Source of the DNA: a virus
Strand: one strand, 5' to 3'
IMG/VR virus record: IMGVR_UViG_3300031251_000076
Location: 1-33,463 of that record
DNA: 33,463 nucleotides
Shown here one piece after another: positions 1-33,463 of this stretch. The translations under genes were made by a program, and so were the position numbers. How positions within the stretch are numbered: position 1 is the stretch's first letter; each line of letters starts with the position of its first letter. The notes under the pieces are model-generated. The model had not been told where the DNA came from and made no database searches. It saw only the letters and a program-made list of their open reading frames with translations.

Positions 1-24
1 CATCAGAAAACCCGCCAGTTCCAT
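1..24 (-). CDS. 5' end of an unknown gene running off the left edge
   Basis: On the minus strand an ATG at 24 directly follows the TAG of the DUF3263 gene and reads MELAGFLM before the window ends. An AGAGGA ribosome binding site lies about six bases upstream, inside the end of the DUF3263 gene. This fits the tight packing of the minus-strand operon. Only eight codons are visible, so no function can be given. An integrase or another lysogeny gene would be usual here, but nothing in these residues shows it. Confidence 0.4.
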
Positions 25-222
25 CTACATTCCTCTTATCCGTCGCAACCTGTTGACAGTCTGCGCGTCGAAGGCGAGCGCTTCGGGCGTTTCTATGATT
101 GCGTTCAGCTGTTGGTAGTAGCGGACCAGCGACAGGCCGAAGCGCTCACGAATAGCTTCATCCTTTGCGCCGGGCAATCGCCACCACATGCTTTCCAGTT
201 CAAGGGCTTCCGCGATGTTCAT
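25..222 (-). CDS. DUF3263 family protein
   Basis: A 65-residue protein whose pattern WWRLPGAKDEAIRERFG, then RYYQQLNAII, then PEALAFD and a basic C-terminal RLRRIR matches the DUF3263 family, small helical proteins found almost only in actinobacteria and their phages. The family has no proven function; its size and basic helices suggest nucleic-acid or sigma-factor-like contact (inference). The ATG overlaps the stop of the metallopeptidase gene by four bases (ATGA), so the two are probably translationally coupled. It is the third gene of a minus-strand operon led by the repressor, which suggests expression in the lysogen. Confidence 0.8.
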   Translation of the reverse strand: MNIAEALELESMWWRLPGAKDEAIRERFGLSLVRYYQQLNAIIETPEALAFDAQTVNRLRRIRGM

Positions 223-647
223 GGACGCTCCGGATCTTCGACTCGATCAGCAAGCCAAGCCCGTTCGACCTGTGTGAGATTTTGCCGGCGAACGCGCACC
301 GTGTGCACGTCGGTCCAAAGTTCTTCTGCCAGTTCGTGATCATCGTTGGTCCACTGCAGCCCGCGTAGCAGCGCAGGCAGCGAGATTAGACGTCGTGCGG
401 CCAGCACGTCAACGTAATGCTCCTCACGGGCCCGATGGACCACAGGCGGGACGCCCCGGTCAACGTGGATCAGTTCGTGCGTGAGCGTCGAACGTCTCTC
501 AGCCTGCGTGAGGCTCTTGCACAGCCAGATGGTGTTTCCCTTGATCAGTCCGGCCACTCCCCGGGGCAGGACATGATCGCAAGACACTGCGATGTGTGGG
601 TATTGAATGGCGAGGGTTCGCCATGGGTGCCAGTGATGCGTACTCAT
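219..647 (-). CDS. ImmA/IrrE-type zinc metallopeptidase
   Basis: A 142-residue protein with the zinc motif HELIH at residues 57-61, preceded by the family pattern IWL...LTQAERRSTLTHE and followed by a helix with REEHYVDVLAARRL that could supply the third ligand. In ICEBs1 and related elements ImmA cleaves the ImmR repressor. Here the gene lies just downstream of an XRE repressor, in the same operon, which supports the same role. I chose the ATG at 647 because MSTHHWHPW begins at the usual family N-terminus. An upstream ATG at 722 overlaps the repressor stop and is possible, but would add 25 residues of poor quality. No clear ribosome binding site precedes either start. A role in host regulator cleavage cannot be excluded. 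Confidence 0.82.
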   Translation of the reverse strand: MSTHHWHPWRTLAIQYPHIAVSCDHVLPRGVAGLIKGNTIWLCKSLTQAERRSTLTHELIHVDRGVPPVVHRAREEHYVDVLAARRLISLPALLRGLQWTNDDHELAEELWTDVHTVRVRRQNLTQVERAWLADRVEDPERP

Positions 648-708
648 GGCGCGAGACGCTAGAGCAGGCCACCGACAATTACGGCGCTGACCAGGAACTA
701 CAGCCCTG

Positions 709-1773
709 TCATTCGTCGTCATGGCTGATTGCAGCCCTGTCCGCGATCTTGCGGATGCGGACGCCATACCCTTCGGCGCTGGTGTCCGCAGTGTGCTCAC
801 CCGCATCCCCGAGGGCGGCGTCAACCAGCCGCGGCTTTTCGCCTTCGGAGATCAGGAAATCGCGCGCATACTCGTATGCCTCTGCGCTGGAGGCGAACTC
901 GCGCTTAGTTCGAAGACCAGACTTCAAGTGAAGTAGGGACAACTCATGCGGCCCGTCCTCGTCTTCGCGTTCGACATCGGACCGCTTCTCACGCAGGGAT
1001 GCCGCGACATCGAGGTCATCGAGAGCAGGTGGCGGTGGTACTGGCCTGCGGTCGGCAAGGTTAGTGACGTTGGGCGCGTTGACGGCACCACCCGAGGGGC
1101 GAGCAGGCCCGGAGATCTGGTCGAGAATCTCGTAAGCCCGGATGTAGGTTTCGCGCGAGGACTCAAGCGTTTCGCGATCTTCTGGGGTTAGTAGTGAGGT
1201 GACTGCGTCAACGGCTTCGGCCATATCCCAGGAAGGATCGAGTTGGACGAGGAAGTGTATGACGACCGAGCGTGTCGCCTTGTACATGAGATCGGCCATT
1301 TCGGCCCGACTCTCATGCACAACAGGGTCGTCAGAGTTCTCTAGGAACTTCGCATTGCGCGCGCTCATTACGAAGTACTCGGCCAGCATTTCGGAGAATA
1401 GCTTACGGTGAGCGTCGACTCCCTCACGGATGCGCTCACGCCGTTCGACAAGCGCCGGAAGCGAATTAGCCCCGGAATCGGGATTATCGTCGGAGCGAGT
1501 TGGCAGTAAACCGGATAACCTGGCACCGCGAATGGGTCGCGGCTCGCCGCCCTTTAGCGCGTCATCAATCGATCCCGTGTGCCATTTCAGGGCCCCCTCA
1601 ATTTGCGCCTTGGTAGACGAAGAGAAGTTCGACCGACGACCCGACTCTAGGTCGCTGATCACGCGCGGGGTCAGCCCTGCCTCTTCCGCGAGTGCCACCG
1701 ATGTGCGCATGCCAAGTTGAATGCGCCGCGCCACAACATACTGCCCGAGCCGTTCGGCTTCATTCGTGCCCAT
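709..1773 (-). CDS. XRE-family HTH transcriptional regulator, probable immunity repressor
   Basis: A 354-residue protein with an N-terminal XRE helix-turn-helix at about residues 5-65 (RLGQYVVARRIQLGM, then ALAEEAGLTPRVISDLESGRR). A long mainly helical middle follows (about 110-215), then a proline-rich linker and an acidic/basic C-terminal segment. It is far larger than a minimal ImmR/CI repressor; the extra region has no domain I recognise. I chose the ATG at 1773 because GGAGGT lies four bases upstream; a GTG at 1785 is the alternative. It faces a Cro-like gene across a short divergent control region and is followed by the ImmA-like peptidase gene. This is the standard position of a phage repressor. 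No S24 peptidase domain of LexA/CI type is seen, so induction is more likely through the peptidase. Confidence 0.78.
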   Translation of the reverse strand: MGTNEAERLGQYVVARRIQLGMRTSVALAEEAGLTPRVISDLESGRRSNFSSSTKAQIEGALKWHTGSIDDALKGGEPRPIRGARLSGLLPTRSDDNPDSGANSLPALVERRERIREGVDAHRKLFSEMLAEYFVMSARNAKFLENSDDPVVHESRAEMADLMYKATRSVVIHFLVQLDPSWDMAEAVDAVTSLLTPEDRETLESSRETYIRAYEILDQISGPARPSGGAVNAPNVTNLADRRPVPPPPALDDLDVAASLREKRSDVEREDEDGPHELSLLHLKSGLRTKREFASSAEAYEYARDFLISEGEKPRLVDAALGDAGEHTADTSAEGYGVRIRKIADRAAISHDDE

Positions 1774-1806
1774 ACCCACCTCCACTGCCCCATCTGGAAA
1801 CTTTTG

Positions 1807-1815
1807 GAACCGTTC
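1807..1815. promoter_or_regulatory. Candidate operator GAACcGTTC at the repressor transcription start
   Basis: A nine-base palindrome, GAAC-c-GTTC, lies where transcription from the repressor promoter should start. GAAC half-sites recur four times at the start of the cro-type gene (1927-1944), and a GTTC overlaps its -10 box (1907-1910). This suggests one protein binding on both sides of the switch. The assignment rests on pattern only. Confidence 0.35.
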
Positions 1816-1821
1816 AGGCCG

Positions 1822-1851
1822 AGGTTACCAGCCGTGACCAGCGACTTTCAA
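1822..1851 (-). promoter_or_regulatory. Candidate promoter of the repressor operon
   Basis: Reading the minus strand, TTGAAA (1851-1846, five of six to the -35 consensus) is followed after 18 bases by TAACCT (1827-1822), which fits the mycobacterial -10 form TANNNT. The predicted start near 1815 gives a leader of about 40 bases, with the GGAGGT ribosome binding site in front of the repressor ATG at 1773. Confidence 0.5.
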
Positions 1852-1879
1852 GTTAGTGCCAGTTTTTTCCGTTTCATTC

Positions 1880-1909
1880 TTGACACGATTCGATCACGGT
1901 CCGTATGTT
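1880..1909 (+). promoter_or_regulatory. Promoter of the rightward early operon
   Basis: A perfect TTGACA (1880-1885) is followed after 18 bases by TATGTT (1904-1909). Transcription should start at about 1915-1917, at the A of the ATG at 1917, so the first early mRNA would be leaderless. The near-palindrome ACGGTCCGT (1896-1904) fills the end of the spacer and could be an operator. Confidence 0.7.
1896..1904. promoter_or_regulatory. Candidate operator ACGG-t-CCGT within the early promoter
   Basis: Four-base arms ACGG/CCGT surround one central base, placed between the -35 and -10 boxes of the early promoter. A protein bound here would block RNA polymerase. The site is short and could arise by chance; its position is the main argument. 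Confidence 0.35.
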
Positions 1910-1916
1910 CAGAGGC

Positions 1917-2165
1917 ATGGAAGACGGAACGAACCGGAACGAACTAGCACGAATGGGTGCCACGATTCAAGCGCTTCGCGAGGCCTATGGCTGGCGGTCC
2001 GTCAACCTTGCGCGTGAGCTGGGCATCAGCCATCCGTACCTCTCAAACATCGAGGCTGGTCGCCGTCGCTGCACACCCGATCTGGCGCGCAAGATCGCCG
2101 ACACTCTGGGCGTCCCTCTCGCCGCGATCACTACCGACTACAGCGTTACGGAGATCGGCGCATGA
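1917..2165 (+). CDS. Cro-like XRE-family HTH regulator
   Basis: An 82-residue single-domain protein with the XRE helix-turn-helix fold: MGATIQALREAYGWRSVNLARELGISHPYLSNIEAGRR, then TPDLARKIADTLGVPLAAI. The first gene of the rightward operon facing the repressor is the standard place of Cro, which represses the lysogeny promoter during lytic growth. I chose the ATG at 1917 because the predicted transcription start falls on it and no Shine-Dalgarno sequence precedes it; leaderless starts are common in mycobacteria. The in-frame ATG at 1905 lies inside the -10 box and would be upstream of the transcript. The stop overlaps the next ATG. Confidence 0.82.
   Translation: MEDGTNRNELARMGATIQALREAYGWRSVNLARELGISHPYLSNIEAGRRRCTPDLARKIADTLGVPLAAITTDYSVTEIGA
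1925..1944 (+). repeat. Tandem 10-bp repeat CGGAACGAAC x2
   Basis: Two exact copies of CGGAACGAAC, one helical turn apart, lie eight bases into the leaderless cro-type gene and encode part of its N-terminus. They hold four GAAC half-sites, the same half-site as the palindrome at 1807-1815. This is a candidate downstream operator, overlapping the coding sequence. Confidence 0.6.
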
Positions 2166-2386
2166 CCACCACTGCCGTCCCCAGTCTCCAAGACCTCGCC
2201 ATCGAGGCCGGTCTGACCGTCAACAGCACCTCACTGGAGCTGACGCGGATCGCTTCATCGGTCGCGTACACCGAGTTCATCCCACTGTCGCCATACGAGA
2301 CAACACGGGCGCTGCTCCGCATTCAGGGTGACATGCGCGCCCAGTACACCAGTGCCGCAATCGAATCCGGGGAGGTACCCGCATGA
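2162..2386 (+). CDS. Hypothetical protein, early operon
   Basis: A 74-residue protein that I do not recognise. It is mildly acidic, with a predicted helical N-terminus (LQDLAIEAGL) and C-terminal helix (TTRALLRIQGDMRAQYTSAAIES). There are no cysteines and no membrane segment. It is coupled by overlapping ATGA junctions to the Cro-like gene upstream and the excisionase-like gene downstream. A role in the lysis-lysogeny decision is suggested by context only. Confidence 0.7.
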   Translation: MTTTAVPSLQDLAIEAGLTVNSTSLELTRIASSVAYTEFIPLSPYETTRALLRIQGDMRAQYTSAAIESGEVPA

Positions 2387-2568
2387 CTCGCCAACTCGTG
2401 CCCACGAAGATCGCGGCCCAGATTCTCGGCATCCACCCCGAGACGCTCCGTGACTGGAGCCGTCGCGCCCTGCACGGGATTCCGACACCCATCCGGGTCG
2501 GCGGTCGACTGCGATGGGATGTCGCAGAACTTCTGACTTGGATCGAGCAGCAGCGAACCGCCTCGTAA
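2383..2568 (+). CDS. Excisionase-like HTH protein (MerR/HTH_17 type)
   Basis: A 61-residue protein with the winged-helix pattern of small excisionase/MerR-like DNA-binding proteins: LVPTKIAAQILGIHPETLRDW, then PTPIRVGGRLRWDVAELLTWI. Position directly after the Cro-like gene and the size fit a recombination directionality factor, though many such proteins are only transcription factors. No integrase is in the window to pair it with. It is the last gene of the cro operon and is followed by a hairpin. Confidence 0.7.
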   Translation: MTRQLVPTKIAAQILGIHPETLRDWSRRALHGIPTPIRVGGRLRWDVAELLTWIEQQRTAS

Positions 2569-2598
2569 CCCGAACTCCCACAACTGAATAACCCCAAA

Positions 2599-2638
2599 CG
2601 CTGACGGCGTTCGCTCGCCAAAGTTCCCGCCGTCAGCG
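2599..2638 (+). terminator. Hairpin between cro operon and next operon
   Basis: Arms CGCTGACGGCG (2599-2609) and CGCCGTCAGCG (2628-2638) give an 11-bp perfect stem with an 18-base loop. No U-run follows, as is common for GC-rich actinobacterial terminators. It lies in the only gap of this area, at an operon break. The arm sequence recurs in the hairpins at 10823-10862 and 20424-20446. Confidence 0.6.
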
Positions 2639-2677
2639 CCATTCAGAACCGAAATCCGCCCCTAGGAGGCATTCGGC

Positions 2678-2965
2678 ATGTCCGACGTTACCCAATTGGC
2701 CCCTACATCGGCCAGCACCGCTCCCCCGTTCCTCATCGAGCACATCGCCAATGATGGGGATACCGACACTCTCGTCAACGACAAGCTGGTGGCTTCGTCG
2801 TGGCCGAGCGCCGACGACCGCGACGGCGATCAGATCTACGTCGGTCAGATGACTGATAGTGAGGCCTGGTCCGGCTTCCTGGTTGCCGATGAAGAAACCG
2901 CCCGCAGGGCGCGCACCACCATCGCCCGCACCTACATCGCCGGACTCAAGGCCGGTGCCCGATGA
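2678..2965 (+). CDS. Hypothetical protein, first gene of the long early operon
   Basis: A 95-residue acidic protein that I do not recognise, with a helical C-terminus (EETARRARTTIARTYIAGLKAG). A full AGGAGG ribosome binding site lies eight bases before the ATG, the strongest in the early region. The gene follows the hairpin at 2599-2638, so it opens a new translation unit. The stop overlaps the next ATG. Confidence 0.75.
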   Translation: MSDVTQLAPTSASTAPPFLIEHIANDGDTDTLVNDKLVASSWPSADDRDGDQIYVGQMTDSEAWSGFLVADEETARRARTTIARTYIAGLKAGAR

Positions 2966-3219
2966 CCGCCCCGGCGCCGTGGTGGACCACCACCGATGGT
3001 GACGGCTTCGTTGCGCCACGCCCGCAGGAAGGCGAACGGGTCACAGGTGTCACGAAGGTCGATTACGACCGGTACTGCACCACACTCACCGCCACTGCCA
3101 AGACTGAACTCGGCATCGGATGGGGCTGCATCGACACCACTAATGAAGCTGACGCACAGCGCGTTTCAGAGCTGGTCGCCCGCCTCGTCGCCGCGCTGCG
3201 CGAGTTGGGTGACGCATGA
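2962..3219 (+). CDS. Hypothetical protein
   Basis: An 85-residue protein, not recognised. The N-terminal part is tryptophan- and proline-rich (PAPWWTTTDGDGF); the C-terminal part is a probable amphipathic helix (DAQRVSELVARLVAALRELG). It is coupled through overlapping start and stop codons to its neighbours on both sides. Confidence 0.7.
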   Translation: MTAPAPWWTTTDGDGFVAPRPQEGERVTGVTKVDYDRYCTTLTATAKTELGIGWGCIDTTNEADAQRVSELVARLVAALRELGDA

Positions 3220-3674
3220 CCGTGCGGCGCGGTACCACGAACCGCAACGATCGTGGGTCGGCTGAGAGTCGGCGCATTCGCAGGCAATGGCTGCTCGACA
3301 CTTTCGGCGACGGCGCCACATGCCGGTGCTCAACGTGCCCGACCGTCCTGACCGCCGAGACGCTCACCGTTGACCGGCATCCGGTCGCGGGCGCTGACGG
3401 TGGCACGTACCGGCGCGGCAACATCCGGCCACAGTGTGCACCGTGCGCGAGCTACCAGGGCGGGAAGATGTCAGCGCAGCGCCGCCCCCTCCGGGCTGGC
3501 CAACTGGTCCGCATTCGCAAGGGCGGCAAGGCGTATCGGGTCGACATCATCGCGACACTGCGCGACGGCGCGGTCTACCTGTCGGCTGACGCCAAGCATC
3601 CCGACGCCGCAAAGCGGGTGCCAGACGCATTCAGGTGGTACGCCGCCGACTCCCTGATTCGGGTGCCCGCATGA
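3216..3674 (+). CDS. HNH-like zinc protein
   Basis: A 152-residue protein with a probable HNH/zinc-finger core at about residues 35-85: a CRCSTC cluster, then VDRHPVAGADGGTYRRGNIRPQCAPC. This follows the HNH order of a Cys pair, D-x-H, N-I-R-P and a second Cys pair. The second half (RAGQLVRIRKGGKAYRVDIIATLRDGAVYL) resembles a small beta-barrel of SH3/KOW type. It could be a nicking or homing-type nuclease or a nucleic-acid-binding relic. It is embedded in the operon with overlapping codons at both ends, so it is not an obvious free-standing insertion. Confidence 0.65.
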   Translation: MTVRRGTTNRNDRGSAESRRIRRQWLLDTFGDGATCRCSTCPTVLTAETLTVDRHPVAGADGGTYRRGNIRPQCAPCASYQGGKMSAQRRPLRAGQLVRIRKGGKAYRVDIIATLRDGAVYLSADAKHPDAAKRVPDAFRWYAADSLIRVPA

Positions 3675-3868
3675 GCGCCCTGGTCTCATTCGGCGCCAGC
3701 GCGTTCGTGGGACTCAACACGAAGGTCGAGGGCGACCATATCGAGGTTTCGACCGATGACTGCTCACTGAGCATCCTTCTGAACGTCGATGAGGCCGAAG
3801 AGCTTGCCGCTGAACTCAATCAGGCCATCGCAGACCTGCGGGCCAATCAGAAGGTGGGCCGTCCATGA
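3671..3868 (+). CDS. Hypothetical small protein
   Basis: A 65-residue acidic protein, not recognised. A predicted beta-rich start (VEGDHIEVSTDDCSLSILLNV) is followed by a helix (EAEELAAELNQAIADLRANQ). The start at 3671 is set by the ATGA overlap with the upstream stop. Confidence 0.65.
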   Translation: MSALVSFGASAFVGLNTKVEGDHIEVSTDDCSLSILLNVDEAEELAAELNQAIADLRANQKVGRP

Positions 3869-4005
3869 TCACGGCCCGCACTGACGGCGGGGGTCGCATC
3901 GACACCGCCAACACAGTCTCGGCGGCGCAATGGGCTTGGCAGCAAGTCCAATCCGGCGCTGTCGTTGTCATCACCAACACCAAGGAAAGGCACGAAAACT
4001 CATGA
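3865..4005 (+). CDS. Hypothetical 46-residue protein
   Basis: This short frame exactly fills the gap between two genes: its ATG overlaps the upstream TGA and its TGA overlaps the next ATG. The product begins MITARTDGGGRI and contains AAQWAWQQVQSGAVVVITN, a helix and strand pattern. The tight double coupling argues for a real gene; the function is unknown. Confidence 0.6.
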   Translation: MITARTDGGGRIDTANTVSAAQWAWQQVQSGAVVVITNTKERHENS

Positions 4006-4316
4006 GCACCAATGCAACAGTATCCACGTCCGGCACAGACGGGGCGTACGAGTTCAGCGTCAACGGCAAGGTCATTGTCCGCACTGATGGGCGGGAGATC
4101 GTTCCCAATCGCGATGTGGTTGACGTTATCTACGCATACGCGAATGACAGCGACGAGGCGCGTGAAGCCGCCCGTGCCGTTGCGAAGGCCTACGCCGCCG
4201 GGTACGACGCGGGCATTGCGGACGGCGTGCCCCTCACTGAGCGGCGTGCACGCGAGCTTGCCGACGAGCAGATCGCCAAGGCGCTCGACGGCCTCACCGT
4301 GGAGGTGAAGCGATGA
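4002..4316 (+). CDS. Hypothetical protein
   Basis: A 104-residue protein with a beta-rich N-terminus (YEFSVNGKVIVRTDGREI) and an alanine-rich helical C-terminal half (EAREAARAVAKAYAAGYDAG). A GGAAAGG sequence lies about a dozen bases upstream of the ATG. It is coupled to both neighbours. No family is recognised. Confidence 0.7.
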   Translation: MSTNATVSTSGTDGAYEFSVNGKVIVRTDGREIVPNRDVVDVIYAYANDSDEAREAARAVAKAYAAGYDAGIADGVPLTERRARELADEQIAKALDGLTVEVKR

Positions 4317-4600
4317 GCGAGCATGACATTCACGTCATCGGCGAGATACCGCCGAAGCCAGCAGAGCCGACGAAGGTCGCTGTCATCGAACTCTCCAAGT
4401 CCATTTCGTCGCCGCGACTCAGCGACGACGCCGACCAGAACCCGATGCCCGAAATGTATGGCGTGATCACACTCGCCACGCTGGCCGGTCAGGGCGCGAC
4501 GGCCACGGTGGAGCCCGCCAAGCCGAAGCTGCCACAACATCTCGTCTGGCGATGCACATGCGGGCATGTGGAGAAGACGAAGACGCGAGACGCCTCATGA
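4313..4600 (+). CDS. Hypothetical protein with C-terminal cysteine pair
   Basis: A 95-residue protein, not recognised. The middle is proline-rich; the C-terminus carries WRCTCGHVEKTKTR, a single C-x-C-x-H cluster of the kind found in half zinc ribbons. The stop overlaps the start of the next gene, which itself begins with a zinc ribbon. Confidence 0.65.
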   Translation: MSEHDIHVIGEIPPKPAEPTKVAVIELSKSISSPRLSDDADQNPMPEMYGVITLATLAGQGATATVEPAKPKLPQHLVWRCTCGHVEKTKTRDAS

Positions 4601-4776
4601 TCACCGCCACTGTCTGCCCAGGTTGTGGGCGAAACGCTATGCGCCCCATGGGCGGTGACGTGTGCCAAAAATGCCGGCAAAAGCAAACGCCTTCTGACGC
4701 TTGGGCTCACGCGCTGATGATAATCGTCACCCTGTTCATTGTCGCAGTCGTCGCCATCCAAGCGGGGTGGCTATGA
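4597..4776 (+). CDS. Small membrane protein with zinc ribbon
   Basis: A 59-residue protein: an N-terminal four-cysteine ribbon (CPGCG, then CQKC) is joined to one hydrophobic segment (ALMIIVTLFIVAVVAIQAGW) that ends at the C-terminus. It is probably anchored in the inner membrane with the ribbon in the cytoplasm. The start at 4597 is given by the ATGA overlap with the upstream gene. Function unknown. Confidence 0.68.
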   Translation: MITATVCPGCGRNAMRPMGGDVCQKCRQKQTPSDAWAHALMIIVTLFIVAVVAIQAGWL

Positions 4777-5012
4777 GCTACCTCATTGACCAGAGCGGTG
4801 ACAGCTTCGATGTGCGCGTCGTCGGCCTGGAGGACCCGCTGGCGACGGCCTATCCGGAGACAACCGACCTCTACCCCGAGCCGCATTGGGTGGTCGATGT
4901 GAGCGGCGTCGCCGAACATCTGGAGCAGATCAAGGCAGGCGATTTTGAGAACGCCTACCGAATCCTGCATGCCATCGCCCATGCCTTCGAAGCGGGCGGT
5001 GGCGGCTCATGA
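4773..5012 (+). CDS. Hypothetical protein
   Basis: A 79-residue acidic protein, not recognised, with the segment EHLEQIKAGDFENAYRILHAIAHAFEAGGG at the C-terminus, probably helical. It is coupled to the membrane protein upstream and to the sliding clamp downstream through overlapping codons. Confidence 0.68.
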   Translation: MSYLIDQSGDSFDVRVVGLEDPLATAYPETTDLYPEPHWVVDVSGVAEHLEQIKAGDFENAYRILHAIAHAFEAGGGGS

Positions 5013-5686
5013 AGCTGCTTGCCATCGAGCTGCACCGGATACTCACCGAGGCTGCGCATTTCGCCTACACCGACAGCACCATCCCCAGTATCGCTGTGGT
5101 CCGGCTGGAGTATGTGGGGGCCACCGCCCATCACTTCGATGGCAGCCCTGTGCACAGTCTGATCGCGGCGGCAACCGACCGGTTCACGATCGGCGTCAGC
5201 CGAACCAAGCTGGGCAGGCCTGAACCGCGCGAGAAGCGAAGCCCGTTCGCGGTGTCGATACCTATCGATGCGGTGAAGCGGGTACTGCCGATCGCGAAGA
5301 CGTTGCGGCGGGATGGGCCGCACCGGTTCTGCACGATCACTGTCGACGAGAAGGCGGCGGCGATCACGTTCGCGTTCACGACCGGCGAAAGCATCACAGT
5401 CGCGACCAGTGTTGAGCCATTCCCGGGCTGGCGCCATCTGCTCAAGCCGCGCGGTGACGGCGACGTGTCGGCTGAGCTGCGCGGCTACAACGGGCGATAC
5501 CTGGCCCGCTTCGCCAAGGTTTCTGGCTCTGAGCAGATGTGGGTGGTCACGCCAACGAGGGTGGCGCCGACTGTCATCAGCATCGGTGACCACTTCGTCG
5601 GCCTGATCATGCCTGTACGGCCCGCAGATGGTCAGCACAAGCCGTTTGAGCCGCCAGCGTGGGCGATGGCCGAGGTGAAGTCATGA
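5009..5686 (+). CDS. DNA polymerase III sliding clamp-like protein (short beta clamp)
   Basis: A 225-residue protein with clamp signatures: SPVHSLIAAATDRFTIGVSR at about 46-65 matches the DnaN stretch that ends one domain (L-V-A-T-D-R), and GLIMPVR at 198-204 matches the conserved C-terminal (Y)LIMPM/VR of beta clamps. At roughly 60% of the normal DnaN length it has room for two domains, not three. It should therefore close a ring as a different oligomer or act as a clamp competitor (inference). The phage has no DNA polymerase in this window, so it probably recruits the host replicase. It sits in the early operon upstream of the recombination and primase genes. Confidence 0.72.
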   Translation: MKLLAIELHRILTEAAHFAYTDSTIPSIAVVRLEYVGATAHHFDGSPVHSLIAAATDRFTIGVSRTKLGRPEPREKRSPFAVSIPIDAVKRVLPIAKTLRRDGPHRFCTITVDEKAAAITFAFTTGESITVATSVEPFPGWRHLLKPRGDGDVSAELRGYNGRYLARFAKVSGSEQMWVVTPTRVAPTVISIGDHFVGLIMPVRPADGQHKPFEPPAWAMAEVKS

Positions 5687-5898
5687 CCGCCTTGCTGGTG
5701 GCCGTCGCCGCCATCCCCTATGTCGTGGTCGGCCTGTTCGTGAGCCGTGCGTGGTGGCGGAGCCTCACCTCAGCTGAAAAGCACTACAACACCCCCGAGG
5801 TCGCCGCCTTCATGGTGATCTTCATCTGGCCCGCCGTTCTCGCCTTCTATTGGATCAGCGTGTTCATCCGCTGGTTCTATTCGGAGCCGAAGCGATGA
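5683..5898 (+). CDS. Small membrane protein, two transmembrane segments
   Basis: A 71-residue protein with two hydrophobic stretches, about residues 2-21 (TALLVAVAAIPYVVVGLFV) and 48-66 (VAAFMVIFIWPAVLAFYWIS), joined by a hydrophilic loop. The C-terminus is basic (RWFYSEPKR). The start at 5683 is fixed by the ATGA overlap with the clamp gene. Function unknown; superinfection exclusion is a common role for such proteins, but nothing here proves it. Confidence 0.65.
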   Translation: MTALLVAVAAIPYVVVGLFVSRAWWRSLTSAEKHYNTPEVAAFMVIFIWPAVLAFYWISVFIRWFYSEPKR

Positions 5899-6329
5899 GC
5901 GCCCGGTATGGGGTGCGCGAGATTTTCAACGGGCGCTTCCGCATTGTGAAGCTGTTCGGCAATGAGGACTTCGCCGAGAAAGGCTCCTACGCGACCAAGG
6001 CGCAAGCCGAAGGCCGGGTGGCGCAGCTGGAACGCCGCGCAGCCCGCACCGAGGCGGTCACAGCGGCCAAGCGCCGGGCAAAAAACGCCTGCGAATGCAA
6101 AGGCAAGTGCGGCCAGCACTTTGACGAATGCAGGCCGTGCCCATGGGGCGAGGGAGACGACGTCCCCGGCGTCGGCAGGGTCGTCCTGGCCGCGGTCCCG
6201 CTCGACGGGGACGACAACAACCTGTCGCTGACCAACATCCGCATGTTGTGCCAGCTGTGCAAGCAACACCACGACGCTGACCGAATCAACGGCGGCGCAG
6301 CACTATTCGATATTAAGGAACCGGAATGA
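5895..6329 (+). CDS. HNH endonuclease-like protein
   Basis: A 144-residue protein. The N-terminal half is a basic coiled region (VAQLERRAARTEAVTAAKRRAK). The C-terminal half has an HNH-type zinc core: CECKGKCGQHFDECRPC, then VVLAAVPLDGDDNNLSLTNIRMLCQLCKQHHDADR. The LTNIRMLC..C..HHD ending is typical; the catalytic D-H of the first strand is degenerate (AVPLDGD), so activity is uncertain. It is coupled to both neighbours. Confidence 0.7.
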   Translation: MSARYGVREIFNGRFRIVKLFGNEDFAEKGSYATKAQAEGRVAQLERRAARTEAVTAAKRRAKNACECKGKCGQHFDECRPCPWGEGDDVPGVGRVVLAAVPLDGDDNNLSLTNIRMLCQLCKQHHDADRINGGAALFDIKEPE

Positions 6330-6757
6330 GTAAGGCAGACGCCGACATACTGCGGCGGGCATGGACGTACATCGTCGTCAACGGTTTTGCCATCGGTCGA
6401 ACCGGCTACCGCAAGCCTGGCGACGAGTGCGCCTCATGCGCACTCGGGGGCCTGGCCGCAGCCGAGGGCCTGAACCTTGACGACTCCGATGACGCTGGAT
6501 ACCCGGACGATTTCACATACATCGTGGACAAGGTGCCCGCCTCGAAGTGGCTGGTTGAAGCGCAGGGGACGAAGACAGAGTCACGGTTAACCCAGCCACA
6601 TAGGACGTATCCGGCTGAGTGTGACACGGCCTGGTCGATATGGCGGCACAACGATAGCGTTGTCAAAACCTTTGCCCGGGCGCGTGATTGGTTCGCGAGG
6701 GCGATCATCCTGGCCGACCTCAACGGCGAAGCCATTACCAACGGGGCGGACGCATGA
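6326..6757 (+). CDS. DUF6197-like hypothetical protein
   Basis: A 143-residue protein. ILRRAWTYIVVNG at the start, the segment GDECASCALGGLAAAEG at about 30-46 and a late FARARDWFARAI helix resemble the DUF6197 family of phage and actinobacterial proteins, whose function is not known. The assignment is by pattern only. The start overlaps the HNH gene stop. Confidence 0.6.
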   Translation: MSKADADILRRAWTYIVVNGFAIGRTGYRKPGDECASCALGGLAAAEGLNLDDSDDAGYPDDFTYIVDKVPASKWLVEAQGTKTESRLTQPHRTYPAECDTAWSIWRHNDSVVKTFARARDWFARAIILADLNGEAITNGADA

Positions 6758-6987
6758 GCGCCGTCGTGCAAGCCATCGGCAGCGGTAGCGGCATCCTGCC
6801 CGTGCAGGCCCCGAAGGCCGTTGAAGTGCCGCGCGCCAACGGATATCAGATCGACGGCGACGGGCGGCTCATCCTCACAACGTCAACGTGGGGCGGCGAA
6901 GTCGTTGCCGTCTTCCAGAAGTGGGACCACTTCACCATCACCCCCGACCGTGGCCCGAATGGGCGATTCATCAAGAAAGGCGGCTGA
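6754..6987 (+). CDS. Hypothetical protein
   Basis: A 77-residue protein, not recognised; glycine-rich, probably mostly beta strand (GYQIDGDGRLILTTSTWGGEVVAVFQ), with a basic tail (NGRFIKKGG). The ATG at 6754 overlaps the upstream stop. Confidence 0.65.
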   Translation: MSAVVQAIGSGSGILPVQAPKAVEVPRANGYQIDGDGRLILTTSTWGGEVVAVFQKWDHFTITPDRGPNGRFIKKGG

Positions 6988-6988
6988 T

Positions 6989-7345
6989 ATGGCCGACATT
7001 GACCCGCGTGAGGCGAAGCTCCCCCGCTGGGCGCGCGACATCCTCGCGCGTGCACGGGGACGCGCCAACAGTGCGGAAAACAAGCTGGCCGCGCACTGGG
7101 CCACCGCAGAGAAGTCGCGAATCTGGTACGGCAACTACGACAACCCGATCTACATTCCGGACGCGCACGGCTATCAGACGGTGTACTTCTCGCCATCTGG
7201 CGGCGAAAGCGCATTCGATCAGATCGGCGTCACCATCCGCGACGGGGCCATCGAAGTGCAGGGCGGCGGGAGCGTCGCCATTGAGTTGCAGTCGTCCAAC
7301 TTCTTTCGCGTCTACCTGCAGGACTTGAGGCGGCGGTCGAAGTGA
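6989..7345 (+). CDS. DUF7239-like hypothetical protein
   Basis: A 118-residue protein opening with REAKLPRWARDILARARGRANSAENKLA, a basic helix followed by a beta-rich half (VTIRDGAIEVQGGGSVAIELQSSNFFRVYL). This arrangement matches a family widespread in mycobacteriophage early regions (DUF7239 as I recall it), with no known function. The ATG follows the upstream stop by one base. Confidence 0.65.
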   Translation: MADIDPREAKLPRWARDILARARGRANSAENKLAAHWATAEKSRIWYGNYDNPIYIPDAHGYQTVYFSPSGGESAFDQIGVTIRDGAIEVQGGGSVAIELQSSNFFRVYLQDLRRRSK

Positions 7346-7572
7346 GTGACATCGACTGGGAGACCGTCGAGTTCGATGACGGATTCAGGGCGGCACACCG
7401 TGGCGTATGCGGCAAGTGCGGTGACGACATCTACCCCGGCGAACGTATCCGCCAAGCGATCGGCGGTCATTACGAGCACGTCAAATGTGACATCGATGTG
7501 GACGCCGAGGCCGACGCGGCGCCGGTCGAGGTGTGCACCTGCAATCTCGTACATGCCGGGGAGTGCTTCTGA
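7342..7572 (+). CDS. Small zinc-finger protein with N-terminal IDW motif
   Basis: A 76-residue protein starting at a GTG that overlaps the upstream stop. The N-terminus SDIDWETVEFDDG resembles the starts of the nuclease (7709) and SSB-like (8776) genes. The core CGKCGDDIYPGERI...HVKC is a four-ligand zinc finger, followed by a second cluster CTCNLVHAGEC. It is probably a nucleic-acid- or protein-binding adaptor of the recombination module (inference). Confidence 0.68.
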   Translation: MSDIDWETVEFDDGFRAAHRGVCGKCGDDIYPGERIRQAIGGHYEHVKCDIDVDAEADAAPVEVCTCNLVHAGECF

Positions 7573-7712
7573 TGATGCTCATTTGTCAGCGCTGCTCAAC
7601 AGGATTCGGCACAGAGCGCCTTCGGGACCTCTGCCACACATGCCAGCTTGCGCAGCAAGAGCAGTGGGGCGAGGCGACTCTTCAACAAACCGGGGGGATT
7701 AGCGGCTCATGA
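7572..7712 (+). CDS. 46-residue zinc-ribbon protein
   Basis: The product begins MMLICQRCSTGFGTERLRDLC and contains a CQRC...CHTC pair of knuckles, a complete minimal zinc ribbon, then a glutamine-rich helix (QLAQQEQW). The frame shares one base with the upstream stop and overlaps the nuclease ATG by four bases, so it fills the gap exactly. It was below the usual size cut-off but looks real. Confidence 0.62.
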   Translation: MMLICQRCSTGFGTERLRDLCHTCQLAQQEQWGEATLQQTGGISGS

Positions 7713-8755
7713 CCGTCGAAATTGACTGGGACACAGTGCCGGACATCGAGGTTGGGCCGGAGCGTGACCACTTCGGGGTGTACCGCAACGGCAACAATCA
7801 GCCACTGATCATGGCAGAGGACGGCAGCAAGCGCTACCCGTACCAGCGCACCACCAACTTCATTGACCAGCTAGAGGACAGTGGCGAAGGCCTGCGCATC
7901 TGGCAGGAACGCTTGACGCTGGCCGGTCTTGTGATGTCGCCGGAGCTGCGCGCCGAACTGATGGCGTGGACGGGTGAGCCGCGCGACTTGTCCGACATCG
8001 CAAGGCGTGCTGCGCAACTCGCTGGCCGTGACGAAAAGCAGGAGTGGGGCTCGATGCTCCACCAGGTCACCGACGCCATCGACAAGGGCGACATGATGCC
8101 CCGCGAGTGGTGGAACGAAAACACCAAGCAGATGGAGCCGATACCGGTCGCTGAGGTGAGCCGCGACGTCGAGGCCTACCGCATGGCGACCCGCTGCCTC
8201 ACGCACCACGCCGCCGAGCAGATGCACGTCTACGACGAATACCGCGTCGCGGGCACACCGGACCGGGTGTCGAGCTACAGCGCCAAGGGGAAACGTCAAG
8301 GGCGACCGAAGATTGTGGACCTCAAGACCGGCACCTTGCACGCCCGGATGGTTGAGGCGCAGTTGGCGATGTATTCGCGCAGCCGCCCCTACGATCCGCA
8401 GGCCGAGGTGAGGATCGACAGTGAACCTGTCGACCAGAAGCGCGGCATTGTCATCCACCTACCGATGAAACAAGCCAAGTGCGAACTGTTTTGGGCTGAC
8501 CTGACGAAAGGGTGGGCCGACTGCAAGGTGGCCCGCGAGAAGCACCAGAAGGGTTTGCGTCGGAAGCTGCAGACCCTCGGGAGGCTCATCGAGCTTGGCC
8601 CCGAGGTTTCGCTCACCGACCGGGTTGGCTTGTGCGCCAACGTCGATGCGTTGCGCGACGTGTGGAAAGAGGCCGCTGCACGCGGCGAGTTAACCGAAGA
8701 CCTCAAGGCGGCATGCCTTGAACGCCAACAGTTGTTGGCACCAACCAGTAAGTAA
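7709..8755 (+). CDS. Cas4/RecB-like PD-(D/E)XK exonuclease
   Basis: A 348-residue protein with the RecB-family nuclease core: GTPDRV with Asp185, IVDLKTG with Asp204 and Lys206, and EAQLAMYS with Gln218. This is the D...D-x-K...Q-x-x-x-Y pattern of Cas4/AddB-type nucleases. The family degrades or resects DNA ends and in phages is often paired with an SSB or recombinase. Here an SSB-like gene follows directly. The four-cysteine iron-sulfur cluster of true Cas4 is not visible, so RecB-like exonuclease is the safer name. The N-terminus EIDWDTVPDIEVG resembles the starts of two neighbours. Confidence 0.82.
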   Translation: MTVEIDWDTVPDIEVGPERDHFGVYRNGNNQPLIMAEDGSKRYPYQRTTNFIDQLEDSGEGLRIWQERLTLAGLVMSPELRAELMAWTGEPRDLSDIARRAAQLAGRDEKQEWGSMLHQVTDAIDKGDMMPREWWNENTKQMEPIPVAEVSRDVEAYRMATRCLTHHAAEQMHVYDEYRVAGTPDRVSSYSAKGKRQGRPKIVDLKTGTLHARMVEAQLAMYSRSRPYDPQAEVRIDSEPVDQKRGIVIHLPMKQAKCELFWADLTKGWADCKVAREKHQKGLRRKLQTLGRLIELGPEVSLTDRVGLCANVDALRDVWKEAAARGELTEDLKAACLERQQLLAPTSK

Positions 8756-8775
8756 CAGAAGGGAACACACACAAA

Positions 8776-9246
8776 ATGTCCAACGACTGGGACGACGCCG
8801 AAGACATCGAGATTCCGAAGGGTGCATTCATCGGCTGGGGTAACAACGAAGGCGCGAAGGGGCAACATGTCACCGGCAAGGTTCTGGATTACGGCGACAC
8901 TGCTGGCCAGGACACCAAGGGCAATGAGTGCCCGCAGCTGACCGTCGAGCTGATCGAACCGGCGGCGTCATTCGACAAGCTGGGCAACCGCACCACCTAC
9001 CCTGCCGGTGAGCTGGTCTCGGTGACCTGCAGTCAGGTGCAGTTGAAGCGCGGTATCAAGGCCACCGACCCGGCGCCGGGCGACCTGATCCGCATCGTGC
9101 TGGAGGACGTGCGGGTGCTGCCGAACAACGGCAACACGCTCAAAGAATTCGGCATCAAGATCAAGCGCGGTGCCGGTGGCCCTGTGTCGGCGCCCGCGAC
9201 CGCCAGCGCCGGATTCAGCGGCGCAGACGAGAAACCGCCTTTCTGA
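8776..9246 (+). CDS. SSB-like single-strand DNA-binding protein
   Basis: A 156-residue protein, beta-rich through most of its length (VTGKVLDYGD, then QLTVELIEPAASFD, then ELVSVTCSQVQLKRGI, then DLIRIVLEDVRV). This is followed by a glycine/alanine-rich linker and the C-terminal tip GADEKPPF. That tip matches the acidic-aromatic SSB tail (D-D-I/E-P-F) which recruits repair and replication proteins. It directly follows the exonuclease gene, as expected for a resection/annealing pair. GAAGGGA precedes the ATG at good spacing. The OB fold is inferred, not proven. Confidence 0.68.
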   Translation: MSNDWDDAEDIEIPKGAFIGWGNNEGAKGQHVTGKVLDYGDTAGQDTKGNECPQLTVELIEPAASFDKLGNRTTYPAGELVSVTCSQVQLKRGIKATDPAPGDLIRIVLEDVRVLPNNGNTLKEFGIKIKRGAGGPVSAPATASAGFSGADEKPPF

Positions 9247-9273
9247 TCGGCAGCTGGTCGCGCCTGCGGTGAG

Positions 9274-9333
9274 GACATGGGCCAGCGCGCTAATGCAGGC
9301 ATTGGGCGCGGAAGGTTCAGATTGGCCCATGTC
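9274..9333. other. Structured non-coding element downstream of the SSB-like gene
   Basis: Perfect 11-bp inverted arms GACATGGGCCA (9274-9284) and TGGCCCATGTC (9323-9333) enclose a 38-base loop. The loop itself folds: CGCGC (9286-9290) with GCGCG (9306-9310), then AATG (9292-9295) with CATT (9300-9303). It fills most of the 133-base gap 9247-9379, which holds no convincing gene. It could be an operon-break terminator, a processing site or a small RNA. Confidence 0.5.
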
Positions 9334-9379
9334 ACCAGCACCCCACCACCAAAACATCAAGTGAAGAAAGGAATTAACC

Positions 9380-9850
9380 ATGGCGATAAGCAAGGCAGCG
9401 CTGATCGAGATGGTCGACAAGACCCTCGCTGATCACGAAAAGGCGGTCGATGAAAACAAGACAGCCACCGAAGAATGGAACCGCAAGCGGCGAGAGAAGT
9501 GGGACGTCGAGGCTGTTCCGAAGATCCGTCAGTTGCGTGACATGTTTACGGCCAAGCTCAAGGCCGGTCAGGTCATCACCGATGACGACGTTACCAACGT
9601 GCTCGGACGTGACCGGCACGGCTGGGGTCGCAATTTCCACGAGGTCGCGTGGTCACCGAACGCCACCCCGAGCTACAGGGAAGTCAAGACGGTGCCGCAT
9701 ATCGACCTGTCACAGCTCCGTCAACTCAGGTTGGCGCTATTGATCATCGAAGGCGACAGCATAGCCCCATCAGCGCTGGCGCAGTGGGGTTTCCGAAACC
9801 TCGGCTGGCTGTTCAAGGCCGCTGATCAACTCACCAAGGAAGGCAAATGA
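9380..9850 (+). CDS. Hypothetical protein
   Basis: A 156-residue protein, mostly helical and highly charged at the N-terminus (LADHEKAVDENKTATEEWNRKRREKWD). A middle segment KAGQVITDDDVTNVLGR and a C-terminal helical part follow. No family is recognised. AAGGAATT precedes the ATG. It follows the structured element at 9274-9333 and is probably translated independently of the SSB-like gene. Confidence 0.72.
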   Translation: MAISKAALIEMVDKTLADHEKAVDENKTATEEWNRKRREKWDVEAVPKIRQLRDMFTAKLKAGQVITDDDVTNVLGRDRHGWGRNFHEVAWSPNATPSYREVKTVPHIDLSQLRQLRLALLIIEGDSIAPSALAQWGFRNLGWLFKAADQLTKEGK

Positions 9851-9915
9851 CCATGATTCTCGACCTGGAACGCAACGCTATCGGGCGCATGCTCGCAATG
9901 CCGGCAAACGCGTAG
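9847..9915 (+). CDS. Possible 22-residue peptide
   Basis: A short frame starts with an ATGA overlap on the upstream stop and encodes MTMILDLERNAIGRMLAMPA plus two residues. The coupling resembles that of true genes here, but 22 codons are little evidence. It may be a remnant or a chance frame in the 104-base gap before the SPFH gene. Confidence 0.3.
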   Translation: MTMILDLERNAIGRMLAMPANA

Positions 9916-9954
9916 CGACCACCAAACACCAAGGTATAGAAGGGATTTACCGCA

Positions 9955-10815
9955 ATGCCCATATCCATGTGGATTTTCATTGTCCTGGCCATCATCGCTG
10001 TCATTGGCGTGATTATCGGACTGTTCGCCCGCGATGAGGAACGTAGCGCGTGCTTTCTGGGCGCAATCGTCGTCGGCGTCATCGGCCTCGTATTCTTTAC
10101 GTTCGCCGCGCTCACTGTTGTCGGAACACGCCAGATCGGTATCGAAACGAAGTTCGGTCGCCCCACCGGCACGACGTTAACCAATGGCCTGCACTTAAAG
10201 TCGCCGCTCACCGAGGTCACCGAGATGGACGGTGCCGTGCAGATCGATCAGCACACCGGCCAGGGCCGCATCAAGGTCCGCTTGGGCAACAGCTCCACGG
10301 CGGATGCTGACGTGTCGGTGCGCTGGCAGATCAAGCCGGACGCGGCACCCGAACTGTTCGTCCAGTACAAGACGTTCGACAACGTGCGCACCAACCTGGT
10401 CACCCGGAATCTGCAGGTGGCACTCAATGAGGTGTTCGCGTCGTTCGATCCGTTGGCGCCGCAGAACCTTGACCGTTCGCCGCTGCCCGAGCTGTCGACG
10501 CAGGCGAAGAACATCCTTGCCGCCAAGGTGGGCAGCCAGGTCGAGATTCTGGACGTCGCAGTACCCACCATCGACTACGACGACGGCACCGAACAGAAGA
10601 TCAACCAACTGAACCAGGAGCGGGCCGCGACAGCTGTCGCCCAACAAGCGAAGACGACGGCCCTGGAGCAGGCGGCAGCCAATGCCAACTTGGCCGCGTC
10701 GGTTTCCCGCGACCCCAACGTCTTGGTTTCCAAGTGCTTGGACATTGCCCGCGAGAAGGGCCTCGCACTGCTGTGCTGGCCCACAACCCCTGTCCCCACC
10801 ATCCCCGTCAAGTAA
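9955..10815 (+). CDS. Band-7/SPFH (stomatin/prohibitin-like) membrane protein
   Basis: A 286-residue protein with two hydrophobic segments (about 4-25 and 32-55), then the SPFH opening VVGTRQIGIETKFGRPTGTTLTNGLHLKSPLTEV, which is the Band-7 signature. A beta-rich domain follows (VRLGNSSTADADVSVRWQI) and then a coiled C-terminus rich in alanine and glutamine (NQERAATAVAQQAKTTALEQAAANANLAAS). Bacterial relatives (HflK/HflC, stomatins) form membrane scaffolds and control FtsH protease, which in lambda affects the lysis-lysogeny decision. Such a role here is inference. A GAAGGGA site precedes the ATG, and a strong hairpin follows the stop. Confidence 0.83.
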   Translation: MPISMWIFIVLAIIAVIGVIIGLFARDEERSACFLGAIVVGVIGLVFFTFAALTVVGTRQIGIETKFGRPTGTTLTNGLHLKSPLTEVTEMDGAVQIDQHTGQGRIKVRLGNSSTADADVSVRWQIKPDAAPELFVQYKTFDNVRTNLVTRNLQVALNEVFASFDPLAPQNLDRSPLPELSTQAKNILAAKVGSQVEILDVAVPTIDYDDGTEQKINQLNQERAATAVAQQAKTTALEQAAANANLAASVSRDPNVLVSKCLDIAREKGLALLCWPTTPVPTIPVK

Positions 10816-10822
10816 CAGGCGG

Positions 10823-10862
10823 CGGCTGACGGCGGGTGCCCACACTCCCCCGCCGTCAGCCG
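10823..10862 (+). terminator. Hairpin after the SPFH gene
   Basis: Arms CGGCTGACGGCGGG (10823-10836) and CCCGCCGTCAGCCG (10849-10862) form a 14-bp perfect stem with a 12-base loop, beginning seven bases after the SPFH stop. No U-run follows. The core GCTGACGGCG/CGCCGTCAGC is the same as in the hairpin at 2599-2638. Confidence 0.65.
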
Positions 10863-10888
10863 TCCAGAAACCAAGAGAGGCAACCGCC

Positions 10889-11194
10889 ATGGCGAAGCAT
10901 GAGATGCGCACGCCGACCGCTGATCGATGTGTGCTCAGGCATCTTGCACCGGCTGGACGTGTTCCAGCGTTCTATTGGGTCACCTACTCGCGCGCCATCC
11001 CGATTGGCGCGATCCGGTGGGCCGATCGCCTGGAGCCCTCAACCGACCCCGTCACCCATAAATGGGAGCGGGAGTGCACCGTCGACCGTCCGCTGGTGTT
11101 CATCACTGGCGCCGGCCGCCTGGGACGAATGACGAAGGGCGACGACGGTTATCACCGCGTCGAGTTCGACATTCTGGCGGTGGCCAATGCCTAG
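10889..11194 (+). CDS. Hypothetical protein, first of two tandem paralogues
   Basis: A 101-residue protein with KHEMRTPTADRCVLR at the start and TVDRPLVFITGAGRLGRM...YHRVEF near the end. The next gene encodes a diverged copy with the same landmarks in the same order. AGAGAGG lies eight bases before the ATG at 10889. The family is not recognised. It probably opens the primase operon after the hairpin at 10823-10862. Confidence 0.72.
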   Translation: MAKHEMRTPTADRCVLRHLAPAGRVPAFYWVTYSRAIPIGAIRWADRLEPSTDPVTHKWERECTVDRPLVFITGAGRLGRMTKGDDGYHRVEFDILAVANA

Positions 11195-11480
11195 CCATGA
11201 GATGCGTCTGCCGACGGAGGGGCGCCCTGTAGTGAGGCGGGCTGGGAATGCATCCCACCCAGGCGCGTGGTTCTATCGTGCCGTTCTGGATGACAACCCA
11301 TTCGGCCACGGGGGCATCCTCAACGACGGAATGGTGGGTCAGAGCACCACGCCAGTGTCACACCGCGATGACCGTATGGCCACCATTGACCGCCCCATGA
11401 TCTTGGTGACTCCGATGGGAAGGCTGTACCGCACCTGGTACGACACTGTCGGATGCTTCCGCGTCGAGGTGGCCGCATGA
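11187..11480 (+). CDS. Hypothetical protein, second of two tandem paralogues
   Basis: A 97-residue protein with SHEMRLPTEGRPVVR at the start, STTPVSH in the middle and TIDRPMILVTPMGRLYRT...CFRVEV near the end. These align with HEMRTPT, STDPVTH, VDRPLVFITGAGRLGR and YHRVEF of the upstream product. The pair arose by tandem duplication and then diverged strongly. It overlaps the upstream gene by eight bases and is coupled to the primase gene downstream. Confidence 0.72.
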   Translation: MPSHEMRLPTEGRPVVRRAGNASHPGAWFYRAVLDDNPFGHGGILNDGMVGQSTTPVSHRDDRMATIDRPMILVTPMGRLYRTWYDTVGCFRVEVAA

Positions 11481-12193
11481 GGCTGTACAGCACATGCCGC
11501 GCCTGCGGTGAGGCCATGTTGACCACCAGCATTGACGACACGGTGCACCCGACGTGTGAGCCGAAGCCGACAGCCGTCGACCTTCTCTGTGACGAGTTCC
11601 TGGCCGCTGTGCAGGCCGGTGACGATATTCGCGCCGACGAGCTGGCCGCGACCATCGACGCCGCCGAACGGCCCACTCTGCGCGGCTCAGCCCTGTACTA
11701 CAGCCAGGCACTCGGCTGGCCGGTGTTTCCACTCAAGGCCGGATCCAAAAATCCGGCGACGCTCAACGGCTTCAAGGATGCCACCACGAACCGCCGCCGC
11801 GTCGAGGCCTGGTGGAACGCCAACCCCAACTACAACATTGGCTTGGCGACCGGGCACGCCTTCGATGTGATCGACGTCGACCCCGGTCCGGGCGGGCGCG
11901 AATCGTTGGTGCAGCTGCAACAAGCGGAAGGCAGCTTGCCGGACGTTCACGGCTATGTGGTGACCGCAGGCAACCGCGCCGAAGGCCGACCGGCTGGCAT
12001 CCACCTGTACGTGAAGGCCACAGGGCGCGGCAACCGTGCTGGCTTCCTTCCCGGCCTGGATTACCGGGGAGCCGGAGGCTACGTGGTCGGCGCCCCATCC
12101 ACCCTCGGCGATCACCAAACATGGCAGTGGCTCATGCCGCCATCACCAGAAATCAAGGCACACAACACTGTTAGGGAGCGGAACGCAGCATGA
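11477..12193 (+). CDS. Prim-Pol domain DNA primase/polymerase
   Basis: A 238-residue protein. An N-terminal zinc ribbon (CRACGEAM...HPTCE) is followed by a bifunctional primase-polymerase domain from about residue 75: YSQALGWPVFPLKAGSKNPA, then the acidic pair in DVIDVDPGPGG, then GIHLYVKATG (the s-x-H nucleotide-binding motif) and GLDYRGAGGYVVGAPS. This is the archaeo-eukaryotic primase type. Large proteins of this kind often carry a PriCT and a helicase domain on the same chain. Here those parts are in a separate gene (15024-16697), six genes downstream. It should make primers at the phage origin. Confidence 0.85.
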   Translation: MRLYSTCRACGEAMLTTSIDDTVHPTCEPKPTAVDLLCDEFLAAVQAGDDIRADELAATIDAAERPTLRGSALYYSQALGWPVFPLKAGSKNPATLNGFKDATTNRRRVEAWWNANPNYNIGLATGHAFDVIDVDPGPGGRESLVQLQQAEGSLPDVHGYVVTAGNRAEGRPAGIHLYVKATGRGNRAGFLPGLDYRGAGGYVVGAPSTLGDHQTWQWLMPPSPEIKAHNTVRERNAA

Positions 12194-12699
12194 GCGACGA
12201 AATGGTAGGGACTGTCAAACTCGGCACTGACGGTTGGCCGATCAAGTACTGCAAAGACAGACACGGCAATTTCGGATGGGTGGGGATGATCCTGCCACCG
12301 TGGGACCGCAACGGGACCTACGACTTTGTGAGCGACGACAATCGGGCCACCATTTATCCGGCGGCGGCGCAGCTGGTCTATCTCGCGCTCGATGGCGCGC
12401 TACCCCAGAACGTTGAGGGCACCATGCGCGGCGCTTGGCCACAGGTAGATGGCGTTGTGTTCATCGAGGGTGAGGTGGACCTCAAGCGCACCGCCGCCCA
12501 GCTCGCCACCAAGCTTGCCCCCCGCCGGATCGAGAAGCAAGACGAATTGGACGCGCTACCGGAGACGGTCGTGATCATGGACGACAACGGCGCCGTGGCG
12601 CGCAAGTACGGCGGCGAATGGCGTTGGGTGGGAATGGAAGTGTCTTTTCCACCCTCGCTTCCTGTCACCGTCCTATGGTCGCCAGAGGCGGCGTCATGA
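12190..12699 (+). CDS. Hypothetical protein
   Basis: A 169-residue acidic protein with many tryptophans and prolines and mixed alpha/beta character (DLKRTAAQLATKLAPRRI helix; ETVVIMDDNGAVARKYGGEWRWVGM strands). No family is recognised. It lies between the Prim-Pol and helicase genes and is coupled to both neighbours by ATGA overlaps. Confidence 0.7.
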   Translation: MSDEMVGTVKLGTDGWPIKYCKDRHGNFGWVGMILPPWDRNGTYDFVSDDNRATIYPAAAQLVYLALDGALPQNVEGTMRGAWPQVDGVVFIEGEVDLKRTAAQLATKLAPRRIEKQDELDALPETVVIMDDNGAVARKYGGEWRWVGMEVSFPPSLPVTVLWSPEAAS

Positions 12700-12971
12700 G
12701 AATGAAGCACTATGAATACATAGTCATCATGCCGCGTATCGAGGGCAATCCCGAAATCGGCTACAGCACCGCCTACTACAGCGACATGAAGCGGTGTCAG
12801 ACCATGCGCGGAGTGATCCGGCACGGCTCGATTGACCTTGATCAGTCCGATGACTTCCTGATCGGCAAGGTCGACGGCAATCGCCTGGTCCAGCTGCAAT
12901 GGATGGACGAGATACGCGACGACGAGAACGAATTGGAAAACGCGGCAAAGGGACTGGGGTTGTCCCGATGA
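12696..12971 (+). CDS. Hypothetical protein
   Basis: A 91-residue protein, MRMKHYEYIVIMPRIEG at the start and an acidic helix at the end (MDEIRDDENELENAAKGLG). The start at 12696 overlaps the upstream stop; a second ATG two codons later is possible. No family is recognised. Confidence 0.68.
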   Translation: MRMKHYEYIVIMPRIEGNPEIGYSTAYYSDMKRCQTMRGVIRHGSIDLDQSDDFLIGKVDGNRLVQLQWMDEIRDDENELENAAKGLGLSR

Positions 12972-13324
12972 TGGCACTGTGCCGGACATGCCGTCGCGCC
13001 TGCTACCGGTGGACTCATGAGTACCCCGACTGGGGAAGCGGCGATGCGGTAATCGATGAGCACTGGTCGCATTTCGTGCATCCCGCCTACGAGCACGACG
13101 TGGAACCGTCGATTGTCGACTGGGAATCCGTTCGCGACCCTTTCGTGAATCTCGCCTACCTGACATGCCCCTACTACCAGGGCGTCGGTTCGTGCCGCAA
13201 CAGCTGCTACAGCGAGCCGACATGTATCACAGGCGGGCGGTGGGACATACCGCCAGGTTGGACACCTGAGCGCCTGACCAGTGTGGCGAAGCAGCGCGAA
13301 CAACACGAACGGAGACCGGCATGA
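12968..13324 (+). CDS. Cysteine-rich hypothetical protein
   Basis: A 118-residue protein with seven cysteines: CRTCRRAC at the start and CPYYQGVGSC..SC...TC in the second half. Many tryptophans, tyrosines and histidines lie in between. Two zinc sites are likely. The start at 12968 overlaps the upstream stop. Function unknown; it belongs to the series of small zinc-binding proteins of this phage. Confidence 0.68.
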   Translation: MMALCRTCRRACYRWTHEYPDWGSGDAVIDEHWSHFVHPAYEHDVEPSIVDWESVRDPFVNLAYLTCPYYQGVGSCRNSCYSEPTCITGGRWDIPPGWTPERLTSVAKQREQHERRPA

Positions 13325-13662
13325 CCGACACATCGGCGCTCACCGAGCGCATCGCCGAAGTGATACGCATACACCGTCGCTCGTGGTCACTGGACGCGGG
13401 CGGCGCCACGTGCACCGCGCCCGGATGCGACTGGAGGGCCTTGGGAACCATCGCGGTCACCGAGCACGCGCACAGTGATCACCTTGCCATTGAAGTCGCC
13501 GCCGCGCTCTATCCGAGACCCGAAAACATCACGGCTATAGCGACATACGAGAGCTATGCCGTGTACGTCGACTCGGGCCGCGCGGACGAACTGTTCAAGG
13601 CGTTCTGCGATTCTCTTGGTCCGGCAATCGAAACGTCCTGGAAGGACACCGAATATGTCTAG
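13321..13662 (+). CDS. Zinc-finger hypothetical protein (CCHH-like)
   Basis: A 113-residue protein with a probable zinc finger in the middle: CTAPGCDWRALG, then TEHAHSDHLAIEVAAAL. This C-x4-C...H-x3-H spacing is common in small actinobacterial and phage proteins. A C-terminal acidic segment (DELFKAFCDSLG) follows. The function is not known. Confidence 0.65.
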   Translation: MTDTSALTERIAEVIRIHRRSWSLDAGGATCTAPGCDWRALGTIAVTEHAHSDHLAIEVAAALYPRPENITAIATYESYAVYVDSGRADELFKAFCDSLGPAIETSWKDTEYV

Positions 13663-13768
13663 CCCACTGGCGTTCGGTGACTGCGGCGGCGTGCTCGACT
13701 GCGGGTTGCGGCCTGGCGTGAACGACCTCAAGAAGCTGATCTATCCCACAGAGGAATTGGAGCGATGA
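13655..13768 (+). CDS. 37-residue hypothetical protein
   Basis: A short frame starting eight bases before the upstream stop and ending in an ATGA overlap with the next gene. The product has DCGGVLDCGLRPGVNDLKKLIYP, two cysteines and a short helix. Exact packing between two accepted genes is the main support. Confidence 0.5.
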   Translation: MSSPLAFGDCGGVLDCGLRPGVNDLKKLIYPTEELER

Positions 13769-15027
13769 GCGCGAATCCAGAACAGAGCGTCATTGACGAA
13801 ATCGACGCCCTGGTCAATGAGCAGATGGCGGGCGGCGAGTACGCCGCCGATCGGCGCACGGAGACGATTGTCGATGACATTGACCGGTGCGCCCTGTGTC
13901 GCGGCGCGTGGCACGGCTCCCCGTGGGCTGGCGTCGACCACGACCACCTCGGCGAGTATGACCGGCACAACCATGGGCGCGCTTTGAAGTGCCCAGGCGC
14001 ATTCGCCACTGGGCCGCAACGTATCCGGTACCGCTGGCAGCATCGGCACTACTGGCCGATGCGGCGATGGATGGGGCGCGAGCATGTGGCGGCTCGGATG
14101 TTCGGCAACCTGGGTAACCCGATGAGGGAGCTTGTAGACGGCGATCCGATGCAGTGGTATCAGCGGATGCTTCGAGCAGCTCGCGACGCCATGGACTCAT
14201 TGACCGAGGGCGATCCTGCGATGCGGGAATGGCAGCGTGAGCAGCGGGCCAGATGGTTCAACGGCGAAGTGCCGAACGTGCCACCGCAGATGCAGTTTCC
14301 GCGCGCGCAGTTCGCGTACGTCGGTGAATCACAGCCCCCGCGCGGCGGCGAGGTGCGCGGACCGGGGGGAAGCGGTTCCGCCATGGCCTGGCTAGATGAG
14401 GCGTACGACCGGCTGGAGCAGCTGCGCCCCAGGCGCGGCGCCCCCTGGCTGCACCGACATCACACCGAGCCTTGGCGCATCGCCATTGGCGAAACCGGGG
14501 CGACATATCCCGGCACCACGTCCGCCCCCCTGGCGCCGATCACCTTGCCGAAGTTCTACATGGTTCCGGCCCAGGGCGGGCAGCAGTCGGTGACCCGATA
14601 CTCGCGGCGCGGCCCAGTGCTGATGCGCTACTGGGGTTCACCGCAGGCGGCGGGCACCTGGTGGGAACTGGACCCCAGCGAGGGTCCATGGACTGACGTG
14701 GAGGTCACCACCACCCAGGATGAGCCGCCGCGCCGACGTCGAGACCGGTCACTGCCACCGCTGCAACGCGTCTTCATTGAGCTGACCGCCGCCAACGGGT
14801 TGCACGACAACCCGATCGGGTTGATAGCACTCGGCGACTTCGCACCCGGCAGATCGGGCATGGTGCACCGCGCCTTTCTTAAGTCGGCTGGCGATCATCC
14901 TCCGCTGCTCTACGACGATGAACGTCTCACCAACACACGGCAGCCGACTTCGTGGCGGCGGTGCGCCACAAGCGGTGTGCATCCGGAATGCCTGGTCGAA
15001 GAGATCCGGGGGGCCGGGCACCTGTGA
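13765..15027 (+). CDS. Large hypothetical protein with N-terminal zinc cluster
   Basis: A 420-residue protein, the largest unknown of the early region. Near residue 40 it has CALCRGAWHG and VDHDHLGEYDRHNHGRALKC, a histidine- and cysteine-rich cluster that may bind zinc. The rest is arginine-, tryptophan- and proline-rich, with QPPRGGEVRGPGGSGSAMAWLDEAYDRLEQL in the middle, and shows no family I know. The stop overlaps the GTG start of the helicase gene, so the two are translationally coupled. Its place in the primase-helicase operon suggests a replication role (inference). Confidence 0.7.
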   Translation: MSANPEQSVIDEIDALVNEQMAGGEYAADRRTETIVDDIDRCALCRGAWHGSPWAGVDHDHLGEYDRHNHGRALKCPGAFATGPQRIRYRWQHRHYWPMRRWMGREHVAARMFGNLGNPMRELVDGDPMQWYQRMLRAARDAMDSLTEGDPAMREWQREQRARWFNGEVPNVPPQMQFPRAQFAYVGESQPPRGGEVRGPGGSGSAMAWLDEAYDRLEQLRPRRGAPWLHRHHTEPWRIAIGETGATYPGTTSAPLAPITLPKFYMVPAQGGQQSVTRYSRRGPVLMRYWGSPQAAGTWWELDPSEGPWTDVEVTTTQDEPPRRRRDRSLPPLQRVFIELTAANGLHDNPIGLIALGDFAPGRSGMVHRAFLKSAGDHPPLLYDDERLTNTRQPTSWRRCATSGVHPECLVEEIRGAGHL

Positions 15028-16697
15028 GCGGCGATGACCTTTTCGAGAACCTTGAGCGCCTCGGTATCGGGCTCAAACCGGAACGCAAGCCGGTGGCCCG
15101 TGTCGCGACCGCGAACCGTGACACCGCGCCCTACTACCGGGCGGCGCTGGAACAGGAGATGGTGGCGATGGCGTCCACCGGGGAGGGCAGGCGTAATGAC
15201 CAGCTGAACATTTCGGCGTTCAATCTGGGCCAGCTGGTGCCGCATGGACTCACCGAGGATGAGGTGACCGACTCGCTGGCGGCGGCGGCACGCTCGACAG
15301 CAGGCACCCCGATGACCGACAGGGAGATCGAGCGCACCATTCGCAGCGGTTTGGAGTCAGGCAAGCTGTCGCCTCGGTACGCCGAAAACACCAGCTACAC
15401 AACCACTACGACGCCGATTGACGTTTTGCCGGCCAACGGGCAGCGGTTCGATGTGCGCGACTTTGAGGGCGACTTCTGGGAGTCGCGGGCGTCGCTGAAA
15501 ACGGTGTACACAGCGGCCCTGTCCGGCATGTGTTCACCGTGGGCGGTGCTGGCGTGCTGTGCGGCACGGGCGCTGGCGCTGGTCGACCCACACATCAAGC
15601 TGCCCGCCATCATCGGCTCCAAAGGAGGCTCCCTGAACTGGTTCGCGATGCTCGCCGCTGAATCCGGGGGCGGCAAGTCGACGGCCATGGAGATCGCCGA
15701 AGAGCTGATACCGCACCAGGTGAAGACGCTGAACTTGGGCAGCGGCGAAGGCCTCATTGAAGCCTTCGGCGACCGCAACGACGACGGCACCGTCAAGGAT
15801 CCAGTGTCGGGGCACCGCTCGATCCTGTTTTCGGTCGACGAGATTGACTCGTATTCGGCGGTGGCCGGGCGCAGCGGATCGACGGTGATGCCGATTCTGC
15901 GGTCGGCGTTCACGGGCGGCTCGCTGGGCTTCGCGTATCGGAAAGGCAATCGGCTGCCGGTGCTTCCGGCGCATTCGTATCGGATGACGCTGGTGTGCGC
16001 CGCCCAGCCGGGCCGGACGCGGGCCATGTTCGCAGACGCCGATGGTGGGACGCCGCAGCGGTTTATGTGGTTTCCGGCGACCGATCCACGGATCGCGGCG
16101 ATGCGCCCCGTCTTCAACAGCTCTCTGTCGCTGCCACCGGTGACCGACTGGCAGTATCCGGCGACCCTGCGGGTGCCTTCTGAATGTGAGGGCCTGATTG
16201 TGACGACGCGGGCGTCCCAGGCGCGCGGCGAGACGGCGGCACTGAACTCACACGCCTTGTTCGCACGGGAGAAGTTCGCCTACGCGCTGGCGATCCTGGA
16301 CGGGCGTTCGGCGATGGATTCGGAGGATTGGCGGCTGTCCGGGGTTGCGGCGGCGGTGTCCGATGGGGTGCGCCAATGGGTGCTTGATCAGCTGGCGGTT
16401 TCCGAGGCCGAAGAGGCGCGCCAGAAGGGGCGCCTTGCCGGTGTGGCCCGCTCAGCTTCCGATGCCGCCAAGACGCTGCAAGACGCCGAAGACCTGGCAC
16501 GGGCGGAGGCTTTCGTGCGCGAGAAGCTGGCCGACGCCGGGCAGCGCGGCACGACGCTACGCGAGATACAGCGCGGTGGCACTAAGTCGCTACGGCACCT
16601 CTATGCCGTCACCCTGTCCCGGCTTGAGGGCGATGGCGTTGTCGCCAGAGAAGTCGACGGCAGATCAACACGCTGGACCTGGGCCGGTGAGTCATGA
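15024..16697 (+). CDS. Replicative helicase-like ATPase with PriCT-type N-terminal region
   Basis: A 557-residue protein starting at a GTG that overlaps the upstream stop. Residues about 30-115 (GRRNDQLNISAFNLGQLV, then ERTIRSGLESGKLSPR) match the helical linker seen after Prim-Pol domains in actinobacterial primase-helicases. A P-loop ATPase follows with Walker A AESGGGKST (Lys218) and Walker B ILFSVDEIDS (Asp272, Glu273). The C-terminal 100 residues are helical with a winged-helix-like end (GTTLREIQRGGTKSLRHLYAVTLSRLEGDGVVAREV). Together with the separate Prim-Pol protein it would make a split primase-helicase. The candidate origin starts 18 bases after its stop. Confidence 0.8.
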   Translation: MSGDDLFENLERLGIGLKPERKPVARVATANRDTAPYYRAALEQEMVAMASTGEGRRNDQLNISAFNLGQLVPHGLTEDEVTDSLAAAARSTAGTPMTDREIERTIRSGLESGKLSPRYAENTSYTTTTTPIDVLPANGQRFDVRDFEGDFWESRASLKTVYTAALSGMCSPWAVLACCAARALALVDPHIKLPAIIGSKGGSLNWFAMLAAESGGGKSTAMEIAEELIPHQVKTLNLGSGEGLIEAFGDRNDDGTVKDPVSGHRSILFSVDEIDSYSAVAGRSGSTVMPILRSAFTGGSLGFAYRKGNRLPVLPAHSYRMTLVCAAQPGRTRAMFADADGGTPQRFMWFPATDPRIAAMRPVFNSSLSLPPVTDWQYPATLRVPSECEGLIVTTRASQARGETAALNSHALFAREKFAYALAILDGRSAMDSEDWRLSGVAAAVSDGVRQWVLDQLAVSEAEEARQKGRLAGVARSASDAAKTLQDAEDLARAEAFVREKLADAGQRGTTLREIQRGGTKSLRHLYAVTLSRLEGDGVVAREVDGRSTRWTWAGES

Positions 16698-16714
16698 ACA
16701 GCGCGCCAGCAAAT

Positions 16715-16927
16715 GTGTCGGGCAGTGTCGGGCGCCCGACACATAGGTCTGAGTGTCGGGCAGTGTCGGGCAGCTACCGCCCGACAGTCAGAAACGTCGT
16801 TTATGCCATCTACCAGTATCTATATATACATATGCATATAGGAGGGATTCACGTACGAGGGCCGACGCCCCAGGTCGCCGAGTGTCGGGCGCAAAACAAG
16901 TGTCGGGCGCCCGACAGTGCCCGACAC
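16715..16927. repeat. Iteron cluster with AT-rich core: candidate replication origin
   Basis: Ten copies of the nonamer GTGTCGGGC. Forward: 16715-16723, 16725-16733, 16753-16761, 16763-16771, 16882-16890, 16900-16908. Reverse exact: 16734-16742, 16919-16927. Reverse with one mismatch: 16779-16787, 16909-16917. The forward pairs on the left are 10 bp apart, one helical turn. The 28-base blocks 16715-16742 and 16900-16927 are inverted copies of each other with one difference. Between them lies an AT-rich stretch (16798-16840, with TATATATACATATGCATATA at 16821-16840), striking in this GC-rich genome. Position directly after the helicase gene and the iteron/AT-rich layout suggest an origin; multi-site operator is the main alternative. 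Confidence 0.72.
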
Positions 16928-16973
16928 TTCGGCACCTCCGGCTAATCAGTTAACAACCACCAGAAGGGATGAC

Positions 16974-17429
16974 ATGACCACCACCACCAAGCCCCGGCGG
17001 AACCGCCGCAGCGCCAAGGATGCGGGCACCCGATTTGAGCGGTCAGTGGCCGACTACCTGGCCGCGACACTCGATGACCGCATAGACCGGCGAGTGAAGG
17101 CCGGAAACAAAGACTGCGGCGACATCGGAGGGGTGCGCCGCTCCCCTTGTGGCTCGCGCATCGCCATCGAATGCAAAGACACCTCCAAGATTGACCTACC
17201 GCAGTGGACTCGCGAGGCTGCGACAGAAGCGGTCAACGACGGGGCTCTGGTGGGTGTGGTGGTGCACAAGCGCCGCCTGGTTGGTGATCCTGCCCAGCAG
17301 TGGGTCTCGATGACCCTGGCCGATCTGGTGGCGATTTTGAGCGGGCATCGTCCGAGCCCCCATGTGGCTCGCACCGAGGGCAGCGCCCCGGTTGTTGAAA
17401 CTTCAAACACCGAGGCGGTGCCCGCATGA
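16974..17429 (+). CDS. Holliday junction resolvase-like protein (Hjc-type PD-(D/E)XK)
   Basis: A 151-residue protein: AKDAGTRFERSVADYLAATL (catalytic Glu in the first helix), KAGNKDCGDIGGVRRSP (Asp), RIAIECKDTSKIDL (the E-x-K motif), then LVGVVVHKRRLVGDPAQQWVSMTLADLVAIL. This matches the small archaeal-type resolvase/nuclease fold found in many mycobacteriophages. It would cut branched intermediates during replication or before packaging. I chose the ATG at 16974 because AGAAGGG lies five bases upstream. It is the first gene after the iteron locus. Confidence 0.8.
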   Translation: MTTTTKPRRNRRSAKDAGTRFERSVADYLAATLDDRIDRRVKAGNKDCGDIGGVRRSPCGSRIAIECKDTSKIDLPQWTREAATEAVNDGALVGVVVHKRRLVGDPAQQWVSMTLADLVAILSGHRPSPHVARTEGSAPVVETSNTEAVPA

Positions 17430-17926
17430 GCACGATCGAATGGTCTCGCGACGACAAGGCCGATTGGGGCACGGTTGACGGCCAGAGGCGATACGGCATC
17501 GCAGGCGGCTGCCTCTGGTTCTGTGAAGACCAAGGCGACTGGTGGTGCCTCATCGGGCTCTCGGCTGACGCTCAGACGCTCGCCGAGGCGCACTGGGCAG
17601 GCCTGCAGGACCGGAAGGTTGCCGATGCGATCAACACCGTTCGTGACGCCGCTGCTCGGCTCACCGAGTCGCCCAGCCCGATACGGCTGGAGTCCGACGA
17701 AGCGGCCAAGCTGTACGCCGCCATAGACGCCCTACCGCCGCCGCCTGTCGCCCCGCCCCCCACCCGGCGCACCCTGTTGGTCAACGGGGTGTACCTCACC
17801 GGTGATGTCCGATCGATCAGCACCCACACCCACGGCGACGGAACACAATCCATCGACATCAGCTTCGTGCCAGACAGTGCCGACGACACCGTGTGCGCCA
17901 TCGAATCCATGCGAGTCGACCGATGA
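17426..17926 (+). CDS. Hypothetical protein
   Basis: A 166-residue protein, not recognised. The N-terminal half is tryptophan-rich (STIEWSRDDKADWG, then CLWFCEDQGDWWCLIGL). A proline linker (LPPPPVAPPPTRR) leads to a probable beta-rich C-terminal domain (LLVNGVYLTGDVRSIST). It is coupled to the resolvase and the next gene by ATGA overlaps. Confidence 0.68.
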   Translation: MSTIEWSRDDKADWGTVDGQRRYGIAGGCLWFCEDQGDWWCLIGLSADAQTLAEAHWAGLQDRKVADAINTVRDAAARLTESPSPIRLESDEAAKLYAAIDALPPPPVAPPPTRRTLLVNGVYLTGDVRSISTHTHGDGTQSIDISFVPDSADDTVCAIESMRVDR

Positions 17927-18333
17927 AGGTCTACATCGTCACCACCGGCAGCTATTCGGACTACCAGATTCAACGGGTGCTCACCGACAAGGAACGGGCC
18001 GAAAAGCTTGTCGCCGCATGGAATGCCACTAGCTTTTGCGGTGGGGCCGAGGTCCAAGAGTGGGAGACAGACGAGCAGTCGGACGCCCTGCCCCGCCAGT
18101 GGGTCGAAGGTGAAGACGAACTGAGCTGCTATGAGTGGACACCCCTCGGCGACTTTGAGCAGGTCTACGACATCGTCGGCTGGACATACGAAGGCGCACA
18201 CCCGGGCAAAGCCACCGTGATCGAAGCCACCGACCGATTTGTCAAGGTGATCGGAACCGACGAAATGGCTGTCCGGAAAACCATTTACGACACCGTCACG
18301 CAGATGCGGGCACGAGCCGAAGGGATTGCATGA
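17923..18333 (+). CDS. Hypothetical phage protein (DUF7336-like start)
   Basis: A 136-residue protein starting MKVYIVTTGSYSDYQIQRVLTDKERAEKLVAAWN. This opening (a strand, a glycine turn, then a helix ending in K-L-V) recurs in many small phage proteins of unknown function, DUF7336-like as I recall. The rest is acidic with WTYEGAHPGKATVIEATDRFVKV. The start at 17923 overlaps the upstream stop. Confidence 0.68.
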   Translation: MKVYIVTTGSYSDYQIQRVLTDKERAEKLVAAWNATSFCGGAEVQEWETDEQSDALPRQWVEGEDELSCYEWTPLGDFEQVYDIVGWTYEGAHPGKATVIEATDRFVKVIGTDEMAVRKTIYDTVTQMRARAEGIA

Positions 18334-19007
18334 CCATGACCACCATCGCCAACGGTAGCGCCGTCGAACTGTGCGCCCACCCAGATTGCAAGCGCGACAA
18401 CGGCAAGCCAGCCCACACGCCGGACGGCATGTGCCAAGGCTGCCAGCGCCGCGTGGCCACTGCTCTGGAACGTGTCGTACTCGACTACGTACAGCTGCAC
18501 CGGCTCCCCGCCCCCAACAAGGGCGACAAGATGCGCGGCGCCAAAGTCAAGGACTACGGCCACCCCGCCGAATGGGCCTCGGACATGCTCACACAGATCG
18601 CCATATGCCTACGGGCAACACACGACAACCTCGCAAGCTCACTGGCCGAACAGGGCCACACGCCGCCGGGTGAGGACTATCCGAGTGAGCGTGCCGCCGT
18701 CATCGCCGCTCACGCTTATCTGTCGGTGCGCATCGACAAGATGTGCCGCCAGGACTGGGCGCCGGACATCATCGCCGAATGGCATGGCCTGCACTCGAAA
18801 GTCCGCAGCCAGCTTGGCCAAACAAGGCCGCGCATTGCCCTGCCGACGCCATGCCCCGACTGCGACATGCGGACCCTGACGCGCTACATCGACGTGCAGC
18901 GCGACTGGATTGAGTGCGGCAACTGCCAGACGCAGATCCGCAGCGAGCACTACCCGCTGTGGACATCGATCGTGCTCGAAGAGCTTGTGTCCGAAGCTCA
19001 GGGCTGA
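18330..19007 (+). CDS. Hypothetical protein with two zinc-binding ends
   Basis: A 225-residue protein. The N-terminus carries CAHPDCKRDNGKPAHTPDGMCQGCQRR and the C-terminus CPDCDMRTLTRYIDVQRDWIECGNC, each able to bind one zinc. In between is a helical region (ERAAVIAAHAYLSVRIDKM). Proteins of this design are frequent at the right end of mycobacteriophage early regions and are thought to bind DNA. It is the last gene of the rightward early run; its end overlaps the minus-strand gene by ten bases. Confidence 0.7.
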   Translation: MTMTTIANGSAVELCAHPDCKRDNGKPAHTPDGMCQGCQRRVATALERVVLDYVQLHRLPAPNKGDKMRGAKVKDYGHPAEWASDMLTQIAICLRATHDNLASSLAEQGHTPPGEDYPSERAAVIAAHAYLSVRIDKMCRQDWAPDIIAEWHGLHSKVRSQLGQTRPRIALPTPCPDCDMRTLTRYIDVQRDWIECGNCQTQIRSEHYPLWTSIVLEELVSEAQG

Positions 19008-19282
19008 TGGTGCTGTTGCGCCTCGTAAGGCGCCCCAGGTCCATAGATGATCCGGCACGCCTCCCCGAGCTGCGGCGCGTAGATGCTCGCGCCGCAATGA
19101 CATGTCCACACGTGATGCCGCTTACCGCACTCACACGGCGGGCACCGCTGCTTCCAGCCAGGCTCATCGACGCTGTGCCAATTCGGGCAATACAGCGGCC
19201 CGACAACCGTCCAGCCCTTGCCGTTGCGCACAAGGTCACCGACATACGCGTTCGGGAACTTGTCGCGCGGCGGGCGGGCCAT
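18998..19282 (-). CDS. Minus-strand cysteine-rich protein
   Basis: A 94-residue protein on the opposite strand: MARPPRDKFPNAYVGDLVRNGKGWTVVGPLYC, then CPPCECGKRHHVWTCHCG, a compact zinc site. The sequence reads like a natural protein (hydrophobic strands, clustered cysteines), and the plus strand here has no better frame. It ends tail-to-tail with the early operon. It is the only minus-strand gene outside the repressor operon and needs its own promoter in 19283-19576. Confidence 0.62.
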   Translation of the reverse strand: MARPPRDKFPNAYVGDLVRNGKGWTVVGPLYCPNWHSVDEPGWKQRCPPCECGKRHHVWTCHCGASIYAPQLGEACRIIYGPGAPYEAQQHHQP

Positions 19283-19576
19283 GCACCTGTTCTACGCCAG
19301 TGGTCTGACATTGAGCGCTGGGGCCGCATGGTTCCAAATGCGCTCAGGTCGGGCGGTACAGGTGTCGACTCGTCTGCCCTACGCGACCAGGACCGGCGTC
19401 TCGGCGCCCCAGCGTCGCCCAGTTTAGTTCACCGGATTCGACAAGCCGGACACGCCACGATGACACAGCTATGCACGACTGGCCGTGTGACATGTAACAT
19501 GGCTGCCGTGGGCACCGCTGTGTCCGCACAACCCCTTCGCCCACTGCGGAGGGGTTTTCGCGTATCTGGGGAGACC
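19283..19576. other. Non-coding region at the early/late boundary; possible virion-end (cos) region
   Basis: No convincing gene lies in these 294 bases. The right part holds a -10-like TAACAT (19495-19500) inside the palindromic ATGTaACAT, with no good -35, followed by the terminator at 19530-19558. The left part must carry the promoter of the minus-strand gene. In virion order, early genes end and the HTH/HNH/terminase group begins here, so the cohesive ends may lie in this gap. I cannot recognise the cut site. Confidence 0.4.
19530..19558 (+). terminator. Intrinsic terminator or attenuator before the left structural operon
   Basis: AACCCCTTCGC (19530-19540) pairs with GCGGAGGGGTT (19546-19556) as an 11-bp stem with one G-U pair and a five-base loop, and continues into TT to give a TTTT run. 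It is the only hairpin in the window with a U-run. It lies 18 bases before the HTH gene, so it would act as an attenuator or end a short leader RNA starting near 19507. Confidence 0.68.
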
Positions 19577-19813
19577 ATGACAACGGTGCTCGCGCCTGAT
19601 GGCGTTGAATCCCTCGTGACCGTCGAACAAGCGGCCACCCTGTGCAACGTCGCGTCGGCGACTGTGCGCCAATGGGCCTCTCGCGGTTACGGCCCCGCCC
19701 GGCGCAAGACCAAGCTTGAGCCCAAGGGTCAAGATGATCGCGGTCGCAAGCTCTACCGGCTGCTCGACGTAGCCAAGGCCGAGCACGCCACACGGACACT
19801 CGCCCGACGATGA
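19577..19813 (+). CDS. HTH DNA-binding protein (MerR/excisionase-like)
   Basis: A 78-residue protein with VTVEQAATLCNVASATVRQWASRGYGPARRK, a clear helix-turn-helix, followed by a wing and LYRLLDVAKAEHATRT. This is the HTH_17/MerR-like design. Positioned first in the group that leads to the terminase, it may regulate late genes or bind the packaging site (inference). GGGGAG lies close before the ATG, and the terminator/attenuator lies just upstream. The longer open frame to the left has no coding character. Confidence 0.75.
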   Translation: MTTVLAPDGVESLVTVEQAATLCNVASATVRQWASRGYGPARRKTKLEPKGQDDRGRKLYRLLDVAKAEHATRTLARR

Positions 19814-19950
19814 GCGCAGGCCTGATGCGAGCACTGCGCGACGCAGAACGCATACGGGCACAGGCGATCATCGAAGACGACACCGATGGCCAAGACTGGG
19901 CCAACGACGAAATAGACCGCATCACAGAGCGCCTTGAGGGCGCGCGCTGA
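19810..19950 (+). CDS. 46-residue hypothetical protein
   Basis: The product begins MSAGLMRALRDAERIRAQAI and continues with an acidic helix (DDTDGQDWANDEIDRITERLEG). The ATG overlaps the HTH gene stop, and the last base of its TGA is the first of the next ATG. It is likely fully helical. The packing supports a real gene; function unknown. Confidence 0.6.
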   Translation: MSAGLMRALRDAERIRAQAIIEDDTDGQDWANDEIDRITERLEGAR

Positions 19951-20138
19951 TGGACCACTCCCCTGGTACTACCGCTGACTACGCCAACTCGACTGCTCGT
20001 GACGCACTCAGGAAAGCCGAGCGGGCGCAACGGGAAGTCGACAGGCTCACCAAGATCTTGCGTGCAGTGGTCACACAACTGGGATACAAGTTCGTGGTAG
20101 ACGAGCACGGCAACGTCAGTGTGGCTGCACCGCAATGA
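19950..20138 (+). CDS. Small coiled-coil protein
   Basis: A 62-residue protein with a heptad-like helix ARDALRKAERAQREVDRLTKILRAVVTQLG, then a short beta hairpin (YKFVVDEHGNVSVAAP). It may form a dimer. It lies between the HTH and HNH genes and overlaps the latter by four bases. Small oligomeric proteins at this place can be small terminase subunits, but this one is shorter than usual. Confidence 0.65.
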   Translation: MDHSPGTTADYANSTARDALRKAERAQREVDRLTKILRAVVTQLGYKFVVDEHGNVSVAAPQ

Positions 20139-20413
20139 CAGCGCGGCGCAACACCACACTTAGAGACAAGCACAGGCGCTACCTCGCGCGAGGCAAGCCG
20201 CCGTGCTACCACTGCGGCGAGCCTATCGACTACGAGGCCGATCACCTTGCCCCACTGAGCTATCAGGTTGATCACCTCATCCCCCTGGCCAAGGGCGGAA
20301 CAGACCTACTCGACAACAAGGTGCCATCACACCGAAAATGCAACCGGGACAAGGGCGACAAAATGCCCGACGACATGGGCGCCCAGTTCATCACCGAACG
20401 TAAATGGTGGTAG
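20135..20413 (+). CDS. HNH endonuclease of the packaging region
   Basis: A 92-residue protein with a textbook HNH core: CYHCGE (Cys24, Cys27), YQVDHLIPLAKGG (Asp46, His47), LLDNKVPSHRKCNRDKGDK (Asn61, His66, Cys69). HNH proteins encoded next to terminase stimulate specific cos cutting in phages such as HK97. Position about 550 bases before the terminase gene supports that role. A hairpin follows the stop. Confidence 0.88.
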   Translation: MTARRNTTLRDKHRRYLARGKPPCYHCGEPIDYEADHLAPLSYQVDHLIPLAKGGTDLLDNKVPSHRKCNRDKGDKMPDDMGAQFITERKWW

Positions 20414-20423
20414 TCGATTTGAC

Positions 20424-20446
20424 GCTGTCAGCGCCACGCTGACGGC
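20424..20446 (+). terminator. Short hairpin after the HNH gene
   Basis: GCTGTCAGCG (20424-20433) pairs with CGCTGACGGC (20437-20446), ten pairs including one G-U, with a three-base loop. No U-run follows. The arms are the GCTGACGGC core of the hairpins at 2599 and 10823 in opposite order. The rest of the gap up to 20566 holds the palindrome CTGGCGCCAG and an AT-richer patch but no gene. Confidence 0.5.
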
Positions 20447-20566
20447 CAAACAGACACCGCCCCACCCGGATACCCCTCCCCTGGCGCCAGGTCGCACCTC
20501 GTGGCATAGGCGGGCATTTACATACCACATTTTCCACCGAATCCCGGTGCGGTTACTGACGACGAA

Positions 20567-20818
20567 ATGGCGATGCCGATGTACGCGAATGCCCAGGGTG
20601 ACGGGCTGTTTTTGGTGCTCAAGTTCGGCGCTGACGACGGCCTGGACACGGGCAGCTACACGGGGAGTTACCGCCACAAGCCAGCGTGCCGGTCGTACAA
20701 CACGATTGGTCAGGCGAGGACTCAGCGGACCCGGTTTCGCAATCAGGGTTATGGCGCGCGTATCGCCGTGGTGACCGTTGCTGATGGTGAGCCGTCGATT
20801 CGCTGGGTTGAGGACTGA
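20567..20818 (+). CDS. Hypothetical protein upstream of terminase
   Basis: An 83-residue protein starting at ATG 20567 (MAMPMYANAQGDGLFLVLKFG); an ATG three codons later is also possible. No clear ribosome binding site is seen. The rest is basic, with YRHKPACRSYNTIGQARTQRTRFRNQGYG. Small proteins of this position and charge are usual before terminases, but no family is recognised. Confidence 0.62.
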   Translation: MAMPMYANAQGDGLFLVLKFGADDGLDTGSYTGSYRHKPACRSYNTIGQARTQRTRFRNQGYGARIAVVTVADGEPSIRWVED

Positions 20819-20956
20819 ATGGCGCCCGTGGTGATCGACCTTCGCTGCGAATGCGGCGGCGACACCTTCCGCACTTGCCAGGGCGGCGCGGTAACGCGTT
20901 TCTGGTACGCCCGCTGCCTGCATTGGGTCGGGACGCTACACCGGGTCGAGGGATAG
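20819..20956 (+). CDS. 45-residue zinc-ribbon-like protein
   Basis: The ATG shares one base with the upstream TGA. The product begins MAPVVIDLRCECGGDTFRTC and ends ARCLHWVGTLHRVEG, giving a four-cysteine pattern C-x-C...C...C. The frame fills the gap to the terminase gene. A zinc-binding DNA-contact protein of the packaging region is possible. Confidence 0.55.
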   Translation: MAPVVIDLRCECGGDTFRTCQGGAVTRFWYARCLHWVGTLHRVEG

Positions 20957-20963
20957 CCGACCA

Positions 20964-22802
20964 ATGTCGGTGATGCTGGCCGCTCGCGAGGGTGACCAGA
21001 CTGACCTACTGGAGTCGATGCGCGACCGCCTTTCGCCGGTTGTGCTTGACCCCGAGACGAATACCCGCGAGCTGGCGTCGCTGTCACAGCGACTACTGGA
21101 GATCCTGCGCGACCTTGACGATGGCCCTGAGTCACGCAAGGAACGCCGAGAGCTGCTGGGCAAGATGCGCGTTCGGGTGGCGACCGCCGTCGACCGTGCC
21201 GATACCCCGATCCGCGATCTGGCGGCGCTGTCCCGGCGTCTGCTGGACATCGCCGAAGACATCGCCACATTGGACCAACTGTCCGGCGAATCGGATCCAA
21301 TCGCGCACGCCGTGAAGATCCCCGACGCTACGAATGTTGCGGCCCCGGCGCTGTACGCGAAGGCGCGCTATGTGGTTCCACCGGAGAACATGGTCACCAC
21401 CGAGTGGCCATCGATCTGCGAGATATGCCGTGTACTGGGCATCGAGTTCGATGACTGGCAAGACGACTTGGGCCGACTCATCTTGGCGAAGCGCCCCGAT
21501 GGGCTCTACGCCTCCGATACCACGACGATTTCGATACCGAGACAGTCGGGCAAGACTTACCTGATCGGCGCGATTGTGTTCGCGCTGTGCATCAAATACC
21601 CCGGCCTGCGGTGCATCTGGACCGCGCACCTGTTCAAGACGGCGCGCGAGACTTTCGAGTCGATGCAGGGCCTGGCCGACATGCCGAGCGTAAAGCCGTA
21701 CATCAAGCGGATTTACAGCGGCTCGGGCGACGAAAAGATCATCTTCACCAACGGCTCGGTGATCATGTTCGGCGCCCGTGAACGCGGCTTCGGTCGCGGC
21801 TTCCCGAACATCGGTGTGCTGATCTTCGACGAGGCGCAGATTCTTACGTCGAAGGCCTTGGACGACATGACGCCGTCGACGAACGTCGCGAAAAACCCGC
21901 TCATCTTGACGATGGGCACACCTCCGAAACCCGAGGACCCGAGCGAGTTTTTCTCGACTCAGCGGATCGACGCCGGTATCGAGGTTGACGAAGACGATGT
22001 CTCTGAGTTCGACGATGACGTTCCGCGTGAGTCGCTGTACGTCGAGTTTTCGGCTGATCGTGGCTGCGACCCGAGCGACCGAGCCCAGTGGCTCAAGGCG
22101 ATTCCGGCGTACCCGAGCCGCGTCACGGAGCGCGCGGTGCGACGCATGCGCAAGATTCTTGGCGAGGCCTCATTCCTGCGGGAAGGCCTCGGGATTTGGG
22201 ACCGGGTCGTCAAGTTCAAGCGCATCATCTCGAAAAGCTTGTGGGCTTCGGCGATTGACCTTGGCCCGGAATCTGATGCGCTGCCTTCGGCGATCGGCGT
22301 CGACATGTCGCACAGTCGTGAACTGTCCATTTCGGCGGCCTGGGCGCTCGACAATGGCCGCGTCCACGTCGAAGAGGTGTGGAGCGGCTTCGATATTTCG
22401 GCCGGCAAAACGTGGCTGGCCGAAACATCGAAACGCATTGACATTCTGATCGATTCGGCTTCGCCTGCGGCTGCGATGCTGCCCGATCTGCTGGCTAAGC
22501 GGTGTCGCGCACGTCAAACCACGGCGCAGGACATGGCGAAAGCCTGCGGCGCCTGGCTCGATTCGATCGACTCGGAACTGCAGGAAGACGGCCTTCCGCT
22601 GCTGACCCATGGCGGTCAGGAATCGCTCACCAGGGCGGTATCCGGTGCCAAGAAACGCCCCATCCGTGATGCGGGTGGCTTCGGCTGGGACCGCTCGGAC
22701 GATGCCGTGAATATTGCGCCTCTCGTATCGGGAAGCCTTGCGCTACTTGGCGCAACCACTAAGGGACCTCGGAAGCGGACCACCAGGAAGGCGGTGTACT
22801 AG
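20964..22802 (+). CDS. terL: Terminase large subunit with duplicated N-terminal TerS-like unit
   Basis: A 612-residue protein. The ATPase has Walker A PRQSGKTY (Lys197), WTAHLFKTARETFE (coupling region) and Walker B GVLIFDEAQ (Asp289, Glu290). The nuclease half carries IGVDMSHSRELSISAAWAL and a late SDDAVNIAP. It pumps DNA into the prohead and cuts it. The first 105 residues are unusual: residues 19-51 and 68-100 are two copies of an M-R-x-R...T-x-x-R-(E/D)-L-A-x-L-S-x-R-L-L-x-I unit, which resembles small-terminase proteins of actinophages. No separate small subunit is obvious nearby. Confidence 0.93.
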   Translation: MSVMLAAREGDQTDLLESMRDRLSPVVLDPETNTRELASLSQRLLEILRDLDDGPESRKERRELLGKMRVRVATAVDRADTPIRDLAALSRRLLDIAEDIATLDQLSGESDPIAHAVKIPDATNVAAPALYAKARYVVPPENMVTTEWPSICEICRVLGIEFDDWQDDLGRLILAKRPDGLYASDTTTISIPRQSGKTYLIGAIVFALCIKYPGLRCIWTAHLFKTARETFESMQGLADMPSVKPYIKRIYSGSGDEKIIFTNGSVIMFGARERGFGRGFPNIGVLIFDEAQILTSKALDDMTPSTNVAKNPLILTMGTPPKPEDPSEFFSTQRIDAGIEVDEDDVSEFDDDVPRESLYVEFSADRGCDPSDRAQWLKAIPAYPSRVTERAVRRMRKILGEASFLREGLGIWDRVVKFKRIISKSLWASAIDLGPESDALPSAIGVDMSHSRELSISAAWALDNGRVHVEEVWSGFDISAGKTWLAETSKRIDILIDSASPAAAMLPDLLAKRCRARQTTAQDMAKACGAWLDSIDSELQEDGLPLLTHGGQESLTRAVSGAKKRPIRDAGGFGWDRSDDAVNIAPLVSGSLALLGATTKGPRKRTTRKAVY

Positions 22803-24281
22803 ATGGCTGCACCGCCCGCAGACCTGGCCCGCTTCATGGATTCTGGCGACCTTACTTCCGTCGAGGTCCAGTACCTCGGACGTCTGCGCACGCAGCTGAG
22901 TGTGGCCCGCCGCGCCAATGAGAAGAAATACAAGCTGTACGAAGGCAAGCACAAGGCACGCAATCTGGATATCGCTGTGCCACCGCACCTTGCCGATCTT
23001 GAGGTGTTCGTGGGTACACCGGGCATCGTGGTCGATGTGCTCGCTGAGCGTGTCGAGTGGGACGGCTGGTCTGTGCTCGACGGCGACAGCACTGTCTTGG
23101 ACGAGGCGTATCGGGACAACGCTATTGAGGTTGAACAGGCCCGTCAGGTTGCCGATTCGCTGATCTGCGGCATGGGCTTTATTGGTGTCGGTACCGGCGA
23201 CAAGTCTCTGTCTGAGCCGGATGTGGTGGTCAACGCTGAGTCGCCGATGGAGACCACGGTGTTGTGGGATTCGCGGCGCCGCACGGAGGTTGCCGCGCTC
23301 ACTCAGCGCCGCGACCCCGTGACCGCGGTGGTGACCGTCGAGATTCTGTACACGACCGAGGCGACTATCACGATGCCTCGTGGCAGCGATGGACGTGTCA
23401 CCGCAGCCAAGCGGGACCCACACAACCTTGGCGTGGTGCCGATTGTCCAGTTCCCGAACCGTGAACGCCCCTCGGATATTCGGGGCCGCTCGGAGATCAC
23501 CCCGCCTGTCCGGTACGCAACGGAGGCGATTGGCCGCACCTTGCTTGGCATGGAGATCAACCGCGAGTTCTACACCGCGCCACAGCGGTACGGCCTCGGT
23601 GTTGATCCGGCACAGTTCGGCATTGACGAGAACACTTCGGCTGGCGAGAAGCTGATCAAGCAGTGGAACGTCGCCATGTCGCGGATGAACTTCATTCCCA
23701 TGCCGGAGCCCGGCGACCCTATGCCGCAGGTTGGCCAGTTCACCCCGGCGCCGCCTACCCCGTACATCGAGCAGGTGAAGCACTACCTGCAGCACGTTTC
23801 GGCTGAGTCGGCGATCCCGTGGAACTATCTGGGCTTTGCGACCGACAACCCGCCGTCTGCGGATGCGGTGCGTGTGCTGGAGTCGCGACTTGTCAAGCGC
23901 GCCTTGCTGCGCCAACGCATGTGGTCGCGGGCTTGGCGCCAGGTGGCTTACCTGATCATGAAGCATCGCGACCCGAATGTCACGATCGCCGCCGTCAGTG
24001 GCGTTGGTCCGAACTGGCTCAACCCTGCTACCCCGACACCGTCGGCGGACGCCGACCGCGCCTCCAAGCTGGTCGGATCCAAGATTTTGGAGCCGGACTC
24101 CAAGGTGACTTACCGAGAGGTCGGGCTTTCCGAGGCCGACCAGAAGGTCATGGATCAAGAACGCCGACAGAGGACTGCCACCGCACTGGTGGCGCGGCTG
24201 TCGAATTCGCCTGTGCAGGAAGTGCCCGCACCGCCGCAGGGCGTGACACCGGAGTTGGTTGATGCCAACCGAGGCGGCTGA
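22803..24281 (+). CDS. Portal protein (SPP1 gp6-like)
   Basis: A 492-residue protein following the terminase stop without a gap. ANEKKYKLYEGKHKARNLDIAVPP near the start, VDVLAERVEWDGW, SLICGMGFIGVG, VPIVQFPNRERPSDIRGRSEI and AIPWNYLGFATDNPPSADAVRVLESRLVKRA are landmarks of the Gp6/SPP1 portal family in actinophages. Twelve copies form the ring at one capsid vertex through which DNA passes. Gene order (terminase, portal, MuF) is standard. Confidence 0.93.
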   Translation: MAAPPADLARFMDSGDLTSVEVQYLGRLRTQLSVARRANEKKYKLYEGKHKARNLDIAVPPHLADLEVFVGTPGIVVDVLAERVEWDGWSVLDGDSTVLDEAYRDNAIEVEQARQVADSLICGMGFIGVGTGDKSLSEPDVVVNAESPMETTVLWDSRRRTEVAALTQRRDPVTAVVTVEILYTTEATITMPRGSDGRVTAAKRDPHNLGVVPIVQFPNRERPSDIRGRSEITPPVRYATEAIGRTLLGMEINREFYTAPQRYGLGVDPAQFGIDENTSAGEKLIKQWNVAMSRMNFIPMPEPGDPMPQVGQFTPAPPTPYIEQVKHYLQHVSAESAIPWNYLGFATDNPPSADAVRVLESRLVKRALLRQRMWSRAWRQVAYLIMKHRDPNVTIAAVSGVGPNWLNPATPTPSADADRASKLVGSKILEPDSKVTYREVGLSEADQKVMDQERRQRTATALVARLSNSPVQEVPAPPQGVTPELVDANRGG

Positions 24282-25155
24282 GTTTCAACTACTTCTGACC
24301 CGGCTCACCATCGAGCTTGGCAGCGAGATCGCCGAACTTCTGGCCCGCATCGCCGGACTGACATTGCCCGAACAGATGGCGTATATCACCGCCGCCTACC
24401 CGGATGTGGTCACGCCGTACCTGGCGGCGTCGAATGATCTGACGCAGGTCTGGTACGAAGCGCAGCCGGTGGCGACGCCTGGCTTCGACACTGTGGCCGC
24501 GCCGCTGGCCGAGGTTGAGGGCCTGGCCATTTCGGGCCGGTGGTCACTGACGCAGGGCAAGCCTGTGGAGGCACTGCAGGGTTCGGCGACGAGGGCAGTG
24601 TTCGACCAGTCGCGGCGCACCATCACCGACAACGTCGAGAGCGAGCCAGGTGCCCGGTGGGCGCGGTACGCGTCGGCGAACGCATGCAACTTCTGCAAGA
24701 TGCTCGCCACCAGGGGCGCCGTCTACACCTCCGAGGCTTCGGCGCTCGGGGTGGGTGGCCGGAGCGTGAACCTCGAAATCTCTGACCGGCGCGCTATCGC
24801 TGCCGGACAGACCACCCGCGATGAGGCACTGGCGCGACGCTCTGTGTTCCGTTCTGCGCGACAGGCCACCAGGGCTGGACGCCAGGTGGGCGACGCCCGT
24901 GTTGGCGCGCTACGTGGTGCCCAGCGGTACGGCGACAAGTACCACGACTGGTGCCACTGCATTGCGGTCGCGGTGCGCCCTGGCGGTTCCTACGAGCCGC
25001 CGCCGTACGTCGAGCAGTGGGACAGGCAATACGCCAATGCGGTGGCCGCCGCCCGCAACGCAGGGCAGACCAAGGGCAAGTACGGCGCCATCGACTTCAA
25101 AGCGGTATTGCGCCAGATGGATTCGCTACAGCGCGAACAGACCTCCACCCCGTAA
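24262..25155 (+). CDS. MuF-like capsid maturation/head morphogenesis protein
   Basis: A 297-residue protein. The Mu gpF-type signature lies in the second half: ANACNFCKMLATRGAVYTSEA and later DKYHDWCHCIAVAVRPG, a C-x-x-C...H-x-x-C-x-C set that probably binds zinc. MuF proteins are minor head proteins next to the portal, carried into the capsid in a few copies. I chose the ATG at 24262; a TTG one codon upstream is possible. The gene overlaps the portal gene by 20 bases. Confidence 0.85.
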   Translation: MPTEAAEFQLLLTRLTIELGSEIAELLARIAGLTLPEQMAYITAAYPDVVTPYLAASNDLTQVWYEAQPVATPGFDTVAAPLAEVEGLAISGRWSLTQGKPVEALQGSATRAVFDQSRRTITDNVESEPGARWARYASANACNFCKMLATRGAVYTSEASALGVGGRSVNLEISDRRAIAAGQTTRDEALARRSVFRSARQATRAGRQVGDARVGALRGAQRYGDKYHDWCHCIAVAVRPGGSYEPPPYVEQWDRQYANAVAAARNAGQTKGKYGAIDFKAVLRQMDSLQREQTSTP

Positions 25156-25222
25156 CGGGGAGTGGGCGCGGACGGCCAGCGTCAAATTGGCCGGGTAATG
25201 CTGACGAGCTACGGAGATCTTC

Positions 25223-25837
25223 ATGACCACAGTTCTGCCGACCCATCCCCGAACCGGCCTGACCGCCCTTGCTTTTGGTAAGCGCGGCCCGATCTGGCCC
25301 GTGATGGGTGGTGCACCGGATGACGACGAGAAGGAAGCCAAGTTCACTCAGGCCGACATGGATCGCGTCATCGGCGAGCGCCTAACCCGCGAGCGCGCCG
25401 AGGTTGCCCAGAAGTACGGCGACCTGGATGCATTGGTAGCCAAGGGTGTCGAGCTGGACTCGATCAAGGATCGCGACAAGACCGACGCTGACAGGGTTCA
25501 GGATCAAATCGCTGATCTGCAAACGAAGTTGGCTGCCGAGACCGAGGCGCGAGGTAAGGCCGAAGTGAAGGCCGCGACCGCTGAGCGCACGCAGTACGGC
25601 GTCGACAAGGGGTTGCCGCTGGCAATCGCTAAGAAGCTGACTGGCTCCACTGATGCGGAGCTTGACGCCGAGATTGCCGAACTGGAGCCGCTTTTCACAT
25701 CCACTGGCAATGGTCCCCGGCCTCCGGCCCCGAATCAGCATCAGGGCCAACCCCCCGGTGGCACGAACACCAAGCCGTCTTCGGTGGCGGCTGGTGCAGA
25801 GCTATACACGAAGTCACACCCGAAACCCAACGCGTAG
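25223..25837 (+). CDS. Scaffolding protein
   Basis: A 204-residue, highly charged protein with a long coiled-coil middle (FTQADMDRVIGERLTRERAEVAQKYG, then DADRVQDQIADLQTKLAAETEARGKAEVKA) and a proline/glycine-rich tail ending in SHPKPNA. Size, charge and place between MuF and the decoration/capsid genes fit a phage scaffold that guides prohead assembly and then leaves. GGAG lies eight bases before the ATG. Confidence 0.85.
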   Translation: MTTVLPTHPRTGLTALAFGKRGPIWPVMGGAPDDDEKEAKFTQADMDRVIGERLTRERAEVAQKYGDLDALVAKGVELDSIKDRDKTDADRVQDQIADLQTKLAAETEARGKAEVKAATAERTQYGVDKGLPLAIAKKLTGSTDAELDAEIAELEPLFTSTGNGPRPPAPNQHQGQPPGGTNTKPSSVAAGAELYTKSHPKPNA

Positions 25838-25882
25838 CACAGGATTCGCCTGCGCTATCCCCAATCCTCATAAGGAGGGAAA

Positions 25883-26257
25883 ATGGATCTCACTGTACGC
25901 ACTGAGACCTTTGGTGCAGGTAACCAGTCCTGGCTTGGCTCCAAGCACGGTACCGACGCATGCCGGACCGTCACCATCGACCGCGAGGCACTGGTCAAGG
26001 AAACCCACTACCCGGATGGTCGGCTCAAGTCCGGTCTCCCGCTGGCCAAGGTGGGCGACACGTACGTGCCGTATGCCGCTGGCGGCGCCAATGGTGCTGG
26101 CGTACTTGCCGGTTTCCTGTTCACCGATCAGTCGGTGCGTGACGGCGGTGGCGACATCGTTGCCCCGCTGCTCGACCACGGTCGCGTGATCCTGTCCAAG
26201 CTCCCCGCCACGGTCGCCGCTGACGCGGACACCACCGGCCTGTTTGTCTTCGTCTAA
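25883..26257 (+). CDS. Head decoration protein (lambda gpD-like)
   Basis: A 124-residue protein with RTETFGAGNQSWLGSKHGTDACRTVTI, KSGLPLAKVGDTYVPY and AGVLAGFLFTDQSV, the order seen in gpD-type stabilising proteins that bind the expanded capsid at three-fold sites. A strong AAGGAGGG ribosome binding site fits high expression. It directly precedes the major capsid gene, as in lambda D-E. Confidence 0.82.
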   Translation: MDLTVRTETFGAGNQSWLGSKHGTDACRTVTIDREALVKETHYPDGRLKSGLPLAKVGDTYVPYAAGGANGAGVLAGFLFTDQSVRDGGGDIVAPLLDHGRVILSKLPATVAADADTTGLFVFV

Positions 26258-26271
26258 GGAAGGGCTGAACA

Positions 26272-27309
26272 ATGACTCTATGGACTGATGTCATCACCCC
26301 GGCCGCACTAACCGGGTATGCCCGCGAAGCGCTGGCCGACCGCGAACGCCGCAAGGGCTCCCTTGCCGCGTTCCTGCCGAACCGCACCGTGCCGGACACC
26401 GTTGCCCGATTCACCAAGGGCGATAACGGTCTTCTGGAGGCTGCCGAGTACCGCTCGTACGACGCAGAGGTCAGCATCGGGGAGACCCCCGGCGCTGAGC
26501 GCGTCACCATCGAGCTGCCCCCGCTGGGCCGCAAGGTGCGCGTTTCGGAATACGACCAGCTGCGCCTGCGCGGCAACGTCGACTCCGACACTGTGCTGTC
26601 TTCGGTGCTCAAGGAGGCCAAGCGTCTCGCCTACGCGATCAGCGACCGAATCGAAGTGGCTCGCGGCAAGGTCATTGACAGCGGTGTCGCCGCCATCAAT
26701 GAAAACGGCTTCATCGCCACCGCCGACTACGGTCGCGGCGCGGCGTTCACCGTCACGGCCACAACCCTGTGGTCCGATCCGGCTTCCAAGCCGCTCACCG
26801 ATCTGCGGCTGTGGCGTGACGCCTATGTCGACGAGAACGGCGACGAGCCCGGCGTCATCCTCACCTCGCGCAAGGTGCTCAACGCGCTCATGCTGTCGGC
26901 CGAAATGAAGGCCTTGGCCACCAACTCGGCGACCGCGCCGGGACTGGTCACCGAGGTGTTCGTGCAGGCCACCTTGACTGCGTACGGCCTACCTCCGGTT
27001 GCGGTCTTCGACCGCCGAGCCAAAGTGGCTGGCGCGACCGTCCGCATCCTGCCGGAAAACAAGGTCTACCTGCTGCCTGCGCCGGTCGACGCGTACGCAG
27101 AGGACGGCACCGACCTCGGTGCGACCGTCTGGGGTACCACCCTGGAGTCGTCCGAGCCGGACTACGAGATCGCCGAGGTTGACCGCCCCGGTATCGCGAT
27201 GGGCGCCTTCAAGACCCGCGACCCGATCGGTGTGTGGGTTCACGGCGCCGCCATCGGTCTGCCGGTGTTGGCCAACGCCAACCTGTCCCTGGCCGCGAAG
27301 GTTCTGTAA
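26272..27309 (+). CDS. Major capsid protein (gpE family, HK97 fold)
   Basis: A 345-residue protein: WTDVITPAALTGYAREALAD, GSLAAFLPNRTVPDTVARF, ISDRIEVARGKVIDSGVAAI, VILTSRKVLNALML and the C-terminal KTRDPIGVWVHGAAIGLPV match the lambda gpE-type major capsid proteins of actinophages. GGAAGGG precedes the ATG. The order scaffold, decoration, capsid is conserved. Confidence 0.92.
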   Translation: MTLWTDVITPAALTGYAREALADRERRKGSLAAFLPNRTVPDTVARFTKGDNGLLEAAEYRSYDAEVSIGETPGAERVTIELPPLGRKVRVSEYDQLRLRGNVDSDTVLSSVLKEAKRLAYAISDRIEVARGKVIDSGVAAINENGFIATADYGRGAAFTVTATTLWSDPASKPLTDLRLWRDAYVDENGDEPGVILTSRKVLNALMLSAEMKALATNSATAPGLVTEVFVQATLTAYGLPPVAVFDRRAKVAGATVRILPENKVYLLPAPVDAYAEDGTDLGATVWGTTLESSEPDYEIAEVDRPGIAMGAFKTRDPIGVWVHGAAIGLPVLANANLSLAAKVL

Positions 27310-27558
27310 GTGCCTTCGATCCGATCCGATCTGATCGGAGTCATCTACCTGCCCGGTGGGGCGTGCCTGTCCGCAGGCGACCCCGTCCCACCGGGTGAGG
27401 TGGTGGGCGCCCACCTGATCGAAGGCGGCGTGGCCATCGAGCCGCAGCCCGAGCCGGAGGCCGAGCCCACCGAGGCGACAGCCGAAGTGCTCGAGCCGGT
27501 CGCACCCCGCCCGGTCACGAGCCGCACCCGGAAGCGGTCAAGTGGACGCGCTCGCTAA
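27310..27558 (+). CDS. Hypothetical protein with E/P-rich linker, after the capsid gene
   Basis: An 82-residue protein beginning at a GTG straight after the capsid stop. The first half is beta-like (SDLIGVIYLPGGACLSAGD); the second half is a glutamate/proline run (EPQPEPEAEPTEATAEV) ending in a basic tail (SRTRKRSSGRAR). The position is that of small connector or capsid-associated proteins. The E/P run resembles the frameshift extension of the tail tube protein. Confidence 0.68.
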   Translation: MPSIRSDLIGVIYLPGGACLSAGDPVPPGEVVGAHLIEGGVAIEPQPEPEAEPTEATAEVLEPVAPRPVTSRTRKRSSGRAR

Positions 27559-27916
27559 CCAGGCCGATGTCGAGGCGCGGCTACGTCGCGACCTCACTGA
27601 CGCTGAGATCGATTGGCTACCTGGCGTGCTCGAAGAGGCCTCGCAGGCGGTCTACGCGGTCTGCGGTGACCGTAAGTTTGACCCGGTGCCCGACAGGGTC
27701 CGCATTGTCACCTCACGGGTGGCGGCGCGCGCCCTGACGGGCCGCACCGATTCGGCAGCCGCCGTCACCAATGCGGCGCACGTCTTTTCGCAGACGGTCA
27801 CCCTGACCTCGGATGCCGCCGAGGGCGGCGTCTGGCTCACGAAGGCCGACAAGCTCGCCCTGCGCCGCTGGGCCGTGTCGGGTAAGGCCTTCTCTATCGA
27901 TATCTCAGGCCGATGA
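27542..27916 (+). CDS. Head-to-tail adaptor
   Basis: A 124-residue protein starting at GTG 27542, overlapping the previous gene by 17 bases. ANQADVEARLRRDLTDAEIDWLPGVLEEASQAVYAVCG and RIVTSRVAARALTG, then LTSDAAEGGVWLTKADKLALRRW, match the helical adaptor proteins (SPP1 gp15/HK97 gp6 type) that sit under the portal. Confidence 0.82.
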   Translation: MDALANQADVEARLRRDLTDAEIDWLPGVLEEASQAVYAVCGDRKFDPVPDRVRIVTSRVAARALTGRTDSAAAVTNAAHVFSQTVTLTSDAAEGGVWLTKADKLALRRWAVSGKAFSIDISGR

Positions 27917-28260
27917 CCGCGCCGAGCTTTCCCACGCCGTTTGTCATTGCGCATGAGGCCTTCATTCCCGAGGCGCGGAATGCTCACGGCGACCTCGTCG
28001 ACAAGTGGGCACCTGCAACCGCACGGTCTGTGTATGGCGCTGGCCCGGCGATGTCGAATGAGCCGAAGCTCGTCGGCCAGGATCGCGTCATTGTCGACGT
28101 GGTGCTGCTGGTGCCGCCTGACCAGGACTATGGCCCGCGTGACCGGGTAACACTCGCTGGCAACGTCTTTGAATGTGTCGGCTATCCCGAGTCCACAGAG
28201 TTCAACCCATTCGGCAAGCACTTTGGCGCTGTCGTCAACCTGCGGAGGGTGGAGGGATGA
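27913..28260 (+). CDS. Head-to-tail stopper
   Basis: A 115-residue beta-rich protein (VIVDVVLLVPPDQDYGPRDRVTLAGNVFECVGYP, then VVNLRRVEG). Size, fold pattern and position after the adaptor match the SPP1 gp16-type stopper, which plugs the connector until the tail joins. It overlaps both neighbours by four bases. Confidence 0.78.
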   Translation: MTAPSFPTPFVIAHEAFIPEARNAHGDLVDKWAPATARSVYGAGPAMSNEPKLVGQDRVIVDVVLLVPPDQDYGPRDRVTLAGNVFECVGYPESTEFNPFGKHFGAVVNLRRVEG

Positions 28261-28553
28261 CCGTTACCAAGGTCAAGGTGAACAAGCGCGCCTTCCGCGA
28301 GCTGCGCAAGTCGGCGGCGGTGCAGGCCAAGCTACTTGAGGTCGGCGAGGTTGTCGCCGCCGACGCCAACGCTGATCATGAGGCAACCGCCGACGTAGCC
28401 GCGAACGGCCCGCTCGACGACGGCCCAAGCTACGAGGCGCAGCCGCACGTTGGCAAGAACCGCGCCCGAGTCTCGGTAGTGACGGTCACGCCGCGCGCCA
28501 TGGGGCATGAGCGCCGCACATCCTCGCTTCTGCGGGCAGCTGCACGCCGGTGA
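28257..28553 (+). CDS. Neck/tail-completion protein (HK97 gp10-like)
   Basis: A 98-residue basic protein: KVNKRAFRELRKSAAVQAKLLEVGEVVAADAN, a long helix, then VGKNRARVSVVTVTPRAMGHERRTSSLLRAAAR. This is the design of gp10-like tail-completion proteins between the stopper and tail terminator genes. The start at 28257 overlaps the upstream stop. Confidence 0.75.
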   Translation: MTVTKVKVNKRAFRELRKSAAVQAKLLEVGEVVAADANADHEATADVAANGPLDDGPSYEAQPHVGKNRARVSVVTVTPRAMGHERRTSSLLRAAARR

Positions 28554-28957
28554 CGCTCATCGTCCACCCGGACGTTGACCAGCTTGCCGTCGACTACTTC
28601 GCCGAAGCTCTTGCTGCACAAGGCCATGCGCAACACGTTGGAAAGAGCGTGCCCGCTAGGAATCGCCCCGACCGGTTTATGCGGGTGTTCTCCAACGGTG
28701 GCCCTGACGAATCGCTGATCACCACGCGCGCGCAGGTAGTCGCCCAGCTATACGACACTGATGGCCCCCGATGCGCGAGCACCGCGAATCTCGTAGCGGC
28801 CCTCGGTAAAGACGCCATGGGTCGACTGATTCATGGCTACCCATACATACAGGACGCCCGAAAGGTGGGCGGTCCCACAGATCTCGACGACCCGGACGTC
28901 AAGACGCACGTGCGCTATCAGGTCGTCCTCAACTGGCTCATCCGAGCCAAGCACTAA
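28550..28957 (+). CDS. Tail terminator protein
   Basis: A 135-residue protein starting at GTG 28550 inside an overlap with the upstream stop. DQLAVDYFAEALAAQG, RFMRVFSNGGPDESLITTRAQVVAQLYDTDGPRC and the late KTHVRYQVVLNWLIRA match the tail terminators of actinophages, which cap the tail tube at the head end. It precedes the tail tube gene. Confidence 0.8.
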   Translation: MTLIVHPDVDQLAVDYFAEALAAQGHAQHVGKSVPARNRPDRFMRVFSNGGPDESLITTRAQVVAQLYDTDGPRCASTANLVAALGKDAMGRLIHGYPYIQDARKVGGPTDLDDPDVKTHVRYQVVLNWLIRAKH

Positions 28958-29017
28958 GTCTCCAAGGCATCTTTTCCCAAACACATTGCCCGCGTTGGGC
29001 AGAGAGGTGTATTCACC

Positions 29018-29689
29018 ATGACCGGACCCATTCAGGCTGGCCCCGGTGGCGCAGCGGGCGACACCAAGGAACTGTTTTCCGGCTCCCCGACCGCACCCGG
29101 CGTCACTGGCGGCGTGTGGATCGGCAAGCCGGGTATTGCACTGCCCCCGGCTGACGACATCTTCGTCCCCGCCACCGAGCACAGTCCCGATCTTCGTAAC
29201 GTCGGCTTCGTATCCGAAGACGGCGTGACCGGCACCGAAGACCGATCGATCAGCGAGGTCGCGGCCTGGGGTGGCGACATCGTTGCCTTCCTACAGGAAT
29301 CGTTTTCGGTGTCCTGGCAGATGGTGCTTCTGCAGATCATGAACCGCGAGATCGCCAAGCTCGCATACGGCGACGACAACGTGGCCTTCACCGCCGCGAC
29401 GCAGGCACACGGCAACTGGCTGGCCATCAAGGTCAACAAGCACATGCTGCCCAAGAAGACGGTGTGGATCGACAGCTTCTATTCGGACGGGTCCGAAGGC
29501 CTCAAGGCCATGCGGTGGGTCGCCCCACTGGCGCAGGTGTCCGAGAAGGGCGATTTCCAGACCGCGCACAGTGCGCTGTCCGGTCACGATCTGACGCTGC
29601 GCCTGCTGCCCGATGAGCAGGGCAACAACGCCTACATCTACCTCGATGACGGCCAGGTTATTCCGCTGGCAGCGCCCGAAACCCCTTAG
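29018..29689 (+). CDS. Major tail (tube) protein
   Basis: A 223-residue protein: GVWIGKPGIALPPADDIFVPATEHSPDLRNVGFVSEDGVTGTEDRSISEVAAWGGDIVA, then QESFSVSWQMVLLQIMNREIAKLAYG and AHSALSGHDLTLRLLPDEQGN. This is the tail tube family of mycobacteriophages, which polymerises around the tape measure. AGAGGTG precedes the ATG. The zero-frame product ends in PETP at the TAG 29687-29689. A -1 shift at the last codon would add 26 residues (separate entry). Confidence 0.9.
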   Translation: MTGPIQAGPGGAAGDTKELFSGSPTAPGVTGGVWIGKPGIALPPADDIFVPATEHSPDLRNVGFVSEDGVTGTEDRSISEVAAWGGDIVAFLQESFSVSWQMVLLQIMNREIAKLAYGDDNVAFTAATQAHGNWLAIKVNKHMLPKKTVWIDSFYSDGSEGLKAMRWVAPLAQVSEKGDFQTAHSALSGHDLTLRLLPDEQGNNAYIYLDDGQVIPLAAPETP

Positions 29690-29766
29690 CGCCTCCCCCG
29701 GCGCCGGAACCTGACACGGAACCGGCGCCGGAGCCTGACCCCGAGCCGAGCGGCGACGGGGTTTAG
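29686..29766 (+). CDS. Probable -1 frameshift extension of the tail tube protein
   Basis: From the last sense codon CCT (29684-29686), slipping back one base onto CCC opens the -1 frame at 29686. It runs 26 codons to the TAG at 29764-29766 and encodes a proline/glutamate-rich tail (LAPPPAPEPDTEPAPEPD, then PEPSGDGV). The product would be 249 residues. A ten-pair GC stem starts 11 bases after the slip codon. Tail tube proteins of other siphoviruses (for example SPP1) have frameshift-made C-terminal extensions. The site A-ACC-CCU-UAG is not a standard heptamer, so efficiency may be low. Confidence 0.5.
   Translation, partial: LAPPPAPEPDTEPAPEPDPEPSGDGV
29698..29731 (+). other. GC hairpin downstream of the tail tube slip site
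   Basis: CCGGCGCCGG occurs at 29698-29707 and again at 29722-29731. Each is a palindrome, and the two copies pair with each other as a ten-bp all-GC stem with a 14-base loop. The distance from the slip codon is that of known frameshift stimulators. The repeat could also simply reflect the repeated P-A-P-E coding. Confidence 0.5.
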
Positions 29767-29793
29767 GAGAGGCGACATCGGTCGCTCACAGAT

Positions 29794-29844
29794 GTCTCGC
29801 CCGCCCATTTTGCCTTGGGGTGGGCGGGCGAGACCCAAGGCAAA
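29794..29844 (+). promoter_or_regulatory. Two overlapping, mutually exclusive hairpins (switch or attenuator)
   Basis: Hairpin A: GTCTCGCCCGCCCA (29794-29807) with TGGGCGGGCGAGAC (29821-29834), a 14-bp perfect stem. Hairpin B: TTTGCCTTGGG (29809-29819) with CCCAAGGCAAA (29834-29844), an 11-bp perfect stem. The left arm of B is in the loop of A, and its right arm starts where A ends, so only one can form fully. CCAAGGCAA is repeated at 29845-29853 and could replace the right arm of B. The element lies in the 110-base gap between the extension stop and the tail chaperone gene. Confidence 0.62.
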
Positions 29845-29876
29845 CCAAGGCAATTCACCTGCAAAGGACACATCAC

Positions 29877-30341
29877 ATGGCAACCAAGGCAACGAAGTCG
29901 ACCCCGAAGCCACCCGCCGCCGACGAAGTCGTCGACGACGACCGCGAGTATGAGGACAACCTCGATCTAGCCGAGGGTGACGAGGGCCAGGCGGTCGACG
30001 CACCCGAGAAGCCCGCACCCAAGCCGGGTGAGCCCGAATACGATTGGGCGCCCCTCTATGCCGAGGGCACCAAACTCAAGCGCTACGAGGACCCTTCGGG
30101 CACTGTCGTGCAGCTGCCACCGTTTCCGACGCCGGATGCGGGCGACATCTTCGCCGACCTGCTCGAAGACATTCCCGATCACGTCATGCTGATCAAGCTC
30201 TTCCGTCAGGCCATGAGTGATCATGCCGTCGACTACAGCAAGGGCATCGGCGCGATCACCGCAGCGTTCCGTGGCGGCGGCAAGCTCGCCGACATCAAGG
30301 GCCTGCTGACCTTCTGGTCTGGGGCCAAACTCCCAAACTGA
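29877..30341 (+). CDS. Tail assembly chaperone, short form (gpG-like)
   Basis: A 154-residue acidic protein: a low-complexity start (KATKSTPKPPAADEVVDDDREYED), then EYDWAPLYAEGTKLKRYED and the helical HVMLIKLFRQAMSDHAVDYSKGIGAI, ending LTFWSGAKLPN. It lies between the tail tube and tape measure genes, the fixed place of the lambda G/GT pair. These proteins coat the tape measure during tail assembly and leave before completion. I chose the ATG at 29877, preceded by AAAGGA. Most ribosomes should stop at the TGA 30339-30341. Confidence 0.88.
   Translation: MATKATKSTPKPPAADEVVDDDREYEDNLDLAEGDEGQAVDAPEKPAPKPGEPEYDWAPLYAEGTKLKRYEDPSGTVVQLPPFPTPDAGDIFADLLEDIPDHVMLIKLFRQAMSDHAVDYSKGIGAITAAFRGGGKLADIKGLLTFWSGAKLPN
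30332..30338 (+). promoter_or_regulatory. Programmed -1 slippery heptamer CCCAAAC
   Basis: In the chaperone frame the bases read C-CCA-AAC directly before TGA, an exact X-XXY-YYZ heptamer. Both tRNAs can re-pair on CCC and AAA after a -1 slip. The -1 frame is then open for 146 more codons. Lambda uses GGGAAAG at the same place. Confidence 0.88.
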
Positions 30342-30778
30342 TTGGCGAGGTCCGCGACTTCGCACGCAAGCATGAGGCGGCTTTCCGTCTAGACCTACTG
30401 CGCGCCGGGTTGCGTTTCGACCGCCCGGCGTGCAGCTGGGAAGACTTGCACGCGTTCACCGTGGCCTCGCCACCTGGGACCGCCATTCACTACGAGCTGG
30501 CCGAACAGTGGCCCCTCGATTCACATCTTCTCGCCGGAATCCTTGAACGACTTAACGATTGGCTCTGGCTGCACACCAAGGATGCGCAGCGTAAGCCACC
30601 GCAGAACCGGCCGAAACAAATCCCCCGCCCCGGTGTTCGTGAGCGCCTCAATGCGCTGACAACGGCACTCGGGGGCCGAAAGCAACAGGTCGTACCGCTG
30701 GGCGCCTTCGCGTCTCTGTGGCGCGACGCGCGCGCTCGATGGAAGCAACAGAAGGGTGGTGTCACCGATGAGCAATGA
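30338..30778 (+). CDS. Tail assembly chaperone, frameshift part (T-domain of the GT-like fusion)
   Basis: The -1 frame reads LIGEVRDFARKHEAAFRLDLLRAGLRFDRPACSW after the slip and continues to the TGA at 30776-30778, ending in KQQKGGVTDEQ. It has no suitable start of its own near the junction, only a TTG at 30410 without a ribosome binding site, so it should be made only as a fusion of about 300 residues. The IG-E-V-R and R-A-G-L-R-F landmarks are typical of the second chaperone part. It overlaps the tape measure start by 11 bases. Confidence 0.86.
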   Translation: MIGEVRDFARKHEAAFRLDLLRAGLRFDRPACSWEDLHAFTVASPPGTAIHYELAEQWPLDSHLLAGILERLNDWLWLHTKDAQRKPPQNRPKQIPRPGVRERLNALTTALGGRKQQVVPLGAFASLWRDARARWKQQKGGVTDEQ

Positions 30779-33463
30779 GCTCATGGCCCTGTGGGTCTCA
30801 ATCGTCCCTGACACTTCCCGCCTGGTTCGCGAGACTCGTCGTGCGGTCGACGGTATCGATTTGACGGTCGATGTTGACGCCGACACCGGCAAGGCGCGCC
30901 TACAAATCAAGCGCCTGGACCGCGAGCTTAAGAAGACGCGGCCCTACAGCATCGAGATCGATCGTAAGCAAATCACCGGCGCGGCGTCATTCATCACGAA
31001 GACGCTCGGCGGCGCGACAGCTGGCGCCCTCGGCGGTCTAGCTATCACCGGTGCCGCTGGCGGTCTGACTGCCCTTACCGGTGCAATCATGTCCGCTAGC
31101 GGCGCTTTTGGCCTTTTGCCGGCCGCAGCGGGCGGCGCCGTCACAGCTATCGGTGCGCTCAAGGTCGCGACCCTTGGTTTCGGAGACGCCATGAAGGATA
31201 TTGGCGACCCGGAGAAGTTCGCGAAGGCTATCGCCGATCTGTCGCCGAACGCGCGCGAGACCGCGACGGCCATTCGGTCGATGCTTCCGCAGCTCAAGGA
31301 ACTCAAGAATGCGGTGCAGGATCGCTTCTTTGACGGATTCGCCTCCGAGGTGCAGGCGCTGGGCGCCACGTACCTGCCGATGATGCAGGGCGCCATGGCC
31401 AATATCGCCGGTTCTGCAAACAGCGCCCTACGCAGCGTTTCGGCGCTTCTGCAGACGCCGCAGTCGGTTTCGGACATGTCGACTTTGACGGGCAATAGTG
31501 CCACAGCGTTCAACACGCTGTCGCAGGCGCTGGCGCCGGTTGTGAAGTCCCTGCTAGACATCGGCACTGTCGGCTCGACGTTCATGCCACAGCTGGCGCA
31601 GGGCGCCACCAACGCCGCCAACTCTTTTGCGAGCTTCGTGGCCAATGCCCGCGAGACCGGGCGCATGCAAGAGTGGATCCAAACTGGCATTGACGCTATG
31701 CGTCAACTGGGCGACATCACAGGCAATCTGGGCTCGACGATCGCCGGAGTGTTCCGCGCGGGCAACGATGTCGGCGGCGGCTTCCTGACGTCCATTCAGA
31801 CGGTCACGCAGACAATGAGCGACTTCGTCAACTCGACCAACGGCCAAAATGCGTTGGGCGCCTTCTTTACCGGCACCAAGGAAGCGCTTGCCGCCCTCTC
31901 GCCGATCCTCAAGACGGTCGGTGAAAGCGTGCTCGGCACCATCATCCCCGCCTTCACTAGCCTCGGTACCGCCGCTGCGCCTGCACTGCAGGCAGTGTTT
32001 ACCAACCTGGCCGAGGTCATGAAGACCCTTGCGCCCGTGGTGACGTCACTGGCTGGCCCGATCTCGACGCTACTCAACGCCATCGGCCCCGCAGTGGTGC
32101 AAACCATTCAGGGCCTGGCCCCCGCCGTGCAGCCGCTGGCGCAGGCCTTCGCCGACCTGGTCGCGGGCGCGGCCCCGATCCTGCCAGTACTGGGGCAGCT
32201 GGTCGGCGCGGTGGTTGGTGCGCTCGCCCCGGCACTGTCCACACTGTTCAAGGCCCTGGCCCCGGTGGTCTCGGCGCTGGCCGACTCACTCAAGCCGGTC
32301 ATTGACCAGCTGGCACCTGTGCTGGCCGAGGTGGCGGGCACGTTCGCCAACGCATTCGCCAGTGCGCTGCAACAGATCACGCCACTACTTCCCCCGCTTC
32401 TGGGCGCTTTCGGTGACCTGCTCAAGACGGCGATCCCGCTTCTACCCCCGCTGGCCGAGCTTGGCGCGTCCGCGATTCCGGCTATCGCCGCCGCGATCAA
32501 GGTCGTGGCGCCACTGTTCACAGGCCTTGTGAAGATCTTGACCCCGATTGTCGACACCGTCATCACACCGATGATCAGTGGCTTCAAGGCGCTGGCCGAC
32601 GTGATTGGCGGGGTGGCGCGAGGACTCAGCGGTGTTGTCGACAAGGCCAGCGGCTTCCTGTCCAAGGTGCCAGGCCTCGGCGGCATTTTCGGTAAGCGTG
32701 ACGGTGGCCCGATCGGGGACGTTCCCGGCTATGCCGGTGGCGGCAAGATCACCGGACGCGGCACCGGCACAAGCGATTCCATCCTGGCCTGGCTGTCCAA
32801 TGGCGAGGGTGTCATGACGGCGGCTGCCATGCGCAACGGCGGCGCCCCAATCTTGGCCGCGCTCAACGCCGGATGGGTGCCGCCTGTCCAGATGTTGCAG
32901 GATATGATTCCCGGCTTCGCGCAGGGCCTCAACCCCGGCGCCGACTTCCTGCGAACCACGGTCATGCGCCAGTGGCCGCAGATCGGAGACATTGGCGGGC
33001 GCCGCGCCGAAGACGGCTACGGCGAGCATTCCAGCGGCAACGCCATCGACATCATGATTCCCGGCTGGGACGGCCCGCAGGGCATGGCGCTCGGCAACCA
33101 GGTGGCCGGATTCTTGGTCAAGAATCGTGAACAGCTTGGCCTTGACGGATTCATCTGGCGCCAAGCGAGTTACGGCTACGGCGGCTCATTTTCTGACGGC
33201 AAGCAAATGGGTGACCGTGGCTCGCCGACGCAGAACCACATGGATCACCTTCACGTCATGCTCGGCAAGGGCCGTGGCGCTGGCGCGGCTGCCGTTGGGC
33301 TGCCCACTAGCAGCATTTCGCTGCCATCGGCTAGCGGCATGTCGGGCGGCGGTGGCGGCGGTGGCCTATTTGGTGGTGGCTCGTCATCCGGGCGCGGCGG
33401 CGGTGCTGCAGGCGCCAAGCGTGTTCGCGAAGCACAGGATCGCGTCTCTGACCGCGACTTCGA
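30768..33463 (+). CDS. Tape measure protein with C-terminal M15-like peptidase domain (3' end outside window)
   Basis: The ATG at 30768 opens a frame of 898 codons that is still open at the window end. Residues about 69-140 are glycine/alanine-rich and hydrophobic, able to cross membranes. Residues about 150-680 are long helices with repeated A-P-(V/A)-L and L-A-P motifs, which measure tail length. Near residues 724-835 lies a probable zinc peptidase: GEHSSGNAIDI with His754 and Asp761 (H-x6-D) and MDHLHV with His827/His829, the D-Ala-D-Ala peptidase (M15/VanY-like) pattern. A glycine/serine-rich linker and a charged helix (KRVREAQDRVSDRDF) follow. The domain should cut peptidoglycan during DNA entry. 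Confidence 0.88.
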   Translation, partial: MSNELMALWVSIVPDTSRLVRETRRAVDGIDLTVDVDADTGKARLQIKRLDRELKKTRPYSIEIDRKQITGAASFITKTLGGATAGALGGLAITGAAGGLTALTGAIMSASGAFGLLPAAAGGAVTAIGALKVATLGFGDAMKDIGDPEKFAKAIADLSPNARETATAIRSMLPQLKELKNAVQDRFFDGFASEVQALGATYLPMMQGAMANIAGSANSALRSVSALLQTPQSVSDMSTLTGNSATAFNTLSQALAPVVKSLLDIGTVGSTFMPQLAQGATNAANSFASFVANARETGRMQEWIQTGIDAMRQLGDITGNLGSTIAGVFRAGNDVGGGFLTSIQTVTQTMSDFVNSTNGQNALGAFFTGTKEALAALSPILKTVGESVLGTIIPAFTSLGTAAAPALQAVFTNLAEVMKTLAPVVTSLAGPISTLLNAIGPAVVQTIQGLAPAVQPLAQAFADLVAGAAPILPVLGQLVGAVVGALAPALSTLFKALAPVVSALADSLKPVIDQLAPVLAEVAGTFANAFASALQQITPLLPPLLGAFGDLLKTAIPLLPPLAELGASAIPAIAAAIKVVAPLFTGLVKILTPIVDTVITPMISGFKALADVIGGVARGLSGVVDKASGFLSKVPGLGGIFGKRDGGPIGDVPGYAGGGKITGRGTGTSDSILAWLSNGEGVMTAAAMRNGGAPILAALNAGWVPPVQMLQDMIPGFAQGLNPGADFLRTTVMRQWPQIGDIGGRRAEDGYGEHSSGNAIDIMIPGWDGPQGMALGNQVAGFLVKNREQLGLDGFIWRQASYGYGGSFSDGKQMGDRGSPTQNHMDHLHVMLGKGRGAGAAAVGLPTSSISLPSASGMSGGGGGGGLFGGGSSSGRGGGAAGAKRVREAQDRVSDRDF

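Follow-up and report, generated by a model that had tools for sequence, protein, structure and literature searches.

The question raised by this locus is whether a dense array of short repeats in a phage genome is the place where DNA copying starts, and which protein reads the repeats. The window, i.e. the whole stretch of DNA analysed, is a virus record of 33,463 bases, which is related to the Mycobacterium abscessus prophages prophiGD12-2, phiGD17-1/prophiGD17-1 and prophiGD05-1. The array (16715–16927) is very probably the start site of DNA copying of this mycobacterial phage, as it lies behind a predicted self-loading initiator helicase, its arms flank the AT-richest stretch and its layout recurs in dozens of relatives, although the activity itself is inferred and no replication data are available. 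The replication origin proposed in the initial annotation thus remains the best reading of these mirror-image arms, their AT-rich centre and their recurrence.

The ten nonamer copies which had been noted within 213 bases are all present, with the word (G/C)TGTCGGGC. Forward exact iterons start at 16715, 16725, 16753, 16763, 16882 and 16900, reverse exact iterons at 16734 and 16919, and reverse iterons with one mismatch (CTGTCGGGC) at 16779 and 16909. The outer 28-base blocks (16715–16742 and 16900–16927) are, as had been described, inverted copies with a single difference, each containing two direct copies 10 bases apart and one inverted copy. The observed layout is one of two mirror-image arms with four extra copies inside the outer blocks: a left canonical triad on the plus strand (16715+, 16725+, 16734−; 16715–16742), which is the layout common to relatives, an extra left triad on the same strand (16753+, 16763+ and 16779− with one mismatch; 16753–16787), an extra right iteron (16882–16890, plus strand) and a right canonical triad on the minus strand (16900+, 16909− with one mismatch, 16919−; 16900–16927), which mirrors the left one. 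The maximum count of any 8-mer on both strands within 213 bases is 10, compared with 2–5 when the whole window was dinucleotide-shuffled 100 times, and chance is excluded as the source of the array. Outside the array, the window contains only scattered single copies of the word, and neither the window nor prophiGD12-2, a complete relative searched with its own word, showed a second iteron cluster. GC skew is weak and carries no origin signal, with its cumulative maximum, not its minimum, near the site.

Between the arms lies the AT-rich core (16798–16840, no strand assigned). Its initial description as nearly all A/T is too strong, since 70% of its bases are A/T, but it is the AT-richest 43-base stretch of the 33 kb, and the inner core (16817–16840) has 20 A/T out of 24 bases. 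It contains a TATATATACATATGCATATA-like motif, which is conserved in prophages with other iteron words. The core is a probable DNA-unwinding element, where melting is inferred.

The array starts 18 bases past the stop of the helicase gene (15024–16697, plus strand) and ends before the gene of a RusA-like Holliday junction resolvase (16974–17429, plus strand; phrog_244, E 8.1e-32), in agreement with the earlier placement of the locus after a helicase gene and before a resolvase gene. The helicase has DUF3987 as its only Pfam match and also matches phrog_11515 (DNA polymerase/primase). The ORF list gives its start as 14952, from which residue numbers are counted here, while homologues begin at codon 15024 in the alignment. 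An AEP-type Prim-Pol primase/polymerase encoded upstream on the same strand (11453–12193, plus strand; Pfam PF09250, E 6.8e-34; phrog_5852) is the probable partner of the helicase, and the two are fused in one protein in several Gordonia phages and in cluster O phages. The resolvase gene is swapped for endonuclease VII in phages of another group; this alternation of the nuclease gene behind the origin (window 16974–17429; relatives L001 and L003) takes place within a larger cassette. The early region also encodes an SPFH/band-7 membrane protein (9955–10815; Pfam Band_7, E 3e-19). In relatives, an RtcB-like RNA ligase gene adjoins the replication genes (L001 11936–13132, L003 11937–13133, L004 12473–13669), and no homologue of this ligase was found in the window by tblastn.

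The repeats might belong to a small coding gene, as an ORF of 83 codons (16694–16945, plus strand) covers them. Its counterpart is annotated as a hypothetical protein in prophiGD12-2 (gene 33; L001 coordinates 16020–16271), and the window, L001 and L155 all have the frame open at the same length. However, its pN/pS of 0.85–1.22, compared with 0.11 for the helicase, and the breaks of the frame in L003, L004 and L145 leave this explanation with practically no weight, and the ORF is judged non-coding; going by these substitution ratios and frames, the M. abscessus group carries over its putative origin an ORF without sign of coding. Overlapping ORFs after the Prim-Pol gene of Tarzan, Reyja and TinyDot are possibly likewise annotated as hypothetical proteins over origins.

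Relatives of the helicase were collected from viral contigs and genomes, and 158 loci, including near-duplicates, had sufficient downstream sequence. Within a span that opens 60 bases ahead of the helicase stop and closes 450 bases past it, 80 of the 158 loci have at least six copies of a 7-mer and 95 have at least five; for control windows drawn from these loci, the corresponding counts are 4 and 31 of 670. In most positive loci the cluster starts about 0–30 bases past the helicase stop. The common layout, observed again and again, comprises two direct copies and one inverted copy, an AT core and the mirror image, and among origins with six copies, 23 of 36 have the strand pattern ++-+--. When up to 8 kb of each locus is considered, the AT-richest 30-mer falls between the arms in 60 of 76 two-armed loci, where about 1.5% per locus is expected.

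The repeat word itself changes. The iterons that accompany 87 distinct tails comprise 47 distinct 7-mers. In four prophage relatives, the intergenic layout of the window and a similar AT core motif are combined with different repeat words, such as TGTCGGCC/TGTCGGCT in L001, GGTGTCAG in L003 and GGTGGAGG in L004, and 12 further viral contigs can be assigned to the word types of these prophages. The same design occurs in more distant relatives, namely the Gordonia phages Tarzan (CGTGGACA), Reyja (CCTGGAA), BetterKatz (CCAGCAAACC) and TinyDot (CCGTGGAC) and the metagenomic phage Dulem virus 32 (CGTGGCCA). Absence of the cluster from all relatives had been named in the initial annotation as a finding that would refute an origin; the cluster is present in relatives and its layout is kept, but the nonamer word is not conserved. 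A pattern search for the iteron word in viral contigs gave many matches, which are uninformative, as even close relatives do not keep the word. About 40% of the loci have no cluster by the 7-mer count, mostly those whose helicases are about 30–35% identical to the query, and Suarez (cluster O; L138 4272–4770), with a related Prim-Pol/helicase, has no iteron cluster directly after the helicase. Many mycobacterial genomes (L235–L253 and similar loci) encode a helicase about 34% identical to the query with no downstream iteron cluster detectable, and these may use another origin design.

Natural exchanges among the relatives point to the protein that reads the word. Among M. abscessus prophages, identity of the helicase core is about 95–98%, while tail and repeats switch together; the aligned helicases of this group are near-identical up to about residue 505, and the last 75 residues vary with the iteron type. 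Between L003 and L004, most 60-base blocks are about 85–100% identical on either side but only 44–80% over the winged helix and the iterons, which are essentially the only differences over about 4 kb; farther out, the two also differ at one insertion near 17900 and at the margins of the comparison. Another pair, L001 and L003, is about 91–100% identical up to about 16450, about 40–50% identical from there and mostly more than 90% identical after about 17370, so that tail, iterons and nuclease gene are replaced behind helicase cores which are about 97% identical.

The same covariation is observed across the family. With the core controlled, iteron-word distance is correlated with tail distance (rank partial Mantel r=0.257, 0/2000 permutations, 81 distinct tails), and the core has a smaller correlation of its own (0.146, 7/2000 permutations, the same 81 tails). 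Among segments of 20 columns, the recognition helix, TKSLRHLYAVTLSRLEGDGV, is the strongest (0.269), while most core/motor segments are near zero. In a per-column test (77 distinct tails), residues 547, 546 and 545 take the top three places among 395 columns; in the window helicase these are the consecutive residues K545, S546 and L547. RD/RE at 546–547 goes with GGAC in the word (29/8 vs 7/26, Fisher p 3e-6; counts taken after thinning by core cluster). The exact p-values should not be over-read, as the permutations are only a rough control for relatedness of the core and the choice of the GGAC test was made post hoc. As the repeats vary in step with the tip of an otherwise constant helicase, the covariation indicates that this tip is the putative reader of the repeats, where binding is inferred in the absence of binding data.

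The initial annotation had listed three candidate binders, and the covariation and the natural swaps single out the helicase C-terminus. Several other DNA-binding proteins are encoded nearby, and one of them (the 13765–15027 product, the 18330–19007 zinc protein or a small HTH protein) might bind the iterons instead, which is highly unlikely. Four different iteron words occur among phages whose homologues of the 18330–19007 protein are 91–96% identical, and the 13765–15027 protein has no counterpart in L001 and L004, two iteron-bearing phages; both are rejected as candidates. Moreover, over the roughly 4 kb compared in L003 and L004, the winged helix is essentially the only part that changes along with the word, and the association peaks in its recognition helix.

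The predicted structure of the helicase accommodates such a reader. The AlphaFold model, which was built with 45 sequences, has a C-terminal winged-helix domain (residues ~515–581; 16494–16694, plus strand), predicted to bind the iterons on the basis of the fold and the covariation, with pLDDT mostly 89–97 and a loose C-terminus. Folded alone, the domain has a mean pLDDT of 90 and gives winged-helix matches at Z of about 10. Residues 545–547 form the start of the second helix of the helix-turn-helix, i.e. the recognition helix (residues 545–560 by DSSP; 16584–16631, plus strand), which is followed by a two-strand wing. The modelled core (residues 177–480) aligns with an MCM AAA+ helicase (Z 15.5, rmsd 4.3 over 258 residues, VIA-align), and in the fold search of this core the matches listed are MCM proteins, with SaPI Rep structures not among them. 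The motor is, as far as the model can tell, MCM-like AAA+ at the fold level. A search of PDB sequences with the family profile found no credible relative, and NCBIfam has no family for the helicase.

The array might alternatively be bound by the winged helix, or by a co-varying regulator, mainly for control of downstream transcription, with replication starting elsewhere. Iteron arrays often autoregulate as well, a promoter could hide in the AT-rich core and the genes on both sides of the site belong to one long run on the same strand. This role is nevertheless considered unlikely, as the upstream helicase is constant while the downstream gene varies between RusA-like resolvase and endonuclease VII, the mirror-image arms around the AT-richest stretch suit an origin better than an operator, and the putative binder is a helicase and not a regulator. 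Partition, packaging and recombination sites carry repeats too, but a site of this kind is even harder to reconcile with the locus and is barely credible, as the array directly follows a helicase of self-loading type and its repeats covary with that helicase; the terminase (20964) is some 4 kb further on, and the integrase end known from relatives is far away.

The replication origin preferred here has its closest counterpart in the rep-ori systems of SaPIs (SaPIbov1, SaPI5) and SCCmec (Cch/Cch2), in which the helicase C-terminal domain recognises iterons just downstream, binding is thought to involve two hexamers, and the AEP primase of SaPIs is separate or fused (PMC7581432). The iterons are likewise directly downstream of the initiator helicase gene here (18 bases, and similar in most closer relatives), the C-terminal domain would set iteron specificity, for which there are here only covariation and natural swaps, and the MCM-like fold is shared with SCCmec Cch. 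Unlike those systems, which have DUF927 (SaPIbov1/Cch) or Primase_Cterm/D5 (SaPI5/Cch2) helicases and belong to staphylococcal islands, this one has a DUF3987 helicase, belongs to full phages and prophages of Actinobacteria, and varies widely in iteron word and tail inside one helicase family. By this analogy, the best explanation is that the system works like SaPI/SCCmec rep-ori on another helicase family, with origin activity inferred.

The initiator of satellite phage P4, alpha, is a helicase-primase which binds iterons through a C-terminal winged helix and acts with ori and crr. The mode of binding would be shared, as far as it is inferred here, whereas the motor is MCM-like, the primase is a separate AEP Prim-Pol, and there is no second cis cluster like crr in the window or in complete prophiGD12-2. 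In lambdoid phages, the specificity domain of O and the ori iterons vary together between related phages, as tail and iterons do here; however, lambda has its iterons within the gene of the initiator O, which is not a helicase, whereas here the iterons follow a helicase gene. No RepA-type initiator of the kind used by iteron plasmids and extrachromosomal prophages was found beside the iterons, where the neighbour is the DUF3987 helicase, and ten proteins scanned gave no Rep family match. The PrimPol-PV1 supergroup shares the AEP primase, the DUF3987 ATPase and the C-terminal winged helix, which are fused in relatives; in the part of the source available, DUF3987 is a predicted helicase whose winged helix might recognise origins, and no cognate origin or iterons for the family were found in that part (PMC5862659). 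The sites and their covariation with the tail are observed here.

A mechanism can be proposed in which the two mirror-image iteron groups flank the AT-rich unwinding element as the origin of a temperate mycobacteriophage, and each group would be bound by the winged helix at the tail of the helicase whose gene immediately precedes the array. Helicase rings on the two arms would assemble face to face, melt the AT-rich core between them and self-load in opposite directions, after which the phage Prim-Pol (11453–12193) may prime synthesis; the rings and their head-to-head arrangement are borrowed from SaPI and other systems, and loading and direction are inferred. Tail and iterons would form a matched specificity cassette, exchanged or co-evolving as a unit on a conserved helicase motor. 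This reading as a whole, an origin bound and opened by its own helicase with a matched tail and iterons, is held with considerable confidence.

A 2020 study describes mycobacteriophage replication as not well characterised for lytic or extrachromosomal growth and reports no repeats at RepA prophage origins (PMC7157519). No earlier account of iterons at these actinophage helicases was found in the open-access literature, subscription papers not being covered. The comparison, on the scale of about 90 related phages, covers dozens of phages and prophages from Mycobacterium, Gordonia and other Actinobacteria, and for these it provides a predicted lytic origin, the domain predicted to read it and the residues concerned. 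As tail and iterons have been swapped together in nature, specificity can be put to a direct test, and the variety of words makes these origins, if active as inferred, candidate compatible replicons for mycobacterial genetics. Actinobacterial phages may possibly, as a tentative proposal, have a single origin architecture in common, with an iteron word that can be re-written freely, where a recognition-helix code (e.g. xRDR reading GGAC) would let tail and iterons diversify or swap as a cassette, perhaps under selection against cross-replication with co-resident prophages and satellites or for escape from origin-targeting defences.
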